A DNA stretch of 64,000 bases from Aliiroseovarius sp. S1339 (GTDB lineage Bacteria; Pseudomonadota; Alphaproteobacteria; Rhodobacterales; Rhodobacteraceae): NCBI RefSeq assembly GCF_023195695.1, contig NZ_JALPQG010000001.1:558001-622000 (forward strand). The letters run 5' to 3'. Both the position numbers and the translations under genes were made by a program. Under the pieces are notes generated by a model. The model had not been told where the DNA came from. It saw only the letters and a list, made by a program, of their open reading frames with translations, and ran no database searches. Shown here one piece after another: positions 1 through 64,000 of the stretch (the stretch's first letter is position 1; every line of letters starts with the position of its first letter).

Positions 1-1295
1 GACAGCAGCCCGACCACCAGCCCCATCCAGACACCTTCGGCCCCCCAGCCCCAGGTGATGCCCATCACATAAGACAGCGGCACCCCGACGATCCAATAGC
101 TAAACGTGGCAATGATCATCGGCACTTTGGTGTCTTGCACGCCGCGCAGAAGGCCCAAGGTGACGGCTTGAACACCATCGGCAAATTGGAACAGGGCTGC
201 GACGATCAAAAGCGCGCGGCCAATTCTGAGGATTTCATCTCGCAGCGGTTCGGTCGGGTCAAGGAACGCCTTGATCATCGGATCAGGCAGCCCGATGAAC
301 ACAGCCACCGACGCAGCGCCCACCAGCCCGGACATGAACAGGACGGCCAGCGACCCGCGCCGCAGGCCATCTTCGTCGCGACGCCCCAACGCGCGCCCTG
401 CCCGGACGGTGGCCGCATTGGACAGGCCCAAATGGACCATGAAAAACGCCGACACGATTTGCAAAGCGATGCCGTGGGCGGCCAGTTCCAACGTGCCGAT
501 CCAGCCGACAATCAGGGTTGAGGCGGCAAATAATCCGACCTCGGCCAGACCCGTCAAACCGATGGGCACGCCAAGGCGCAGAAGCTCGCCCAAAGCCTCC
601 CAATCCGGTCGCCAGATGCGGTTGAACAGGCCCTGCTCGGGGTTTAGACGCGCGGCATAAATTGCCATCACCAGACCGGCCGCGATTTGAATTATCACCG
701 ACGCAATGGCCGCGCCGCGCACTCCAAGTTCCGGCGCGCCCCAGTTGCCAAAGATAAGCGCGTAGTTGATGACCCCGTTCATCGCCGCCGCCAGCAAAGT
801 GGCCCACAGCACCACCCGCGTGCGTTCCAACGCGGCCAGATAGCTTTTCAGCGTCATCACGATCAGCGCGGGGATCAGCCCCCAACCCGCGATCCGCAAA
901 TAGTCTTGTGCAATCTCGCTTAGCCCGGCTTCCTGCCCAATGGCGCGCAGGATCGGGGCCGAAAACCACAAAAAAGGCATCACCAAAAGCGCCACGCCGA
1001 CGGATATCCAAAGCGCCATGCGCGTCAGGCGGCGAACGCGCGTGTCGTTGCCTTCTTCAGACGCGGCGGCGACCATTGGCATCAAGGCCCAAGCGGGGCC
1101 GGAGCCCATGATAAGGAAGATGAAAAAGAACGTTCCTGCCAGCACGACGGCGGCCAGCTCCTCGACCCCGTACCAACCCAGCATGATCGTATCAATTATC
1201 TGCACCGCAAACTGCGCGAGATGCGAGGCCACCAGCGGCAGGCCCAGAATAAGGACCGCGCGCATATGCTGAGGAAGGGTGAGGATTGGTAACAT
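1..1295 (-). CDS. MATE family multidrug/Na+ efflux transporter (3' end outside window)
   Basis: The reverse strand is open from an ATG at 1295 to the window edge (431 codons) and begins MLPILTLPQHMRAVLILG. It encodes an inner-membrane protein with many hydrophobic helices. The first helix pair contains LVASHLAQFAVQIIDTIMLG, typical of the N-terminal MatE domain, and a second MatE half begins near residue 240 (LGVPIGLTGLAEVGLFA). MATE proteins export cationic drugs in exchange for H+ or Na+; the substrate cannot be read here. Family members are about 450 residues, so only the last 20 or so residues should be missing. It lies alone, tail away from the lytic transglycosylase. Confidence 0.88.
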   Translation of the reverse strand, partial: MLPILTLPQHMRAVLILGLPLVASHLAQFAVQIIDTIMLGWYGVEELAAVVLAGTFFFIFLIMGSGPAWALMPMVAAASEEGNDTRVRRLTRMALWISVGVALLVMPFLWFSAPILRAIGQEAGLSEIAQDYLRIAGWGLIPALIVMTLKSYLAALERTRVVLWATLLAAAMNGVINYALIFGNWGAPELGVRGAAIASVIIQIAAGLVMAIYAARLNPEQGLFNRIWRPDWEALGELLRLGVPIGLTGLAEVGLFAASTLIVGWIGTLELAAHGIALQIVSAFFMVHLGLSNAATVRAGRALGRRDEDGLRRGSLAVLFMSGLVGAASVAVFIGLPDPMIKAFLDPTEPLRDEILRIGRALLIVAALFQFADGVQAVTLGLLRGVQDTKVPMIIATFSYWIVGVPLSYVMGITWGWGAEGVWMGLVVGLL

Positions 1296-1368
1296 CACCC
1301 AGACCTATGCCGGATGATTGGGCGGGGCAAGCCACGGAAATAGACCTGCCCCAATCGCCGGGGCGTCT

Positions 1369-2517
1369 CTATTGAAGCTGAGTAAGCAGCGCTTGCGAGG
1401 GCTTGCCGGTAACAGGCAGGCCACGTGCGCGCTGAAACGCTTCAATCGCCTGCAAGGTCTTTTTGCCTATGACGCCATCGGCTTCACCAACGTCATAGCC
1501 CGCACGCGTCAGGCCACGTTGCAGCGCTTTTCGATCTGCAAGCGTCATCCCGTTTTCATCCGGGCCGAACGAGGCGCGAAGTGCCGGACGTCCGACCAGC
1601 CGATCCGACAGATGGCCCACGCCGATGATGTATTTCTGCGCGTTGTTGTAACGCCCAAGAACCCCGTAATTGTGATAGACCTCGAAGACCGGCCCGCTGT
1701 CTCCCGCCGGCTTCACCACCCGACCGCGCCCAGACGGCGCGCGCCCGGTGATTTCATCCCCCCAACGCTGCCCGCGCTTCCAGCCAGACCGGCTGAGGTA
1801 GGCTGCGGTTGACGCCAGCGCATCGGTCGGATCATCCGACCAGATATCGCGTCGCCCATCGCCGCCGAAATCCACCGCATAGGCCAGATAAGAGGTCGGA
1901 ATGAACTGCGTATGCCCCATCGCCCCTGCCCAACTTCCGGTCATGCGATCCGCTGACACATCGCCGCGTTCCAGAATTTTCAGCGCAGCCATCAACTGCC
2001 CTTCAAAGAACTTACCGCGCCGTCCGTCAAAGGCCAGCGTCGACAGGGCGGAAATGACTGGAACATCCCCGCGCCGTTCGCCATACCGGCTTTCCAAACC
2101 CCAGACAGCGACGATGACCTCTTTCTCGACACCGTATTTCGCCTGTAGCTGGGACAGAAGGCCTGCGTGTTTGCGCAACATCGCGCGCCCCTTGGCGATC
2201 CGGTCATCCGAGGCGGCGATGGCCATATAATCCTCGAACGAGCGGACGAACTCGGTTTGATTGCGGTCACGCTCAACCACGCCCGGAAGGTATCCCACAT
2301 TGCGAAACGCGCGCGTCACGGTCGCGCTGCTGATGCCACGCGCCGTCGCGCGCGCCTTCGCACCCACAACCCACCGGTCAAACGCCGCATTGGGCGCGGC
2401 CCGCATGGCCGAACTGGCGGCCGGACGCGTTGCAGATTGGGTCGCCCCGCCGGATTGGCAACCGGCCAAATAAAGGCCAGCGATGGCGAAAGTGACGAAA
2501 CGTCGGGTGTATGTCAT
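1369..2517 (-). CDS. MltB-type lytic murein transglycosylase with C-terminal peptidoglycan-binding domain
   Basis: 382-residue lipoprotein that would cleave peptidoglycan glycan strands to anhydro-muropeptides in the periplasm. The start MTYTRRFVTFAIAGLYLAGC gives a signal peptide with lipobox LAGC (Cys20); an upstream in-frame start at 2616 would bury it. The SLT_2/MltB domain runs from about residue 45 to 300, with the catalytic glutamate in WGLESRYG (Glu142) and the family motifs GSWAGAMGHTQFIP and DFGGDGRRDIW. A PG_binding_1 domain fills about residues 325-382 (GYDVGEADGVIGKKTLQA). It is monocistronic. Confident family call; the exact Mlt class is less certain. Confidence 0.9.
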   Translation of the reverse strand: MTYTRRFVTFAIAGLYLAGCQSGGATQSATRPAASSAMRAAPNAAFDRWVVGAKARATARGISSATVTRAFRNVGYLPGVVERDRNQTEFVRSFEDYMAIAASDDRIAKGRAMLRKHAGLLSQLQAKYGVEKEVIVAVWGLESRYGERRGDVPVISALSTLAFDGRRGKFFEGQLMAALKILERGDVSADRMTGSWAGAMGHTQFIPTSYLAYAVDFGGDGRRDIWSDDPTDALASTAAYLSRSGWKRGQRWGDEITGRAPSGRGRVVKPAGDSGPVFEVYHNYGVLGRYNNAQKYIIGVGHLSDRLVGRPALRASFGPDENGMTLADRKALQRGLTRAGYDVGEADGVIGKKTLQAIEAFQRARGLPVTGKPSQALLTQLQ

Positions 2518-2665
2518 ATACCGAACCTGCTCTTGTTTTTCAGCAAGCTTATAGAGCCGCTGCACGAAGGCAAGTGCCGCATTTCCTGCCCGCGGGCAGT
2601 CGGCGCGAATACGCAAGAAAGAGGGCCAATCCAGCCCCCTTTTGCGCCTTCTCAGTTAGTTTACA

Positions 2666-3649
2666 TCAACTGTCGCGTCGTTGTTCGGGATGCAGACTGG
2701 CGCTTAGGATATGATCGGCCTTGTGGATCACCTGACTGGCGTGCCCAACGATCAACGGGTCCGGGCTGCCGACCAATTCATGGTCCTTGTCCGGATAATC
2801 GAGCGTTGACAAGAAATGACGCATACATTCAAGACGCGCGCGTTTCTTGTCGTTGGATTTAATAATCGTCCATGGCGCGTCCGCGGTGTGCGTATAGAAA
2901 AACATAGCCTCTTTGGCTTGGGTATAGTCGTCCCACTTGGACAGCGACGCCAGATCGACGGGGCTGAGTTTCCAGCGCTTCAGCGGATCTTCCGTGCGGC
3001 TGTCGAACCGACGTTTCTGCTCAGCTCGCGTAACCGAGAACCAGTACTTATAAAGCTGTATGCCCGACCGCGTCAGCATGCGTTCAAATTCTGGCGTTTG
3101 ACGCATGAATTCCAAATATTCGTTCGCGTTGCAAAACCCCATCACCCGCTCAACACCGGCGCGGTTGTACCAAGAGCGGTCGTAAAACACCATCTCGCCA
3201 GCGGTCGGCAGGTTCGAAATATAGCGTTGGTAAAACCACTGGCCACGCTCTTCATCAGTGGGCTTGTTCAGGGCCACAACTCGCGCTTCACGCGGGTTCA
3301 GATGTTCCATGAACCGTTTGATCGTACCACCCTTCCCAGCAGCGTCGCGACCTTCGAACAAGAGGACAAATTTCTGACCTGTTTCACCAACCCAGCGCTG
3401 CACTTTCAAAAGCTCAGCCTGCAACTGCGCTTTCGTGGCTTCGTATTCCCTGCGCCCCAGTTTAACCCGATAGGGGTATTTCCCATTTTCAAAGGTCTGA
3501 CGGATTTTATCCTCGGTGACTGTCGGGAATTCACTCTTGCCGATGTTGGACCCTTTGGGCGCTGTCGCCTTGGCATTTGCCGCGGTCTTGGCCGTACTGT
3601 TTCCAGATTTTTCGGCGGCCGCCGTTGAAAGGGGTTGCTTCGCTGTCAT
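2666..3649 (-). CDS. ppk2: polyphosphate kinase 2 (PPK2 family)
   Basis: 327-residue cytoplasmic kinase that transfers phosphate between polyphosphate and nucleotides. The PPK2 core shows Walker A GRDAAGKGGT (residues 100-109), the lid/Walker B stretch DRSWYNRAGVERVMGF from residue 157, and KRWKLSPVDLASLSKW. The first 35 residues are a low-complexity Ala/Thr/Lys tail. GGAG on the coding strand lies 8 nt before the ATG at 3649 but only 2 nt before the ATG at 3655, so 3649 is preferred. Length and motifs fit single-domain PPK2; the preferred nucleotide (ADP, GDP or AMP) cannot be told from sequence alone. Confidence 0.92.
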   Translation of the reverse strand: MTAKQPLSTAAAEKSGNSTAKTAANAKATAPKGSNIGKSEFPTVTEDKIRQTFENGKYPYRVKLGRREYEATKAQLQAELLKVQRWVGETGQKFVLLFEGRDAAGKGGTIKRFMEHLNPREARVVALNKPTDEERGQWFYQRYISNLPTAGEMVFYDRSWYNRAGVERVMGFCNANEYLEFMRQTPEFERMLTRSGIQLYKYWFSVTRAEQKRRFDSRTEDPLKRWKLSPVDLASLSKWDDYTQAKEAMFFYTHTADAPWTIIKSNDKKRARLECMRHFLSTLDYPDKDHELVGSPDPLIVGHASQVIHKADHILSASLHPEQRRDS

Positions 3650-3744
3650 GCGCATATCTCCTATTTAGATTTTGCAAGAGAGTTAGCACTGAAGTCGGCC
3701 CGGCGCTTTGATCCGAATCAACAAAACTTGGCATTAACCGCATT

Positions 3745-3772
3745 GAAAAAGGCCCGCGAAACCGCAGGCCTT
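3745..3772 (-). terminator. rho-independent terminator of the beta-helix protein gene
   Basis: On the minus strand AAGGCCTGCG pairs with CGCGGGCCTT around a GTTT loop and is followed by TTTTTC. It lies about 20 bp beyond the stop codon at 3794. Confidence 0.75.
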
Positions 3773-3793
3773 CTAGTGTTATTTGTTGGCGCA

Positions 3794-6085
3794 TCAGACT
3801 GGGCGATCAACCCGCATCGTGACATGGGCCGTTCCGCGAACCGCCCGCGACCACTTAAGCTGAACCAGCTTGAACGTTGCCCCTTGGTTCACCATCACAT
3901 GTGGGTTGTCCCAAACAAGATTGTTGGACACATCGCGCAGGTCGCCCTCGATCGTGACGCTGGGCACAGTCCGAGCGTTGCCACCGAATGGGAAATACGC
4001 GGACCCATCCATCGTCCAAGTCGATGCTGCGGTGTTTTGGTTGAACTCCAACGTCACCGGCGAGATCGTCGTCTGCGTGACACCCGTGAAGGCATTATTT
4101 TCAAACGTGACGTCTTTCATGCTCCAATAGTCCAGATCGGCATGAGTGGTTGCGACACCTTCCACCCGGTCAATCGCGCCCGCGATCGTGCGGAACGTGT
4201 TGTTGGTCACATGCAGCCCCGAGACATAGTGACCGGTACCAAAGGGTTTGATCATGATCCACGTGAACCAAGACGCCACATCATTGGCGGTGAAGATATT
4301 GCCCGTGATTGTCATGCCGCCAAAGGAGTATTCGGACCCGTGATCCGGATAGGCATCATGTTCGTTGTTCCATTCGATGAAACAATTATCGACATAATTT
4401 CCGTTCAGAACGGTCTTGTTGTTCTCATAGGTAAACACCATGCCAGCCACGCACGGGCCGTCTGTCACCTCGTCGCCCTGAAACAAGTGGTTGCCCTGAA
4501 TGATGTGGCCCGACCCATGCAGCACCATCGAAGTGCCCATGCGCTGAAACCGATTATCGCGGATCTTGGCGTCGTTGGCATTCACGTTGAACGCGACGGA
4601 CTGGCGCGTGGTGGCGGGCTGGTTCTGTTCGGCTGAGATGAACTGGCAACGATCAAGGTGAAGATCCTGACACCCGCGCCCGACCGAACTGATACCCCGG
4701 TTCTTGGGCTTGATGAAAAAGCAGTCCTGAAAGACGAAGTTTTCGCCGTCGCGCGGCAGTAAGACAGCCGACGCGTGGGAATTACACTGAAATTCGACCT
4801 GGGTCAGGTTCATGCGATTGATCTGCGCGAAACCGCCGAAATCCAGCACGTATTTGTGCCGGGTGAAGGAATAGGTCTGGTTGGCCGCTGGCCCCCACAA
4901 CGGTTGGCTTAACTCGACCTCGGACGCGCCGACATTCACGGATTTGACATAGATTTCGCGCCCCACTCCGGCACCGGTCACGACCGATCCCGCCTGAACA
5001 GCCGCGACATTCGTGACATTGGTCAGCTTATAGGGGTTTGCAGGGTTATATTTCGCCGCCGAGGTCGTGCTTTCGCTGTCCCAGGCCGACCCGCCAATCA
5101 CGTAGAACTGGCCGTTCTTGATCACCCGTCGGATCAGGAAAGTGTCGCTTGCGTTATACGCTGCCTGCATATCGATGGGTGCCGTCACGTCGATGCGTCG
5201 CCCGCACATGTCCAAAATCTCGTGATCCGCGTAGTGCAGTAGCGCCTGAAAGGCTTTGCGAAAGCCCAACTCCTCTTCACCAAAAGCGTCAATATAGGTC
5301 GGCAGGTCGAAGTTGCGTGTCAAGGACAGATAGACATCGTCGGCCATCGTCACTGTGCCTTCAAAGCGAATGTCGGCGTGCAATGTCACGTTTGACCCGA
5401 TGCGAAATATGCCTTCGGGCACCAGCACCGTGCGTCCGTTGGCCGCCGCGTCTGCCGCCTCAAAAGCGGGTTTGTCATCAGTGACACCGTCGCCCGCCGC
5501 GCCAAAGTCGCGCACATCCACCCAATCCATCATGTCGCGCAGATACGCACCGGTCACATCCTCAACAACCAGATCATCGATCCGCACCACGCCACCGTTT
5601 GACCCGATCAGGTCAAGCCCGACATGGGCATAGGCAACGTCGCCGCCCCAGATCATATCGACACCGTTGCGACCACCAGATCCGATGATGGCGGACACCT
5701 CAACCACTTCACCATAGGACGTTAGCGCCGTGACCGGCCCCGTTTCCAAATTGCCACCCGCGTGGGCACCGCCGGTCTGCGCAGGCCAAGCCGCCACACG
5801 CACCGACGGCAGCGGGCCCGAGATGGCTTTTACCTTGGCTGAGACGCGCAGATAACACCCCTGCTCATAGGGCGTCTGGCCCATATAACGCAGTTTCTGG
5901 GTGTTTTGGTTTTTCAAAAGCTCCAGACAACCCTCAAAGTCCTGATCAGCCGGAACCAATGCGGCGTTGCCCGCACCGACATAGGTCTGTGACCCCGGCG
6001 TTCCGTCCTCATTCGACCAGACCGCCAACCCATCTTCGAATGCGGGCGGCATGAAGACCACCCCATCGGTAATCGCCTTGTTCAT
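3794..6085 (-). CDS. pectate-lyase-superfamily right-handed beta-helix protein
   Basis: 763 residues. About residues 1-180 form a beta-rich, carbohydrate-binding-like region. Then comes the hallmark start of a Pectate_lyase_3 beta-helix, VDVRDFGAAGDGVTDDKPAF (near residue 190), followed by beta-helix repeats rich in asparagine ladders (FENNAFTGVT, ITGNIFTAND, GNYVDNCFIEWNN). This fold is used by polysaccharide lyases/hydrolases and by phage tailspikes. No signal peptide is visible (MNKAITDGVVFMPPAF), which is odd for an extracellular polysaccharide enzyme; leaderless export or a tailspike-like role is possible. I cannot assign a substrate or catalytic residues. Monocistronic, with its own terminator. 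Confidence 0.75.
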   Translation of the reverse strand: MNKAITDGVVFMPPAFEDGLAVWSNEDGTPGSQTYVGAGNAALVPADQDFEGCLELLKNQNTQKLRYMGQTPYEQGCYLRVSAKVKAISGPLPSVRVAAWPAQTGGAHAGGNLETGPVTALTSYGEVVEVSAIIGSGGRNGVDMIWGGDVAYAHVGLDLIGSNGGVVRIDDLVVEDVTGAYLRDMMDWVDVRDFGAAGDGVTDDKPAFEAADAAANGRTVLVPEGIFRIGSNVTLHADIRFEGTVTMADDVYLSLTRNFDLPTYIDAFGEEELGFRKAFQALLHYADHEILDMCGRRIDVTAPIDMQAAYNASDTFLIRRVIKNGQFYVIGGSAWDSESTTSAAKYNPANPYKLTNVTNVAAVQAGSVVTGAGVGREIYVKSVNVGASEVELSQPLWGPAANQTYSFTRHKYVLDFGGFAQINRMNLTQVEFQCNSHASAVLLPRDGENFVFQDCFFIKPKNRGISSVGRGCQDLHLDRCQFISAEQNQPATTRQSVAFNVNANDAKIRDNRFQRMGTSMVLHGSGHIIQGNHLFQGDEVTDGPCVAGMVFTYENNKTVLNGNYVDNCFIEWNNEHDAYPDHGSEYSFGGMTITGNIFTANDVASWFTWIMIKPFGTGHYVSGLHVTNNTFRTIAGAIDRVEGVATTHADLDYWSMKDVTFENNAFTGVTQTTISPVTLEFNQNTAASTWTMDGSAYFPFGGNARTVPSVTIEGDLRDVSNNLVWDNPHVMVNQGATFKLVQLKWSRAVRGTAHVTMRVDRPV

Positions 6086-6245
6086 TGATTTCCCTTTCAG
6101 GTCCAGACATGCAACCCCTTATGGCCGTGCGTCAAACACGCACGCTCCATCGCGCTGAATGCGAAGGGGTCAGAAACACTGAAAGAGCTAACAACAAGGC
6201 TTTAACGCGGGTTAACAGGACCGTGCGCTTGGGGCTGCCCGCAAC

Positions 6246-6273
6246 AAAAACGGCGCACCATGAAGATGCGCCG
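6246..6273 (-). terminator. terminator downstream of lysK
   Basis: CGGCGCA (6251-6257) pairs with TGCGCCG (6267-6273). On the minus strand the stem is followed by TTTTT (complement of 6246-6250). It is 28 bp after the lysK stop. Confidence 0.8.
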
Positions 6274-6300
6274 TAGTTTCGGTCAGGTCGGAAGTTCACC

Positions 6301-7947
6301 CTATTTCATCAAGTCTCCCGCCAGTCCCTGATCGATCAGGTCAGCGGTTTCATTCACGCCGTAAAGCGCTGCAAAACTTCCGAAACGTGGGCCTTGGCTT
6401 GCACCCATAAGCACTTCATAAAGCGCTTTGAACCAGTCGCGCAGATTGTCAAATCCGTGCAGCTTACCCACCGCAAAAACAATGGACTGCAGGAATTCAT
6501 CTGAGGTGAAATCGACATCAGGCAGCGGGTCATCATTGCCCATCTGTGCGTTTTTGCGCGCGATCACATCACGCGCAGTGTCGCCATCGCGGAAAGCCGC
6601 GGCCAGTTCTTCCATCGCGGCGCGTTCCTGATCGGTCGGGGCGCGGAAGGTCCGTGCCGGGGCCACGAAATCCTGAAAATACTTCACCGCATATCCGGCG
6701 GCTGCATCCAGATCAGGATGCGTCTCGGCCGAGGCATCCGGCGCATAGCGCTTGATGTAGCCCCACAGTTGGTCTTTGTCATCCGCAGACGCGACCGAGG
6801 CAAGGTTGAGCAGCATTGAGAACGACACCACCATATTCGACACCGGCACGTCACCCCCGTGGATATGCCACACAGGGTTGTTCAACTGCGCTTTCAGGTC
6901 CTGCTTGGGATAGGCGCGCAGTTGTTGGTGGTATTCGTCCATCGCCTTCGGGATCACGTCGAAATGCATCCTCTTGGCGGTTTTCGGCTTCAGATACATG
7001 AAATACGAAAGGCTCTCGGTCGACGCATAGGTCAGCCATTCATCAATCGAAATTCCATTGCCCGACGTCTTCGAGATTTTCTGACCATTGGCATCCAGAA
7101 AAAGCTCGTAACTGAAATGCTCGGGGGGGCGCCAGCCAAGGATGCGGCAGATGCTGTCATAGATTGGGGTGTTGGTGGAATGGTCTTTGCCATACATCTC
7201 AAAGTCGACCTCAAGCGCGGCCCAGCGCGCGCCGAAATCAGGCTTCCACTGCAATTTCACATTGCCGCCCGTGACAGGCAGCGTCCATTCGCGCCCATCC
7301 TCATCGTCGAAGGTGATCGTGTGGGTTTCCGCGTCGACCTTCTTCATCGGCACGTAAAGCACCCGCCCCGTTTCCGGGTGAAGCGGCAAGAAGATCGAAT
7401 AGGTCTGGCGGCGCTCTTCACGCAGGCTGGCCAGCATCACATCCATGATCTCGTCGTATTTCTCGACCGCGCGTTTCAGCACCTCGTCAAATTGGCCCGA
7501 CCCGTAAAATTCGGTCGCCGAGTGGAATTCATATTCAAATCCGAACGTGTCCAGAAACCGGCGCAACATCGCGTTGTTATGGTCGCCAAAGCTGTCATGG
7601 GTGCCAAACGGATCAGGAACAGACGTCAGCGGTTTTTGCAAATGCTCGTGCAGGCCTTCCGCGTTGGGCACATTGCCCGGCACCTTACGCATCCCGTCCA
7701 GATCGTCCGAAAAGCAGATCAGCTTGGTTGGGATATCAGAAATCACCTCAAACGCGCGCTGGATCATCGTTGTGCGGGCCACTTCGCCAAACGTACCTAT
7801 ATGGGGCAGCCCAGACGGGCCGTAACCCGTTTCAAACAGCACAAAGCCCTTTTCCGGCGCACCCTTTTGATAGCGTTTGAGAACCCGGCGCGCCTCTTCA
7901 AAGGGCCAGGCTTTCGAACTCATCGCGGCGTCTCGCATCTCGGACAT
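6301..7947 (-). CDS. lysK: lysyl-tRNA synthetase, class I (archaeal type)
   Basis: 548-residue cytoplasmic enzyme that charges tRNA-Lys. It belongs to the class I LysRS family, unrelated to the class II enzyme LysS. The Rossmann signature HIGH appears as HIGT (residues 49-52, in [10 protein letters not shown]) and the KMSKS loop as KISKTSGNG near residue 290. [13 protein letters not shown] is another family-specific block. Class I LysRS is found in archaea, spirochaetes and many alphaproteobacteria, which supports the taxonomic call. AAGGA precedes the ATG at 7947. It is a single gene with its own terminator. Confidence 0.96.
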
Positions 7948-8068
7948 GTGCTGTTTTCCTTTTGTGGCGCGGGATATTTGACGCGCTGCTTGGTCGCTAG
8001 GTGTTCTCCCTATTGCGATGGGCGCGCCGGGTCAATATTCTGCACCGCAACGAATAGGAGCATCCAAC

Positions 8069-8491
8069 GTGCAAAGCCTTCCCCACTCCATGACCGCTGA
8101 GGACAGCTTGATCGCTGTCATGGTCGCTGTTTCTGCCTCGGACGAAAAAATTACATCCGCAGAATTGGTGATGATCGAGAGCTTGGTAAACCACCTGCCT
8201 GTCTTCGCCAAATATGATCCGGACCGCATCAAAACTGTGTCTCAGACGGTTTTTGACCTGTTCGGCGTCGAAGACGGGCTGGACGCACTGTTCGGACTGG
8301 TGCGCGAAAACCTTCCCGAGCAACTATGGGAAACTGCCTATGCGCTGGCTTGTGACGTGGCCGCCGCGGACGGAGAGTTGCAAGGCCCCGAACTGCGCAT
8401 CCTCGAAGAGATTCGCTACGAGCTGAACATCGAACGCTTGCACGCTGCGGCCATTGAACGGGGTGCCCGCGCACGCCATATGACGCTTTGA
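8069..8491 (+). CDS. TerB-family (tellurite-resistance-like) protein
   Basis: 140-residue all-helical protein. It carries two matching acidic motifs, VSASDEKITSAELVMIESLV and VAAADGELQGPELRILEEIR, the metal-binding TerB/DjlA repeat. TerB-like proteins are associated with envelope stress and tellurite resistance complexes, but single-gene copies like this are of unknown function. I use the GTG at 8069 because AGGAG (8056-8060) lies 8 nt upstream; an in-frame start at 8018 has no such site. It is divergent from lysK. Confidence 0.8.
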   Translation: MQSLPHSMTAEDSLIAVMVAVSASDEKITSAELVMIESLVNHLPVFAKYDPDRIKTVSQTVFDLFGVEDGLDALFGLVRENLPEQLWETAYALACDVAAADGELQGPELRILEEIRYELNIERLHAAAIERGARARHMTL

Positions 8492-8579
8492 CCTAGGATC
8501 GGGCGCCTTTTCCGGCCCCCGAACCGATTTCCCGACAGGGCATCCAGACGCCTTTTCCAATTTCCCCGAAAGGAAAAAT

Positions 8580-9278
8580 ATGCTCGACCAGTTCGACATT
8601 ACAAAACGCTGGCCCGCCAAGGACCCCAGCGTGATCCAGCTTTATTCGCTTCCCACGCCCAACGGTATCAAGGCGTCCGCCATGCTGGAAGAAACCGGAC
8701 TGCCTTACGAGGCGCATCTGGTCAACTTTTCGACCGACGACCAGTTCACACCTGAATTCCTGTCGCTGAACCCCAACAACAAGATCCCGGCAATCATCGA
8801 CCCGAACGGTCCCGACGGCAATCCCCTGCCCCTTTGGGAAAGCGGTGCCATCCTGATCTATCTGGCCGAGAAATCCGGGAAGTTTTTACCGGCGGACCCC
8901 GTTAAGCGCGCCGAAGTGCTTCAGTGGCTAATGTGGCAGATGGGTGGCTTCGGCCCAATGCTGGGTCAATTCGGGTTCTTCTATGCCTATGGCGGGAAAA
9001 AGATCGAAGACCCCCGCCCGCTGGATCGCTACAAAGCTGAAACCAAGCGGTTGTTATCTGTTTTGGATCAAAGGCTTGACGGGCGATCTGTGGTTGCTGG
9101 CGACGAATACTCCATCGCCGACATTGCCATCTGGCCATGGGTGCGCGCACTGTTCACAGGCTACAAGGCCGCCGATGCGTTGGGGCTTGAGAACTACGCC
9201 AACGTGTTGCGCTGGCACACGGAATGCGCCGACCGTCCCGCCTCGCAAGTCGCAGTGAACATCCCGCCAAGGCCCTAA
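8580..9278 (+). CDS. Nu-class glutathione S-transferase / disulfide-bond oxidoreductase (YghU/YfcG-like)
   Basis: 232 residues. The N-terminal thioredoxin-like domain has LPTPNGIKASAMLEE, where the TPNG motif replaces the usual catalytic Tyr/Ser. It is followed by NPNNKIPAIID and the glutathione gamma-glutamyl site WESGAILIYLAEKSG. The C-terminal helical domain includes YSIADIAIWPWV. Nu-class GSTs use glutathione or its disulfide to reduce disulfides and peroxides in the cytoplasm. GAAAGGAAAAAT precedes the ATG. A strong terminator follows directly. Confidence 0.9.
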   Translation: MLDQFDITKRWPAKDPSVIQLYSLPTPNGIKASAMLEETGLPYEAHLVNFSTDDQFTPEFLSLNPNNKIPAIIDPNGPDGNPLPLWESGAILIYLAEKSGKFLPADPVKRAEVLQWLMWQMGGFGPMLGQFGFFYAYGGKKIEDPRPLDRYKAETKRLLSVLDQRLDGRSVVAGDEYSIADIAIWPWVRALFTGYKAADALGLENYANVLRWHTECADRPASQVAVNIPPRP

Positions 9279-9285
9279 TCAACAG

Positions 9286-9319
9286 GGGGCCACGGCAGGC
9301 AAATCTGTGGCCCCTTTTT
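9286..9319 (+). terminator. terminator after the GST gene
   Basis: GGGGCCAC (9286-9293) pairs with GTGGCCCC (9307-9314), followed by TTTTT. The T run touches the last base of the convergent dacB gene. Confidence 0.85.
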
Positions 9320-10809
9320 CACGTGCCGTAGGTTAAAGCCCAGCGCGACAAAAGCTGTTGTTGCAACCAGCGGGACTGGCGGCTCCATCCTTTTGCGCCC
9401 TTGGGCCGTTCGCGTTCCGCTTTAGGAATTGCTGCGCGGCGGTCCAAATCGGCGGTGAATATGGCGAACGTCAACGGGGTGCCATCAGGTGCGGTCAGAT
9501 ATCCAGCCAATGAGCTGACGAAGTTTAACGTGCCTGTCTTGGCGCGGATCGAATAGGCGGCGTCGTTGACGGGACGGCCTTTGCGATCCAGCGGCCTCAC
9601 CTCTTTCATCAGCCCTTGCAGATAACCATTTGGCCCGACGCTGACCAATGCTTTCACCATGTCATGGGCCGAAATACGCGATCGATCACTTAGGCCGCTG
9701 TGGTCTTGAAACTGCGCGCGGCGTGCGCCCAGTTCTGTGTTCATCCAATCTCCCATCGCAGCCCCAGACGTAGCAAGGCTCGTCGGTGCCTCGCCGCGTG
9801 CAGTGCTGGCCGACAATCCGATCACCTCGGCCGTTAGATTAGTTGAGTATTTCAGCATACCGCGTGTCATATCCATCAAGGCCCGCGACCGGTGGGCGGC
9901 CAGCACAGTCCCTTTTGGTGGTGTCGTGCTGACGACCGGGCCGGGCAGCCGGATGCCTTCGCCACGCGCCAGCACCTGAAAGACTTCGCCTGCATAAAGG
10001 TCAGGGCGACGCACAGGCAGCCAGCGCGAACCACCCTTGCCCAAAGCGCCGCGTGCCACGGTCCAATTGTCCACGCCCATCGCGTCGTCGTAGGTATAGA
10101 CAGGCCCACGGCGGTCGACGATCTGCATTTTGGCCATTTTTACGACCGGTCGGAACTGACCCGATCGCGCGTCCAGCGCCACATCGAAATCCTTCCCGGC
10201 GCGTTTCCATTCGAAATGAACCCGGTTGTAGTTCAGGTTCAATCCCGACACCGCCGGGTTATAGCCCAGATGATCTGGTTGCCCCGGATCAATCATTCGC
10301 TGATAAGGAAGCTGTCCGCCATAGACGACAAAATCGCCCTTCACGGCAATAATACCCTTGGCTTTCAGCGCCTTGGCAAGACCCGCCAGTGCATTTGTAT
10401 CAAGCGTCGGATCACCCCCGCCGACCAGCACAAGATCGCCCTGAACGACGCCTGCTTCAATCGGGCCGGTCGCGATTACTTCGGTCGCAAAACTATGCTC
10501 AAGCCCAAGTGACGAAATGCCATAGACCGCGGTGATCGCCTTTGCAACACTGGCAGGTGGCAGCGGCAGCACCGGGCTGTTTGCTTCTAGGATCAGGCCC
10601 GTCTTGGAGTCGGCCACCACAAAGCCGATCTTCCCACCCAGATTGGCATCCGCCATCAGGGCCTCGGCAGTCGGGATCGTGCGCTTGCTGAAGTCGAGGA
10701 TTTTGGGCGCAGGGCGGATCGACCGCTCTGGCGCATTTGCAAACACCGGGCCTGCCAAGCTTGCGCCCAGCCCCCCTAAAATTGCACGCCTCGAAATCAC
10801 TTTAGCCAT
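9319..10809 (-). CDS. dacB: D-alanyl-D-alanine carboxypeptidase/endopeptidase (PBP4 type)
   Basis: 496-residue class C penicillin-binding protein trimming or cleaving peptidoglycan cross-links in the periplasm. The active-site triad is SVAK (Ser87-Lys90), YSTN in the middle and KTGTLNF near residue 421. The N-terminus MAKVISRRAILGGLGASLAG carries a twin-arginine-like SRRAIL motif, which suggests Tat export rather than Sec. The family insert between SxxK and SxN is present (LVLVGGGDPTLDTNALAGL). It sits 96 bp downstream of nadD on the same strand and may be co-transcribed with it. Confidence 0.94.
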   Translation of the reverse strand: MAKVISRRAILGGLGASLAGPVFANAPERSIRPAPKILDFSKRTIPTAEALMADANLGGKIGFVVADSKTGLILEANSPVLPLPPASVAKAITAVYGISSLGLEHSFATEVIATGPIEAGVVQGDLVLVGGGDPTLDTNALAGLAKALKAKGIIAVKGDFVVYGGQLPYQRMIDPGQPDHLGYNPAVSGLNLNYNRVHFEWKRAGKDFDVALDARSGQFRPVVKMAKMQIVDRRGPVYTYDDAMGVDNWTVARGALGKGGSRWLPVRRPDLYAGEVFQVLARGEGIRLPGPVVSTTPPKGTVLAAHRSRALMDMTRGMLKYSTNLTAEVIGLSASTARGEAPTSLATSGAAMGDWMNTELGARRAQFQDHSGLSDRSRISAHDMVKALVSVGPNGYLQGLMKEVRPLDRKGRPVNDAAYSIRAKTGTLNFVSSLAGYLTAPDGTPLTFAIFTADLDRRAAIPKAERERPKGAKGWSRQSRWLQQQLLSRWALTYGT

Positions 10810-10905
10810 GGATCAAGTAAACCGTGCGCGCTGCGTCAGGGCAACCCGATTGTTTGCCTAAGGCGTGCTGGCATACACACGCGCGCAATGCCGCCGTAAC
10901 AATAG

Positions 10906-11502
10906 CTACCATTGGCCTTGCGCCCGTATCTGGCTGGATGAGATATTCACCATCGGCACATTCACAAGGCACCAAGCGGGTGATGGCGCGCGCGCCAGCA
11001 GATGCGAGGCGCGCCCCGATATTTTCGCCTGTCGAAACCGATTGGCCGCCGGGGACATCCGTGCCGCCACCCGGTTGCCCGGGCGTGCGATCACACCGAC
11101 CGGGAAATTGGCCATAATCCAATCCCACCTGCCCCAGCGGTGAAAGTCGGCCAGATTGTCCGCGCCCATTAACCAGACAAACCGAACACCGGGATACATG
11201 GCTTGAAGCGCTTTCAGCGTTTGCGCGGTGTAGCGCGTTCCGGTGTGGCGCTCGATGTCTGTGACGTCGACGCGCGGGTGCTGCATCACCTCACGCGCGC
11301 GCGCAAGCCGCACCTCGATCGCTGCGGGTCCGTTTTCTTTCAACGGGTTACCCGGTGAAACGAGCCACCAGACACGATCGAGCCCGAACCGTTTCAGCGC
11401 CTCTCGCGTGATATGTGCGTGACCTTGGTGGGCTGGATCGAATGACCCTCCCAGCAGACCAACCACCTGTCCGGGCCGTGCATATGGCAGTTCGTAGCGC
11501 AT
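10906..11502 (-). CDS. nadD: nicotinate-nucleotide adenylyltransferase
   Basis: 198 residues; makes deamido-NAD from nicotinate mononucleotide and ATP in NAD biosynthesis. The nucleotidyltransferase signature [14 protein letters not shown] contains the HxGH motif (HQGH), [13 protein letters not shown] is the NadD substrate loop, and ISSSQIR is the C-terminal ATP-binding motif. The start [11 protein letters not shown] at 11502 has AAAGAG upstream; an in-frame extension to 11685 runs back into the upstream gene and is rejected. It lies about 40 bp after the aldo/keto reductase stop and may share its transcript. Confidence 0.95.
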
Positions 11503-11542
11503 CTGGATCTCTTTGCCCGGCCTGTTTCGCGTGTCGCCTGCC

Positions 11543-12574
11543 CTAGTCCGTCTCGGACGAGGCGGCCCACAGGTTTGCAGTCTCTTCGCTGATACAGGCG
11601 TCAATTTCGGCCAGCTCGTCCTTGGAGAACGCCAGATTGTCAACAGCACCCGCACAATCAAGAACCTGTTCAGGCCGCGACGCACCGATCAGGGCCGTCG
11701 TAATCCCGCCATCACGCAAGACCCATGCGATCGCCATCTGTGCCAGCGTCTGCCCGCGACGCTCTGCAATACCCGCCAGCGCGCGAAGGCTTTTCACCAC
11801 GTTGTCGGACACCAGCGATGGGGCCAAAGATTTGCCCTGACTGGCGCGGCTGTTCTTGGGAATGCCCTTCAGGTATTTGCCCGTCAGCAAGCCCTGCGCC
11901 AGCGGTGTGAACGCGATGGACCCGACGCCCAATTCGGCCAATGTATTCTTCAACCCATCCCGCTCGACCCAGCGGTTCAGCATATTGTAGCTGGGTTGGT
12001 GGATCAGGCAGGGCGTGCCCAGATCATTCAGTATCGCCACCGCCTCGCGGGTGCGCTGACTGTTATAGCTGGAAATGCCCGCGTATAACGCCCGCCCCGA
12101 CCGGACGATGTGATCCAACGCGCCTATGGTCTCCTCAAGCGGCGTGTCAGGGTCAAACCGGTGGCTGTAGAAGATATCGACGTAATCAACGCCCATCCGC
12201 TTCAGGCTTTGATCGCACGAGGCAATCAGGTATTTGCGGCTGCCCCATTCACCATATGGCCCCGGCCACATTTCGTAGCCGGCTTTGGAACTGATGATCA
12301 ACTCGTCGCGGAAGCCCGCAAAATCCGTCCGTAAAATCTCGCCAAATGCTTCCTCCGCACTGCCTGCGGGCGGGCCATAATTGTTGGCCAAATCGAAATG
12401 CGTGATCCCGTTGTCGAACGCCGCGCGGCAAATCGCTTGCTTGTTTGAATGTGGAAAGTCATGCCCGAAATTGTGCCACAGCCCCAAGCTGACCGCAGGC
12501 AGTTTCAGACCCGACGCCCCGCAACGCCGATATTCCATCTTTTCATAGCGATCTTCAGCCGGATGATAGGTCAT
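11543..12574 (-). CDS. aldo/keto reductase (YghZ / L-glyceraldehyde-3-phosphate reductase-like)
   Basis: 343-residue NADPH-dependent TIM-barrel reductase. The catalytic tetrad can be placed: Asp in [10 protein letters not shown], Tyr in NNYG, Lys in [11 protein letters not shown] and His in [26 protein letters not shown] and the C-terminal [10 protein letters not shown] fit the AKR14/YghZ subgroup that reduces methylglyoxal and related aldehydes. AAGGAG lies 5-6 nt before the ATG at 12574. The substrate assignment rests on the subgroup and is an inference. Confidence 0.88.
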
Positions 12575-12649
12575 GAAAGCTCCTTCGGGATTGCCCTGCC
12601 CCCTTTGTCTGGCTAAGACAACCGGAAGTCAAACGCGAGGACACATCCC

Positions 12650-14305
<1,656 letters not shown>

Positions 14306-14310
14306 ACAAA

Positions 14311-14335
14311 CGGCCCCGATTAAGGGGCCGTTTTT
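14311..14335 (+). terminator. terminator of ettA
   Basis: CGGCCCC (14311-14317) pairs with GGGGCCG (14324-14330) around GATTAA, followed by TTTTT. This separates ettA from the non-coding stretch that follows. Confidence 0.9.
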
Positions 14336-14390
14336 CATCGGCGCGAGGCAGTGGATTTGACTTCAAATCCGCGTTCGCGCTTGTTTGCTA

Positions 14391-14419
14391 TTGAAGCTCG
14401 ACGCGGAAGTTCTTATATT
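14391..14419 (+). promoter_or_regulatory. sigma70-like promoter for the 14.4-kb RNA
   Basis: TTGAAG (14391-14396) and TATATT (14414-14419) are separated by exactly 17 nt, predicting a start near 14426. It lies beyond the ettA terminator, so it would drive an independent transcript. Confidence 0.6.
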
Positions 14420-14425
14420 GTTCTA

Positions 14426-14672
14426 GCCCATGGAGGCCGACGAGGTCGGCTGTAGGGAAGGTGCGCCACTCCTTCGGGAACAAGGTTAAACCTGCCCACG
14501 ATCTGGGAAGTGCTTAGCGGCGCTAAGTCGAGTAGCCTAGCGGTGAAAGGCGAAGGACGTCCGAGGCAACTCTGCGAGTGATTCAACGAGCAATGCTAGC
14601 GGGTCGCGCTCCGCTCGAGCAGCCAATCGGCCGAACGGTTGCTCAAACTGCTAGCAAGGGCAGTATAATCCA
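14426..14672 (+). ncRNA. highly structured RNA candidate (family unknown; HEARO/omega-RNA-like is one possibility)
   Basis: About 250 nt with no plausible reading frame but dense nested helices: GCCGAC/GTCGGC (14436-14441 with 14445-14450), CCC/GGG around it, AGGTT/AACCT, CCCA/TGGG, CTTAGC/GCTAAG (14513-14518 with 14522-14527), AGCGG/CCGCT (14598-14602 with 14611-14615), GAGCAGCC/GGTTGCTC (14617-14624 with 14637-14644), and an enclosing TGCTAGC/GCTAGCA (14594-14600 with 14650-14656). A promoter lies just upstream and a terminator at 14825. It is not tmRNA, RNase P RNA, SRP RNA or 6S by motifs I know. The stem layout and stretches such as GGTTAAACCTGCC and GATTCAACGAGCA recall HEARO/omega RNAs, but no IscB/IsrB gene is adjacent, so that is only a guess. 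Confidence 0.5.
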
Positions 14673-14723
14673 CTGAGTGTTCTTTAACGCTCGTGCGCAT
14701 GGGCATCGCTAAGGACAATTCCA

Positions 14724-14819
14724 ATGCGATTTTCATACAAGATAGAGGGGCGAGTGTCATATGGTGACGTTGTTGGAACCATTGCGCTCTTGCTGACAAT
14801 CATCGGCTTGTTCGTTTGA
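14724..14819 (+). CDS. 31-residue single-pass membrane microprotein (candidate)
   Basis: ATG at 14724 with AAGGA (14711-14715) 8 nt upstream opens a 31-codon frame, MRFSYKIEGRVSYGDVVG followed by a hydrophobic helix TIALLLTIIGLFV ending at TGA. The layout, a short basic N-terminus, one 16-18 residue transmembrane segment and an almost immediate terminator, is typical of small bacterial membrane proteins, including regulators and type I toxins. It is the only frame with a proper ribosome site between ettA and the thioesterase. No family recognised; function unknown. Confidence 0.5.
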   Translation: MRFSYKIEGRVSYGDVVGTIALLLTIIGLFV

Positions 14820-14824
14820 ACGTC

Positions 14825-14853
14825 GGGCGGTCTTCGGATCGCCCTTCTTCTTT
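14825..14853 (+). terminator. terminator with UUCG tetraloop after the microprotein
   Basis: GGGCGGTC (14825-14832) pairs with GATCGCCC (14837-14844) around TTCG, then TTCTTCTTT. It begins 6 nt after the microprotein stop and would end the RNA/microprotein transcript. Confidence 0.85.
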
Positions 14854-15002
14854 GGTACACAAGGACAGCGCCTGACCTCTAGGCGGGCGTGAAGCGCCCT
14901 CCCGTGGGGAGGGTCATCTCTCGGTGATTGCAAGCAATCACCTGCCGATCAGCGGGGCGCTGTCCGGTCTATCGACCGGACGGGGCATTGCAGTTTGGGG
15001 CG

Positions 15003-15392
15003 CTACCCCTTCTCCACCGCCACCGGCAGCCCCTTGTCATCCAACGCCACAAACACAAACACCCCTTCGGTGACCTTCTGGCGCTCGCCAAGACGATCGC
15101 GGTTGACCCAGGCTTCAAGCTCAATCGCCATCGACGTGGTGCCGACCCGTCCAACCCGACCATAGACGCACAGCACGTCGCCCACTTTCACCGGCTGGAT
15201 GAATTTCATCGCATTCACCGCGACGGTGGCCACGCGGCCTTGTGCGCGTTCGCCGGCGATGATGCCGCCTGCGATGTCCATTTGGCTCAGCACCCAGCCG
15301 CCGAAGATGTCCCCGGACACGTTGGTATCCTTGGGCATCGCCAGTGTTCTCAGGATGATGTTGCCTTCGGGTGCGGTCTGTTGGTCGCTCAT
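15003..15392 (-). CDS. acyl-CoA thioesterase (YciA-like hotdog fold)
   Basis: 129 residues. It begins MSDQQTAPEGNIILRTLAMP and contains NVSGDIFGGWVLSQMDIAGG, the YciA/BACH-type hotdog signature with the catalytic Asp in QMD, then RVATVAVNAMKFIQPVKVGD. Such enzymes hydrolyse short- and medium-chain acyl-CoAs in the cytoplasm. GAGG lies 5 nt before the ATG. It is followed by the gene-poor region on one side and the hpaR-like gene on the other, 73 bp away on the same strand. Confidence 0.9.
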   Translation of the reverse strand: MSDQQTAPEGNIILRTLAMPKDTNVSGDIFGGWVLSQMDIAGGIIAGERAQGRVATVAVNAMKFIQPVKVGDVLCVYGRVGRVGTTSMAIELEAWVNRDRLGERQKVTEGVFVFVALDDKGLPVAVEKG

Positions 15393-15464
15393 GGGAACCT
15401 CGTTCTAATCTAACCTTTCCCATGGGTAAGCCGCGCACCGTCACGGCGCAAGCAAATCGCAGCG

Positions 15465-15890
15465 TCAGGAGGCTTCGGCCACCGCGTAAAGCTCGTTCAG
15501 CAGGTCCAGCAGCGTTTCCATCTTCTCAGGCCCAAACCGGTTTTCAAGATCCTCATAGATCTTCGCGGCCTTGCCCGACATCTGGGTGTATTTCGCACAA
15601 CCCGCAGGCGCGATCTGCACCTTGCGACGGCGACCGTCGCTGTCATCCACCCGCTCGATCAGTCCACGTTCCGTCAGGTTTTTCAGGATGCGGCTCAGGC
15701 TTGGCGGCATCAGCACGCAGCGTTCCGCCAATTCGGTCGCACAGCAGGCTTTGCCCTCGGCCAGCACACGGATGACACGCCATTGCTGCACGGTCAGGTC
15801 AATCTGGTCCAGCTCGTGACGGAAGGGCTTCAGGGTGGCTTCACGCGCGTGAAGCAGCGCGATGGGAAGGGCGCGTTCAAGTTTTCTCAT
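15465..15890 (-). CDS. MarR-family regulator, HpaR-like
   Basis: 141 residues with a winged helix: LTVQQWRVIRVLAEGKACCATELAERCVLMPPSLSRIL, then DDSDGRRRKVQIAP as the wing. Length and sequence match HpaR, the repressor of homoprotocatechuate (3,4-dihydroxyphenylacetate) degradation. Its start overlaps the end of the HpaF-like gene by 4 bp (ATGA), so the pair is translationally coupled. The rest of the hpa pathway is not in this window. A paralogue with the same architecture lies at 45444-45896. Confidence 0.85.
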   Translation of the reverse strand: MRKLERALPIALLHAREATLKPFRHELDQIDLTVQQWRVIRVLAEGKACCATELAERCVLMPPSLSRILKNLTERGLIERVDDSDGRRRKVQIAPAGCAKYTQMSGKAAKIYEDLENRFGPEKMETLLDLLNELYAVAEAS

Positions 15891-16285
15891 TCCGGTTCCT
15901 TTTCGCGGAGGGCCGCGTGGATCGTGCTCCAGCTTTTGCGGCTGAAGCGGGTTTCAATGTCCTGAACCTCAAGGCTAAGAATGAAGGGCGTATCGCCCAT
16001 CTGTGGGCGCAGAGCAGCCTCAACTGCCGCATATAGCTGGTCGGCGATGGCGTCGCGCGTCGCCTCGTCCCGACCCAGCCCAAGCCTAAGGATCATATCA
16101 AGGAAGTGATACCCGCCTGCCCCGTCGCCGATGGCGTCAACGTCCGCTTCGAACCCACGCACGCGGATGCCGCCGATGGGGCACTGCCCCGTGGCGGCCA
16201 GTGCGGCGCGCATGGTCTCGGCCAGCGCTGGCAAATCTGCCTGCTGGCCCAGCCCGTGGCTGCATTCGAAAGACAGGTGCGGCAT
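15887..16285 (-). CDS. hpaF: 5-carboxymethyl-2-hydroxymuconate delta-isomerase (HpaF-like)
   Basis: 132 residues starting MPHLSFECSHGL; the N-terminal Pro2 is the catalytic base of this tautomerase-superfamily enzyme. It isomerises 5-carboxymethyl-2-hydroxymuconate in homoprotocatechuate meta-cleavage. GGAG lies 5 nt before the ATG at 16285; the GTG at 16291 overlaps that site. LEVQDIETRFSRKSW fits the family C-terminus. It is found here with only the HpaR-like regulator, downstream of a carboxylate-transport operon on the same strand, 75 bp away. Confidence 0.82.
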   Translation of the reverse strand: MPHLSFECSHGLGQQADLPALAETMRAALAATGQCPIGGIRVRGFEADVDAIGDGAGGYHFLDMILRLGLGRDEATRDAIADQLYAAVEAALRPQMGDTPFILSLEVQDIETRFSRKSWSTIHAALREKEPE

Positions 16286-16359
16286 GGTCACTCCTTAACA
16301 CTGGCAGTAAACACCGCGCGCTTGGGAAACGCAATTCATTGTAGGTGCAACAAGTTGCC

Positions 16360-17592
16360 TCATGCCTTGACGATGCCTGCCGCGACCCATCCATCGAATT
16401 CGGTCAACACGCGGTCTGAAAACGCCGGGTCATTGATATGGGCGTCCAATTCCAGAAGGGTCACGTTGTCAGGGCATTGTGTACGAATTTCATCGATGAA
16501 CGCCGCCAGACCTTCGGCATAATGCAGCGGTCCACCTTCACGGTCCCATTCGTTGCCACCCTTCAAAGGCAGGAGCAGCGTCACAGGCCCCTTCGCGTCG
16601 GAAAGCTGGGCACACATGGCCCGCGCCATCTCGCGCCGCTGATCCGGCGACATCACCACCGACGAGAGCAGCCGGTTATGAGCGTGCACCTCCTGCCCCG
16701 CCAGCTTTTGCGGCACGTCCTGCCAGCCGATGAAATCCACCAGATCATAGCACCCGATCGACACCATCTGCGGTGTTTCAGACCCACCTGCGCCTGTCAT
16801 CCGATCTGGCCCGGCGGAAATCGTTGACCCCATGATATGATTGCCCAGTTCCTGCGGGGCAAAGTCCAGAACGGCGGCAAACGCTCCCTCTGCTGCAAGG
16901 CTCTCAAACGCCCGGCCGCCCATGCCGGTGGCGTGAAAGACAGCCACCTCGAACCCGCGTGCTTCCAGTGCCGGTTTCAGGCTCACCATATAGCGCAGCA
17001 CCGTCTTGCCAAAGCTGGTCATCCCGATCAGCGGCTTTTTGAATTCCGGCGTCTCAACAGCCCGCGCCGCGCCCAACACAGCCCCCGCCGCCTGCGACAG
17101 CGAGGCCTTACAGATCGAGTTCAGCCCATAAAGCCCACCTGCCCACAGGATCATCTGCACATCAGCCGGAAGGCGTTCTGGCGGGATCAAGGGCGAGAAG
17201 CTGACGGTCGAGACCACGTATTTCGGCACCCCGATCGGCAGTGCCTGACACAAGTCCAGCGCCGCATCGGTGCCCATCGTGCCGCCTAACACAATCAGCC
17301 CATCAAACACACCTTCGCGATAGAGCCTCAATGCCAGCGCCGCCGACCCTTGCGCCATGATCTGCATGGCAGTGTTTTCATCCCCGCTGTCGATGGCGGC
17401 CTGTATCGTCGACCCACCAGCCTGGGCCACGTCATGCTTTGAATAGTCGCACGGCGCGTTGGGGTCGCCCAGGACCGAGATGTCCATCGTCCTGACCGCA
17501 CCGCCCTGCCCACGGATCACGTCCGCGATGTAATTCAGCTCGTCATCCTTGGTGTCATAGGTCCCGACGACCAGAATTGTCTTATCGCTCAT
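16360..17592 (-). CDS. UPF0261 / Tm-1-like ATP-binding domain protein
   Basis: 410 residues starting MSDKTILVVGTYDTKDDELNYI. VVGTYDTK, IVLGGTMGTDAALDL, LIGMTSFGKTV and VFHATGMGGRAFE are hallmarks of UPF0261, the ATP-binding family that includes the plant Tm-1 virus-resistance protein. The bacterial role is not established. In many genomes it is next to a TIM-barrel PEP-hydrolase-like gene; none is present here. Its ATG overlaps the ALDH stop by 4 bp (ATGA), placing it last in the tctCBA-ALDH operon. Confidence 0.9.
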   Translation of the reverse strand: MSDKTILVVGTYDTKDDELNYIADVIRGQGGAVRTMDISVLGDPNAPCDYSKHDVAQAGGSTIQAAIDSGDENTAMQIMAQGSAALALRLYREGVFDGLIVLGGTMGTDAALDLCQALPIGVPKYVVSTVSFSPLIPPERLPADVQMILWAGGLYGLNSICKASLSQAAGAVLGAARAVETPEFKKPLIGMTSFGKTVLRYMVSLKPALEARGFEVAVFHATGMGGRAFESLAAEGAFAAVLDFAPQELGNHIMGSTISAGPDRMTGAGGSETPQMVSIGCYDLVDFIGWQDVPQKLAGQEVHAHNRLLSSVVMSPDQRREMARAMCAQLSDAKGPVTLLLPLKGGNEWDREGGPLHYAEGLAAFIDEIRTQCPDNVTLLELDAHINDPAFSDRVLTEFDGWVAAGIVKA

Positions 17593-19073
17593 AGCTGCAT
17601 CCAGGCTGTCTTAAGGTCGAAATACTTGTCGAACGCGTGCATTGATTTGTCATGCCCATTGCCGGATTGCTTGACGCCACCCAACGGCACCGTGCCGTCC
17701 GCACCGCCATAGGTGTTCACATGCACCACGCCCGCCTGAATGTCGCGCACCATTCTGTGCGCACGGCTTAGGTTCGACGTCCAAACCCCTGCGGCCAAAC
17801 CGAAATTTGTAGAATTAGCTATTTGCACGGCCTCTTCATCGGTCTTGAAGGGGGTCACGGCAAGGACCGGGCCGAACACCTCATTCTGGGCCACATGATG
17901 CTGTGGCTGAACGCCCGTTAGCACTGTCGGTTCCATGTAATATCCGCCAGTGTCCTCAAGCACACGCGACCCGCCCAGCGCGACATGCGCGCCTTCTTCC
18001 TGCGCGCGGGTGACGAAGCCTAAATTGCCCTCAAGCTGGGTCAGGTTATTCACCGCGCCGATATTGGTGGTCAGGTCCAGTGGGTCGCCAACTTTCATGG
18101 CTGCGGCGTGTCGGGATACAGCTTCAACGAATTCATCATGCACGCTTTCCTCGACCAGCAATCGCGAGCCCGCGACGCAGACCTGACCGGCATTGCGGAA
18201 GATCCCAGCGGCAGACATTTTCGCCGCCACCTCGAGGTCAGGCGCATCGGAGAAGACCACGTTCGGCGATTTGCCCCCAAGTTCCAGATAGCAGCGTTTC
18301 AGGTTTGACCGCGCCGAGTACTCCAGCAACCTGCGCCCAACCCCGCCCGAGCCTGTAAAGACCAGCACATCCACATCCATCGACATGGCCAGCGCTTCGC
18401 CGGTGATGGATCCTTTGCCGGTCACGACGTTCAGAACGCCATCAGGCAAGCCCGCTTCGGACGCCAGTTCCGCGAGCTTGAGCAAACTCAGCGAAGCGGT
18501 TTCGGCAGGTTTCAACACAACCGAGTTGCCTGCCGCCATTGCAGGGGCCAGCTTCCATGCCCCAATCATCAATGGGAAGTTCCACGGCACAATGGCGCCG
18601 ACAACGCCCACAGGCTCCTTGTGCACAAGCCCCAACACGTTGCCCGCCGTCGGAGCAATCTCGCCGTAAACCTTATCCAGAGCTTCGGCGTAATACCGAA
18701 ACGTGTCAGCGGCTGATCCGGGTTCCGCCTTCAACGCCATTCCAACCTCGGTCCCGTTGTCACGGACACCAAGAACCGCCAGTTCCAGCGCATGGGCCTC
18801 GATCAGATCGGCCAACCTGTGCAGCACCTTCTTGCGATGTGCGGGCGCTGCCCTGCTCCAGCGTCCGTCGTCAAATGCGCGCCGTGCGGCTGCCACAGCG
18901 CGATCCACATCCGTCGCCGACGCACGGATGATCGTCGTCAGCGTCGATCCGTCAATCGGCGAGAGAACGTCTTGCGTTTCCCCCGAACCTTCTTCCCACG
19001 CTCCGTCAATATAAAGGTTCTGCGGCGCGACAGGATGGCGGCGAAGCTCGTTGATGCGTGACTGGTCTGCCAT
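17589..19073 (-). CDS. NAD(P)-dependent aldehyde dehydrogenase
   Basis: 494-residue cytoplasmic ALDH. Cofactor region VGAIVPWNFPLMIGAWKLAP, nucleotide loop FTGSGGVGRRL, catalytic Glu in LELGGKSPNVV and catalytic Cys in NAGQVCVAGSRLLVEE. Architecture and length fit betaine/4-aminobutyraldehyde-type ALDHs; the substrate is unknown but presumably derives from what TctCBA imports or from the divergent aminotransferase. Its first 136 bp overlap the 3' end of the tctA frame, which is unusually long. It overlaps the next gene by 4 bp. Confidence 0.92.
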   Translation of the reverse strand: MADQSRINELRRHPVAPQNLYIDGAWEEGSGETQDVLSPIDGSTLTTIIRASATDVDRAVAAARRAFDDGRWSRAAPAHRKKVLHRLADLIEAHALELAVLGVRDNGTEVGMALKAEPGSAADTFRYYAEALDKVYGEIAPTAGNVLGLVHKEPVGVVGAIVPWNFPLMIGAWKLAPAMAAGNSVVLKPAETASLSLLKLAELASEAGLPDGVLNVVTGKGSITGEALAMSMDVDVLVFTGSGGVGRRLLEYSARSNLKRCYLELGGKSPNVVFSDAPDLEVAAKMSAAGIFRNAGQVCVAGSRLLVEESVHDEFVEAVSRHAAAMKVGDPLDLTTNIGAVNNLTQLEGNLGFVTRAQEEGAHVALGGSRVLEDTGGYYMEPTVLTGVQPQHHVAQNEVFGPVLAVTPFKTDEEAVQIANSTNFGLAAGVWTSNLSRAHRMVRDIQAGVVHVNTYGGADGTVPLGGVKQSGNGHDKSMHAFDKYFDLKTAWMQL

Positions 19074-20578
19074 TCGTCCGTCTTTCTTTCTGTGTGATCC
19101 AGCCAGACCCTGCGGAAATGCAGCATCAAAACCAGAATGATCATTGTGAAAAGGATCGCCGCAATCGGGCGATCGATAAAGTCGAGCGGGGTTTTCACCC
19201 GCGCCATGGCACTGCGCAGCTTCACCTCCATGATGCCGCCAAGCACCATGCCAAGCACGATGGGCACGACGGGCAATTGCATCCGTTTCATAATGAACCC
19301 GAAGATGCCGAAGCTCGCCGCGAGAATGCAGTCCGTGAACGAGTTGCGCAGGCTATACACGCCGACGAAGCTAAGGATCAGGATGCAGACACCAAGGAAC
19401 CGGTTGGGAATTTTCACAACCTTGATCAACTGATTGGTGGCGACAAGCAGAAAGATCACCACCAGCACGTTCAAGATCAAAAGCGCCAAATACAGTGCCA
19501 CGACAAAATCCATGTCATTTTGGAATAGTTGCGGGCCGGGGATCACATTGTGCACGTAGAAGACCGACAGCATCATCGCCGTCAGCGCCTCACCGGGGAT
19601 ACCCAGCGCGAGCAGCGGCACCATGGCGGCCGCAGGCACCGCGTTGTTGGCGGTTTCGGCTGCGATCAGCCCTTCGCTTGACCCATGGCCGAAATCTTCG
19701 GGACGTTTCGAGGATTTCTGCGCATAGGTATAGGACATGAACTGCGCGGTAAACTCGCCCACACCGGGGATCATCCCCATGATCACGCCAAACCCTGCGG
19801 ACACACCGGCGATGCGCGGGTGGCGGGCAAGTTCGCGGAACCCCTGAAAAAAGCTGCCCTTCAGTTTGGTCAAGCGTACCTTTTCATCGTCTCCGTGCAG
19901 CAGCGTAAAAGCTTGGCTGAGGGCGAACAGCCCCAACACCACGACAATCAGATTGACGCCACCCGACAGCCAGCTTTGGTCAAACGTATAGCGTTTTGAG
20001 TAGCTGGCCGAATGCAGCCCGATGGTGTTCAGCCATATGCCAAAACACGCCATGGCGGCGGCAATCAACGAGTGTTTGCGGTGCGCCGTCACCACAAGAA
20101 TGATGCCCAGAAGGGCCGCCAAAAAAATTTCCCGGCTACCAAACATCGGGGCGACTTTTGCCAACACTGGCGCGAAAAAAATCAAGCACATCACCGAAAA
20201 GATGCCGCCAAAAAACGACGAACTATAGGCCAGCGACAACGCGCGGCGCGCCTCGCCTCGCGTGGTCATTGGAAAGCCGTCATAGGTGGTCAGCGCATTG
20301 ACCGCCGTGCCTGGGGTGTTGATCAAGATCGCTGGGATCGACCCGCCATACATCGAGCTTCCATAGATGCCCAACAGCACCGTCAATCCGACAATCGGGT
20401 CCATCGAGAAGGTCGCGGGCAGCAAGATCGCAATGGCAACCGCTGGCCCCACGCCGGGGATCGCGCCGATGATCACGCCGCCAACCGACCCAACCAGAAG
20501 CGCCAGCACCACGTCCCAGCGCGCCAGATAGTTCGAACTGGCCTGAACCTGTGCAAGGAAGTCGAAAATCAGGTCCAT
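18938..20578 (-). CDS. tctA: tripartite tricarboxylate transporter, large permease TctA
   Basis: 546-residue inner-membrane protein with 11-12 predicted helices. GVIIGAIPGVGPAVAIAILLP and VIMGMIPGVGEFTAQFMSY are the duplicated TctA signatures, and YGGSIPAILINTPGTAVNA is the conserved substrate loop. The normal family length is about 500; the last 45 residues (RRRTFILTERGKKVRGKRK) are basic and overlap the ALDH start in another frame. GAGGGG lies just before the ATG, inside the tctB end. It forms the transport unit with TctB and TctC. Confidence 0.93.
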   Translation of the reverse strand: MDLIFDFLAQVQASSNYLARWDVVLALLVGSVGGVIIGAIPGVGPAVAIAILLPATFSMDPIVGLTVLLGIYGSSMYGGSIPAILINTPGTAVNALTTYDGFPMTTRGEARRALSLAYSSSFFGGIFSVMCLIFFAPVLAKVAPMFGSREIFLAALLGIILVVTAHRKHSLIAAAMACFGIWLNTIGLHSASYSKRYTFDQSWLSGGVNLIVVVLGLFALSQAFTLLHGDDEKVRLTKLKGSFFQGFRELARHPRIAGVSAGFGVIMGMIPGVGEFTAQFMSYTYAQKSSKRPEDFGHGSSEGLIAAETANNAVPAAAMVPLLALGIPGEALTAMMLSVFYVHNVIPGPQLFQNDMDFVVALYLALLILNVLVVIFLLVATNQLIKVVKIPNRFLGVCILILSFVGVYSLRNSFTDCILAASFGIFGFIMKRMQLPVVPIVLGMVLGGIMEVKLRSAMARVKTPLDFIDRPIAAILFTMIILVLMLHFRRVWLDHTERKTDEWQTSHASTSFAAILSRRRTFILTERGKKVRGKRKTFSRRLTDRR

Positions 20579-20585
20579 CGGCCCC

Positions 20586-21275
20586 TCAGAAATTCAGGAT
20601 GAAGAAAGAGCGCAACGCGCCGGGCAAATACTCATACAGCGCGCTGCCGGGGATTTTCACTTGCAGGAAGCTTTTGAAAACCAGCACGACGGCGATGGCG
20701 AACAGAACCGCGCTTATCATCATGATGCGGTCGCGGTAGCCCACCCGCCATGTCAAGAGCAACGTGAAGGCGACAGTCACCGGCAGATACCCGATGATCG
20801 GCACCAAAAGGACATAGGCCAGAAACCAACCCGCCCATTCAACCACGGACGCCCAGACCTTCGCCTCGCGCCGGTCGGTCCAGTGTTGGTACAGCCACGT
20901 CACGCGAATGGTCGCCACCAGAAACACATAGGGTGCGGCCTTGATCGGCCCCAGCCACAGAGATAGGGCAAGCGCCAGCACACCCCAGAACAGGCTTTCC
21001 GCCCATTGTAGCCAGTCCGCCTCACGCATCCAGCGCGGCAGACGTCGCGGTTTGCGAGGTAGATGCCAGAAATGCAGGGCAGTGAATAACACCATGCCAC
21101 CCACGCCAATGGCGGGCCAGAACCGGGGCTGGGCAAAGAAATCTTTGCCGTCCAGCCACTTGGTCTGGCTGCCCAAGGCCGCAATCAACAGTGTCGCGCA
21201 GATCAGGAACAAGGCTGCGAACAGCACTTGGCCGCGCTGCGGTCGGTCCGGATGTTCGGAAATGTCGTCGCTCAT
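20586..21275 (-). CDS. tctB: tripartite tricarboxylate transporter, small subunit TctB
   Basis: 229 residues with four hydrophobic helices (LFAALFLICATLLIAALG, LFWGVLALALSLWLG, FLAYVLLVPIIGYLPVTVAF, SAVLFAIAVVLVFKSFL), the TctB pattern, though longer at the N-terminus than many (about 150-180). It ends 7 bp before tctA and follows tctC by about 55 bp, so the three are co-transcribed. TctB proteins are weakly conserved; the context makes the call firm. Confidence 0.88.
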   Translation of the reverse strand: MSDDISEHPDRPQRGQVLFAALFLICATLLIAALGSQTKWLDGKDFFAQPRFWPAIGVGGMVLFTALHFWHLPRKPRRLPRWMREADWLQWAESLFWGVLALALSLWLGPIKAAPYVFLVATIRVTWLYQHWTDRREAKVWASVVEWAGWFLAYVLLVPIIGYLPVTVAFTLLLTWRVGYRDRIMMISAVLFAIAVVLVFKSFLQVKIPGSALYEYLPGALRSFFILNF

Positions 21276-21330
21276 GCCTGCCCCTCATCGGAAAACAGGG
21301 CCAGACGATGCCGGCCCTGCTCAGGGAGTA

Positions 21331-22272
21331 TTATTCGAGGATCTTGCCAATCCGCGCACCGGTTTCTTGGTCGGTTGCGATGCGGGCCGCAGAGGCCTCT
21401 GCATCCATCCAATAGACCAGCGCGCCGGTTTCCTTGGCGACAGCCTGCGCCCGTTCGCTCATCACGGTCTTGGAGGCGACAGCGGCGATCTTTTCACGCA
21501 CGTCTGCTGGGGTGTCTTTGGTGACAAACAGACCGTTCCATAGTGCGATGTTCAGGCTTTCATCCAATTCGCCGATGGTCGGCACGTCGGGGATAAGGCT
21601 GATACGCTCGTCGGTCACAGCCATCAGCACCTTCACACTGTCAAGGCAGGGCAGGATCAACTGCAACGTGGTGTTGATGACATCCGCGTCCCCCGATGCC
21701 AGCGTATTACAATCCAGCGCATCAAAGGCCGCATCCGATCCCCAGCTAAATTCAGCATTGATTGCATAGGCTTTCGTCACCTGCGTGGGCGTCAGAACGT
21801 CGCCGAAATGGCCCAGTGCCACGTCGTTTTCCTTGGCATAGGCCGCAAGCTCTTCCATCGAGCTATAGGGCGCATCCATGCTGGTCGCGATCACAAACGG
21901 ATAAGTCAGGAAGATGCCAATCGGGTCGAACTTGGCCGGGGTCAGTTCGTCGATGCCGATCTCGTGGCCGATCACCGGCACGGCGGGGACGAAGCTGCCG
22001 ATGGTGTAACCATCTGCCGGGGCGGTTGCCACGTCGATCGCGCCGGGGAACGGACCACCGCCGCCACCGGGTTTGTTCACCACAGCCGCCGACACACCGT
22101 ATTCGGCCTGAAAGTCTTCGGCGATCATGCGGGTCAGCACGTCTTCCAGATCGCCCGGAGGCCACGGCACGATGAAGCTAACAGGCTTTTCCGGGTATTC
22201 GGCCAGCGCCGGGCCAGCAAGTGCAGCAGCGGTTAGCGCGACGGCCCCTGCCAGAATGGATTTGGTGTTCAT
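21331..22272 (-). CDS. tctC: tripartite tricarboxylate transporter, periplasmic receptor TctC
   Basis: 313 residues with a Sec signal peptide MNTKSILAGAVALTAAALAG ending ALAEYPEKP. The mature domain opens VSFIVPWPPGDLEDVLTRMI and contains NKPGGGGGPFPGAIDVATAP, a variant of the TctC/Bug motif. The receptor delivers carboxylates to TctAB. An in-frame extension to 22440 would destroy the signal peptide and cross the promoter region, so the ATG at 22272 is used. Divergent from the IclR regulator, its probable controller. The ligand cannot be predicted. Confidence 0.92.
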   Translation of the reverse strand: MNTKSILAGAVALTAAALAGPALAEYPEKPVSFIVPWPPGDLEDVLTRMIAEDFQAEYGVSAAVVNKPGGGGGPFPGAIDVATAPADGYTIGSFVPAVPVIGHEIGIDELTPAKFDPIGIFLTYPFVIATSMDAPYSSMEELAAYAKENDVALGHFGDVLTPTQVTKAYAINAEFSWGSDAAFDALDCNTLASGDADVINTTLQLILPCLDSVKVLMAVTDERISLIPDVPTIGELDESLNIALWNGLFVTKDTPADVREKIAAVASKTVMSERAQAVAKETGALVYWMDAEASAARIATDQETGARIGKILE

Positions 22273-22320
22273 GACGATCTCCCTATTGCGTCGTGGTCTC
22301 ATATGTCGGTTCATTATTTG

Positions 22321-22331
22321 AACCATTGGTT
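22321..22331. promoter_or_regulatory. palindrome between tctC and iclR, candidate IclR operator
   Basis: AACCATTGGTT is a perfect 11-bp palindrome; flanking TTG and TTAA extend the dyad imperfectly. It sits 49 bp upstream of tctC and 112 bp upstream of the IclR gene, in the divergent promoter region. Confidence 0.4.
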
Positions 22332-22442
22332 TTAATTTAGATTGACAGAGCCGGGTCAATCCTGTCAACAAAACAATGAACATGAGAAGTGATTTTGCGG
22401 GCAGCGCCGTCGCTTGTGCCCCGCAATAATTTGGGACCACCG

Positions 22443-23243
22443 ATGGGAACGACCTCCAAAGCCCTGTCTCTGCTGAATTTTTTCAGCCGCGCCACCCCGC
22501 AGATCGGGTTGAGCGAGTTGGCGCGCCTGTCGGGGTTGAACAAGGCCACGGTGTATCGGTTGCTGGGTGAGCTCGCCGCGCACGGATTCGTCGAACAGGT
22601 CGGAACCGGGCGTGAATACCGCCTTGGCCCCGCCTTTCTGCGTCTTGCAGCACTGCGCGAAAAGAACGTTCCCATGCGCGATGTTGCGTTGAAACACTTG
22701 ACCGAACTCAGCGACGCGACGGGCGAGACCGCGCATATGTCGCTGTTGAATGGCGAGGTGCTGTCAAACCTCGCCTATGTCTATTCCAACCGCCACGGCA
22801 CGATGGTGATGATGGACGACGCCGAAGTGTTGGAGCTTCATTCCACGGGTTCGGGACTGGCCGTGCTGGCCTATTCGCCAAAATCCTTCGTCGATGAGAT
22901 GCTGTCGCGCCCGTTAACATCACGCACACCACAAACGATCACCGATCCAAACCAGATTCGCGCGCTGCTGCCGTCGATCCGCACCGAAGGCATTGCAGCC
23001 TCGGTCGGTGGATTTGAGGAAGATGTATTCTCGCATGCCGCGCCGATCTTTGATGCCCGGTCAAACTGTATTGGCGCGATGGCCGTGGCCGCGCCTGTGT
23101 CGCGGATGACGGACACGCTGCGCATGATGATCCGAGACAAGTTGATGGCCCATGCCCGCCAGACAACCCGCATTCTGGGTGGCTTTCCACCTGATACTTT
23201 TCCGACACGCGAACCGCAGATGATGCTGCAGAAAGAGGCCTGA
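22443..23243 (+). CDS. IclR-family transcriptional regulator
   Basis: 266 residues. N-terminal winged helix: TSKALSLLNFFSRATPQIGL, ELARLSGLNKATVYRLLGEL. C-terminal IclR effector domain from about residue 80, with GETAHMSLLNGEVLSNLAYV and the closing IFDARSNCIGAMAVAAPVSR. IclR proteins bind small carboxylates. It is divergent from tctC and separated by 1 nt from the following aminotransferase, so it likely controls both the transporter operon and that enzyme. The start at 22443 (MGTTSKAL) is chosen over 22389 because homology begins there. Confidence 0.9.
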   Translation: MGTTSKALSLLNFFSRATPQIGLSELARLSGLNKATVYRLLGELAAHGFVEQVGTGREYRLGPAFLRLAALREKNVPMRDVALKHLTELSDATGETAHMSLLNGEVLSNLAYVYSNRHGTMVMMDDAEVLELHSTGSGLAVLAYSPKSFVDEMLSRPLTSRTPQTITDPNQIRALLPSIRTEGIAASVGGFEEDVFSHAAPIFDARSNCIGAMAVAAPVSRMTDTLRMMIRDKLMAHARQTTRILGGFPPDTFPTREPQMMLQKEA

Positions 23244-23244
23244 C

Positions 23245-24597
23245 ATGAAAGATTCCAACTTTCTGAAAGAAAAGAACGCCCGTTCGCTTTGGCATCCGAT
23301 GGCGCATCCGGCTGACAGTCTGGCCAACCCGCCCACCATTGTCACCGGCGCACATGGCGTGCGGATCAAGGATGTCGACGGGCATGAAGTGGTCGATGGT
23401 GTCGGCGGCCTGTGGAATGTGAACCTTGGTTTTTCCTGCCAACCCATCAAGGACGCGATCGCGGCACAGCTTGACCAACTGCCCTATTATTCGACCTTCC
23501 GGGGCACCACGAATGACAAGGTGATCGAGCTGTCCGAGATGCTGCGCGATTTCTTTGCGCCCGACGGGCTGACGCGCGCTTTCTATACCTCGGGCGGGTC
23601 GGACAGCATAGAAACCGCGCTGCGGCTTTCGCGCCAGTTTCATAAAATCAGGGGCGAACAGGGACGCACCAAGTTTCTGAGCCTCAAGAAAGGCTATCAC
23701 GGCACCCATATGGGCGGCGCCTCGGTGAACGGAAACGCCAATTTCCGCACCCAGTATGAACCTCTTCTGCCGGGCTGCTTTCACATCCCCGCGCCCTATA
23801 CCTATCGCAACCCGTTCAACGAAACCGACCCGGAAAAACTGGCGCAGCTGTGCCTGCAATCGTTCGAGGACGAGATCGCCTTTCAAGGCGCAGGCACCAT
23901 CGCAGCGTTCATCATGGAGCCGATCCTTGGCGCAGGCGGTGTCATCCCGCCGCATGAAAGCTTCATGCCGGGCGTGCGCGACATTTGCACCAAGCACGGC
24001 ATCCTGCTGATCGCAGACGAGGTCATCACCGCCTTTGGCCGCACCGGCGGGTGGAGCGGTTGCCGCTATTGGGGCGTTCAGCCCGATTTCAGTTGCACCG
24101 CCAAGGCCATCACCAACGGCTATTTCCCATTTGGCGCGGTGATGATCGCCGACCACGTGGTCGAAACGTTTGAGAATGACACGACAGGCAAGGCCGCCAT
24201 CGGGCACGGCTATACCTACTCTGGCCACCCCGTAGGTGCTGCCGCCGCCATCGCCTGCCTGCAGGAAACTTTGCGTTTGAAGGTCAATGAAAACGCCGCT
24301 GCACGCGGGGCCGAGTTGTTTGCCGGACTGCAAAAGATTGGCTCGGCCAATGATATCGTGGGCGACGTGCGCGGCGGGCACGGGTTGATGTGCGCGCTAG
24401 AGCTGGTGTCGGACGCCGCCACCAAAGCCCCCATCGACAAGCAGACGGTCAACACCATTCAAGAGGTCACGTATCAGAACGGCGCCATGATCCGTGTATC
24501 CGGCCCCAACATCATCCTGTCACCGCCTCTGGTGCTGACCACCGAGGATGTGCAAACTATTTTGGCTGCTTTGGAAGCAGGGTTTGCGGCGGTCTGA
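23245..24597 (+). CDS. class III (omega-amino acid) aminotransferase
   Basis: 450-residue PLP enzyme. FYTSGGSDSIETALRLSRQF binds the cofactor phosphate, LLIADEVITAFGRTGGW contains the Asp that contacts PLP nitrogen, and SCTAKAITNGYFPFGAV holds the Schiff-base Lys. Resembles the omega-amino-acid:pyruvate transaminases, which turn terminal amines into semialdehydes using pyruvate. Together with the divergent aldehyde dehydrogenase it could form an amine-to-acid route. GAGG lies 6 nt before the ATG. It shares a transcript with iclR and ends at a terminator. Confidence 0.9.
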   Translation: MKDSNFLKEKNARSLWHPMAHPADSLANPPTIVTGAHGVRIKDVDGHEVVDGVGGLWNVNLGFSCQPIKDAIAAQLDQLPYYSTFRGTTNDKVIELSEMLRDFFAPDGLTRAFYTSGGSDSIETALRLSRQFHKIRGEQGRTKFLSLKKGYHGTHMGGASVNGNANFRTQYEPLLPGCFHIPAPYTYRNPFNETDPEKLAQLCLQSFEDEIAFQGAGTIAAFIMEPILGAGGVIPPHESFMPGVRDICTKHGILLIADEVITAFGRTGGWSGCRYWGVQPDFSCTAKAITNGYFPFGAVMIADHVVETFENDTTGKAAIGHGYTYSGHPVGAAAAIACLQETLRLKVNENAAARGAELFAGLQKIGSANDIVGDVRGGHGLMCALELVSDAATKAPIDKQTVNTIQEVTYQNGAMIRVSGPNIILSPPLVLTTEDVQTILAALEAGFAAV

Positions 24598-24615
24598 CCC
24601 ACGTCGCGCAAATGC

Positions 24616-24643
24616 AAAAGCCGCCCCGATTTGGGCGGCTTTT
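24616..24643. terminator. bidirectional terminator between aminotransferase and VOC gene
   Basis: GCCGCCC (24620-24626) pairs with GGGCGGC (24633-24639), with AAAA before and TTTT after, so it can serve both convergent genes. Confidence 0.85.
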
Positions 24644-24647
24644 CTCA

Positions 24648-25016
24648 TTATCGGTGCTGATCAATCAAAACCGGCACGCCGTCGGGGTCGATCACAACAA
24701 AACTGGCTGGGCCGTCTTCGCCGCCTTGTTCCTGCGTCACCTCCAGCCCCGCTGCTTTCAAGCGCGCTTTAATGTTCCGAACATCTTCAAACGGGTCCAC
24801 GTTGCCCGCCGATTGATCCCATCCGGGGTTGAAGGTCAACATCACGCCTTCGAACATGCCGTGAAACAGCCCCACAAGCGTGTCTCCGTTTTTCATGATC
24901 AGGTAATTATGCTCTTCAGTTCCGGCATAGGCGGTGAAGCCAAGCGTCTCGTAAAAGGCGCGGGATTTCGCCAGATCCTTGACGGCAAGACTGACTGAAA
25001 ATGCCCCAAGCTGCAT
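24648..25016 (-). CDS. VOC-superfamily (glyoxalase/bleomycin-resistance-like) protein
   Basis: 122 residues with the two beta-alpha-beta-beta-beta modules of the vicinal oxygen chelate fold: MQLGAFSVSLAVKDLAKSRA, FYETLGFTAY, then SFVVIDPDGVPVLIDQHR. Metal-dependent chemistry is implied by the family, but single-domain members of this type are mostly uncharacterised. GGAGG lies 8 nt before the ATG at 25016; the upstream in-frame start at 25052 has none. Confidence 0.82.
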   Translation of the reverse strand: MQLGAFSVSLAVKDLAKSRAFYETLGFTAYAGTEEHNYLIMKNGDTLVGLFHGMFEGVMLTFNPGWDQSAGNVDPFEDVRNIKARLKAAGLEVTQEQGGEDGPASFVVIDPDGVPVLIDQHR

Positions 25017-25107
25017 GATGTGATCCTCCGTTTTAAGCGCCCAGTGTAGCACAAATCAGACGGGGCTTCGGACCACCACAATTATGGTTAACAAGTTTTT
25101 CCGTGCG

Positions 25108-26397
25108 TCAAACGAAGTGCACGTAAAAATCCCGAAGCCCGTCGCCTTCCAGATCACGGGTTTTGATGACCTCTTTGCGCTTCATGAAAATGTGGTTGTC
25201 GACCAGAAGCCGCCCCACCGCGTCACCCAGCACCTGGTCAGCCTCCAGATCATTCATCGCGCGTTTCAGGTCGACGGCCGTGCCGTCACGCGCATCGGTG
25301 CGGTCAAACCCATCGCCCGTTTCCATCGGACCAAGGTCATAACCCTGCTCCACCCCCAGCAGCGATGCCTGCAACACAGCCGCCACTGCCGTGTAAGGGT
25401 TGGCCGTCGCGTCCGCCATCCGGTGTTCCAGCCGCGTTTTGGCCCCGCCCTCGCCCGAAATGCGCGTCGTGACGTTGCGGTGGTCCCCGCCCCAGTTGCG
25501 CCAATAGCCGGACAGCGAGCCGGGTTGCAGCCGTTGATAGGAATTCGAAGTGGGTGCCACCAAGCCCGACAGCCCCTTGTGGTGATGCATCAAACCCGCA
25601 ATACAGCCGCGCGCCAGTTCGTTCATGTTATCGGGTCCGCCAACCGGGCCATTGTCCAGCGCATTGCGCCCGTCCTGATCCTGAAAGCTGAAGTTGATAT
25701 GCATGCCGGACCCACCGGCCTCGGCAATTGGTTTCGGCATGAAGGTCAGGACCAATCCGTGCTCCAACGCGACCTCGCGCGCCATTTGACGAAACAGGAC
25801 GATGTCATCCATCTGCTTCAAGGCTTCATCAAAGGTCAGCGTGAATTCAAACTGCGGGCTGTCATATTCCGCCGTAAACATATCGACATTGAAGCCCAGA
25901 TTGTCCGCGCGTTCCCAGATATCGTCGGTGAAACGGAGAGGGTCCGAAAACGGCCCCGTCCCGTAAACCACCCCGCCCGGCGCGTCATAGGGCACAAGGC
26001 GCCCGATTTCGTTGGCCATCAGCGCGTAGCATTCCAGCTCAATCCCGATCATGGGTTTCAGGCCGCGCGCTTCCCACGCGGCAATCGCGCGCTTTAACGC
26101 TTGTCGCCCGCACAGCTCAAGCGGTGCACCGTCCTGATCATAAAGATCGCCAATCACGATCTGGGTTGAACTTTCCCAACTGTCGCGGATATCCGCCTCG
26201 CGCCAGCGAAGCTCCATATCCGGCAGGCCTTCCTTCATCATTGCGCCGGGAGCGTCCAGCAGGTCTTTGTCGTAATGCACGCCGAAGGTGGACCGGCAGA
26301 AGCGCGTGTTCCCATCCTCAATCTTGTGATTGGGCAGGTATTTGCCGCGCAGAATGCTCAGGTGATCGCACCACAGGGCGCGCAGTCGATCTTTCAT
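25108..26397 (-). CDS. glutamine-synthetase-family gamma-glutamyl-amine ligase (PuuA-like)
   Basis: 429 residues. The catalytic half has MIGIELECYALMANEIGRLV (metal Glu), EAGGSGMHINFSFQD (the GS HxN motif) and NPYTAVAAVLQASLLGVEQG. The GS adenylylation Tyr loop is absent and the length is shorter than GlnA (about 470). Such proteins ligate glutamate to amines or polyamines. It is 46 bp from the P450 gene on the same strand, and a glutamine amidotransferase that could remove gamma-glutamyl groups lies divergently beyond that. The amine is unknown. Confidence 0.85.
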   Translation of the reverse strand: MKDRLRALWCDHLSILRGKYLPNHKIEDGNTRFCRSTFGVHYDKDLLDAPGAMMKEGLPDMELRWREADIRDSWESSTQIVIGDLYDQDGAPLELCGRQALKRAIAAWEARGLKPMIGIELECYALMANEIGRLVPYDAPGGVVYGTGPFSDPLRFTDDIWERADNLGFNVDMFTAEYDSPQFEFTLTFDEALKQMDDIVLFRQMAREVALEHGLVLTFMPKPIAEAGGSGMHINFSFQDQDGRNALDNGPVGGPDNMNELARGCIAGLMHHHKGLSGLVAPTSNSYQRLQPGSLSGYWRNWGGDHRNVTTRISGEGGAKTRLEHRMADATANPYTAVAAVLQASLLGVEQGYDLGPMETGDGFDRTDARDGTAVDLKRAMNDLEADQVLGDAVGRLLVDNHIFMKRKEVIKTRDLEGDGLRDFYVHFV

Positions 26398-26443
26398 CTA
26401 ACCTCCCTGCCCGACATGTGTCAGGCTAGCCCTGTTGACCGGG

Positions 26444-27703
26444 CTATTTCGCCTGCATCGTGACAGGCAGTTCCTTGATTCCGCCGACAAAGTTTGACCG
26501 CAGGAATTTGTGATCCCCTGCCGGTTCGACCAGTTTGACGCGTTTTGCGAGTTCTTCAAACAAAACCCGCACCTCAAGCCGCGCCAAATGCATTCCAAGA
26601 CAGACATGCGGGCCACCTTGGCCGAATGACATGTGCCGGTTGGGGCTGCGAAACAGATCAACGCGATGGGGGTCTTCAATGACCTCTTCATCGCGGTTGG
26701 CCGATATCCACCAGTAAAGGACCTTGTCGCCTTCGCGGATGGTCTTGCCGTGGATGTCATGATCGCAGGTCGCTGTGCGCCGGAAGTATAGCGCAGGCGT
26801 GGCCCAACGGATGATTTCATCGGAGGCCGTCGCCCAGATATCACCACCCTTTTGCATCTGGCCCAGAAGCTCGGGTTGGTGACACATCGCCTGAATGCCC
26901 GCCGCGATCGAATAGCGCGTGGTGTCATTACCCGCGGCGACCAGAAGGCAGAAGAAGTTGCGAAACTCCTGTTCCGGCATGACATTGCCGTCTTTATCGG
27001 GTTGTTGGATCATATGCAGCACGCCGTCCGTGTCGCCCGCGCGCTCCTTTTTCGCCAAAAGATCGTGGGCATAGTCGAACAACTCAGCCCCTGCCGGGCT
27101 GTTGAACGGCATCATCCGGTATTCGTCGGTTTCCATCTTGTCCAGAACGTGATCGGTAAAATCCGGGTCAGTATTGGCGATCAGCGCGTCGCCCTTCTCG
27201 ACCAGCCACGGCAGGTCTTCGTCGGGCGTGCCAAGAATTCTGCCCAACATCATCATAGGCAGCAGGCGTGAAATTTCCTTGGTCGCATCAAACGTACCCA
27301 TCGCAAGCGCTTTGTCCAAAATAGGCTGGCATAAATCACGGATCTGCTGTTCAAACTCCGACACCACGGGGCGCGAAAACGCCTTGCCCACCTTCATGCG
27401 CGTTTTCAAATGCTCGGGCGGGTCAGTTTCCTGAAAGGTGCGCCGCGCCAGATACTCTTGGTAAGACTGGTCCTCCATGCGGATGCCGCGGGCCGAGGAC
27501 ATGACCTGATAGTTGCGGTTCAGCTCGGTGATGTCCGCGTGACGCACGATGTTCCAGAAGCCTTCGCCACCCTCCCATTCGGTCCAACTGACCGGATCGT
27601 CGCGGCGCAGCCGGGCAAAGGTATTGTGCGGCGGGCCATTCACAAATGTGTCGTGGCTGGACAGATCGGCAAATCCGTCGTCATTAGGGGTCCAGACCGT
27701 CAT
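26444..27703 (-). CDS. cytochrome P450
   Basis: 419-residue soluble bacterial P450. I-helix oxygen-activation motif AGNDTTR, K-helix ExxR as EIIR in SDEIIRWATPALYFRR, and haem-ligand loop FGQGGPHVCLGMHLARLE with the axial Cys. No ferredoxin or reductase gene adjoins, so electrons must come from elsewhere. It precedes the GS-like ligase on the same strand and is divergent from the amidotransferase gene. The substrate cannot be deduced. Confidence 0.94.
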   Translation of the reverse strand: MTVWTPNDDGFADLSSHDTFVNGPPHNTFARLRRDDPVSWTEWEGGEGFWNIVRHADITELNRNYQVMSSARGIRMEDQSYQEYLARRTFQETDPPEHLKTRMKVGKAFSRPVVSEFEQQIRDLCQPILDKALAMGTFDATKEISRLLPMMMLGRILGTPDEDLPWLVEKGDALIANTDPDFTDHVLDKMETDEYRMMPFNSPAGAELFDYAHDLLAKKERAGDTDGVLHMIQQPDKDGNVMPEQEFRNFFCLLVAAGNDTTRYSIAAGIQAMCHQPELLGQMQKGGDIWATASDEIIRWATPALYFRRTATCDHDIHGKTIREGDKVLYWWISANRDEEVIEDPHRVDLFRSPNRHMSFGQGGPHVCLGMHLARLEVRVLFEELAKRVKLVEPAGDHKFLRSNFVGGIKELPVTMQAK

Positions 27704-27750
27704 GCGCGCCTCCTTGGCCGTTATGCAGTTGTATGTTGCGCGTCTGAAAA

Positions 27751-27779
27751 TATGTTAGAGAACATGTTAAATATGTAAA
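27751..27779. promoter_or_regulatory. AT-rich repeats in the P450/amidotransferase divergent promoter
   Basis: TATGTTAG, CATGTTAA and TATGTAAA follow each other at 27751, 27763 and 27772, and GAACATGTTA includes the palindrome AACATGTT. Possibly an operator or -10 elements for the divergent genes. Confidence 0.25.
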
Positions 27780-27790
27780 GCGGGGAAATC

Positions 27791-28498
27791 ATGCGTATTG
27801 CGATCTTGATGACCAACACCGATGAAAGCGAATTTGCCCGTCAACATCCGGAGGATGGCGAAAAATGGCGCGCGCTTCTTGGTACGAAACGCCCTGATTG
27901 GGAGTTCACGGTCTTCAGCGTAAAGGATGGCGAGTTTCCCACACACAGAGAGGATTTCGACGGGTGGATCGTAACTGGAAGCCCCGCATCCGTGCACGAC
28001 GACGCACCTTGGATCACGCAGCTATTGGCGCTGATTACCCGCATTGAAGCTTCCAAGAAACCCCTGTTCGGTGCCTGTTTCGGGCATCAGGCCATCGCGC
28101 TGGCGCTTGGCGGCGAGGTTGAAAAAAATCCCGACGGCTGGGTCTTTGGCTCGGTCGAGGTTGAGGCCTGCGCCCGCCCACCGTGGATGGAGGCCCGGCG
28201 GTTCTGGCAATATGGCGCACATAGCGAGCAAGTCACCAAACTGCCCCACGACGCCGAGATTGTCTTGCTCCATGACGGCTGCCCGGTGGGAGGCCTTATC
28301 ATCGGCGATCACGTTTTCACCACCCAAAACCACCCCGAAATGACGCACGACTTCATCGCCGCCCTGATCGAAGAACTCGCGGCTAGCAAACCCGTCGAGG
28401 TGATCGAAAAGGCACGCGCCTCGTTGCCCTTATCCGCAGATAACGGACTGTTTTCGGATTGCATCATCCAGTTTTTCGAACACGACCGCGCGAGCTAA
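27791..28498 (+). CDS. class I glutamine amidotransferase (GMP-synthase-like)
   Basis: 235 residues. The nucleophile lies in LFGACFGHQAIALALGG (Cys96) and the catalytic His in FTTQNHPEM; the fold is the triad-type GATase. Stand-alone members hydrolyse gamma-glutamyl amides (PuuD-like) or supply ammonia. With the PuuA-like ligase nearby, gamma-glutamyl hydrolysis is the more attractive reading, but this is inference. GGGGAAATC precedes the ATG. Confidence 0.83.
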   Translation: MRIAILMTNTDESEFARQHPEDGEKWRALLGTKRPDWEFTVFSVKDGEFPTHREDFDGWIVTGSPASVHDDAPWITQLLALITRIEASKKPLFGACFGHQAIALALGGEVEKNPDGWVFGSVEVEACARPPWMEARRFWQYGAHSEQVTKLPHDAEIVLLHDGCPVGGLIIGDHVFTTQNHPEMTHDFIAALIEELAASKPVEVIEKARASLPLSADNGLFSDCIIQFFEHDRAS

Positions 28499-28529
28499 TG
28501 CACCGGTCATCCCAGCACGGAAAGCAAAT

Positions 28530-28561
28530 CTGGACGTAAGACAAGATCGCGCTGGACCTAT
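28530..28561 (+). promoter_or_regulatory. TauR-type direct repeats upstream of tpa
   Basis: CTGGACGTAA (28530-28539) and CTGGACCTAT (28552-28561) are direct repeats 22 bp apart. They match the CTGGACYTAA element described for TauR in Rhodobacter. They lie about 105 bp upstream of the tpa start codon, a position suited to activation. Confidence 0.7.
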
Positions 28562-28666
28562 TTTTCGCTGCCAGAAATGCGATCCTATTTTTTGATCAAA
28601 GAATCTTTGTTTCCCTGTATTGCGAACTAGAAACGCCAAAGGAAACACTCAGCGTTGGAGGATACG

Positions 28667-30064
28667 ATGGACGGCGCACTGAAAGAAAACGACATCTCGC
28701 ATGTGGTCGCGGCTGACAAAGCCCATGTCTGGCATCACCTGACACAGCACAAGCCATTTGAAACCGTTGATCCGCGGATCATCGTCGAAGGCAAGGGCCT
28801 GCGCGTTTGGGATCAGAACGGCAAGGAATACATTGATGCCGTGTCCGGCGGCGTTTGGACCGTAAACGTTGGCTATGGCCGCGAAAGCATCGCGGACGTC
28901 GTGCGCGACCAACTGGTCAAGTTGAACTATTTCGCAGGCTCGGCAGGGTCCATTCCGGGGGCAATGTTCTCGGAAAAACTGATCTCGAAAATGCCGGGGA
29001 TGACCCGCGTTTACGTGACGAATTCTGGGTCCGAGGCGAATGAAAAAGCCTTCAAGATGATCCGCCAAATCGCCCACAAACGCTATGGCGGCAAGAAAAC
29101 CAAAATTCTGTATCGTGACCGCGACTATCACGGCTCGACCCTGGCGGCCATGTCGGCAGGTGGGCAGGATGAACGCAACATGCAATACGGCCCGTTTGCG
29201 CCTGATTTCGTGCGCGTGCCTCATTGCATGGAATATCGCAAACACGAACTTGGCATGGACCATCTGTCCGGTGCCGAATTTGGCCGCGCGGCCGCAGACC
29301 AGATCGAGGCCATCATCCTGCGCGAAGGACCCGACACTGTGGGCGCGCTGTGCCTTGAACCGATCACCGCAGGCGGTGGCGTCATTGAAGCACCCGAAGG
29401 CTATTGGGATCGCGTGCAGGAAATCTGCAAGACATACGACATCCTTCTGCATATCGACGAGGTCGTCTGCGGCCTTGGCCGCACCGGCACTTGGTTTGGC
29501 TATCAGCACTACGGCATCCAGCCTGATTTCGTCACCATGGCGAAGGGCGTTGCGTCGGGCTATGCGGCCATTGCGTGCTGTGTGACGACCGAGAAGGTGT
29601 TTGAGATGTTCAAGGACAACCCGGACGATGTATTGGACCACTTCCGCGATATCTCGACCTTTGGGGGCTGCACCGCCGGGCCCGCAGCAGCGCTTGAAAA
29701 CATGCGGATCATCGAAGATGAAGGCTTGCTTGAGAATACCACCAAAATGGGTGAACGGATGCTCGACAATCTCAACGCGCTGATGGAAAAGCATGAAGTG
29801 ATCGGGGACGTGCGCGGCAAGGGCTTGTTCCTTGGCGTGGAGCTTGTAACGGACCGCACCACCAAAGACCCCGTATCGGAAAAAGAGATTGGGGCCGTGG
29901 TCGGCGATTGTGGCGCACAGGGCGTCATCATCGGGGCTAGCAACCGATCCATCCCCGGTCGCAACAACGTGCTTTGCTTCAGCCCTGCCCTAATCGTGAC
30001 GGCCGACGATGTGGATCGCATCACCGTTGCCGTCGATAAGGCGCTGACCAAAGTTTTTGGCTGA
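28667..30064 (+). CDS. tpa: taurine--pyruvate aminotransferase
   Basis: 465-residue class III PLP aminotransferase that converts taurine and pyruvate to sulfoacetaldehyde and alanine, the substrate-supplying step for Xsc. It begins MDGALKENDISHVVAADKAH and resembles Paracoccus/Bilophila Tpa throughout. Cofactor motifs: VTNSGSEANEKAFK, LLHIDEVVCGLGRTG and DFVTMAKGVASGYAA (Schiff-base Lys). GGAGG lies 5 nt before the ATG at 28667; the TTG at 28655 would absorb it. TauR-type repeats lie upstream; the other taurine genes are 1-6 kb downstream. Confidence 0.9.
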   Translation: MDGALKENDISHVVAADKAHVWHHLTQHKPFETVDPRIIVEGKGLRVWDQNGKEYIDAVSGGVWTVNVGYGRESIADVVRDQLVKLNYFAGSAGSIPGAMFSEKLISKMPGMTRVYVTNSGSEANEKAFKMIRQIAHKRYGGKKTKILYRDRDYHGSTLAAMSAGGQDERNMQYGPFAPDFVRVPHCMEYRKHELGMDHLSGAEFGRAAADQIEAIILREGPDTVGALCLEPITAGGGVIEAPEGYWDRVQEICKTYDILLHIDEVVCGLGRTGTWFGYQHYGIQPDFVTMAKGVASGYAAIACCVTTEKVFEMFKDNPDDVLDHFRDISTFGGCTAGPAAALENMRIIEDEGLLENTTKMGERMLDNLNALMEKHEVIGDVRGKGLFLGVELVTDRTTKDPVSEKEIGAVVGDCGAQGVIIGASNRSIPGRNNVLCFSPALIVTADDVDRITVAVDKALTKVFG

Positions 30065-30089
30065 TCATCTCACGGAACAGACCGAAAAG

Positions 30090-30117
30090 GCGGGCCTTTT
30101 CGAAGGCCCGCTTTTTT
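30090..30117 (+). terminator. terminator of tpa
   Basis: GCGGGCCTT (30090-30098) pairs with AAGGCCCGC (30103-30111) around TTCG, followed by TTTTTT. Confidence 0.9.
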
Positions 30118-30166
30118 GTTTTATGTCGGCAAGGCTAAGCACGATTAACTCAAGGAAGGACCCGCC

Positions 30167-30757
30167 ATGTGGCCCGCCCCTGTCACCCTGACCGGAGACC
30201 ACGTCACCCTCGCGCCTCTGTCACAGGACCACGCCCCAGCCCTGCGCGAGGCCAGCGCGGACGGTGATTTGCACAAGCTTTGGTATACGTCCGTTCCCGC
30301 TCCGAAAGATATGGAGGCAGAAATTAATCGCCGGTTAGGGCTGCAAGAGACGGGGTTGATGCTGCCGTTTTGCGTCATGACGCCCGATGGTAAACCGGTT
30401 GGCATGACCACCTATATGAACATTGACGCGGGCAATCGGCGGGTCGAAATCGGCTCTACCTGGTATCGGAAATCGGTCCAACGCGGCCCGTTGAACACCG
30501 AGGCCAAGCGCCTGCTACTGTCCCATGCCTTCGACACACTGGATTGTATCGCAGTCGAGTTTCGCACGCATATCATGAACCAACAAAGCCGCCGTGCGAT
30601 CGAACGACTGGGCGCAAAGCTGGATGGCATCCTGCGCAGCCATATGCTTGGCCCGCATGGTGCGATCCGCGACACTGCCGTCTATTCGATCATCGCATCC
30701 GAGTGGCCAGCTGTGCGCGCGAACTTGACTTGGAAGCTGGACCAACCTCCCAGATAA
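30167..30757 (+). CDS. GNAT-family N-acetyltransferase (RimJ/RimL-like)
   Basis: 196 residues. Begins MWPAPVTLTGDHVTLAPLSQ, the usual opening of RimJ/RimL-type acetyltransferases. The acetyl-CoA region follows VEIGSTWYRKSVQRGPLNTE, and the end has NQQSRRAIERLGAKLDGILR. It would acetylate a protein N-terminus, amino acid or small amine using acetyl-CoA. AAGGAAGGA precedes the ATG. It lies between tpa and tauR but has its own spacing, and no direct link to taurine is visible. Confidence 0.85.
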   Translation: MWPAPVTLTGDHVTLAPLSQDHAPALREASADGDLHKLWYTSVPAPKDMEAEINRRLGLQETGLMLPFCVMTPDGKPVGMTTYMNIDAGNRRVEIGSTWYRKSVQRGPLNTEAKRLLLSHAFDTLDCIAVEFRTHIMNQQSRRAIERLGAKLDGILRSHMLGPHGAIRDTAVYSIIASEWPAVRANLTWKLDQPPR

Positions 30758-30819
30758 CAGCCGCCTCACTCCAATGTGCTGCGCCCCAAATACTCACGGA
30801 CTAGACATTTCGTCATTTT

Positions 30820-30834
30820 GTTCTATATTTGTTC
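30820..30834 (+). promoter_or_regulatory. LexA (SOS) box, GTTC-N7-GTTC
   Basis: GTTC (30820-30823), TATATTT, GTTC (30831-30834) is the alphaproteobacterial LexA operator exactly. It overlaps a probable -10 element TATATT (30824-30829), with TAGACA 16 nt upstream, so LexA binding would block the promoter of the 100-residue gene at 30879. Confidence 0.75.
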
Positions 30835-30878
30835 TCATGCGTTAACCATGGATCAAACCAAGAACAGGAGGATCGAAC

Positions 30879-31181
30879 ATGTACGCTGCCCGCACATTGC
30901 CGCCGACTCCCAAACAGGTCGACTATGCCCGCCACATCGCCGCCCGTCTGGGCGCAAGCATTCCGGCAGACAAGATCAGCGACCGCGCTGCCCTATCAGG
31001 CTGGATCGGCGAACATCAGACCCGATTGAAAACCGGCACAACCCGAACAGGTGACAGCCGAGCCACATCGCGCCAAGTTGCTTTTGCCGAACGCATTGCG
31101 CGTGCGAAACGCCGCGCGATCCCGGATGAATGTTTTCGTGATGCTGGCCTGATGTCGGCGTGGATTTCATCCAACCGTTGA
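30879..31181 (+). CDS. small SOS-type protein made of two tandem ~37-residue repeats
   Basis: 100 residues, cytoplasmic. Two copies of one module: residues 10-47 (TPKQVDYARHIAARLG, then IPADKISDRAALSGWI) and 63-99 (TSRQVAFAERIARAKR, then IPDECFRDAGLMSAWI). The pattern (T/S)xxQxxxAxxIA...IP....R....(L/M)SxWI resembles short repeats I recall at the C-termini of type IA topoisomerases and other DNA-handling proteins. AGGAGG lies 5 nt before the ATG and a LexA box covers its promoter, so a role in DNA repair or damage response is a reasonable inference. No enzymatic motif. Confidence 0.7.
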   Translation: MYAARTLPPTPKQVDYARHIAARLGASIPADKISDRAALSGWIGEHQTRLKTGTTRTGDSRATSRQVAFAERIARAKRRAIPDECFRDAGLMSAWISSNR

Positions 31182-31192
31182 GATGTGAATTG

Positions 31193-31223
31193 TAAGTCCA
31201 GATTGCGTCACGTCTAAGTCCAC
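31193..31223 (+). promoter_or_regulatory. TauR-type direct repeats upstream of tauR
   Basis: TAAGTCCAG (31193-31201) and TAAGTCCAC (31215-31223) are the reverse complement of CTGGACTTA, again 22 bp apart. They end 15 bp before the tauR start codon, a position suited to autorepression. Confidence 0.7.
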
Positions 31224-31238
31224 GTTAGGGTCGTTCGC

Positions 31239-32717
31239 ATGGCAGCACCCGTTGAAACTTTTTTTCTGGATCAAGACGCCCAAGGCACGCTTCAGGCGCA
31301 AATCCAACAGATGATCGCCGAGGCGATTTTGTCCGGTCGCCTGCCGCGTGGTGAAAAGCTGCCCTCAACCCGGCGTCTGTCGGCACATCTGGGCGTCAGC
31401 CGGATCACCGTGACACTGGCCTATACCGAGCTTCAGGCCAATGACTATCTGACCTCGAAGGGGCGCAGCGGGTTTTATGTGTCTGAAAATGCACCGGAAC
31501 CGCCTTCCTTCAAGCTGCGCGAACGGGGCGAGGATACGGTGGATTGGCAACGCGCCATAGGCACCAACTTCACCGGAGGATGCACCCCGACGAAGCCTTT
31601 GGAATGGCGACGGATGAAGTATCCGTTCATCTATGGCCAAGCCGATCCGACATTGTTTGATCACAATGCATGGCGACTGTGTGCTTTGCGCGCATTGGGT
31701 CAGAAAGATCACCCGGCCATGATGCGCGACTACTATGATCAGGACGACCCGCAGCTGACCGAATTCATTGCCCGTCACATCCTGCCGCGTCGTGGTATTC
31801 TGGCCCGACCCGAGGAAATTCTGATCACCCTAGGCGCTCAAAATGCCTTGTGGCTGTCGGCACAGGTGTTGCTGACCCAACGGCGCACAGCGGCCATTGA
31901 AGACCCGTGTTATTACTCGCTTCGCGATATTCTGACGCAAAGCCGATGCCATTTGGTGAAAATCCCGGTGGATCGCGACGGACTTCCGCCAGACGCTTTG
32001 CCCGACGGCACGGACGTCATTTACACCACTCCAAGCCACCAAAGCCCCACAACAGCCACCATGCCAATTGATCGGCGCAAGGCGCTGCTAAATCGCGCAC
32101 GTGAATTGGATGCTGTGGTGGTCGAAGATGATTATGATTTCGAAATGTCCTTCCTAAAACCACCCATGCCCGCGTTGAAATCGCTGGATCGCGAGGGGCG
32201 CGTCATCTATGTCGGAAGCTTCTCGAAATCGTTATTTCCGGGGCTGCGGCTTGGCTTTCTTGTCGGATCAGAACCCTTCATCCGCGAGGCACGTGCGCTG
32301 CGGTCCGCGGTGTTGCGCCATCCGCCCGGTTTGATCCAACGCACCGTCGCCTATTTCCTGTCGCTTGGCCATTACGACGCCCTTATTCGTCGCATCGGAT
32401 CAGCCTATCACGAACGGCGCGACGTGATGAACCAAGCGATCGAGGATGCAGGGCTGACCATCGCAGGGCGCGGCGTTTTTGGCGGCTCGGCATTTTGGAT
32501 GCGTGCGCCGGAAGGGGTCGACACGCGCGGGCTGGCGGCGGCTTTGCAGGCCAAAGATGTCGTGATCGAACCCGGCGCGCCTTTCTTTGGGGACGACGCG
32601 CCGCCGACAAACTTCTATCGTCTCGCATACAGCTCGATCCCTGCGTCGCGTATACCCAAAGGCATCTCTCTGATTGCCGAGGCGATCGCCGCCACCCCCC
32701 ACACTGGCGTCAAATAG
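31239..32717 (+). CDS. tauR: TauR, MocR-type regulator of taurine catabolism
   Basis: 492 residues. N-terminal GntR winged helix (about 15-85; ILSGRLPRGEKLPSTRRLSA, LGVSRITVTLAYTELQAN) joined to an aminotransferase-fold effector domain with the PLP Lys in YVGSFSKSLFPGLRLGF. MocR proteins use PLP to sense amino compounds; TauR activates taurine genes in Rhodobacter. Two TauR-type repeats sit directly upstream and two more before tpa. It is followed 117 bp later by xsc on the same strand. Assignment rests on sequence and context together. Confidence 0.88.
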   Translation: MAAPVETFFLDQDAQGTLQAQIQQMIAEAILSGRLPRGEKLPSTRRLSAHLGVSRITVTLAYTELQANDYLTSKGRSGFYVSENAPEPPSFKLRERGEDTVDWQRAIGTNFTGGCTPTKPLEWRRMKYPFIYGQADPTLFDHNAWRLCALRALGQKDHPAMMRDYYDQDDPQLTEFIARHILPRRGILARPEEILITLGAQNALWLSAQVLLTQRRTAAIEDPCYYSLRDILTQSRCHLVKIPVDRDGLPPDALPDGTDVIYTTPSHQSPTTATMPIDRRKALLNRARELDAVVVEDDYDFEMSFLKPPMPALKSLDREGRVIYVGSFSKSLFPGLRLGFLVGSEPFIREARALRSAVLRHPPGLIQRTVAYFLSLGHYDALIRRIGSAYHERRDVMNQAIEDAGLTIAGRGVFGGSAFWMRAPEGVDTRGLAAALQAKDVVIEPGAPFFGDDAPPTNFYRLAYSSIPASRIPKGISLIAEAIAATPHTGVK

Positions 32718-32834
32718 CCCGCGCAACTGGCCCTATAGAACACCCCCTCTGCTGCCTAAGAATATTGGCAACAAACTACTCGTCCGCGCAACGCGATGCC
32801 CGCGACGCTTGTTATTTCTAAGGGAGCGAACCAG

Positions 32835-34607
32835 ATGAAGATGACCACGGAAGAAGCTTTTGTAAAAACGCTTCAATTGCACGGGATTGAACACGCTTTT
32901 GGCATTATCGGTTCGGCCTTTATGCCCATTTCCGACAATTTCCCCGCCGCTGGGATAACCTTTTGGGACTGCGCGCACGAAGGGTCGGGCGGTATGATGG
33001 CCGACGGATACACCCGCGCCACCGGCAAGATGAGCATGATGATCGCCCAGAACGGCCCCGGTATCGCGAATTTCGTGACCGCCGTCAAAACCGCTTACTG
33101 GAACCACACACCATTGCTGCTGGTGACCCCACAGGCCGCAAACAAGACCATCGGTCAGGGTGGATTTCAGGAAATCGAACAGATGAACATGTTCGCCGAT
33201 TGCGTCGCCTATCAGGAAGAAGTGCGTGATGCGTCGCGCGTGGCCGAGGTTCTGAACCGGGTCATCATCAATGCCAAACGCGCCAGCGCACCTGCGCAGA
33301 TTAACATGCCGCGTGACTTCTGGACGCAGGTGATCGACATCGACCTTCCAGCCATCGTCGAGTTTGAACGCCCCTCCGGTGGTGAAGAGGCGTTAAACGA
33401 GGCCGCCGATCTTCTGTCCAAAGCCAAGTTTCCGGTCATTCTGAACGGCGCTGGCGTCGTCCTGGGTGGTGCCATCGCAGAGTCGATGGAGCTGGCCGAA
33501 CGCCTCGATGCGCCCGTCTGTGTGGGCTATCAGCACAACGACGCCTTCCCAGGCAGCCATCCTTTGTTTGCGGGGCCACTGGGCTATAACGGCAACAAGG
33601 CGGGGATGGAGTTGATCCAGAAAGCCGATGTTGTGTTGGCGCTTGGAACACGGCTGAACCCGTTTTCCACCCTGCCCGGCTATGGGCTGGATTACTGGCC
33701 CAAGGACGCCAAGATCATTCAGGTCGACATCAACCCGGACCGCATCGGCCTGACCAAGAAAATCAGTGTCGGTATCGTAGGCGACGCCAAGAAAGTCGCG
33801 ACATCGCTGCTACATAACTTGTCTGCCGCTGCTGGCGACGCAGACCGGGAAGCGCGCAAAGCAACCATCGCACAGACCAAATCGGCGTGGGCGCAGCAGC
33901 TGTCGTCGATGGACCATGAGGATGACGATCCCGGCACGACATGGAACCAACGCGCTCGTGGTGCCAAGCCTGATTGGATGAGCCCCCGCATGGCGTGGCG
34001 CGCCGTTCAGGCCGCTTTGCCCAAAGAGGCAATCATTTCGTCGGATATCGGCAACAACTGCGCCATCGGCAACGCTTATCCGACCTTTGAAGCGGGCCGC
34101 AAATATCTGGCACCGGGCCTGTTTGGTCCTTGTGGATATGGCTTGCCCGCCGTGGTTGGCGCAAAGATCGGCTGCCCCGACACGCCCGTGGTCGGCTTTT
34201 CAGGCGACGGGGCCTTCGGCATCGCGGTGACCGAGCTAACCGCCATCGGCCGCGAAGAATGGCCCGCTGTCACGCAAATCGTCTTCCGCAACTATCAATG
34301 GGGCGCTGAGAAGCGCAATTCGACCTTGTGGTATGATGACAACTTCGTTGGCACCGAACTGGACAATCAGGTCAGCTATGCCGGGATCGCCAATGCGTGC
34401 GGCCTGCAAGGTGTTGTGGCGCGCACGATGGACGAACTGACCGCCGCGCTGGATCAGGCCATCAAGGACCAGAAAGCCGGCAAGACCACGATTATCGAGG
34501 CGATGATCAATCAGGAACTTGGCGAACCGTTCCGGCGCGATGCGATGAAAAAGCCCGTGGTTGTCGCTGGAATCAGCAAAGACGACATGCGGCCCCAAAA
34601 AGCTTGA
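32835..34607 (+). CDS. xsc: sulfoacetaldehyde acetyltransferase
   Basis: 590-residue thiamine-diphosphate enzyme that converts sulfoacetaldehyde and phosphate to acetyl phosphate and sulfite, releasing sulfonate sulfur. N-terminus MKMTTEEAFVKTLQLHGIEH; the ThDP-activating Glu region is CAHEGSGGMMADGYTRATGK, and the cofactor motif GDG appears in VVGFSGDGAFGIAVTEL. IGSAFMPISDNFPAAGITFW is Xsc-specific. AGGGAG lies 8 nt before the ATG at 32835; an upstream in-frame start at 32796 lacks one. pta follows to convert the product to acetyl-CoA. Confidence 0.94.
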   Translation: MKMTTEEAFVKTLQLHGIEHAFGIIGSAFMPISDNFPAAGITFWDCAHEGSGGMMADGYTRATGKMSMMIAQNGPGIANFVTAVKTAYWNHTPLLLVTPQAANKTIGQGGFQEIEQMNMFADCVAYQEEVRDASRVAEVLNRVIINAKRASAPAQINMPRDFWTQVIDIDLPAIVEFERPSGGEEALNEAADLLSKAKFPVILNGAGVVLGGAIAESMELAERLDAPVCVGYQHNDAFPGSHPLFAGPLGYNGNKAGMELIQKADVVLALGTRLNPFSTLPGYGLDYWPKDAKIIQVDINPDRIGLTKKISVGIVGDAKKVATSLLHNLSAAAGDADREARKATIAQTKSAWAQQLSSMDHEDDDPGTTWNQRARGAKPDWMSPRMAWRAVQAALPKEAIISSDIGNNCAIGNAYPTFEAGRKYLAPGLFGPCGYGLPAVVGAKIGCPDTPVVGFSGDGAFGIAVTELTAIGREEWPAVTQIVFRNYQWGAEKRNSTLWYDDNFVGTELDNQVSYAGIANACGLQGVVARTMDELTAALDQAIKDQKAGKTTIIEAMINQELGEPFRRDAMKKPVVVAGISKDDMRPQKA

Positions 34608-34615
34608 GATTCTGG

Positions 34616-34640
34616 GTCGGGCGTCACCTCGGCGCCCGAC
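34616..34640 (+). other. intercistronic hairpin between xsc and pta
   Basis: GTCGGGCG (34616-34623) pairs with CGCCCGAC (34633-34640), with no T run. It probably stabilises or partly attenuates the xsc-pta message rather than terminating it. Confidence 0.5.
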
Positions 34641-34664
34641 AAACATAATGGAGGCGAGACCCCG

Positions 34665-35669
34665 ATGAAGCCGCTGGAAACACTCTTGCGCAATGCCGCG
34701 CGGTCTCATCACAAAATCATACTTTCAGAAGGCAGTGAGCCGCGGGTTGTTCAAGCCGCCTATGACGCCACCACGCAGGGGATCGCGCAGGTGGGGCTGG
34801 TTGGCGACCACGATGAAATCTCCGCCGCATTCAAAGCGCTCGGACTGGACATGATCGACGGGATCGAAGTTCACAACCCCAAGACATCACCGCATTTAGA
34901 CGCGTTGGCGACGCTCTATTATAACCTGCGCAAACACAAGGGCATCACGCGCAAGGACGCCGCAAACGCCGCGTTGAACCCACATGTTTTTGCGGCCCTG
35001 ATGGTGAAGGCAGGCCATGCCGATGGCACCGTCGGCGGGGCGGTTACCACCACCGCCGAGATCGTGCGCACCGCCATCCAGGTCATCGGCCCCAAACCCG
35101 ACAGCAAGCTGGTATCGAGCTTTTTCCTGATGCTGTTTTGCGAAGTCCATCACGCCCGCAAAGGCGCTATGATCTTTGCCGATAGCGGCTTGGTTGTGGA
35201 CCCAACCGCAGAGGAAATGGCCCAGATCGCTTTATCCTCTGCTGCGTCTTTTCAAACGCTTACCGGCGATGTGCCGCGCGCGGCGATGCTGTCTTTTTCG
35301 ACCAGAGGCAGTGCGGAACACGACGCTGTGTCGAAGGTCGTCACTGCGACGCAAATCGCAAGGGGCCGCGCGCCCGACATGCTGATTGACGGAGAGCTGC
35401 AGTTTGATGCCGCCTTCGTCCCGGATGTGGCAGCCCAGAAAGCCGAAGGCAGTCCCCTTGAAGGCAGCGCCAACGTCTTCATCTTCCCAAATCTTGAAAG
35501 TGGCAACATCGCCTATAAGATCGCGCAGCGCATTGGCGGTGCCACCGCTATTGGACCGGTGCTTCAGGGCCTGTCCAAACCAGCCAATGACCTGTCGCGG
35601 GGCTGCACGGCCGAAGATATCTTGCACATGATCGCGGTTACGGCTGCGCAAGCCAGCGCAGCCGATTAA
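34665..35669 (+). CDS. pta: phosphate acetyltransferase
   Basis: 334 residues; interconverts acetyl phosphate and acetyl-CoA. ILSEGSEPRVVQAAYDATTQ and the C-terminal block GSANVFIFPNLESGNIAYKI, LQGLSKPANDLSRGCTAED are PTA_PTB signatures; GHADGTVGGAVTTTAEIVRT is the phosphate/CoA loop. It is the short, single-domain form without the DRTGG regulatory region. It lies 57 bp downstream of xsc and takes up its acetyl phosphate. Its stop codon is interleaved with that of the convergent paralogue (shared TTAA). Confidence 0.93.
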   Translation: MKPLETLLRNAARSHHKIILSEGSEPRVVQAAYDATTQGIAQVGLVGDHDEISAAFKALGLDMIDGIEVHNPKTSPHLDALATLYYNLRKHKGITRKDAANAALNPHVFAALMVKAGHADGTVGGAVTTTAEIVRTAIQVIGPKPDSKLVSSFFLMLFCEVHHARKGAMIFADSGLVVDPTAEEMAQIALSSAASFQTLTGDVPRAAMLSFSTRGSAEHDAVSKVVTATQIARGRAPDMLIDGELQFDAAFVPDVAAQKAEGSPLEGSANVFIFPNLESGNIAYKIAQRIGGATAIGPVLQGLSKPANDLSRGCTAEDILHMIAVTAAQASAAD

Positions 35670-36538
35670 CTGGATTGACCGTTCTGGTCGCCTGCAATTG
35701 CAAGCACGGTGCTGGCCACGATGTCATCAACCGTCGCTGCGCGCGACAGGTCGCAGACCGGGCGTTTGAAACCTTGCAGGATCGGCCCATATGCACGAGC
35801 GCCCGCCAGTTCGACCATCAGCTTATAGGCGATGTTTCCGGCGTCCAGATTGGGAAAGACCAGAACATTTGCGTCCCTTTGCCCGCCGCAGCCTTTCTGC
35901 GCAGCGACAAGGCTGTTTAACGCGGCATCGCCCTGCAAAGGACCAGCAAAACCTGACAAACCGGCGGCTTCCATAACCTTGTCGACTGATGCCCCCGCGC
36001 CTGAATGGCCTGTCGAATAAGACAATAAGGCGACCTTTGCATCGCTTAGAAGGTTTCGGGCAGATGTATAGGATGCGCGTGCGATGTCAGCCAGTTGCGC
36101 CGCGTCCGGGTCCACGTTCACGGCACAATCGGCAAAGACCATTTCGCGCCCGTCCGGCAAAACCATCAAGAAGAAACTGGACGGTGTTGCGATGCCATCC
36201 TCCAGCCCGATGACGATGGACGCGGCCTCGATCACTCGGCGCGATGGGGCGACAGCACCTGCGATCATGATGTCGGCCTCGCCTGTGGCCAACATTGCAG
36301 CGGCGCGCATCAAGGGGCGTTGCAGCAGCCGTTTTGCGATGTTTTCGCGCATCGGACGCGCATCCACCAATGCTGCGATGTGTTGCGCGCCCAGTTCAGC
36401 CAATGGCACCGGTTCAGCCAGCCCCTCACGCGCCAATCTATCAGCTGCGGCTGCGATACGTGGGTCGTCCATCTCGGGCAAGATCACACGGCTTTTGCTG
36501 GCACGAGCGATCTTGATTGCGCGGTCGAGGGCGGACAT
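35666..36538 (-). CDS. second phosphate acyltransferase (Pta paralogue)
   Basis: 290 residues of the same PTA_PTB family: VILPEMDDPRIAAAADRLAR, LATGEADIMIAGAVAPSRRV, and DANVLVFPNLDAGNIAYKLM, LQGFKRPVCDLSRAATVDDI. AAGGAG lies 7 nt before the ATG at 36538. It is clearly divergent from the convergent pta copy and shorter by 44 residues, so not a recent duplicate; it could act on another acyl phosphate. It starts 21 bp after znuB ends on the same strand, so it appears to be the last gene of the zur-znuCB transcript. Confidence 0.85.
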   Translation of the reverse strand: MSALDRAIKIARASKSRVILPEMDDPRIAAAADRLAREGLAEPVPLAELGAQHIAALVDARPMRENIAKRLLQRPLMRAAAMLATGEADIMIAGAVAPSRRVIEAASIVIGLEDGIATPSSFFLMVLPDGREMVFADCAVNVDPDAAQLADIARASYTSARNLLSDAKVALLSYSTGHSGAGASVDKVMEAAGLSGFAGPLQGDAALNSLVAAQKGCGGQRDANVLVFPNLDAGNIAYKLMVELAGARAYGPILQGFKRPVCDLSRAATVDDIVASTVLAIAGDQNGQSS

Positions 36539-36559
36539 GGAAGCTCCTTGCGGCATGGG

Positions 36560-37351
36560 TTAATTGCGACGTATCGCGCTATAGATCGTGAGCGCCAGAT
36601 AGATCAACGCAGCGGCGACAATCATCGAAGGCCCCGCCGGGGTGTCATACCACAGTGACCCCCAAAGCCCCCCAAGGGTGGCAATCCAGCCAATAACGAT
36701 AGCGGTCAGCGCCATCACAACGGGGCTCATCGCGACTTGGCGCGCGGCGGCGGCGGGAATAATCAGCATCGCCGAGATTAACAACGCCCCAACCACCTTC
36801 AATGACACCGCAACGACAACGGCCAGAGACAGGGTCAACACCAACCCCTCGCGCGTCGGGTTGATACCTGATGCCGCCGCCAGATCAGGGCTGAGCGTGG
36901 ATAGCAGCAGTCTGGACCAGCGCCACACGATCAGCGCCGCAATCGCCACGCCACCGCCCCAGACCAACACCAGATCTGACCGCGTCACGGCCAGAATGTC
37001 GCCAAATAGAAAGGCCGACAGGTCCACCCGCACGCCGGGCGCGAATGATATCGCCACAAGCCCGGCTGACAAGGCGGAATAGGACAGAACACCCAACCCG
37101 GTGTCCGGTGACTGCCCTCGACTGGACATCCAGCTGACAGCCAGCGCCATGGCGAACGCGATGACCAATGTCCCCAACCAGATCGGCAGCGACATGAGCA
37201 GCGCCAGCGCGACGCCCAAAATGGCGGCATGCGCTGTGGCGTCGCCGAAATAAGCCATCCGCCGCCACACCACGAACGACCCAAGCGGCCCCGTGGCGAT
37301 GGACAGCCCAATCCCGGCCAGCGCGGCGCGCACCAGAAAATCATCCAGCAT
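36560..37351 (-). CDS. znuB: zinc ABC transporter permease ZnuB
   Basis: 263-residue ABC-3 family permease with 7-8 hydrophobic helices. Motifs: LSIATGPLGSFVVWRRMAYF, GDATAHAAILGVALALLMS, VSLKVVGALLISAMLIIPAA, ARQVAMSP. It carries zinc across the inner membrane with ZnuC and ZnuA. Its start overlaps the znuC end by 11 bp. Confidence 0.93.
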   Translation of the reverse strand: MLDDFLVRAALAGIGLSIATGPLGSFVVWRRMAYFGDATAHAAILGVALALLMSLPIWLGTLVIAFAMALAVSWMSSRGQSPDTGLGVLSYSALSAGLVAISFAPGVRVDLSAFLFGDILAVTRSDLVLVWGGGVAIAALIVWRWSRLLLSTLSPDLAAASGINPTREGLVLTLSLAVVVAVSLKVVGALLISAMLIIPAAAARQVAMSPVVMALTAIVIGWIATLGGLWGSLWYDTPAGPSMIVAAALIYLALTIYSAIRRN

Positions 37352-38096
37352 TCACAGCGTCCTTTTCGGCGGTGTGATCGTGGTCACAGTCGGTATGATC
37401 ATGGTCGTGCTGATGCTGATACAAAGCCAGCGCGCCTTGCGTGCCATGACCAAACAACGCGCGGTATTCGGGTGCGTCGCGCACAACATGGGGCGTGCCC
37501 TCGCAACAAACATGACCGTTCAGGCAAATCACCCTGTCAGATGCGCTCATCACCACATGCAGGTCATGCGAGACCATTAGGATCGCGACGCCCATCTCGG
37601 TCCGCACCGTTTCGATCAACTGGTAAAACGCAGCCTCGCCCATCTGGTCCAGCCCCTGCGTCGGCTCATCCAGCACAAGGATATCGGGTTTCGTCAATAG
37701 CGCGCGAGCCAGCAGCACGCGTTGCAATTGCCCGCCGGATAATTCTGCGATCTGGCGATGCTCGACACCCGGCAGCCCGACCCGTTGCAACACCTCGGCC
37801 CTTTCTTGGGCGCTGTGCGGTTTGGGCAGGTTAAGAAAGCTGGCCACAGGCATCGGAAGGCTGCGGTCCAGCGCAAGTTTTTGTGGAACATATCCGACGA
37901 CAAGGCCCGGCTGGCGTGTGACCGTGCCCGACACCGGCAACATCCCCAGCAACGCTCGCAAAAGTGTCGATTTTCCCGATCCATTGGGGCCGACAATCGT
38001 GACAATTTCGCCGGGTTCAATCGTGAAATTGACATGTTCCAGCACCAAGCGCCGTCCATGCGAGACTGAAAGGTCTTTTGCCGTGATCAAGCTCAT
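37341..38096 (-). CDS. znuC: zinc ABC transporter ATPase ZnuC
   Basis: 251 residues. Walker A GPNGSGKST, signature LSGGQLQRVLLARAL, Walker B ILVLDEPTQGLD, and a C-terminal His-rich tail (YQHQHDHDHTDCDHDHTAEK) expected of zinc-handling ATPases. The ATG at 38096 overlaps the zur stop as ATGA, so it is translationally coupled; the upstream in-frame start at 38126 lies inside zur and is rejected. Confidence 0.94.
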   Translation of the reverse strand: MSLITAKDLSVSHGRRLVLEHVNFTIEPGEIVTIVGPNGSGKSTLLRALLGMLPVSGTVTRQPGLVVGYVPQKLALDRSLPMPVASFLNLPKPHSAQERAEVLQRVGLPGVEHRQIAELSGGQLQRVLLARALLTKPDILVLDEPTQGLDQMGEAAFYQLIETVRTEMGVAILMVSHDLHVVMSASDRVICLNGHVCCEGTPHVVRDAPEYRALFGHGTQGALALYQHQHDHDHTDCDHDHTAEKDAVNAG

Positions 38097-38587
38097 GAAG
38101 CAGCCTCGCCCGTGCAGGTGGGGCATAGGCCGAGCGCTTCGATATTGGTGCGTTCAACACGAAAGCCAAGGTCACGCGCAACGCGATCAACTTCGTCGCG
38201 CACCGATTGGCCCGACGTTTCTGCGACGGCTTTGCACGACTTGCAGATGAAGAACACTGGCGCATGCCCCTCGCCCGGCGACGTGCAGGCTGCGAACGCG
38301 TTCAGGCGTCGGATACGGTGGGCAAGCCCTTGATCCACAAGAAATTCCAAGGCGCGATAGGCGACAGGCGGCTGGCTGCCGAACCCTTCAGCCGCCAGAC
38401 GGTCCAACACATCATAGGCACCCATTGCGCGATGTTCTTCCAACAAGATTTCCAACACCCGCCGTCGCACAGGCGTGAGGCGTGCGCCGCTTTCGCCGCA
38501 CAATGCTTCGGCGCGGGCCAGTACGTCTTGGGCGCAGGCCGCGTGGTCGTGAGAGTGAAAGGCGCAGGATGGATCGCGTTGGTTCAT
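38093..38587 (-). CDS. zur: zinc uptake regulator Zur (Fur family)
   Basis: 164 residues. Fur-fold winged helix (GARLTPVRRRVLEILLEEHR, AYDVLDRLAAEGFGSQPPVA, YRALEFLVDQGLAHRI). Metal-binding C-terminus with paired Cys: FFICKSCKAVAET and LGLCPTCTGEA. The His-containing N-terminus (CAFHSHDHAACAQDV) is usual for Zur. It represses zinc uptake when zinc is plentiful. First gene of zur-znuC-znuB; the operator palindrome lies 22 bp upstream of its start. Confidence 0.93.
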   Translation of the reverse strand: MNQRDPSCAFHSHDHAACAQDVLARAEALCGESGARLTPVRRRVLEILLEEHRAMGAYDVLDRLAAEGFGSQPPVAYRALEFLVDQGLAHRIRRLNAFAACTSPGEGHAPVFFICKSCKAVAETSGQSVRDEVDRVARDLGFRVERTNIEALGLCPTCTGEAAS

Positions 38588-38608
38588 TTGTGTTTGACGC
38601 CAAATTAA

Positions 38609-38641
38609 TGTTATATTATCACTTATTGCAATAATATAACA
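38609..38641. promoter_or_regulatory. Zur operator between zur and znuA
   Basis: TGTTATATTAT (38609-38619) and its inverse AATAATATAACA (38630-38641) form an AT-rich dyad, each arm resembling the GTTATAATATAAC Zur motif. It lies centrally in the 80-bp divergent promoter, so one site can regulate both directions. Confidence 0.8.
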
Positions 38642-38667
38642 TCACTCAACCACACTCAAGGCCACAA

Positions 38668-39582
38668 ATGATACGCCCTCTCGTCTCTGCCATTCTACTA
38701 TCTGCCGCGCCTACCTTTGCCGACATCCCGCGCGTCGTCACTGATTTCGCCCCGGTGCATTCCCTAGCCGCCTCCGTCATGGGCGACCTATCCAGCCCCG
38801 ACCTGTTGCTGCCGCAAGGGGGCGACCCGCATGCTTTTCAAATGCGCCCCTCGCAGATGCGCGCGTTATCGCAGGCCGATCTGGTGTTCTGGGTTGGGCC
38901 TGAGTTGACGCCGTGGTTGGAACGCGCGCTGGACGGCGTTAGCCAAGCGCAGTCGATTGCGCTGCTAGACGCGCCGGGAACGCATCTTCGCAACAGCGAT
39001 CACGTTCATGGCGAAGCGGAACATAACCACCGAGAGACGGAAGATCATGATGAGGACGCGCATGACCCGCACGCGTGGTTGTCGCCAGAAAACGGCGCGA
39101 CTTGGCTGCTGGTCATCGCCGAGGCCTTAGCCGCCCATGACCCTGAAAATGCGCAAGTTTATCACGCGAACGCGGCCCAAGCCCGGACGGACCTTGCCGC
39201 TATTGAAGCCAAGATTGACGACCAGCTGGCACCGGTGCGTGACCGTGGTTTTGTCGTCTTTCATGACGCCTTTGGATATTTCACCGATCACTTCGCGCTG
39301 TCATCCTTGGGCGCTGTGCGCGAAAGCGACAGCGCACCACCTTCGGCCAGCCAACTCGCTGATATCAAGGTCCTTTTTCCAGGCGGCAAGGTTCACTGCG
39401 CCTTTGCCGAGGCCGCCGAGGGCGAAGACATGATGCGCGATCTGGTGGTTGGCACCACGATTGGTTTCGGAGTACTCGACCCAAGCGGCGCCCAGCAAAC
39501 ACCCGGACCGAACCTTTACAGAGACCTCTTGCTGTCGCTCAGCGACACAATCACGGGCTGCCTGAGCGGCAAGGGCGGTTGA
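38668..39582 (+). CDS. znuA: zinc ABC transporter periplasmic binding protein ZnuA
   Basis: 304 residues with a signal peptide MIRPLVSAILLSAAPTFA. Cluster A-I metal-binding fold: zinc ligands in LLPQGGDPHAFQMRPSQ (His), HDPHAWLSPENG (His), VFHDAFGYFTDHF (His). Between them a His/Glu/Asp loop (HVHGEAEHNHRETEDHDEDA) marks it as zinc-specific. Divergent from zur, sharing the Zur operator. Confidence 0.94.
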   Translation: MIRPLVSAILLSAAPTFADIPRVVTDFAPVHSLAASVMGDLSSPDLLLPQGGDPHAFQMRPSQMRALSQADLVFWVGPELTPWLERALDGVSQAQSIALLDAPGTHLRNSDHVHGEAEHNHRETEDHDEDAHDPHAWLSPENGATWLLVIAEALAAHDPENAQVYHANAAQARTDLAAIEAKIDDQLAPVRDRGFVVFHDAFGYFTDHFALSSLGAVRESDSAPPSASQLADIKVLFPGGKVHCAFAEAAEGEDMMRDLVVGTTIGFGVLDPSGAQQTPGPNLYRDLLLSLSDTITGCLSGKGG

Positions 39583-39606
39583 TGCGACCTTCATGGGGGC
39601 AGATAC

Positions 39607-39635
39607 AAAAAAGGGCGCTCGAAAGCGCCCCTTTT
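39607..39635. terminator. bidirectional terminator between znuA and gcdH
   Basis: GGGCGCT pairs with AGCGCCC around CGAA; AAAAAA precedes and CTTTT follows, so it can stop both convergent transcripts. Confidence 0.85.
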
Positions 39636-39652
39636 CTATTGGTTAGACGCGT

Positions 39653-40864
39653 CTAGAAAAACGCCTGCAATCCGGTCTGCGCGCGCCCAAGGATCAACGC
39701 GTGCACGTCGTGGGTGCCTTCATAGGTGTTAACGGTCTCAAGGTTAACCATGTGACGGATCACGTGGAAATCTTGACTGATGCCGTTGCCGCCATGCATG
39801 TCGCGCGCGTGGCGTGCGATTTCTAGCGCCTTGCCGCAATTGTTGCGCTTGATCAGGCTGACCATCTCGGGCGCTGCTTTCGCCTCGTCCATCAGACGGC
39901 CAACGCGCAGCGCGGCAAGAAGGCCCAGCGAAATCTCGGTCTGCATGTTGGCCAGCTTCAACTGGAACAGTTGCGTCTGTGCCAGAGGTTTGCCGAATTG
40001 CTTGCGGTCCAGACCATATTGACGTGCACCGTGCCAGCATGCCTCGGCCGCGCCCATCGCGCCCCACGCAATGCCGTAACGCGCACGGTTCAAGCAGCCA
40101 AACGGGCCTTTCAGACCTTCGACATTTGGCAACAGCGCGTCTTCCGACACCTCGACATTATCCATGACAATTTCGCCGGTGATAGAGGCGCGCAACGACA
40201 GTTTGCCTTCGATCTTAGGAGCAGTCAGACCTTTTGTGCCTTTTTCCAGCACGAAGCCTTTGATCTTGCCGCCATGGGCGTCAGATTTGGCCCAGACCAC
40301 AAAAACATCGGCAATGGGCGCGTTCGAAATCCACATCTTGGACCCGTTCAGCACATAGCCGCCTTCGACTTTCTTGGCTGTCGTTTTCAACGACCCCGGA
40401 TCAGACCCGGCATCAGGCTCGGTCAGGCCAAAGCAGCCGATCCACTGACCTGACGCCAGTTTGGGCAGGTATTTCTTGCGCTGTTCGTCCGTGCCGTAGG
40501 CATAGATCGGATACATCACCAACGAGGATTGGACGGACATCATTGAGCGATAGCCTGAATCCACCCGCTCCACTTCGCGCGCGACCAGACCATAGGCCAC
40601 ATAGCCCGCGCCCAGCCCGCCATACTCTTCCGGAATGGTGGTGCCAAGCAGGCCCATTTCGCCCATTTCGGCAAAAATTTCCGGGTCTGTTTCTTCCTTG
40701 GCAAACGCTTCTGTCACGCGCGGAAACAGTTTTTCCTGCGCATAGGCAAAAGCGCTGTCGCGGATCATGCGTTCGTCGTCTTCCAGTTGGCCGTCCAACA
40801 GGAACGGGTCTTCCCAATTGAAGCTCGACAGCTCGGGACGGGATTGCGGGGCAAGTTCGGCCAT
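39653..40864 (-). CDS. gcdH: glutaryl-CoA dehydrogenase
   Basis: 403-residue FAD acyl-CoA dehydrogenase that oxidises and decarboxylates glutaryl-CoA to crotonyl-CoA. [20 protein letters not shown] binds flavin, [20 protein letters not shown] is typical of GcdH, and the catalytic Glu lies in [20 protein letters not shown]. It starts 3 bp after the aminotransferase gene ends on the same strand, so they are co-transcribed. A glutarate-type CoA-transferase lies 2 kb away across the divergent promoter. Confidence 0.93.
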
Positions 40865-40867
40865 GTC

Positions 40868-42163
40868 TCAGGCTCCTTTCGCGTTGACGGCAGCCTCGAT
40901 CGAGGCTTCAAGAATATCCAGCGCTTCGTCCAACTGATCCATCGGCACGGTCAGCGGCGGCAGAAGACGAACGGCGTTGGCGCGGGTGCCACACGGCAGA
41001 ATGATCAATCCGCGCGCTTCGGCTTCGGCCACGATAGCAAGCGTTAGGGCGGCGTCGGGTGCATTGCTATCACGATCGGTGACAAGTTCAAACGCGATCA
41101 TCGCCCCCAGACCGCGCACTTCGCCGATGGCTTCCATCCCCTGGCGCGATGCGATGTCGGTCAGGCGTGCCCTGATCTTGTCGCCAATATCGATGGCGCG
41201 ATCACACAGTTTTTCTTCGTCGATCACATCCAGCACAGCATGCGCGGCGGCGACAGCCAACGGGTTGCCCCCATAGGTGCCGCCGATGCCGCCAACCGGG
41301 GCTGCGTCCACAATCTCTTTGCGACCAGTGACAGCGGACAGGGGGAAGCCGCCCGCAAGACCCTTGGCCATCGTGACAAGATCAGCCGCAACGCCCGCGT
41401 GTTCAAAGCCAAACATCTTGCCGGTGCGCGCCATGCCTGCCTGCACTTCATCCGCGATTAGCACGATGCCATGTTCGTCACAGATTTTACGCAGCGCGTG
41501 GAGGAATTCTGGCGGCGCAATGGTAAACCCACCCTCGCCTTGCACGGGTTCAATGATCATCGCGGCAACCCGTTCAGGATCAATCGAGCTTTTGAACATG
41601 TTGTCCAGAACCGACAGGGATTGTTCGACCGACCCGCCGTGGAAAGCGTTCGGGAACGGGACATGCACCACTTCGGGCGGCATCGCACCAAAGGCTTTCT
41701 TGTAAGGTGTCACCTTTCCACACAGCGCCATGCCCAACAGCGTGCGGCCATGGAAGGCCCCGGTAAACGCGATCACGCCCGAACGACCCGTATGCGCGCG
41801 CGCCATTTTCACCGCATTCTCAACGGCTTCCGCGCCGGTGGTGACCAGCATGGTTTTCTTCGCGAAATCACCCGGTGTCACCGCGTTCAAACGCTCGGCA
41901 AGTTTGACGTAGCCTTCATAGGGCGCGACGTGGAAACAGGTGTGGGTGAAAGCCTCGGATTGCTTGGCCACTGCGGCCATAATTTTGGGGTGACGGTGGC
42001 CGGTGTTGTTCACCGCGATCCCGACAGCAAAGTCGATGAAGCGCCTGCCGTCCACGTCCCACAATTCGGCATTTTCAGCGCGTGCAGCATAGATGCCACG
42101 CGTGGCGACCCCAGTTGCCACCGCATCCGCGCGGCGGGTCTTCAGCATTTCTGTATTCGACAT
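40868..42163 (-). CDS. 4-aminobutyrate / 5-aminovalerate aminotransferase (GabT/DavT)
   Basis: 431-residue class III PLP aminotransferase. VTTGAEAVENAVKMARAHTG binds PLP phosphate, IVLIADEVQAGMARTGKMF contains the PLP-N Asp, and DLVTMAKGLAGGFPLSAV the Schiff-base Lys. GabT and DavT cannot be told apart by motifs. The operon with gcdH and proximity to a glutarate CoA-transferase favour 5-aminovalerate to glutarate semialdehyde. AGAGG lies upstream of the ATG at 42163; an in-frame extension to 42451 crosses the divergent gene's start and is rejected. Confidence 0.9.
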   Translation of the reverse strand: MSNTEMLKTRRADAVATGVATRGIYAARAENAELWDVDGRRFIDFAVGIAVNNTGHRHPKIMAAVAKQSEAFTHTCFHVAPYEGYVKLAERLNAVTPGDFAKKTMLVTTGAEAVENAVKMARAHTGRSGVIAFTGAFHGRTLLGMALCGKVTPYKKAFGAMPPEVVHVPFPNAFHGGSVEQSLSVLDNMFKSSIDPERVAAMIIEPVQGEGGFTIAPPEFLHALRKICDEHGIVLIADEVQAGMARTGKMFGFEHAGVAADLVTMAKGLAGGFPLSAVTGRKEIVDAAPVGGIGGTYGGNPLAVAAAHAVLDVIDEEKLCDRAIDIGDKIRARLTDIASRQGMEAIGEVRGLGAMIAFELVTDRDSNAPDAALTLAIVAEAEARGLIILPCGTRANAVRLLPPLTVPMDQLDEALDILEASIEAAVNAKGA

Positions 42164-42199
42164 GCGACACCTCTGTTCGAAAATTGATTCCGCCCCATA

Positions 42200-42239
42200 T
42201 TGCGCAAAATCCTGCGCAATGCTATCGAAAAAATGCGCA
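42200..42239. promoter_or_regulatory. TGCGCA repeats, candidate operator of the XRE-cupin regulator
   Basis: TTGCGCA (42200-42206) and TGCGCAA (42213-42219) form a perfect inverted repeat with 6-bp spacer. A third TGCGCA (42234-42239) lies 21 bp, two helical turns, from the second. It is located between the divergent aminotransferase and regulator genes. Confidence 0.6.
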
Positions 42240-42300
42240 GTAAATGCCGATGTGGCCCTGCGCGAAATACGCACAACGACCGCTGCGGAAAGGATGCTGA

Positions 42301-42882
42301 ATGCAGGACGAGTTTGATGTTGGCACGCGTCTAAAATCGCTGAGACAGCAATTTGACTTATCTCAAAGGCAGTTGGCCGAGGCGGCGAATGTGCCGCATG
42401 GGCAGATTTCGATGATCGAACGCAACCACTCATCGCCCTCTGTCGCCTCACTGCGCAAAATATTGGGCGGCCTGAACATGTCGATGTCGGAGTTTTTTGA
42501 ACCGGAAGCGCCCGCGACTCACCAAGTCTTCTTCACCCCAGGTGATCTGCGCGACCTCACATCTGCGCTGTATCAAGACAACGATGCCGCCCAGCGGATG
42601 ATCACTATCAAGCAAGTCGGCGACGCAAAGGCGCACGGGCTTCAAGTGCTTCACGAGCTATATGAACCCGGCGCGGACACCGGCGAGACTATGATTGAAC
42701 ACGAGGCAAATGAAGGCGGCATCGTCATCGAAGGCGAGCTTGAAATCACCGTCGGCGAGGAGACCTGCGTGCTGAAAGCCGGCGACGCCTATTTGTTTAA
42801 CTCGCGCGCGCCGCACCGGTTTCGCAACATCTCGGACCGTGCAGCCCGCATTGTGTCCGCCTGCACCCCCCCTTACCTCTAG
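42301..42882 (+). CDS. XRE-family regulator with C-terminal cupin (PuuR-like)
   Basis: 193 residues. The HTH spans about 10-65 (RLKSLRQQFDLSQRQLAEAA, GQISMIERNHSSPSVASL). A cupin effector domain covers about 110-190 (EHEANEGGIVIEGELEITVG, KAGDAYLFNSRAPHRFRN). PuuR-type regulators sense amines or amino acids and repress the corresponding catabolic genes. It is divergent from the aminotransferase and 8 bp ahead of the CoA-transferase, so it likely controls this whole module. Confidence 0.9.
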   Translation: MQDEFDVGTRLKSLRQQFDLSQRQLAEAANVPHGQISMIERNHSSPSVASLRKILGGLNMSMSEFFEPEAPATHQVFFTPGDLRDLTSALYQDNDAAQRMITIKQVGDAKAHGLQVLHELYEPGADTGETMIEHEANEGGIVIEGELEITVGEETCVLKAGDAYLFNSRAPHRFRNISDRAARIVSACTPPYL

Positions 42883-42890
42883 GAGCTACC

Positions 42891-43994
42891 ATGCACCCGC
42901 TTGAAGGACTGAAAGTCGTCGAACTCGCCCGTATTCTGGCCGGGCCATGGATTGGACAATCGCTGGCCGATCTGGGCGCCGAGGTGGTGAAGGTGGAAAG
43001 CCCCGATGGCGATGACACCCGCAAATGGGGCCCGCCGTTTATCGAACGCGATGGGGATAAGTCAGCCGCTTATTACTACTGTGCGAACCGTGGGAAAGAT
43101 TGCGTGACCGCCGATTTCCGCACCCCCGAGGGGCAACAGATCGTGCGCGATCTGATCAAGGACGCTGACATTCTGGTTGAGAATTTCAAGGTTGGCGGGT
43201 TGGCCAAATACGGGTTGGATTATGACAGCCTGTCAGCGCTCAATCCGTGCTTGATCTATTGTTCTGTCACCGGGTTTGGGCAGGATGGGCCGTGGGCCAA
43301 GCGGGCGGGGTATGATTTTCTACTGCAAGGGCTGTCGGGCCTAATGTCTGTGACGGGTGATCCGACTGGGCAGCCTCAGAAAGTGGGCGTCGCGATCACC
43401 GATATCGTGACCGGGCTTTACGGCACAATCGGCATCCTTGCCGCCGTCGAACAGCGCCACCGCACCGGGCGGGGGCAGCATGTCGATATGAGCCTGCTGG
43501 ACTGCGCGACTGCCATGATGGCCAATCAGGCGATGAACTTCCTTGCCACCGGCAACAGCCCGTCACGAATGGGCAACGAACACCCAAATATTGCCCCCTA
43601 TCAGGTCTGCCCTGTAAAGGATGGGCACATCATCTTGGCCGTCGGGAATGACGGGCAGTTCCAACGGTTCTGCCAAGTCATCGGACGTGCCGAATTGGCC
43701 GACGATCCGCGCTTTGGCACCAATCAGGACCGAGTGGCCAACCGCACAGCCCTGACACCCGAAATCGAAGCAAGCCTTGCGACATGGTCCATGTCAGACA
43801 TCCTGACGGCGCTTGAGGGCGCCACCGTCCCAGCAGGCCCGATCAACACGATGGAGCAGACCTTTGCCAACCCGCAGCTACAACATCGCAGGATGCAGAT
43901 TTCGCCAGAAGGTGTGCCGGGCGTACGCGGGCCGTGGGTGTTTTCCGACGCTGAGCTAAATCTTGGCAAATCCGCACCGCGATTGCCGAAATAG
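42891..43994 (+). CDS. class III CoA-transferase (CaiB/BaiF family), probable glutarate CoA-transferase
   Basis: 367 residues. LEGLKVVELARILAGPWIGQ, LADLGAEVVKVE and VENFKVGGLAKYGLDYDSL are CaiB/BaiF motifs; the catalytic Asp is expected in GQHVDMSLLDCATAMM. It moves CoA between carboxylic acids. Similarity to human SUGCT-type sequences and the gcdH/aminotransferase neighbours suggest succinyl-CoA:glutarate transfer. AGGAG lies 4-5 nt before the ATG. Translated with the upstream regulator. Confidence 0.87.
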   Translation: MHPLEGLKVVELARILAGPWIGQSLADLGAEVVKVESPDGDDTRKWGPPFIERDGDKSAAYYYCANRGKDCVTADFRTPEGQQIVRDLIKDADILVENFKVGGLAKYGLDYDSLSALNPCLIYCSVTGFGQDGPWAKRAGYDFLLQGLSGLMSVTGDPTGQPQKVGVAITDIVTGLYGTIGILAAVEQRHRTGRGQHVDMSLLDCATAMMANQAMNFLATGNSPSRMGNEHPNIAPYQVCPVKDGHIILAVGNDGQFQRFCQVIGRAELADDPRFGTNQDRVANRTALTPEIEASLATWSMSDILTALEGATVPAGPINTMEQTFANPQLQHRRMQISPEGVPGVRGPWVFSDAELNLGKSAPRLPK

Positions 43995-44021
43995 AAAAGG
44001 GCAGACGCGACGCATCTGCCC
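43995..44021 (-). terminator. terminator of the imelysin gene
   Basis: GGGCAGA (43999-44005) pairs with TCTGCCC (44015-44021). On the minus strand the stem is followed by TTTTC. It may also slow the convergent CoA-transferase transcript. Confidence 0.7.
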
Positions 44022-44047
44022 TATCAAATCTTTGTGGGGCTTGCTGA

Positions 44048-45298
44048 TTACTCGAATACAGCCATCGGGTTGTCCAAGCTGTCCGACCCTTCGATCGACA
44101 TGCCCTCGGCCCCGACCAAAGCGACGGCGCGTTCGATGTTACGGGTCTGTGCGACCAGATGATCAATCGCGTTTTGCACCAATGCACCACCCGGATGGCC
44201 CGCGCCCAGCATCTGGTCATAGGATGTGCCAGCCTCGGCCGCTGTGCGAATATCGCCCAGCGCGATCATGGTTTTATCCATATCCCCCAGAAGGTTATTG
44301 GCCAGTGTTTCATCCTGCGCCTTTACCAGATCATACAGAGACGGCCCTTCAACGACCGATCCATCCACCCGCACATAGCGCCCGGTATAGACATTGCGGA
44401 TGCCCAAACCATCAAAGTAGTGCGAATTATGGGTGTTGTCCGAAAAGCAGTCATGCTCTTCTTCCGGGTCATTCAAAAGTAGGCCCAACTTCATGCGCTC
44501 GCCCGCCTGTTCACCGTAGGACAAACTGCCCAGACCGGTGAAGGCCATAACGATGCCCTTGCTTGCATCCAAAGTCACGTCAGTGCGCCCCTGCCCACCT
44601 TCCAACCAGTTGGCAACCGCGTCCTGAAGGTCCGTGATCAACAATTCGGTTGCGGCTTTCAGATAGGCCACACGCCGGTCGCAATTGTCACCCGTGCAAT
44701 TGGCGGTGTCGAAATCCGTAACCGGACGCTGACCCGCGCCATGGTCTGTGCCGGACAAATCTTGGCCCCAAAGCAGGAATTCGATGGCGTGATAGCCGGT
44801 GGCGACATTCGCCTCAATCCCCTCAACCTCATGCAGGCTTTCCAGCAAGGCCGGGGTGATTTCAGATGCGTCAATGGTGGTGCCGCCGACCGTCAGTTCG
44901 GGGTTCGCGATGAGGTTGGCAGTCGAAAACGGGTTTTCATCATTTGCCCCCTGCCCGTCCGCGACATAGTCAATCAGCCCTTCATCCAGAGGCCACGCAT
45001 TGACTTTGCCTTCCCATTCATCGACCGACGGGTTGCCGAAACGGTATGCCTCGGTCTGTTGATACGGCACGCGCGCGGCCAGCCAAGCATTTTTGGCCAC
45101 TGTAAGGTTAGCATCGGTCGGCTCTGCGATCAGCGCATCAACAGCTTCGTCCAGTTTCTGCGCCAGCGTCAGACTGTCTTCGTAACCTGCCTGTGCAATG
45201 TCAGCGTAGTTTTTCAAGATTTCGTCGGGCGTGGCGGCGTGCGACATGGTGGCGGCACACCAAAAAGCAGTGGTGGCAAGAAGAGTTGCGCGGATCAT
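44048..45298 (-). CDS. imelysin-family (M75) iron-regulated periplasmic protein
   Basis: 416 residues with a signal peptide MIRATLLATTAFWCAATMSHA. The GxHxxE motif is present in VATGYHAIEFLLWGQDLSG, and the duplicated imelysin helical domain runs through the remainder. Family members (IrpA, ICMP) sit in the periplasm or on the outer membrane and take part in iron acquisition; enzymatic activity has not been shown. GAGG lies 6 nt before the ATG at 45298; the ATG at 45313 lacks a site. A TTTACC-N17-TATAGC promoter-like pair lies upstream. Confidence 0.88.
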   Translation of the reverse strand: MIRATLLATTAFWCAATMSHAATPDEILKNYADIAQAGYEDSLTLAQKLDEAVDALIAEPTDANLTVAKNAWLAARVPYQQTEAYRFGNPSVDEWEGKVNAWPLDEGLIDYVADGQGANDENPFSTANLIANPELTVGGTTIDASEITPALLESLHEVEGIEANVATGYHAIEFLLWGQDLSGTDHGAGQRPVTDFDTANCTGDNCDRRVAYLKAATELLITDLQDAVANWLEGGQGRTDVTLDASKGIVMAFTGLGSLSYGEQAGERMKLGLLLNDPEEEHDCFSDNTHNSHYFDGLGIRNVYTGRYVRVDGSVVEGPSLYDLVKAQDETLANNLLGDMDKTMIALGDIRTAAEAGTSYDQMLGAGHPGGALVQNAIDHLVAQTRNIERAVALVGAEGMSIEGSDSLDNPMAVFE

Positions 45299-45443
45299 CC
45301 GTAACCTCGTCATTTTTTAAGGTTCGAGTCTGCTATAGATGAGTGTTTTAGTCAGGTAAAGTATTCTTGATAAATTTTGTCAGATTTAAGGTCGCACGCA
45401 TCTTCCCTTCTACGCCCGGCATCAAGTCAGAAAAATAGAAAGG

Positions 45444-45896
45444 TCACAGACTTTCCAGCGCCTCCAGTGCGTCCAGAAGTGCCTCGTATCGTTCATCACC
45501 CAAATGGCGCACAAAGCTTGCAGCGATGCGCGCGGCCTCGTCCAAGTTATCGTCGATGATCTGTTGACCGGTTGGCGTAATAGCCAGCGTTTGACGACGA
45601 CGATCTGATACATCCGGGGTGCGCGTCACCATCCCGTTGCCAACCATCGTCTGGATGATCCGTGTCAGACTGGGCAAAAGCAGGCTTGTCCGTTCACCCA
45701 GATGGGTCGCATCTTGTGGACCGTATTCCGACAACACGCGTAGAATGCGCCATTGCTGTTCGGTGATACCGGCAGGCGCAAGCATTTCGCGCACCGGCCC
45801 CATGACCTTTTCGCGTGCCCGCATCAAAGCGATCGGCAATGACCGACGGGTCGGCGGCAGTTTGGTCGCAACGGCGTTTTTTTGTAAATCGGGCAT
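45444..45896 (-). CDS. MarR-family regulator, HpaR-like paralogue
   Basis: 150 residues. Winged helix GITEQQWRILRVLSEYGPQD, ATHLGERTSLLLPSLTRIIQ, wing DVSDRRRQTLAITPTGQQII. Closely related in layout to the regulator at 15465, including the RRSLPIALMRAREKVMGPVR N-terminus. AGAGGAG lies just before the ATG at 45896, making the ATG at 45914 unlikely. No aromatic-degradation genes adjoin, so the target is unknown. It is divergent from the FAD-protein operon. Confidence 0.87.
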   Translation of the reverse strand: MPDLQKNAVATKLPPTRRSLPIALMRAREKVMGPVREMLAPAGITEQQWRILRVLSEYGPQDATHLGERTSLLLPSLTRIIQTMVGNGMVTRTPDVSDRRRQTLAITPTGQQIIDDNLDEAARIAASFVRHLGDERYEALLDALEALESL

Positions 45897-46309
45897 TAAA
45901 GCTCCTCTGGTCACGTCACACTGCCATAAAAGAAGCGTCGCCGACCGGGATCAACCATTAACTTTCCGCACGGAATACTGGCTTTTATGATCTGCAGGCT
46001 GACGGACATGCCTTTGACGTGGGATTTACGGCACAAGACACGGGTCAACTTCCTACAACAAGGTGCAATTCAACGCGCGTCGCAACTCTTGTTCGGCTCC
46101 GTGCAGACTGCGCCCGGACCGCGAGGCAGCGAAATTATCGTATCGCGCCAAATGGCCGGACCCATCGCTCTGATCGCTGTGGCATCGAGATAAATCGTTA
46201 ACGTAGAAATTAACGGAGCGTTAAGATATGACTAAACCTTAAGTTAAACGGCGCGGCAGGCACAACATGCCTTAAGTGAATATCTTGATTAAGAACTGAG
46301 GACATGGGG
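45897..46309. other. 413-bp divergent intergenic region
   Basis: The right half contains clustered TTAA motifs (46198-46248) including a CtrA-like site, and a short hairpin AGGCA/TGCCT just before the FAD gene. The left half shows two overlapping short frames (about 46 kb, plus strand) with no ribosome site that I do not accept as genes. Nothing else recognisable. Confidence 0.55.
46210..46224 (+). promoter_or_regulatory. CtrA-like site, TTAA-N7-TTAA
   Basis: TTAA (46210-46213), seven bases, TTAA (46221-46224) matches the CtrA consensus core. A further TTAAC precedes it at 46198 and a CTTAAG follows about 15 bp downstream. It lies about 85 bp upstream of the FAD-protein start. Confidence 0.45.
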
Positions 46310-49222
46310 ATGGCCAAACAGAAGATCGCCGTTATCGGCGGGGGTGTGGGTGCGATTACCGCTGTCTATGCCATCACGCAAACGCCCGATTGGAACAAGA
46401 AATACGACATTACAGTTTACCAGTTGGGTTGGCGCAACGGTGGCAAAGGGGCCAGCGGGCGCAACAAAGAATTTGGGGAGCGGATCGAAGAACACGGGCT
46501 TCATGTGTGGGCCGGGTTCTATGACAACGCGTTTCGCAACATGCGCCGCTGTTATGAACAACTGGTCGAGCTTGGATTGCGCAAGAAAAGCGACCCCCTT
46601 GGTACGATGGACAAGGCGTTCAAACCACTGTCCCACCTGTTCCTCGCCGAAAAAGTCCCAACGGCTGAGCTAGACGACAACCCGTGGCATCCTTGGGTGA
46701 TCGACCTTCCTGGCAACGATAAGCAGCCGGGGTCCGAAACCAAAGTGCCCGGACCGTTCGAGATGATGATGAGGATCCTGGAAATCGTCATCGAATTCAT
46801 CGAAAAAGGTGAGATGGAGGACGGTGCGCATGAAAAACTGGGCATCTCGATCCCGCGCGGCCTGCTGACCCAACATCACAGCATCCACAGCCATGCCTCG
46901 GGCATGCCGAAAGACCCGGCGAAGCACACCGCGCGCGACACCAACTTGCTGCTGGATTTCATCATCGACGCACAGAAGGCGGTTCACGCGATGCAAACGC
47001 CCGAAAACCTTGGCGATGATGCCAAGCGCCGCGGGTTGTATCTGGTTGATATTGGATTAGCGTATATGCGCGGCGTGGTCGGGTCGGACACGTTCACCAG
47101 CGGATATGACGTGCTGGATCAATGGGAGTTCTCTGACTGGCTGCGGATGAATGGCGCAAGTGATCTGGCGCTGGATTGGGTCGCCATTCGGGGCTGTTAC
47201 GACTTCGTGTTTGGCTTTCCCGGCGGTAATACCGACCGGCAAGGCGACACGGGGGCGGGCACCGCAATCCGGGCTATGTCGCGTCTGATTATCACATATT
47301 CGACGGCGATCTTCCATAAGATGCAGGCGGGTATGGGCGACACGATCTTCGCGCCCTATTATCAGGTACTCAAGGCGTTGGGCGTTAAGTTCGAATTTTT
47401 CTGCGCCGCGCGTGATCTGCATCTGAACGAGGCCGGAACACGCGTGGACCGTCTGTCCATGGTCCGTCAGGCCAAGGTCAAAACTGGCGACTACGAACCG
47501 CTTGTCAATGTCGGCGGCCTTCCCTGCTGGCCGTCCGAGCCTCACTGGAACCAACTGGTCGATGGCGCAAAGTTGAAAAAAGCAGGTGTGGATTTCGAAT
47601 GCGAAAAATCCCCGCCAACCGGCGCGCCTTTCGATCTGCGGCGCGGCGAGGATTTTGACATCATCCTGTTGGGCGCTTCACTTGGATCGCTGCCCTATAT
47701 GACGCGCGAATTGTCGGCCGCATCTGACCGCTGGCGGCTGATGCTGGACCGGGTGAAAACCGTCGGCACCCATGCCGCACAGCTTTGGCTCACGAAAACT
47801 CCGGACGAGATGGGATGGGGCGACCGGGTGAAGGCGCACAACAACGCCAAGGCGATCCCGTCCGCGCCCATGCGCACCGTTATCACCGGGTTTGCCGAAC
47901 CTTTGGACACATGGGCGGACATGTCCCACCTGATCGCACATGAAGCTTGGCCAGCGCCCGGCCCCGCGTCGATATCATATTTCTGCGCCCCTGCTCTGGA
48001 CGGTGAAACGCTGGAGGAATTCGACGACAACGTCGCCACCTGGATGGACAAGGACCTGCCTGACATCTGGCCCAACGCCAAAAAAGGCGGCAAGTTTGAC
48101 AAGGCGCTGTTCTACGAAAGCCTACAGGCCGCTATCTATTCACGCGTCAACATGTATGGGTCGGAACGCTATGTTCTGTCGGTCACCAACAGCGTCTATC
48201 ACCGCCTCGCCCCGTCTGAGAGCGGGTTTTCAAACCTTTTTCTTGCGGGCGACTGGACACGTTGCGGCCTGAACGCGGGCTGCGTTGAAGGTGCAACCAT
48301 GTCGGGGATTGCTTGTGCGTCGGCGATCACGGGGGTCGAACTTCTGAATGTAGGGGCAGAAGATATCGACCGCGAGAATACGATGCCGGAAAAGGCAATG
48401 TTTCAGACCAACTCCATCTCAGGCACCAACTGGCCTTTGACCCCATTCTTTGCGCGCGGCGAGATGACGGGCGTATTCTTCTTCTACGACCTTCCGCGCG
48501 CCGAGGTGCAGGCGATGCTGCCAGATCGCATCCATTTGGGCCGTTGTCCGATGTCGCGACCCGGACATCATCCCGTGGGCATGTCCTTTTGCAGCTATCA
48601 CAATGTGCGCGGGTCGTTCATACCCGGCTTTCTGGCCATGCGCCCTTACGGAGAGGCGACCTTCGCCATTCCCTACACCCATACGGATGAGGGAAAGACC
48701 GCCCCGCTGCTGTATCCGCGCAGGCTGTATGTCAACAACAGTTCAGCCATTTTCGCGGGCAAGTTCTTCTATGCCATGCCCAAATTCAAGGCCGAGATCG
48801 AGGTTGGAAACACCCATTTCACAGCCTCCGACCCAGATGGATTGACAATTGATTTCCGCGCGCAGCAACACCGCGATCCGGTCGCATTGTCAGGTCACCC
48901 CGCGCATGGGGCGATCTCGGATCTGCTGGACATGACCTTTGTGACCCGCAACAAGCACGGCAACATGTTCTATAACGCGTTCGATCTGCAACTGGACCGG
49001 TCCTATGTGGCACCGGTCACGGGCGAGGTCTCGGTCACCGATCCCAGCGCGGACGGCTTTCCAGCGACCCACATGGATGTTGCACCGTTGCAGCATCATC
49101 GTGGCATGGGACTTCCTGGCGCATTCCGAATCTGGTGTTCTTGGTCCATGACTAACCCGCTGGACAGTCGCCGGGTCAGACGCGCGGCTGTGGCACGGTC
49201 TTGGGTGCGGCGTAACGATTGA
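46310..49222 (+). CDS. FAD oxidoreductase (amine-oxidase/desaturase-like) fused to an acetoacetate-decarboxylase-like domain
   Basis: 970 residues. N-terminal dinucleotide fold AVIGGGVGAITAVYAITQ (Ala at the third Gly position of GxGxxG), with an NGGKGASGRNKEFGERIEEH loop as in carotenoid/hydroxysqualene-type flavoproteins. The FAD C-terminal motif is NLFLAGDWTRCGLNAGCVEG near residue 650. From about residue 700 a second domain resembles acetoacetate decarboxylase: VFFFYDLPRAEVQAMLPDRI and FFYAMPKFKAEI, where Lys825 aligns with the Schiff-base Lys but the next Lys is Phe. No signal peptide. GAGG is 8 nt before the ATG at 46310. It is 7 bp ahead of the cyclase gene, so the two are co-transcribed. 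Substrate unknown. Confidence 0.8.
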   Translation: MAKQKIAVIGGGVGAITAVYAITQTPDWNKKYDITVYQLGWRNGGKGASGRNKEFGERIEEHGLHVWAGFYDNAFRNMRRCYEQLVELGLRKKSDPLGTMDKAFKPLSHLFLAEKVPTAELDDNPWHPWVIDLPGNDKQPGSETKVPGPFEMMMRILEIVIEFIEKGEMEDGAHEKLGISIPRGLLTQHHSIHSHASGMPKDPAKHTARDTNLLLDFIIDAQKAVHAMQTPENLGDDAKRRGLYLVDIGLAYMRGVVGSDTFTSGYDVLDQWEFSDWLRMNGASDLALDWVAIRGCYDFVFGFPGGNTDRQGDTGAGTAIRAMSRLIITYSTAIFHKMQAGMGDTIFAPYYQVLKALGVKFEFFCAARDLHLNEAGTRVDRLSMVRQAKVKTGDYEPLVNVGGLPCWPSEPHWNQLVDGAKLKKAGVDFECEKSPPTGAPFDLRRGEDFDIILLGASLGSLPYMTRELSAASDRWRLMLDRVKTVGTHAAQLWLTKTPDEMGWGDRVKAHNNAKAIPSAPMRTVITGFAEPLDTWADMSHLIAHEAWPAPGPASISYFCAPALDGETLEEFDDNVATWMDKDLPDIWPNAKKGGKFDKALFYESLQAAIYSRVNMYGSERYVLSVTNSVYHRLAPSESGFSNLFLAGDWTRCGLNAGCVEGATMSGIACASAITGVELLNVGAEDIDRENTMPEKAMFQTNSISGTNWPLTPFFARGEMTGVFFFYDLPRAEVQAMLPDRIHLGRCPMSRPGHHPVGMSFCSYHNVRGSFIPGFLAMRPYGEATFAIPYTHTDEGKTAPLLYPRRLYVNNSSAIFAGKFFYAMPKFKAEIEVGNTHFTASDPDGLTIDFRAQQHRDPVALSGHPAHGAISDLLDMTFVTRNKHGNMFYNAFDLQLDRSYVAPVTGEVSVTDPSADGFPATHMDVAPLQHHRGMGLPGAFRIWCSWSMTNPLDSRRVRRAAVARSWVRRND

Positions 49223-49229
49223 GGTAACG

Positions 49230-52118
49230 ATGCAAGTTATGAATTGCTTGGCGTGTTCTGCGCCGCTTGCGCAGGGTGCGAAATTCTGCGGGAACTGCGG
49301 TGCCGAGGTGGTGGTCGACGCGCAAAACCCTGAAGTGCGGGTTCTGACGATCCAGTTTATCGACATGGTCGGATCAACTGCCTATGCCAGCCATTCCGAG
49401 CTCGAAGACTATGACAATACAATTTCTGCGTTTCACAGGTTGGTCAACGACGTCGTCACCACCTATCGCGGCACTGTATTGCAGCGTTACGGCGATGGCG
49501 TTCTGTCCTGTTTCGGGCTGGGACAAGACAGCGAAGATGCCGCCCTGTCGGCAATCGCGGCTGGCCTGTCGATTGCGAAAACTGCGCCGGAAAGGCTGCA
49601 CGGCCAGAATGTCCGCGTCGGGGTCGACAGTGGACAGGTGATGTGCCGGGTGGGACAAAGTGGCACGCTTTTCCCCCAACTGGCCGGGCTGCATGTAAAC
49701 CGTGCCGCGCGCCTGCAGGAGCAAGCCCCGACCGGCGGGGTCGTCATCTCGGGCGAAACGCAGACCTTCCTGTCCAGACTGGCCGAGCTGGACATCACCT
49801 CGCAAGAGAAGGTCGCGCTGAAAGGCATTGACGCGCCGGTGGATGTCATCGGCGTCGCTGGGTTCAGCTTTCTGGAACGGCTAGATACAGGTCGCGCGCT
49901 TCTTGAGCGCGATAAGGAACTGTCTATCCTGCTGGGCGATACGTCGACATCTTTCGCGCTGATCGGTCCAGCCGGGATTGGCAAATCCGCCCTGTTGGCT
50001 GAACTGGTGCGTTCAATAGCCCCCTCGCCTGTCATCCAAATGGATGCCCGTGCCAACCTTAAACAATCCGCGTTGTTTCCAATCGCCGAAGCGGTGCGCA
50101 CCGAGCTATTCCTGCCCAGCACGTCGCAACCCGACGCAATGGGCAGTGCCTTGGCGACCATTGGTATTGCGCTGGACAAGACGGACCTCAACCTGATGGC
50201 GGGTGTTCTGGGGCTGACGGGCGCTACACCGGTAAACCTGACCCCCGAACAACAAAAGGCACGTCGCATCGAGTTGATGACGGGCATATTAGGCAAGCTT
50301 GCAGGTCAGAAACATGCCGCGCTGGCCTTTGACGATTTCCACTGGGCGGATGAAGAAAGCACGGCGGTTCTGCGCAATCTGATTGATGATCCGCAATTTA
50401 CCAATCGGCTGTTCATCACCAGTCGACGCACCGAAAAAATCGTCGCATGGGTGGATGATACCGCCGTCCATCGGGTCGACCTTCACCCCCTGTCGAACGC
50501 GGCGGCCCAAAAAGCACTGGACGCTTACCCTGAGCTGACAAAAGACCGGCGCAAGAGCATCATCGCCGGGGCCGAAGGCAACCCGCTGTTCCTTCTGGCG
50601 CTGGCCGAACATGCCCGACAAATGGGTGGTCAAGCAGATGAACTGCCCCTGCCCCAAACGATTGAGGCGACCTTTCAAGCCATCATCAATGGGCTTGGGC
50701 CGTTGAAGGACGTGGTGCAATGTCTTTCGGTACTCGGACGCGTTTTTGATCCTGAACATGCCAGGCTTTTGCTGCCGAACCGCAACGCCATCGACGACGA
50801 GTTGCGCGTGCTGACCATCAATGGCGTCTTACACAAACGGCGCGATGGCTTGGCCTTCGATCACATTCTTCTGCGCGACGCCGCATATGAAATGCTGCCG
50901 GGCAAACGCCGTCGCGCGCTTCATTTGCGGTTTGCCGAGCAAGTGAAAGTGCACGACCCGGAACTTTGCGCGAAATTGCCCGAACTTCTGGCAGACCATC
51001 TTCTTGCCGCAAAAGCTCATAATCAAATTCCAGCCGCCTGCATCGCTGCTGGCGTCCATATGTTAAGGGGGGCCAATTTCGACCCCGCCATCAAATATCT
51101 GGACCGCGCGCGGATCGACATGGAAAAGCAGGCTGGCGGCAAGCCCGTGACCCGAGACGAACATCTTCCGGTCCTGTCCCTGTTGGCCAGTGCACAAGTT
51201 CAACGATTTGGATTTTCGCATCCTACGGTTCTGGAAAGTTATGAGAAACTTGAAAGCGCTGTCAGTCATGCAAAGGGAACAGACCGGCAAAGAATGGTCG
51301 CGCTTTATGGGCTGTTCGCCCATCGCATCATCAGTGGCAACGTTGACGAAAGCGGTGAGCTTGTTGATAAAATGAGAGAAATCGCTCATGGAAGCTCTGA
51401 TGAGTTGTCGATCCTCTGGCTGGTCAACAAAACCGCGCAAAGGCTCTATGCAGGCGATTTCACAGCTGCCCAAGCCAGCAGCGATGCGCTGAAACGCCTC
51501 TATCGGGTTGAAGATCACGGCATGCTGTTCGTTGAACTTGGCGCGGACCCGCTCGCTTCTGTTTTGTCAGCAGATGCGCATATTCTGGTGCGCAAGGGCG
51601 ACAAAGACGGCGCGCTGGCGGCGATTGAGGCCGCAAAACACCACCTGAACGCGATTGGTGCCACCGCGCAGTTGCCGTGGATCCACATTTTCGGCGCGCA
51701 GGCGTTTTTTGAAGGAGGACACATGGCGCTTGCCCATAGCGAAGTGCTGGCCGGCATCGACATTGCCGACGAGCAGCGGGCAGACTTCTGGTCGCTGGTC
51801 GGGCGATTATGGCAATCTTTGCTAAGAATTCACGACGGCGATTTAGACACGGCACCGGCCGAATTCGAGGCTTATGTCGGCCATGCAAGCGCCAGCGGCG
51901 TCCAGCTTAACCTGCCGTTCTATAAGGCGGTTCTGGCCAAAGCGACGGCTGCACGCGGCGATTTGGAAAATGCCAAAAAACTGCTGCGTGAAGCTGCCGA
52001 TCTTATCGAAGCACGAGGCGAGCGCGAATGGGCATCTCGCATCAATGCCATCTCCGCGGAAATACACGGCGTTGAGGCGGTCGGCGCCTCCGGGTCGGAC
52101 AACCCGGAGCTGACGTAG
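49230..52118 (+). CDS. zinc-ribbon / class III nucleotide cyclase / AAA ATPase / TPR signalling protein
   Basis: 962 residues. Zinc ribbon Cys6, 9, 20 and 23 (CLACSAPLAQGAKFCGNC); class III cyclase domain about 36-185 with metal Asp45 (IDMVGST) and Asp89 (RYGDGV) and transition-state Asn157/Arg161 (HVNRAARL). ATPase about 225-480 with Walker A GPAGIGKSA (246-254) and Walker B LAFDDFHWADEES; then helical TPR-like repeats to the end. The two positions that normally select adenine (Lys and Asp/Thr) appear as Gln85 and Gln150, so the product (cAMP or other) is uncertain. No membrane helix. It follows the FAD fusion in an operon and converges on a Crp-type gene. Confidence 0.87.
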   Translation: MQVMNCLACSAPLAQGAKFCGNCGAEVVVDAQNPEVRVLTIQFIDMVGSTAYASHSELEDYDNTISAFHRLVNDVVTTYRGTVLQRYGDGVLSCFGLGQDSEDAALSAIAAGLSIAKTAPERLHGQNVRVGVDSGQVMCRVGQSGTLFPQLAGLHVNRAARLQEQAPTGGVVISGETQTFLSRLAELDITSQEKVALKGIDAPVDVIGVAGFSFLERLDTGRALLERDKELSILLGDTSTSFALIGPAGIGKSALLAELVRSIAPSPVIQMDARANLKQSALFPIAEAVRTELFLPSTSQPDAMGSALATIGIALDKTDLNLMAGVLGLTGATPVNLTPEQQKARRIELMTGILGKLAGQKHAALAFDDFHWADEESTAVLRNLIDDPQFTNRLFITSRRTEKIVAWVDDTAVHRVDLHPLSNAAAQKALDAYPELTKDRRKSIIAGAEGNPLFLLALAEHARQMGGQADELPLPQTIEATFQAIINGLGPLKDVVQCLSVLGRVFDPEHARLLLPNRNAIDDELRVLTINGVLHKRRDGLAFDHILLRDAAYEMLPGKRRRALHLRFAEQVKVHDPELCAKLPELLADHLLAAKAHNQIPAACIAAGVHMLRGANFDPAIKYLDRARIDMEKQAGGKPVTRDEHLPVLSLLASAQVQRFGFSHPTVLESYEKLESAVSHAKGTDRQRMVALYGLFAHRIISGNVDESGELVDKMREIAHGSSDELSILWLVNKTAQRLYAGDFTAAQASSDALKRLYRVEDHGMLFVELGADPLASVLSADAHILVRKGDKDGALAAIEAAKHHLNAIGATAQLPWIHIFGAQAFFEGGHMALAHSEVLAGIDIADEQRADFWSLVGRLWQSLLRIHDGDLDTAPAEFEAYVGHASASGVQLNLPFYKAVLAKATAARGDLENAKKLLREAADLIEARGEREWASRINAISAEIHGVEAVGASGSDNPELT

Positions 52119-52441
52119 CGCCTTCACCACTCAGGCCACCGAAATTGGTATGGCCCTACCCATCCGTCATCTGACGGGCGGAAGCACCCCAGAAATGTCC
52201 AACTTGCGCTGGACGAAATGTCGCTCCAATACCGCCTACGCGGCCACCCAAAGCGATACCTTGCTAAGTTATCGTGCTAGAAAACCGTTTCGTTTTAGGG
52301 CCTTCAGCGCTTCCACCTACATGTATACGCTTGATTCCCGGCAAGGCTTGTGACGCAGATCACACCCCGAACCGCCTTTCGCGCGAGCAGGTGATTATTC
52401 CGCTCGAAAAGCAGCGTGCGGCCGGGTTTGACCAAGACCGC
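52119..52441. other. 323-bp convergent intergenic region with a CRP-type palindrome
   Basis: Lies between the 3' ends of the cyclase gene and the Crp gene. It holds a short hairpin (CCGTC/GACGG at 52164-52177) without a T run, and a TGTGA-N6-TCACA site listed separately. No convincing reading frame or terminator was found. Confidence 0.6.
52349..52364. promoter_or_regulatory. perfect CRP-type palindrome
   Basis: TGTGA (52349-52353), CGCAGA, TCACA (52360-52364) is the canonical CRP recognition dyad. It is not in front of either flanking gene, since both end here. Confidence 0.55.
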
Positions 52442-53095
52442 CTAGCTGCCATCGTTCAAGACAATGTCTTCCAACGCGCGCAGGTTCGTGACGACCACCG
52501 CGCCTTTTTCAAATCGCGCAATGTCGTCTTTTGCCCAACTTTTCAGTTGCCGGTTCACATTCTCGCGGGTCAGGCCAGCATAGGCACCCAGCCAGCTTTG
52601 GCTGACGCGAACGCGGTCATCGTGGGCATCGCCAGTCTTGTCTTTCAGCAGACGCAAGACGCAACTTGCCAGCCGCGCCTGGCCGCTGGTCAAGGCTTTC
52701 AGCTCAAACATCTCAGACGCGTTGCGTGCTTTCTGGCACAAGGCAATGATGACTTGGATCGCGCTGTCGCCGTCTTCTTTCAGGATATTCAGGATATCGC
52801 CACGCAGAACTTCCAAGGCTTCGACCGGCTCGGCCGCGATCACATCGGCACTGCGTGGACCGCCGTCCAGACAGGCGATATCGCCGATCACATCGCCCGC
52901 ACCAACAAGGCCCAAAATGGACTTCTGACCCAAAGAGGTGGTGATGCTGACCTCTGCAATGCCAGTTTCGACAATCAGCAGAGACGCCCCCGGTTCACCA
53001 TGATTGAATATCTGTGCGCCTTTCTTGAATTTGCGCAGCCGACCTTTGCTGGCAATGACGTCCAGCGTCTGGCGATCAAGTGCTTCAAAGACCAT
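52442..53095 (-). CDS. Crp/Fnr-family transcription regulator
   Basis: 217 residues. The cyclic-nucleotide-binding domain (about 1-120) retains the phosphate-binding cassette: VIGDIACLDGGPRSADV, with the Arg-Ser pair. The HTH reads LGAYAGLTRENVNRQLKSWA, keeping the Arg-Glu-x-x-x-Arg residues that in E. coli CRP read TGTGA. No FNR cysteines. AGGAAA lies upstream of the ATG at 53095; an extension to 53155 is possible. It is convergent with the cyclase gene, with a matching palindrome between. Confidence 0.88.
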   Translation of the reverse strand: MVFEALDRQTLDVIASKGRLRKFKKGAQIFNHGEPGASLLIVETGIAEVSITTSLGQKSILGLVGAGDVIGDIACLDGGPRSADVIAAEPVEALEVLRGDILNILKEDGDSAIQVIIALCQKARNASEMFELKALTSGQARLASCVLRLLKDKTGDAHDDRVRVSQSWLGAYAGLTRENVNRQLKSWAKDDIARFEKGAVVVTNLRALEDIVLNDGS

Positions 53096-53279
53096 GGTGT
53101 TTCCTGTCGCTCGGCTGTCCGCAAGCTCGGCGCAAAAACGCAGCTCACAGCACAATATTCGGACGATACATAAGCCAGAAATTCAGGAAGCGGAATAACT
53201 TGGCGGTAACAATCTGGCAGGTTTGGCGTGCCATCGCCGTCTGACTGCACCACATCAACGCATTTACTTGGGCCGACCG

Positions 53280-54020
53280 CTAGATTGAAGCTTTCAGCAG
53301 ATCGCGCGAATAAGGATGTTTGGCGTTCATGTTCCTCAGCGCGTCCACGTCCAAAATCTCGACAATCTCGCCATCCTTCATCACGGCCAGCCGGTCGCAC
53401 ATATGGCTCACAACCGACAGATCATGCGACACCATGAGGTAGGTCAGCTTATGTTCGGCGCGCAGGTCGGCCAGCAGATTCAGGATTTCCGCCTGCACCG
53501 ACACATCCAGCGCCGAGGTGGGTTCATCGAGCAGCAGCAGGTCCGGTTCGGGCGCCAGTGTACGGGCGATGGCGACCCGCTGACGCTGCCCGCCGGACAG
53601 TTGGTGCGGATAGCGGAACCGGAAATTCTGGCCCAACCCAACGTCGCCCAACAGCTTCACCACACGGGTATCAATATCCTTGAACCCATGCAGTTGCAGC
53701 GTCTCGCCCAGCACCTGATCCACCGAATGGCGCGGGTGAAGCGAGGCATAGGGGTCTTGGAACACCATCTGCACCGTCTTGAAGAACGCCTTGGGGCGCT
53801 TGTGGGTTATCTGTTCGCCTTCGACCGTGATCGTGCCGGACCAGTCCGGCGCAAGGCCGGTGATCGCGCGCAGAATGGTCGACTTACCCGATCCGCTTTC
53901 GCCCACCAGCCCAAAGCTTTCGCCTTCCATTACGTCGAATGTGGCGTCTTTGACCGCATCCACCCGGTCGCGGTGGCTGCCAAACCAGACGTTCAGGTTT
54001 GCGACGTCTAACATCTTCAT
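53280..54020 (-). CDS. dipeptide/oligopeptide ABC transporter ATPase (DppF-like)
   Basis: 246 residues. Walker [30 protein letters not shown], signature LSGGQRQRVAIARTL, Walker [13 protein letters not shown]. Last of the five transporter genes; its ATG overlaps the preceding stop by 4 bp (ATGA). It lacks the C-terminal oligopeptide-ABC extension of many DppF proteins. Provides energy for peptide import. Confidence 0.9.
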   Translation of the reverse strand: MKMLDVANLNVWFGSHRDRVDAVKDATFDVMEGESFGLVGESGSGKSTILRAITGLAPDWSGTITVEGEQITHKRPKAFFKTVQMVFQDPYASLHPRHSVDQVLGETLQLHGFKDIDTRVVKLLGDVGLGQNFRFRYPHQLSGGQRQRVAIARTLAPEPDLLLLDEPTSALDVSVQAEILNLLADLRAEHKLTYLMVSHDLSVVSHMCDRLAVMKDGEIVEILDVDALRNMNAKHPYSRDLLKASI

Positions 54021-54874
54021 AACCGACCACTCACACTGGGGGCTTCGGACCATTCGGGGTCACGTTGCAACACTTCAAGCCGGTCGCGCGGCGCGTCCAG
54101 ACGAGGCAGAGAATTCAGCAGCCCGCGGGTATAAGGGTGCTTGGCGTCATGCAGCTTGTCGGCGTCGCAAACTTCGACGATCCGGCCCGCATACATGATC
54201 AACACGCGGTCACAGAAATCGGCCACAAGGTTCAGGTCGTGACTGATGAAGATCAGCCCCATGCCGCGTTCTTTCACCAGCTTATCCATGATATCCAACA
54301 CTTGGCGCTGCACAGACACATCCAGCGCCGAGGTTGGCTCGTCCGCGATCAGAATCTCGGGGTTCGGGATCAGCATCATGGCGATCATGATCCGCTGGCC
54401 CATCCCGCCCGACATTTCGTGCGGATAAGCGCGCATGACCCGTTCGGAGTCGCGGATCGACACGGCCTCCAACATCTCAAGCGACTTGTTATAGGCCGCC
54501 GACTTGGACACAGAATTGTGCAGCCGATACGCCTCGATGATCTGATCGCCGATGGTCATAACGGGGTTGAGCGAGAATTTCGGGTCCTGCATCACCATGC
54601 TGATCCGCTGGCCGCGCACGTCGCGCATTTCCTTTTCGGTCTTGTCCAGCAGGTTGACGCCTTCAAGGTTGATGTGATCGGCTTCAACGATCCCCGGCGG
54701 GCGGATCAGGCGCAGGATGGCGCGGCCGGTCATCGACTTGCCCGAGCCGCTTTCGCCCACGATCCCCAACCGCTCGCGCCCCAGCGTAAACGACACACCG
54801 CGCACCGCGTCAAACACGCCTTGGCGGGTCGGAAATTTCACCCAAAGGTTTTCGACATCAAGTAGCACACTCAT
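54017..54874 (-). CDS. dipeptide/oligopeptide ABC transporter ATPase (DppD-like)
   Basis: 285 residues. Walker [30 protein letters not shown], signature [15 protein letters not shown], Walker [13 protein letters not shown], and the C-terminal oligopeptide-type extension [20 protein letters not shown]. The ATG overlaps the permease stop (TGATG); a GTG start three bases upstream is also possible. Partner of the DppF-like ATPase. Confidence 0.91.
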
Positions 54875-55782
54875 CACTCACCTGCCTTCGGATCAAGGAC
54901 ATCACGCAGACCGTCGCCCAGAAGGTTGAACGCCAAAGAGACCGTGAAGATGGCCAAACCGGGCATGGTGGCGACCCACCAGTGGTCCAGAATAAAGCGC
55001 CGCCCTTCAGAAATCATCGCGCCCCATTCCGGGCTGGGCGGTTGCGCGCCAAGGCCGAGGAACCCAAGGCCGGCCGCGGCCAGAATGATCCCCGCCATGT
55101 CCAGCGTCACCCGCACGATCAGGGACGAAATGCACAAGGGCCAGATATGCTTGGTAATGATGCGCAGCGGCCCGGCCCCTTGCAGCTTGATCGCGCTGAT
55201 ATAGTCCGAGGAGCGGATGGTCAGCGTCTCGGCCCGCGCAATCCGCGCGTAAGGTGGCCATGCGGTCAGCGAGATCGCCAGAACCGCGTTTTCAATCCCG
55301 GCGCCCAGAGCGGCCACGAAAGCCAGCGCCAGAACCAGACGGGGGAAGGCCAGAAAAATATCGGTGATGCGCATCAGAATCGTATCGGTCCAGCCGCCAA
55401 CATAGCCCGAGATCGTGCCAACCAGCAGCCCCGCCACCGGCGCGATCAGCGCCACCAGTGCCACAATATACAGCGTGATCCGCGCGCCATAGATCAGTCG
55501 CGACAGGATATCGCGGCCAAGGCTGTCGGTGCCGAAAATGTGGCCCTCGGTTCCCAGCGGTGCCAGCCGGTTGCCCAGATCCTGCACAAAGGGATTATGC
55601 GGCGACAGCCACGGCGCGGCGGCCGCTATGAACACCAAGGCTACCAGAATGCCCAAACCGATCATCGCCATCGTATTGCTGCGAAACGACAGCCAGCCCT
55701 GATAGAAGGCGGATATCTTGGCATGGCGGCGCGAGGTCGGCGTGTCCGTCAAAAGCCACTGTTTCAGTGTTTGTTCTGTCAT
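54874..55782 (-). CDS. dipeptide ABC transporter permease (DppC-like)
   Basis: 302 residues with six helices. The N-terminal OppC_N segment (FYQGWLSFRSNTMAMIGLGI) is followed by the permease domain with the EAA-type loop YARIARAETLTIRSSDYISA. HIFGTDSLGRDILSRLIYGA is the DppC/OppC signature. It lies 15 bp downstream of dppB and pairs with it in the inner membrane. Confidence 0.93.
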   Translation of the reverse strand: MTEQTLKQWLLTDTPTSRRHAKISAFYQGWLSFRSNTMAMIGLGILVALVFIAAAAPWLSPHNPFVQDLGNRLAPLGTEGHIFGTDSLGRDILSRLIYGARITLYIVALVALIAPVAGLLVGTISGYVGGWTDTILMRITDIFLAFPRLVLALAFVAALGAGIENAVLAISLTAWPPYARIARAETLTIRSSDYISAIKLQGAGPLRIITKHIWPLCISSLIVRVTLDMAGIILAAAGLGFLGLGAQPPSPEWGAMISEGRRFILDHWWVATMPGLAIFTVSLAFNLLGDGLRDVLDPKAGE

Positions 55783-55797
55783 TGATACTGTCCCGCC

Positions 55798-56871
55798 CTA
55801 TTTCGCGCGTGGATCAAAGACCTTGTAGAGCAGGTCAGAGAAAATATTGAGCAGGATGAAGACCAAACCCACCACAACAGTGCCGCCAAGCACAGCGTTC
55901 ATGTCCGCGGACAGAAGCGCTGTGGTGATATAGCTGCCGATACCGGGCCACGAGAAGATGATCTCGGTCAGCACGGATCCTTCCAAAAGCCCCGCATAGC
56001 TGAGTGCGATCACGGTGATCAGTTGCACGCGGATGTTCTTGAAGGCGTGTTTCCAGATCACGTCCCACTCCGACATGCCCTTCACGCGGGCTGTAGTGAT
56101 ATATTCAGCGCTAAGCTGTTCCAGCATGAACGACCGCGTCATGCGGCTGATATAGGCCAGTGAATAATAGCCAAGCAGCGAGGCTGGCAGGATGATGTGG
56201 GAAAACGCGTCCTTGAACACGTCCCAATTGCCGTCCAATGCCGCGTCGATCAGGATCATACCGGTCACACTGGGCACGACATCGACATAGAAAATGCCAA
56301 CCCGGCCCGGACCGCCAACCCATCCAAGAATGCCATAGAAGATCAAAAGCCCCATCAGGCCGAGCCAGAAAATGGGCATGGAATACCCCACAAGGGCCAA
56401 CACCCGTGCGACCTGGTCGATCCATGATCCCTTACGCACTGCGGCCAGCACGCCAAGTGGCACACCCAGAATGACGCCGAACAGAATGCCCAGCGTGGCC
56501 AGCTCTAGCGTGGCGGGGAACACCCGCGCGATATCCTCGGACACCGGGCGCGCGTTCAGAAGCGAGGTGCCGAAATCCAGATGCAGCACGTCCCAGAGGT
56601 AATACAGAAACTGAACGATCAAGGGCTTGTCCAACCCAAGCTGCTCATACACGGCGTCATAAGTCGATTGCGAGGCGCGTTCACCAACGATGGACAGCAC
56701 CGGATCAATCGGCATGACCCGCCCGATAATGAAGGTGATAAACAGCAGGCCCAACAACGTCACCGCGATCGAGCTAAGCGTTCTGACAGCCGTTTTCAGC
56801 GCCGGCCAAAGCGTGTCTGAAAGAGGCGCCCGTGTTGGGCGCCTCTCGTTATTGTCTTCGGTCAGGGCCAT
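55798..56871 (-). CDS. dipeptide ABC transporter permease (DppB-like)
   Basis: 357 residues with six helices. Motifs: LLFITFIIGRVMPIDPVLSI, LDFGTSLLNARPVSEDIARV and the EAA loop YITTARVKGMSEWDVIWKHA. It is a little longer than DppB (about 340) through an N-terminal extension. Its ATG immediately follows the binding-protein stop (TAAATG). Confidence 0.93.
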   Translation of the reverse strand: MALTEDNNERRPTRAPLSDTLWPALKTAVRTLSSIAVTLLGLLFITFIIGRVMPIDPVLSIVGERASQSTYDAVYEQLGLDKPLIVQFLYYLWDVLHLDFGTSLLNARPVSEDIARVFPATLELATLGILFGVILGVPLGVLAAVRKGSWIDQVARVLALVGYSMPIFWLGLMGLLIFYGILGWVGGPGRVGIFYVDVVPSVTGMILIDAALDGNWDVFKDAFSHIILPASLLGYYSLAYISRMTRSFMLEQLSAEYITTARVKGMSEWDVIWKHAFKNIRVQLITVIALSYAGLLEGSVLTEIIFSWPGIGSYITTALLSADMNAVLGGTVVVGLVFILLNIFSDLLYKVFDPRAK

Positions 56872-58467
56872 TTATTTGGTGACCTGCCAATAGGCAGCAG
56901 AGGTCACGGCTTGTCCGGTCGACCAGTTCATCACGTTGTCACGCAGCGCAGATTGTTCGATCTGCTGGAACATGATCGCGAAGGGTGAGATCTCGCGGAA
57001 CTCGGCCTGAATGTCCTGATACATCTGCACCCGCTTGTCGCGATCGCCCTCGGTTACGGCGGCCTCGACCTTCGGTGTCAGCCCGCCTGTATCCCAGGCA
57101 TTCCGCCAGGCCAGAAGGCCGGTGGCGTTCGCCTCGTCGCTGTTGTCGGGGTTATAGGCAAAGGTGCCCGCATTGGTTTGCGGGTCAGGATAGTCCGGCC
57201 CCCATGCCCCCAGATACATATCCAACTCGCGCGCACGATAGCGAGCAAGGATCTGTTTCGCCGTACCCACGGTGATGTTCAGCGTGATTCCAGCCTGCGC
57301 GAAGGTGTTTTGCAGCGATTGAGCGATCTCCATGCGTTCCTGCGCCTCGCGCACGCCTGTTTCGATCTCAAGCCCTTCGACACCGGCAGCCGCCAAAAGT
57401 TCCTTGGCCTTTTCGATGTTCAGCGAGAAGGGATTTTCCTCGGACGCGCCAAGATAGGTGGCGGGCAGGAAGTTCTGGTGGATCGTATACTGCCCCTTCA
57501 GGAAGCTGTCTTTCATCCCCTCATAGTCGATCAGGTATTTGATCGCCTGACGAACCTCAGGCTTGGACAGCTCAGGGTGCTTCTGGTTCAGAGACAGATA
57601 CATCAGACGGCCTTTCAGCTCGTCCTCGACCTTGATGCCGCCAGCTTCCATCACACCGGCAATATCTTCCGGGTTCAGGTTGCGGGCGATGTCGATGTCA
57701 CCACGCTCCAGCAGCAAACGTTGCGACGCGCTTTCCAGCACGTGCCGCACGATCACCCGCTCCATCGTCGGCGCGCCGCCGTAATAGTCCGGATAAGCTT
57801 CAAGCGTCACGCTTTCATTGGGCTTCCAGCCTGCCATCGTATAGGGACCGGAGCCAGCCGAGTTGGTTTTCAGCCACGTGTTGCCCATGTCGCCGTCAAC
57901 TTCGTTGGCCATGACGGTTTCTTTGTCGACAATCCCGCCAATGGTGGCCGTCAGACAGTTCAACACGAACGAGGTCGCGTATTGCTTGTCCGTCGTGATC
58001 ATCAGCTTGTTGCCGTCGGCCTTGATGGTCTCGGTCGCGTTTTCAGGGGTGAACCCGAACTGGGTCAGGATGAACGCAGGCGTCTTGTTCAGGATCACCG
58101 CGCGTTGCAGCGAATACGCCGCATCTTCGGCGCGAACCGGGTTGCCGGAATGGAACGTGACGCCTTCACGCATGGTGAAGGTGATGGTCTTGCCGTCCTC
58201 GCTGACCTCCCAGCTTTCGGCAAGGCCGGGTTGGTAGCCTGCGGCAAGGTCAAGCGGGTCCAGGTAGACCAGACGGCTATAGACGTTGCGGCTGATGTCC
58301 GAGCCCGCGAACTCAAAGCTTTCCGCCGGGTCCAGCGTGGTCACATCGTCGATACGGTTGGCGATGACCAGCATGTTGGCGGGCGTTTCCGCGTAAGCCG
58401 CAAAGGAGGATGCCCCCATCGCCACGCCAATCGCAGCACTTGTCAGTAATCTATTGATAGAATTCAT
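56872..58467 (-). CDS. peptide ABC transporter substrate-binding protein (SBP family 5)
   Basis: 531 residues with a signal peptide MNSINRLLTSAAIGVAMGAS ending AAYAETPA. The SBP_bac_5 fold shows ITFTMREGVTFHSGNPVRAE, the family signature, and VRQAIKYLIDYEGMKDSFLK. It captures di- or oligopeptides in the periplasm and hands them to the DppBC-like channel. GGAGAGG lies 8 nt before the ATG. First gene of the transporter operon, just downstream of the dipeptidase gene on the same strand. Confidence 0.92.
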   Translation of the reverse strand: MNSINRLLTSAAIGVAMGASSFAAYAETPANMLVIANRIDDVTTLDPAESFEFAGSDISRNVYSRLVYLDPLDLAAGYQPGLAESWEVSEDGKTITFTMREGVTFHSGNPVRAEDAAYSLQRAVILNKTPAFILTQFGFTPENATETIKADGNKLMITTDKQYATSFVLNCLTATIGGIVDKETVMANEVDGDMGNTWLKTNSAGSGPYTMAGWKPNESVTLEAYPDYYGGAPTMERVIVRHVLESASQRLLLERGDIDIARNLNPEDIAGVMEAGGIKVEDELKGRLMYLSLNQKHPELSKPEVRQAIKYLIDYEGMKDSFLKGQYTIHQNFLPATYLGASEENPFSLNIEKAKELLAAAGVEGLEIETGVREAQERMEIAQSLQNTFAQAGITLNITVGTAKQILARYRARELDMYLGAWGPDYPDPQTNAGTFAYNPDNSDEANATGLLAWRNAWDTGGLTPKVEAAVTEGDRDKRVQMYQDIQAEFREISPFAIMFQQIEQSALRDNVMNWSTGQAVTSAAYWQVTK

Positions 58468-58518
58468 GTTTTGAACCTCTCCTGTTCAGTTTCGTATATT
58501 GCAGCGTGCGTTTTGGGC

Positions 58519-59580
58519 TTATTGTCCCCAAGTTTTTTCCAGCACACGCAGCCAATTCTCGTGGCACAGCTTGGCAATCAATGCCTCGCTATACCCGTGA
58601 CGCGCCATGGCCAGTCTTAGCATTGGAAGACCGGCGCAGGATGTCAGATCTTCGGGCACAACGGCCCCATCGTAATCGGACCCTAACCCCACGCGCTCCT
58701 CACCCAGATGTTCGATCAGGTGATCAAGGTGGCGCAACATTTGTTCCAGCGGCACATCCGCAAGCATTCGCCCGTCAGCACGCAAGAAAGCCACCGCAAA
58801 ATTCAATCCAACCATGCCATCACTTTCGCGGATGGCTGCCAGTTGCTTGTCCGTCAGATTGCGGCTGTGAGGGCAAATCGCGTGGGCGTTTGAATGAGTT
58901 GCCACCAGCGGCTTGGTGGAATGGCGTGCCACATCCCAGAACCCTGCCTCATTCAGGTGTGACAAGTCTATCATTATTCCCAACTGATTGCACCGTCGGA
59001 TCAGCCGGAGCCCATGATCGGTCAGGCCGTCCCCGATATCCGGGTCGCTTGGGTACCGAAATGGAACGCCGTGACCGAAGATTGTCGAGCGGCTCCACAC
59101 CGGCCCAATCGACCGCAGCCCGGCCTGATACAGCACGTCCAGAGTGTTAAGCTCTGCGTCAATCGCCTCGGCCCCTTCGATGTGAAGGATCGCGGCCATC
59201 TTTCCCGCATTCAGGGTTTCGCGGATCTGTGCAGCGGTGCGACAGACCGTTAAAGCCCCGCGTTCTTGAAGATCAAACAGGATTGCAATCTGCGCCATCG
59301 CGACAGGGAATGCGTCCTCCCAATCAATCGGTTCTGGCAACGGCAGGTCATAGCGCGGTTTCGTCATCTCCTGCATCTTGAAGTCAAGATCGACAGGCGA
59401 CGGAACGTAAACTGCGAAAAAGCCACCGCCGAAACCGCCAACATGTGCGCGCTTGACGTCAATCGCACCGTCGCGACCGGAAACGAACGTGTCCGCTGCC
59501 GATTTACCGCCCGCGCGGTAAAGCTTCAACAAGACGTCGTTATGGCCGTCGAACACCAAAGGCGTGGTTTGGCTGTTCAA
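58519..59580 (-). CDS. membrane dipeptidase (peptidase family M19)
   Basis: 353 residues. PLVFDGHNDVLLKLYR contains the HxD zinc motif, HIEGAEAID the bridging Glu, and VATHSNAHAICPHSRNLTD and GLGSDYDGAVVPEDL further metal and substrate residues of renal-dipeptidase-type enzymes. They hydrolyse dipeptides, including D-residue ones. A GGGGGGA tract lies 8 nt before a TTG at 59580, whose product NSQTTPLVFDGHNDV matches the family start; the ATG at 59652 would overlap the divergent regulator. It most likely cleaves what the adjacent transporter imports. Confidence 0.88.
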   Translation of the reverse strand: MNSQTTPLVFDGHNDVLLKLYRAGGKSAADTFVSGRDGAIDVKRAHVGGFGGGFFAVYVPSPVDLDFKMQEMTKPRYDLPLPEPIDWEDAFPVAMAQIAILFDLQERGALTVCRTAAQIRETLNAGKMAAILHIEGAEAIDAELNTLDVLYQAGLRSIGPVWSRSTIFGHGVPFRYPSDPDIGDGLTDHGLRLIRRCNQLGIMIDLSHLNEAGFWDVARHSTKPLVATHSNAHAICPHSRNLTDKQLAAIRESDGMVGLNFAVAFLRADGRMLADVPLEQMLRHLDHLIEHLGEERVGLGSDYDGAVVPEDLTSCAGLPMLRLAMARHGYSEALIAKLCHENWLRVLEKTWGQ

Positions 59581-59620
59581 ATGTGATTTCCCCCCAAGGC
59601 AACACCGGATCAGCTTATGC

Positions 59621-59666
59621 CATGATTTCTCATAGACTACAGAAATATGCATGATATTTTCTCATG
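59621..59666. promoter_or_regulatory. direct repeats between dipeptidase and LysR genes, candidate operator
   Basis: CATGATTTCTCAT (59621-59633) and CATGATATTTTCTCATG (59650-59666) share CATGAT and TTTCTCAT and lie 29 bp apart, in the divergent promoter where a LysR regulator normally binds. Confidence 0.4.
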
Positions 59667-59700
59667 CAGCGATTACAATAACGCAGAAAGACTATACCCC

Positions 59701-60609
59701 ATGGCGACCAAATCCTGGCATAGTTTGCCCGAGTATCAGGCCCTACGGGCGTTGATGGAAAGTGGCACCACAGCGAAAGCTGCCATCCGGCTGGGCCTGT
59801 CGCAATCTGCGATCAGTCGGTCCATCGCCAGTCTGGAATCTCGCTCGGGTCGGATCCTGTTCGAACGCGAAGGCGGCCGTTTGCGCCCAACCGGCGAGGC
59901 GGTGCTGATGAACCGTCGGCTGGACCCGCTTTTTGAAGCCCTCGACAGAATTGACGGCCCGCCCGAGGTCGCACAGGAAGCCCTGCGTATCATCGCGCCA
60001 CCGACCTATGCGCATCGCTTTTTGGTGCATCACATCGCCACTTTTCTGAAAACAAACCCTCAATTCTATGTCAGCCTTGACGTCGCCCCGTCCGAGGATG
60101 TGATCCGCGGTATTTTGGAACGGCGTTATGATCTGGGCGTCAGCGGGGTCGAGCTGTCGCGAAACGGCGTGAAACTGATCCCCTATCGGACCTCAAGCGC
60201 GGTTTGCGCCATGGCGTGTGACCACCCCTTGGCGAACCGGGAGATCATTCACCCCGAAGATCTTAACGGGCAAGCGCTGGTTGCGTTGACGCACCGCCAT
60301 GCGCGCCGCGCCCAGCTTGAAAAGGTGCTACATGCCAGCCGCAGTACGCCACGCATCGTGGCCGAGGCATCCACGTCCTTTGCCGCAGTTGATCTGGCGA
60401 AAGAAGGGCTGGGCCTAACGATCGTCAATCCGTTTCCAATCGTGCAGTATCGGTCTGACGAGGTGGTGTTTCGCCCCTTCGCCTCGCAACTCGAATACCG
60501 CAGTTATTTCGTCACCTCCGATGACCGACCGACCTCTGGCGTCACACGCGCCTTCATGCGACATCTCAGGCTGCACACTGCGAAAGATCCTTTCTCGCAA
60601 AAGGCTTAG
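59701..60609 (+). CDS. LysR-family transcriptional regulator
   Basis: 302 residues. The N-terminal HTH spans SLPEYQALRALMESGTTAKA, RLGLSQSAISRSIASLESRS; the effector domain from about residue 90 has the periplasmic-binding-like fold. The start at 59701 gives the usual LysR N-terminus; an ATG at 59647 would overlap the dipeptidase's upstream start. Divergent from the dipeptidase-transporter operon, which it probably regulates. Confidence 0.9.
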   Translation: MATKSWHSLPEYQALRALMESGTTAKAAIRLGLSQSAISRSIASLESRSGRILFEREGGRLRPTGEAVLMNRRLDPLFEALDRIDGPPEVAQEALRIIAPPTYAHRFLVHHIATFLKTNPQFYVSLDVAPSEDVIRGILERRYDLGVSGVELSRNGVKLIPYRTSSAVCAMACDHPLANREIIHPEDLNGQALVALTHRHARRAQLEKVLHASRSTPRIVAEASTSFAAVDLAKEGLGLTIVNPFPIVQYRSDEVVFRPFASQLEYRSYFVTSDDRPTSGVTRAFMRHLRLHTAKDPFSQKA

Positions 60610-60772
60610 ATGCGAAGCTTCGACCAACTCTGCCAAAACAGTGACAGAAAATCCAAGAACCGAATTGTATGCGGTCCGCCTTACTTCTACTATGCAAACA
60701 AGCATGACACGGTGACGGAGGTCGCGGCCCTTGCGGCCCACCTGTTTGAACCATCAAAACAACAGGTATCCG

Positions 60773-61516
60773 TTGCTGGACGAGTTCAAATCACTTGCGC
60801 TTCTGACGCTGGGGACGGCGCGCGATCTGGCGCCGATTGTTGGCGTTGTGGCCGTGTTCCAGTTTTTGGTTCTTCGTCAACCCATGGACGATATCGGCGA
60901 GAAGTTGATCGGCCTTCTTTTTGTCATGGCGGGGCTGGCAATTTTCATTCGCGGCCTGCAATTGGCGCTGTTTCCCCTCGGGGAATCGCTTGCGGACGCG
61001 TTTGCCAACAAGGGCAGCCTGTTCTGGCTGCTGACGTTCGCCTTTTCACTAGGCTTTGGCACAACCTTCGCCGAACCGGCCCTGATCGCCGTCAGTCGCG
61101 AGGCGGCGCGTGTCATGGCTGACATCGGCGCGGTCGGCGCCAGTGACGCCGCGCAGATCAGCTATGCCAATGCGCTGCGCTATACGGTTGCGGCGGCGGT
61201 GGGATCGTCACTTATCATCGGCGTGCTGCGCATTCTTCTGGGCTGGCCGATCCACTATTTGATCATTGGCGGCTATGCCCTTGTCGTCGTATTGACGGCC
61301 TTCGCGCCAGCCGAAATCATCGGCATTGCCTATGACAGCGGCGGGGTCACCACGTCCACCGTGACGGTGCCGCTGACCACCGCCTTGGGCGTGGGCCTGG
61401 CCAGTGTCATTAAGGGGCGAAATCCGATGATTGATGGCTTCGGTCTGGTTGCGTTTGCAAGCCTTTTGCCGATCGCATTCGTGCTCGGCTTCGGGATCGT
61501 GGGGGCTTGGAAATGA
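60773..61516 (+). CDS. DUF1538 membrane protein, first of a pair
   Basis: 247 residues with six or seven helices. Family motifs: [20 protein letters not shown] and [23 protein letters not shown]1538 pairs have been reported as a two-component Na+(Li+,K+)/H+ antiporter (UmpAB) in a Halomonas, from memory; that function is not shown here. The start is uncertain: TTG at 60773 has CAGGT 5 nt upstream, TTG at 60731 is the longer alternative. The next gene overlaps the stop (ATGA). Confidence 0.8.
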
Positions 61517-62078
61517 TTGCGGACCTCGTGAACACCTTTACAGCCACGCTCAAAGATGTACTGCCCATCGCCATCGTGCTCGTGTTCTTTCAGGCAGTGG
61601 TCCTGCGCAAACCTGTCCCTCACTTAAAAAGTGTCTTGGTCGGAGGGGGCTATGTTGTTCTGGGGCTTAGCTTATTCTTGTTTGGCCTGCAGGAAGCCCT
61701 TTTCCCACTGGGCGAGGCTATGGCCCGCCAACTGACAGACCCGGCCTTTCTGGGTGATCCGACAGATTGGACAGCCCATGGCTGGACCTATCTTTTCGCC
61801 TTTGCCATCGGGTTTTCCACCACCATCGCCGAACCGTCACTGATCGCCGTTGCCATCAAAGCGCGCGAAGTATCTGGCGGCACCGTCAAAGAATGGGGGC
61901 TGCGCATCGCCGTTGCCCTCGGCGTCGCGTTAAGCCTTGTATTCGGCACCTATCGGATCGTCACTGGCACACCGCTTTATGTCTATATGATCGCCGGCTA
62001 CGCCATTGTGATCGTTCAGACAATCGTTGCGCCGAAAGGCATCGTGCCGCTGGCCTATGACAGCGGCGGGGTCACCAC
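61328..62078 (+). repeat. 26-bp exact direct repeat within the two DUF1538 genes
   Basis: The 26 bp at 61328-61353 recur exactly at 62053-62078 and encode AYDSGGVTT in both genes. It is the conserved core of the family motif, pointing to a strong constraint or gene conversion between the paired genes. Confidence 0.8.
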
Positions 62079-62295
62079 CTCGACGGTGACAGTGCCCTTG
62101 GTTGCCGCCCTTGGGCTGGGGCTTGCCGCAGCCGTGCCGGGCCGCAGCCCGGCATTGGACGGGTTCGGATTGATCGCGCTGGCAAGTCTGTTTCCCATGA
62201 TCACGGTCATGGGCTATGCGCAGCTTGTTCAGTGGAATGACGCTCGACGACATAAGTTACACGTGCCAAACCCGGAAATGGAGGACCCAGAATGA
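61513..62295 (+). CDS. DUF1538 membrane protein, second of a pair
   Basis: 260 residues, same architecture as its neighbour: [20 protein letters not shown] and [20 protein letters not shown], six or seven helices, and [20 protein letters not shown] matching [16 protein letters not shown] of the first copy. The ATG overlaps the preceding stop by 4 bp. The two are probably halves of one transporter in the inner membrane. Confidence 0.85.
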
Positions 62296-62645
62296 AGTTC
62301 AAACTGATCATCTCGCTGGTGCAGGATGCCTATACGGACGTTGTTGTTGACGCCGCCCGCAGCGCAGGGGCGACCGGTGCCACCGTGATCACCAGCGTCC
62401 GTGGCGAGGGGCTTGAGAAGAAGAAAACCTTCCTTGGGCTGACCGTGGCGGGACAGCGCGATATGGCTTTGTTTTTGGTGGAAGAACACCGCGCTGCTGT
62501 TATTCTTGAAACCATCTGCGCCGCAGGCGAGTTTCTGAAAGAACCGGGGCGCGGTGTGGTGTTCCAGATTGATATAGAAGACGCCATCGGCCTTGAGGCA
62601 CAGGTCAAAGCCCTGAAAACCTCGTTAGAAAAGGACGAGTTATGA
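62292..62645 (+). CDS. PII-like (GlnB-family fold) protein
   Basis: 117 residues beginning [20 protein letters not shown], with AARSAGATGATVITSVRGEG in the first repeat and IDIEDAIGLEAQVK at the C-terminus. The T-loop region (GEGLEKKKTFLGLTVAGQRD) lacks the uridylylated Tyr of GlnB/GlnK, so this is a non-nitrogen, transporter-associated PII-like protein. Overlaps the upstream DUF1538 stop (ATGA), implying a stoichiometric partner that reads a nucleotide or other ligand. Confidence 0.85.
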   Translation: MKFKLIISLVQDAYTDVVVDAARSAGATGATVITSVRGEGLEKKKTFLGLTVAGQRDMALFLVEEHRAAVILETICAAGEFLKEPGRGVVFQIDIEDAIGLEAQVKALKTSLEKDEL

Positions 62646-63061
62646 GCCAACCCGAAGAAACCCGTGTCCGCGATGCGATCCAGCAAGACCCCCATGTCAT
62701 CAACGGGCTGGCGTCTGTGGCCGAAGCGTTACAAGTTTTTCAATCCTCAGGGCACGATACGCTGGTAATCGAAAAGCGGTCGCCCGACGATGAATTCGGC
62801 GTGTTGACCATCAGCATGATTGCCCGTCAGGTATTTGCCAGGAACCGCACACCGTCGCGGGTCAGCGTCTATGAGGTGATGGAAAAGCCCGCGATTAACA
62901 TTTCTGGAAATATGCAAGCCCGCTATGCGATCCGACTGCTGGCGCGACTGAACCTGAATGTTGCACTGGTGGTCGAAGATGACACGCTGATTGGCACTGT
63001 GGGCTTGCGTGAACTGACACTTGCCGAGGCCGCAACCGAACTTACCGACACCACCGATTAA
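62642..63061 (+). CDS. CBS-domain (Bateman pair) protein
   Basis: 139 residues with two CBS motifs: NGLASVAEALQVFQSSGHDT, LVIEKRSPDDEFGVLT, and YEVMEKPAINISGNMQARYA, NVALVVEDDTLIGTVGLREL. CBS pairs bind AMP, ATP, c-di-AMP or other adenosyl ligands and gate channels. Its ATG overlaps the PII stop (ATGA), closing a four-gene, fully overlapping operon. Confidence 0.87.
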   Translation: MSQPEETRVRDAIQQDPHVINGLASVAEALQVFQSSGHDTLVIEKRSPDDEFGVLTISMIARQVFARNRTPSRVSVYEVMEKPAINISGNMQARYAIRLLARLNLNVALVVEDDTLIGTVGLRELTLAEAATELTDTTD

Positions 63062-63416
63062 CCCTTGCTGACACTTTTCAGGTGTCGACTTCTTCGAAAC
63101 GCCCCCAACGTGACTCTGAAACGGCTGGACTTGCTCTATTGCGTAGCCCCTATGCGTAGGGGCGACCACAGTGCGACGACTGCAGTTTTCGCCGACATTA
63201 CAGGTTGTTGGGACGCGAATCTCATTTCCCATAATGGCGTAAACTCATCATAAAATGTCGGACAAGAATCCGGCAATTTCAACTGTCCGCAACCCCTCCA
63301 CAATCAAGCTGAAAATACAGAACTGTTGCAAAAAACGCGTTCTGCGCCGACAATGAAGCATTAATTTGACACTTAAAGTTGATTCTTTTTTGAATATCTT
63401 ACTGAGGAGTTCACCG
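63062..63416. other. 355-bp intergenic region
   Basis: Contains a weak hairpin GACAC/GTGTC (63070-63086) followed by a T-poor tract, which may end the operon, and a clean hairpin GCCCCTA/TAGGGGC with TGCG loop (63146-63163) without a T run. The right part is AT-rich with TTGACA at 63366, a likely -35 for the next gene. No coding frame accepted. Confidence 0.5.
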
Positions 63417-64000
63417 ATGCTACTCCGTTTTTTTTCGTGTTTTTTGCTCGGTTTTTTTGTTCCACTTTCCGCCACAGCGCAGCTTTTTTCGGGCCCGCGG
63501 GACGAAGCCCTTCTGGTTGGCCGCGACGAAACCACCTTTCCCCCTGCCGATGAAGATTACTTCGCCGACATGGACAACGGGATTGCGCTGACACCGGATG
63601 AAATCAAGGGCCGCAACATGTGGTTGGTCTGGACCGGAGGCAATGATCTGCTCTGGGACACGCTGACGGTGGACACGTTCGGGCAGTTCGATCTGCTCAA
63701 GACATTGTCGTCACATCCCAGCCTTGAAGCCAAACGCAGCAATCGGTTTGAACAACTGGGCCTGATCAACGAACCATGCTTTGACGAGGCCACGGGTCCG
63801 GCCGCCGATCGCCACGGGCTGTGGCTGGACGTGCGCCAACCCGATTGCGCGCCCGACCCCTTCGCCAACGCCGAGAAGTATCCCGGCGTCGAAATCGGCG
63901 CGCGGGGCCGCAACATGCCCGTCTGGTCTTACTACGGAGAGCCGACCGGCGTTCTTGGCCTGCGCCTGTTCCCGAATCCGGAATTCGACGAACGCGCCGA
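63417..64000 (+). CDS. secreted protein, possible RoxA/RoxB-like cytochrome (3' end outside window)
   Basis: 194 codons to the window edge. GAGGAG lies 7 nt before the ATG. The signal peptide MLLRFFSCFLLGFFVPLSATA is very rich in Phe and uses many T-only codons. The mature part contains IKGRNMWLVWTGGNDLLWDT, FGQFDLLKTL, NEPCFDEAT and RGRNMPVWSYYGEPTGVLGL. I recall such GRNxWxxWTGGND blocks from RoxA/RoxB-type dihaem rubber-oxygenase relatives, but the CxxCH haem sites would be further downstream and are not visible. Function is therefore tentative. Confidence 0.5.
   Translation, partial: MLLRFFSCFLLGFFVPLSATAQLFSGPRDEALLVGRDETTFPPADEDYFADMDNGIALTPDEIKGRNMWLVWTGGNDLLWDTLTVDTFGQFDLLKTLSSHPSLEAKRSNRFEQLGLINEPCFDEATGPAADRHGLWLDVRQPDCAPDPFANAEKYPGVEIGARGRNMPVWSYYGEPTGVLGLRLFPNPEFDERA

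Follow-up and report, generated by a model that had tools for sequence, protein, structure and literature searches.

A phage-linked RNA family with two palindromic sites and an embedded micropeptide gene: a candidate self-pairing mRNA

Between ettA and a 4HBT thioesterase gene, the window (the whole stretch of 64,000 nucleotides that was analysed) holds an intergenic unit composed of a promoter-like pair, a folded RNA and a terminator-like hairpin, with a predicted transcript length of ~430 nt including an open reading frame (ORF). Comparative alignment shows that this RNA represents a real family whose helices covary strongly. Our preferred reading, to which we give a probability of roughly 0.5, is a mobile, phage-linked cassette, in which a self-dimerising mRNA would control a membrane-acting micropeptide.

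The unit and its embedded reading frame

The left neighbour of the unit (12650–14305) was assigned to EttA by the NCBIfam EttA models, above cut-off, and the right neighbour (15003–15392, minus strand) is a 4HBT thioesterase, which bears out the setting given in an earlier, sequence-only reading of this DNA. Other neighbours in the window are aldo/keto reductase, MarR and UPF0261 proteins. As that reading had stated, no HNH nuclease gene adjoins; neither among the window neighbours nor among those neighbours of the relatives that were submitted to Pfam or PHROGs was an HNH/IscB-like protein found. The features of the unit, all on the plus strand, are as follows.

14391–14419 (+): sigma70-like promoter, TTGAAG-17-TATATT, from a consensus scan (9 of 12 letters)
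14420–14508 (+): 5′ part of the RNA with hairpins; poorly conserved and outside the covariance models
14509–14524 (+): H1 hairpin, AGUGC-UUAGCG-GCGCU; 98.8% of cells paired, two of five pairs changed on both sides
14529–14556 (+): H2 hairpin and GCGAAGG (GCUAAGG in most copies)
14555–14611 (+): P3 domain (helices 2–4 of the alignment), imperfect in the window copy
14617–14644 (+): H7 hairpin; its loop palindrome CGGCCG (14628–14633) is the predicted kissing site
14645–14666 (+): H8 hairpin (helix 7 of the alignment); one pair is CG in 10 copies and UA in five
14674–14693 (+): H9 hairpin (helix 8; 96.9% of cells paired), sharing GCUC (14689–14692) with H10
14689–14704 (+): H10, 16-nt palindrome GCUCGUGCGCAUGGGC (with G-U pairs), predicted intermolecular duplex
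14712–14715 (+): AGGA, likely ribosome binding site by its sequence, 8 nt upstream of the start codon
14724–14819 (+): 31-codon ORF MRFSYKIEGRVSYGDVVGTIALLLTIIGLFV, likely a single-pass membrane peptide (membrane location judged by composition)
14825–14853 (+): terminator-like UUCG hairpin (14825–14844) and U-rich tail

The sigma70-like promoter with its 17-bp spacer, already proposed from the sequence, was recovered as the single site of its kind against 0.2 expected from shuffles, and the 5′ end of the RNA would accordingly be placed near 14426. Boxes resembling a −10 element and ending 85–90 nt upstream of H1 are also present in four relatives (L039, L041, L043, L073) and are unclear in the remaining copies. 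Of the proposed UUCG terminator, the hairpin itself stands, its stem starting five bases after the end of the ORF in the window copy, while such a site alone is not beyond chance (two found, 1.2 expected from shuffles); a stable hairpin comes after the ORF throughout the 21 copies of the family, with the U-tract left out of the scoring. Overall, the sequence supports the earlier view that this is a transcription unit in its own right, carrying a highly structured RNA.

That reading had seen no ordinary gene in the region and thereby overlooked the conserved ORF at the 3′ end of the RNA. Every one of the 21 copies ends in an ORF with a hydrophobic stretch, followed by the hairpin; its length varies from 28 to 35 codons, with 31 codons in 15 of the 16 aligned copies, 35 in L106 and 28–33 in the five distant copies. 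In L041, L042 and L125, the later of two in-frame ATGs was taken as the start. In a comparison of 15 copies (105 pairs, without L106), codon positions 1, 2 and 3 diverge by 0.336, 0.185 and 0.527, respectively, with a pN/pS of 0.41 (1.63 in frame +2) and no indel. Because of this codon-position divergence, the pN/pS value and the indel-free comparison, the ORF is, by all comparative signs, coding. The basic N-terminal half and the hydrophobic C-terminal half of the peptide suggest one membrane helix. No match to the window peptide was found in Pfam, PHROGs or the PDB, nor to two other peptides in PHROGs and three in Pfam.

Two side observations concern the flanks of the unit. On the ettA side, a hairpin resembling a tRNA-Sec anticodon arm (GACTTCAAATCC, 14340–14379; single copy in the window) borders the slot; similar border hairpins, some with different inner stems, are located at the ettA slot in many relatives, and the element could be an insertion or recombination border. 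On the thioesterase side, downstream of the unit, a second inverted-repeat stretch (GGACAGCGCC ... GGCGCTGTCC, 14865–14975) is conserved and partly common to G004 and G007.

Relatives and conserved fold

The 21 copies comprise 15 from family f1 (the window included), four from viral contigs, one from a Paracoccus replicon and one from a genome of another class (G1119). They were collected along several routes. By DNA similarity, the unit was found in three of 21 Aliiroseovarius genomes (101 genomes searched), with three further matches spanning only ~30 nt around the terminator hairpin. A three-row peptide profile returned 75 of 394 family genomes at E ≤ 1, among which the seven matches with E below 1e-6 all lie in real units (window, G407, G340, G387, G279, G281, G201); the remaining 68 weaker matches were left out of the copy count. 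A first covariance model, built from nine copies, gave 10 matches in 390 genomes of the order at E ≤ 0.1 and 10 in 394 genomes of the family at E ≤ 0.01, eight of them real in each case, and these searches together brought in G552, G579, G654, G672 and G024. Searches at genus level gave 2/62 (adding G958), 1/1, 1/19 and 1/20. Under the strict filters used for the two widest searches, two matches were obtained in 289 genomes of the class, the window alone being real, and two in 299 genomes of the phylum, namely the window and G1119 (E 3e-8, 35.9 bits). The viral copies score 138.9 bits (L090) and 87–96 bits (L121, L122, L123), and the copy in a plasmid record, Paracoccus versutus pBEN, 64 bits. 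The distribution of the family is patchy inside genera; the genome draws overlap and few candidates were scored per genome, which makes absences soft. The very distant copy in G1119 suggests a wider prophage-borne family.

Matches in G320, G364 and G933 and in the viral contigs L080, L083, L085, L087, L089 and L092 were not counted as copies; four of these six viral matches had an E-value of 0.001 or less, in a set preselected by the H1 pattern. Reading of the sequences of L078, L079, L080, L083 and L092 showed that the 3′ half and the ORF are missing, and G933, L085, L087 and L089 were excluded by score or length alone. Other search modes were less productive: tblastn found no peptide relatives in phages and plasmids, peptide profiles gave four and 15 pattern matches in viral contigs with none confirmed, and blastn with the RNA yielded no match in phages (three queries) or E. 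coli genomes (one query) and one real place in plasmids, reached with two of four queries, the other two giving chance matches. Scans of viral contigs with DNA patterns produced 21 matches with one real, further patterns returning the same one, none or three new. As a separate observation, L017 3309–3523 is a mosaic, resembling the G007 copy in its 5′ half and the window copy in its 3′ half, a pattern suggestive of recombination inside the unit.

A structural alignment of 16 copies (15 from the family and L090) was made with a second covariance model. The fit included the nested helices and so favours them, whereas the H7-loop pairs and H10 were absent from the aligning model. For H1, P3, H7, H8 and H9 together with the H7-loop palindrome, 94.1% of 564 cells pair, compared with 82.4% in shuffles; 20 of 37 pairs have changed on both sides, compared with 10.6 in shuffles and 6–8 in slid controls, and all 500 shuffles fall short of the alignment on each of the five measures. 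When H10 replaces H9, 95.0% of cells pair and 23 of 39 pairs show changes on both sides (12.6 in shuffles, 5–9 in slid controls). Strong covariation in relatives backs these helices, while the folding energy of the window RNA is by itself unremarkable (z −1.2; nine of 100 shuffles fold equally well). One helix of the earlier proposal, TGCTAGC/GCTAGCA (14594–14600 with 14650–14656), is not conserved: TGCTAGC is there in none of the 15 other aligned rows, and the right arm overlaps the covarying H8.

Two possible contacts lie outside the nested helices. GCUAAGG, complementary to UUAGC loops and mismatched in the window copy, possibly forms a pseudoknot. Furthermore, AAGU after H1 accompanies GCGAAGG in L037, L106 and L125, most copies having RUGU with GCUAAGG; this co-change, being outside Watson–Crick pairing, hints at a tertiary contact.

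The family has no recognisable counterpart in Rfam. At gathering threshold, no Rfam model, introns and tmRNA included, matched the window, in line with the earlier statement that no housekeeping RNA can be recognised; specifically, no tRNA, tmRNA or Rfam riboswitch was found there. Across 20 copies, the window included and the Paracoccus one set apart, no Rfam model matched within the RNA core at E 1. For the Paracoccus copy, Ms_AS-8, CRISPR-DR20 and CRISPR-DR9 appeared at E 3 with chance-level values (0.76–2.1), none of them HEARO. Weak hits below threshold to RNAI, SpF51, MIR6151 and SorY (E 0.15–4.5) were taken as chance; they fell on the terminator of ettA, the border hairpin and the unit's 3′ end. 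The tRNA, cspA, Leu_leader and other matches near the relatives are sited outside the RNA. These results bear on the suggestion of a stand-alone HEARO/omega RNA that has lost company with its nuclease, which had been made on the impression of a reminiscent stem order. The unit region gave no HEARO match at E 10, none of the 21 copies has an Rfam match of this kind, and a coding ORF lies within the RNA; as far as the models can tell, the idea is refuted, and we regard its probability as negligible.

Palindromic sites and predicted self-pairing

The loop of H7 typically has the form AAG-UGAUCA-UA, and its hexamer is palindromic in all 21 copies despite occurring in eight types: UGAUCA (nine copies), CGGCCG (three, the window among them), GUGCAC (three), UGGCCA (two) and, once each, UGUACA, UAGCUA, CCUAGG and AGCGCU (in L121–L125, the hexamer was picked by eye). 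Likewise, the six central letters of H10 are palindromic in 21/21 copies, in six types, some H10 containing G-U pairs. Within the 16-copy alignment, all three H7-loop pairs change on both sides with 100% of cells pairing, as do five of the eight H10 pairs, again with 100% of cells paired and including two central pairs that are impossible in a hairpin. Out of 115 six-column windows, only these two sites are palindromic in all 16 rows, a state that shuffling of the 3′ half reached in 0 of 20,000 trials for each site.

Each palindromic hexamer occurs once per transcript (16/16) and therefore has no identical partner inside the same RNA. Since adjacent loop letters cannot pair within one chain, the covariation of the H7 loop argues for the pairing of two chains. 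In PMC12286853, covariation in symmetric palindromes is used as the argument for homo-oligomers of the OLE and GOLLD RNAs, and the H7 and H10 palindromes covary in that same manner. Dimerisation of the RNA is, thus, quite probable on comparative grounds. The palindromes might instead act as DNA, i.e., as protein-binding or recombination sites or as single-stranded hairpins; palindromes are typical of protein sites and the locus is mobile, but a binding site keeps its letters, which here come in eight and six types, and the H7 palindrome is the loop of a covarying hairpin located on one transcript with the ORF. This makes a DNA-level role highly improbable.

H9 and H10 are mutually exclusive, and in L106 the shared GCUC covaries with both of its partners (GGGC-GCCC-GGGC). 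Within one chain, H9 is energetically better than H10 in 15 of 16 copies (the exception being L011), with H10 as a hairpin costing 2.4–9.8 kcal/mol relative to the free fold. An isolated H10–H10 duplex, however, is computed to be more stable than two H9 hairpins by 9.8–21.9 kcal/mol in all 16 copies. Refolding from H9 to H10 upon pairing is, on these energies, a proposition for and against which we see equal odds. Simple gating of the Shine–Dalgarno sequence by secondary structure is not supported, as forcing H9 or H10 shifts the predicted openness of the ribosome site by less than 0.1 in 12 of 16 copies; in the others (L011, L017, L073, L077), the change goes in both directions.

The small effect on the ribosome site also weighs against a ligand-sensing, riboswitch-like leader, in which H9/H10 and the contact between H1 and GCUAAGG would switch translation of the peptide. 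Mutual exclusion of H9 and H10 and the conserved unpaired stretches would fit such a leader, but the same kind of peptide is always found downstream and the palindromes are left unexplained, and we consider it very unlikely.

Type I toxin mRNAs (TisB, Hok and others) code for a very small membrane peptide and carry a long structured leader. The unit resembles them in its small hydrophobic peptide, with a membrane location judged by composition, beneath a long structured leader and in having its own promoter and terminator, and its loops could be seeds for a silencing antisense RNA. Unlike in those systems, promoter-like sites give no sign of an antisense gene here, and self-pairing is predicted instead: antisense promoter-like sites number two in 16 copies, at differing places, compared with 2.3 in shuffles, and a palindrome is not required of an antisense seed, whereas the H7 hexamer is palindromic in 21/21 copies. 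An antisense-silenced toxin mRNA is, hence, distinctly unlikely.

Phage links, proposed role and comparison with known systems

In family f1, 12 of the 15 copies lie at most 0.7 kb downstream of ettA (the ettA end of L041 and L120 was read by eye), and those in G387, G654 and G024 are away from it. The end of ettA was read in 17 other Aliiroseovarius genomes, and there the slot is occupied by different ORFs. Ten cargo proteins from 10 of these genomes were compared with PADLOC models, and six of them matched PDC-S14, PDC-S33, a TIR effector (twice), PDC-S21 and PD-Lambda-5, some weakly (L014, 21.8 bits; L021, 32.2 bits); cargo from three more Aliiroseovarius genomes was compared with Pfam only. 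In Aliiroseovarius, the stretch between ettA and the thioesterase gene is a hotspot for cargo, several of its genes being defence-like. The other four slot proteins (L008, L010, L016, L020) have no PADLOC match and are candidate unknown defence genes.

Elsewhere, in L090, a late-activator-like gene, an endolysin and a holin adjoin the copy, with a Mu-type transposase elsewhere on the contig; CI-like repressors lie within ~1.1 kb of the copy in L121, L122 and L124, and a HicB-like gene does so in L123. The G1119 copy (L124 1501–1703) is near an O-like replication gene in addition to its CI-like repressor, while around the Paracoccus copy an ERF gene (E 4e-21) follows at a distance of 2 kb, and 1.4 kb upstream there is a weak HTH match that stays below cut-off. 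The location of the copies is an association only.

Within the preferred reading of a mobile, phage-linked cassette, the RNA would fold, as one transcript, into the conserved core, and two copies would make first contact by kissing of their H7 loops via the 6-nt palindromes. H9 may then refold into a 16-bp intermolecular H10 duplex ending ~20 nt upstream of the start codon, where it could act as a steric block. Self-association of the RNA would in this way control translation, or the membrane placement, of the ~31-residue peptide from the same RNA; such control is an idea that we hold tentatively, at a little under even odds. The peptide probably would act on the membrane in phage–host or phage–phage conflict, as in abortive infection or superinfection exclusion. 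This role, for which genomic location and phage carriage speak, is about as tentative as the control step; the anti-phage or toxin function is put forward as a hypothesis, and toxicity of the peptide as such appears doubtful. A bolder version, which we place on the improbable side, is a one-transcript conflict system without a separate antitoxin, where the mRNA would sense its own copies via the two palindromes and meter a membrane-attacking micropeptide that is released when phage takeover upsets RNA dosage. If this were true, sensing by any one cassette would be restricted to its own kind, given that the eight loop types differ between lineages.

Natural RNA homo-oligomers are rarely observed, according to PMC12286853. 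The present family offers, in a single short RNA that can be made and tested with ease, a pair of sites with eight and six palindrome types and, within the same RNA, a likely membrane peptide. Should the location of the copies be meaningful, the cassette would also constitute an enzyme-free system of defence or phage competition that is invisible to protein-based searches.

No description of this RNA family was found in the titles and abstract openings of open-licence papers. Close parallels are provided by large structured RNAs. OLE RNA has a symmetric kissing tetranucleotide that switches between palindromes (PMC12286853), and its dimer works with the membrane protein OapA, which is encoded next to the RNA (PMC12265935). 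Compared with the present unit, OLE is the larger RNA; it is known from Gram-positive bacteria and has its protein encoded by a separate gene. GOLLD and ROOL share the phage or prophage link and form homo-oligomers through kissing loops (PMC12286853), a property that is predicted here; they are much larger and noncoding. None of the 21 copies is matched by the Rfam models of GOLLD, ROOL or OLE. It is conceivable that the unit is itself a structural RNA machine of this sort, with the RNA multimer as the product and the peptide as a membrane anchor from the same transcript. The covariation of palindromic loops, the phage link and the OLE–OapA partnership are in favour, but the unit is far shorter, carries its ORF inside the RNA and matches no Rfam family, and we rate this explanation as unlikely.

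For the preferred self-dimerising mRNA, the HIV-1 dimer initiation site is an analogy only, as it belongs to an unrelated RNA and serves viral genome packaging. According to PMC7357161, it likewise presents a 6-nt palindrome flanked by purines in an apical loop, its kissing dimer can turn into an extended duplex, and GUGCAC, the hexamer carried by three phage copies of the present family, is one named for this site. To our knowledge, the combination of a predicted self-pairing RNA with an embedded peptide is undescribed; its parts resemble known kinds.
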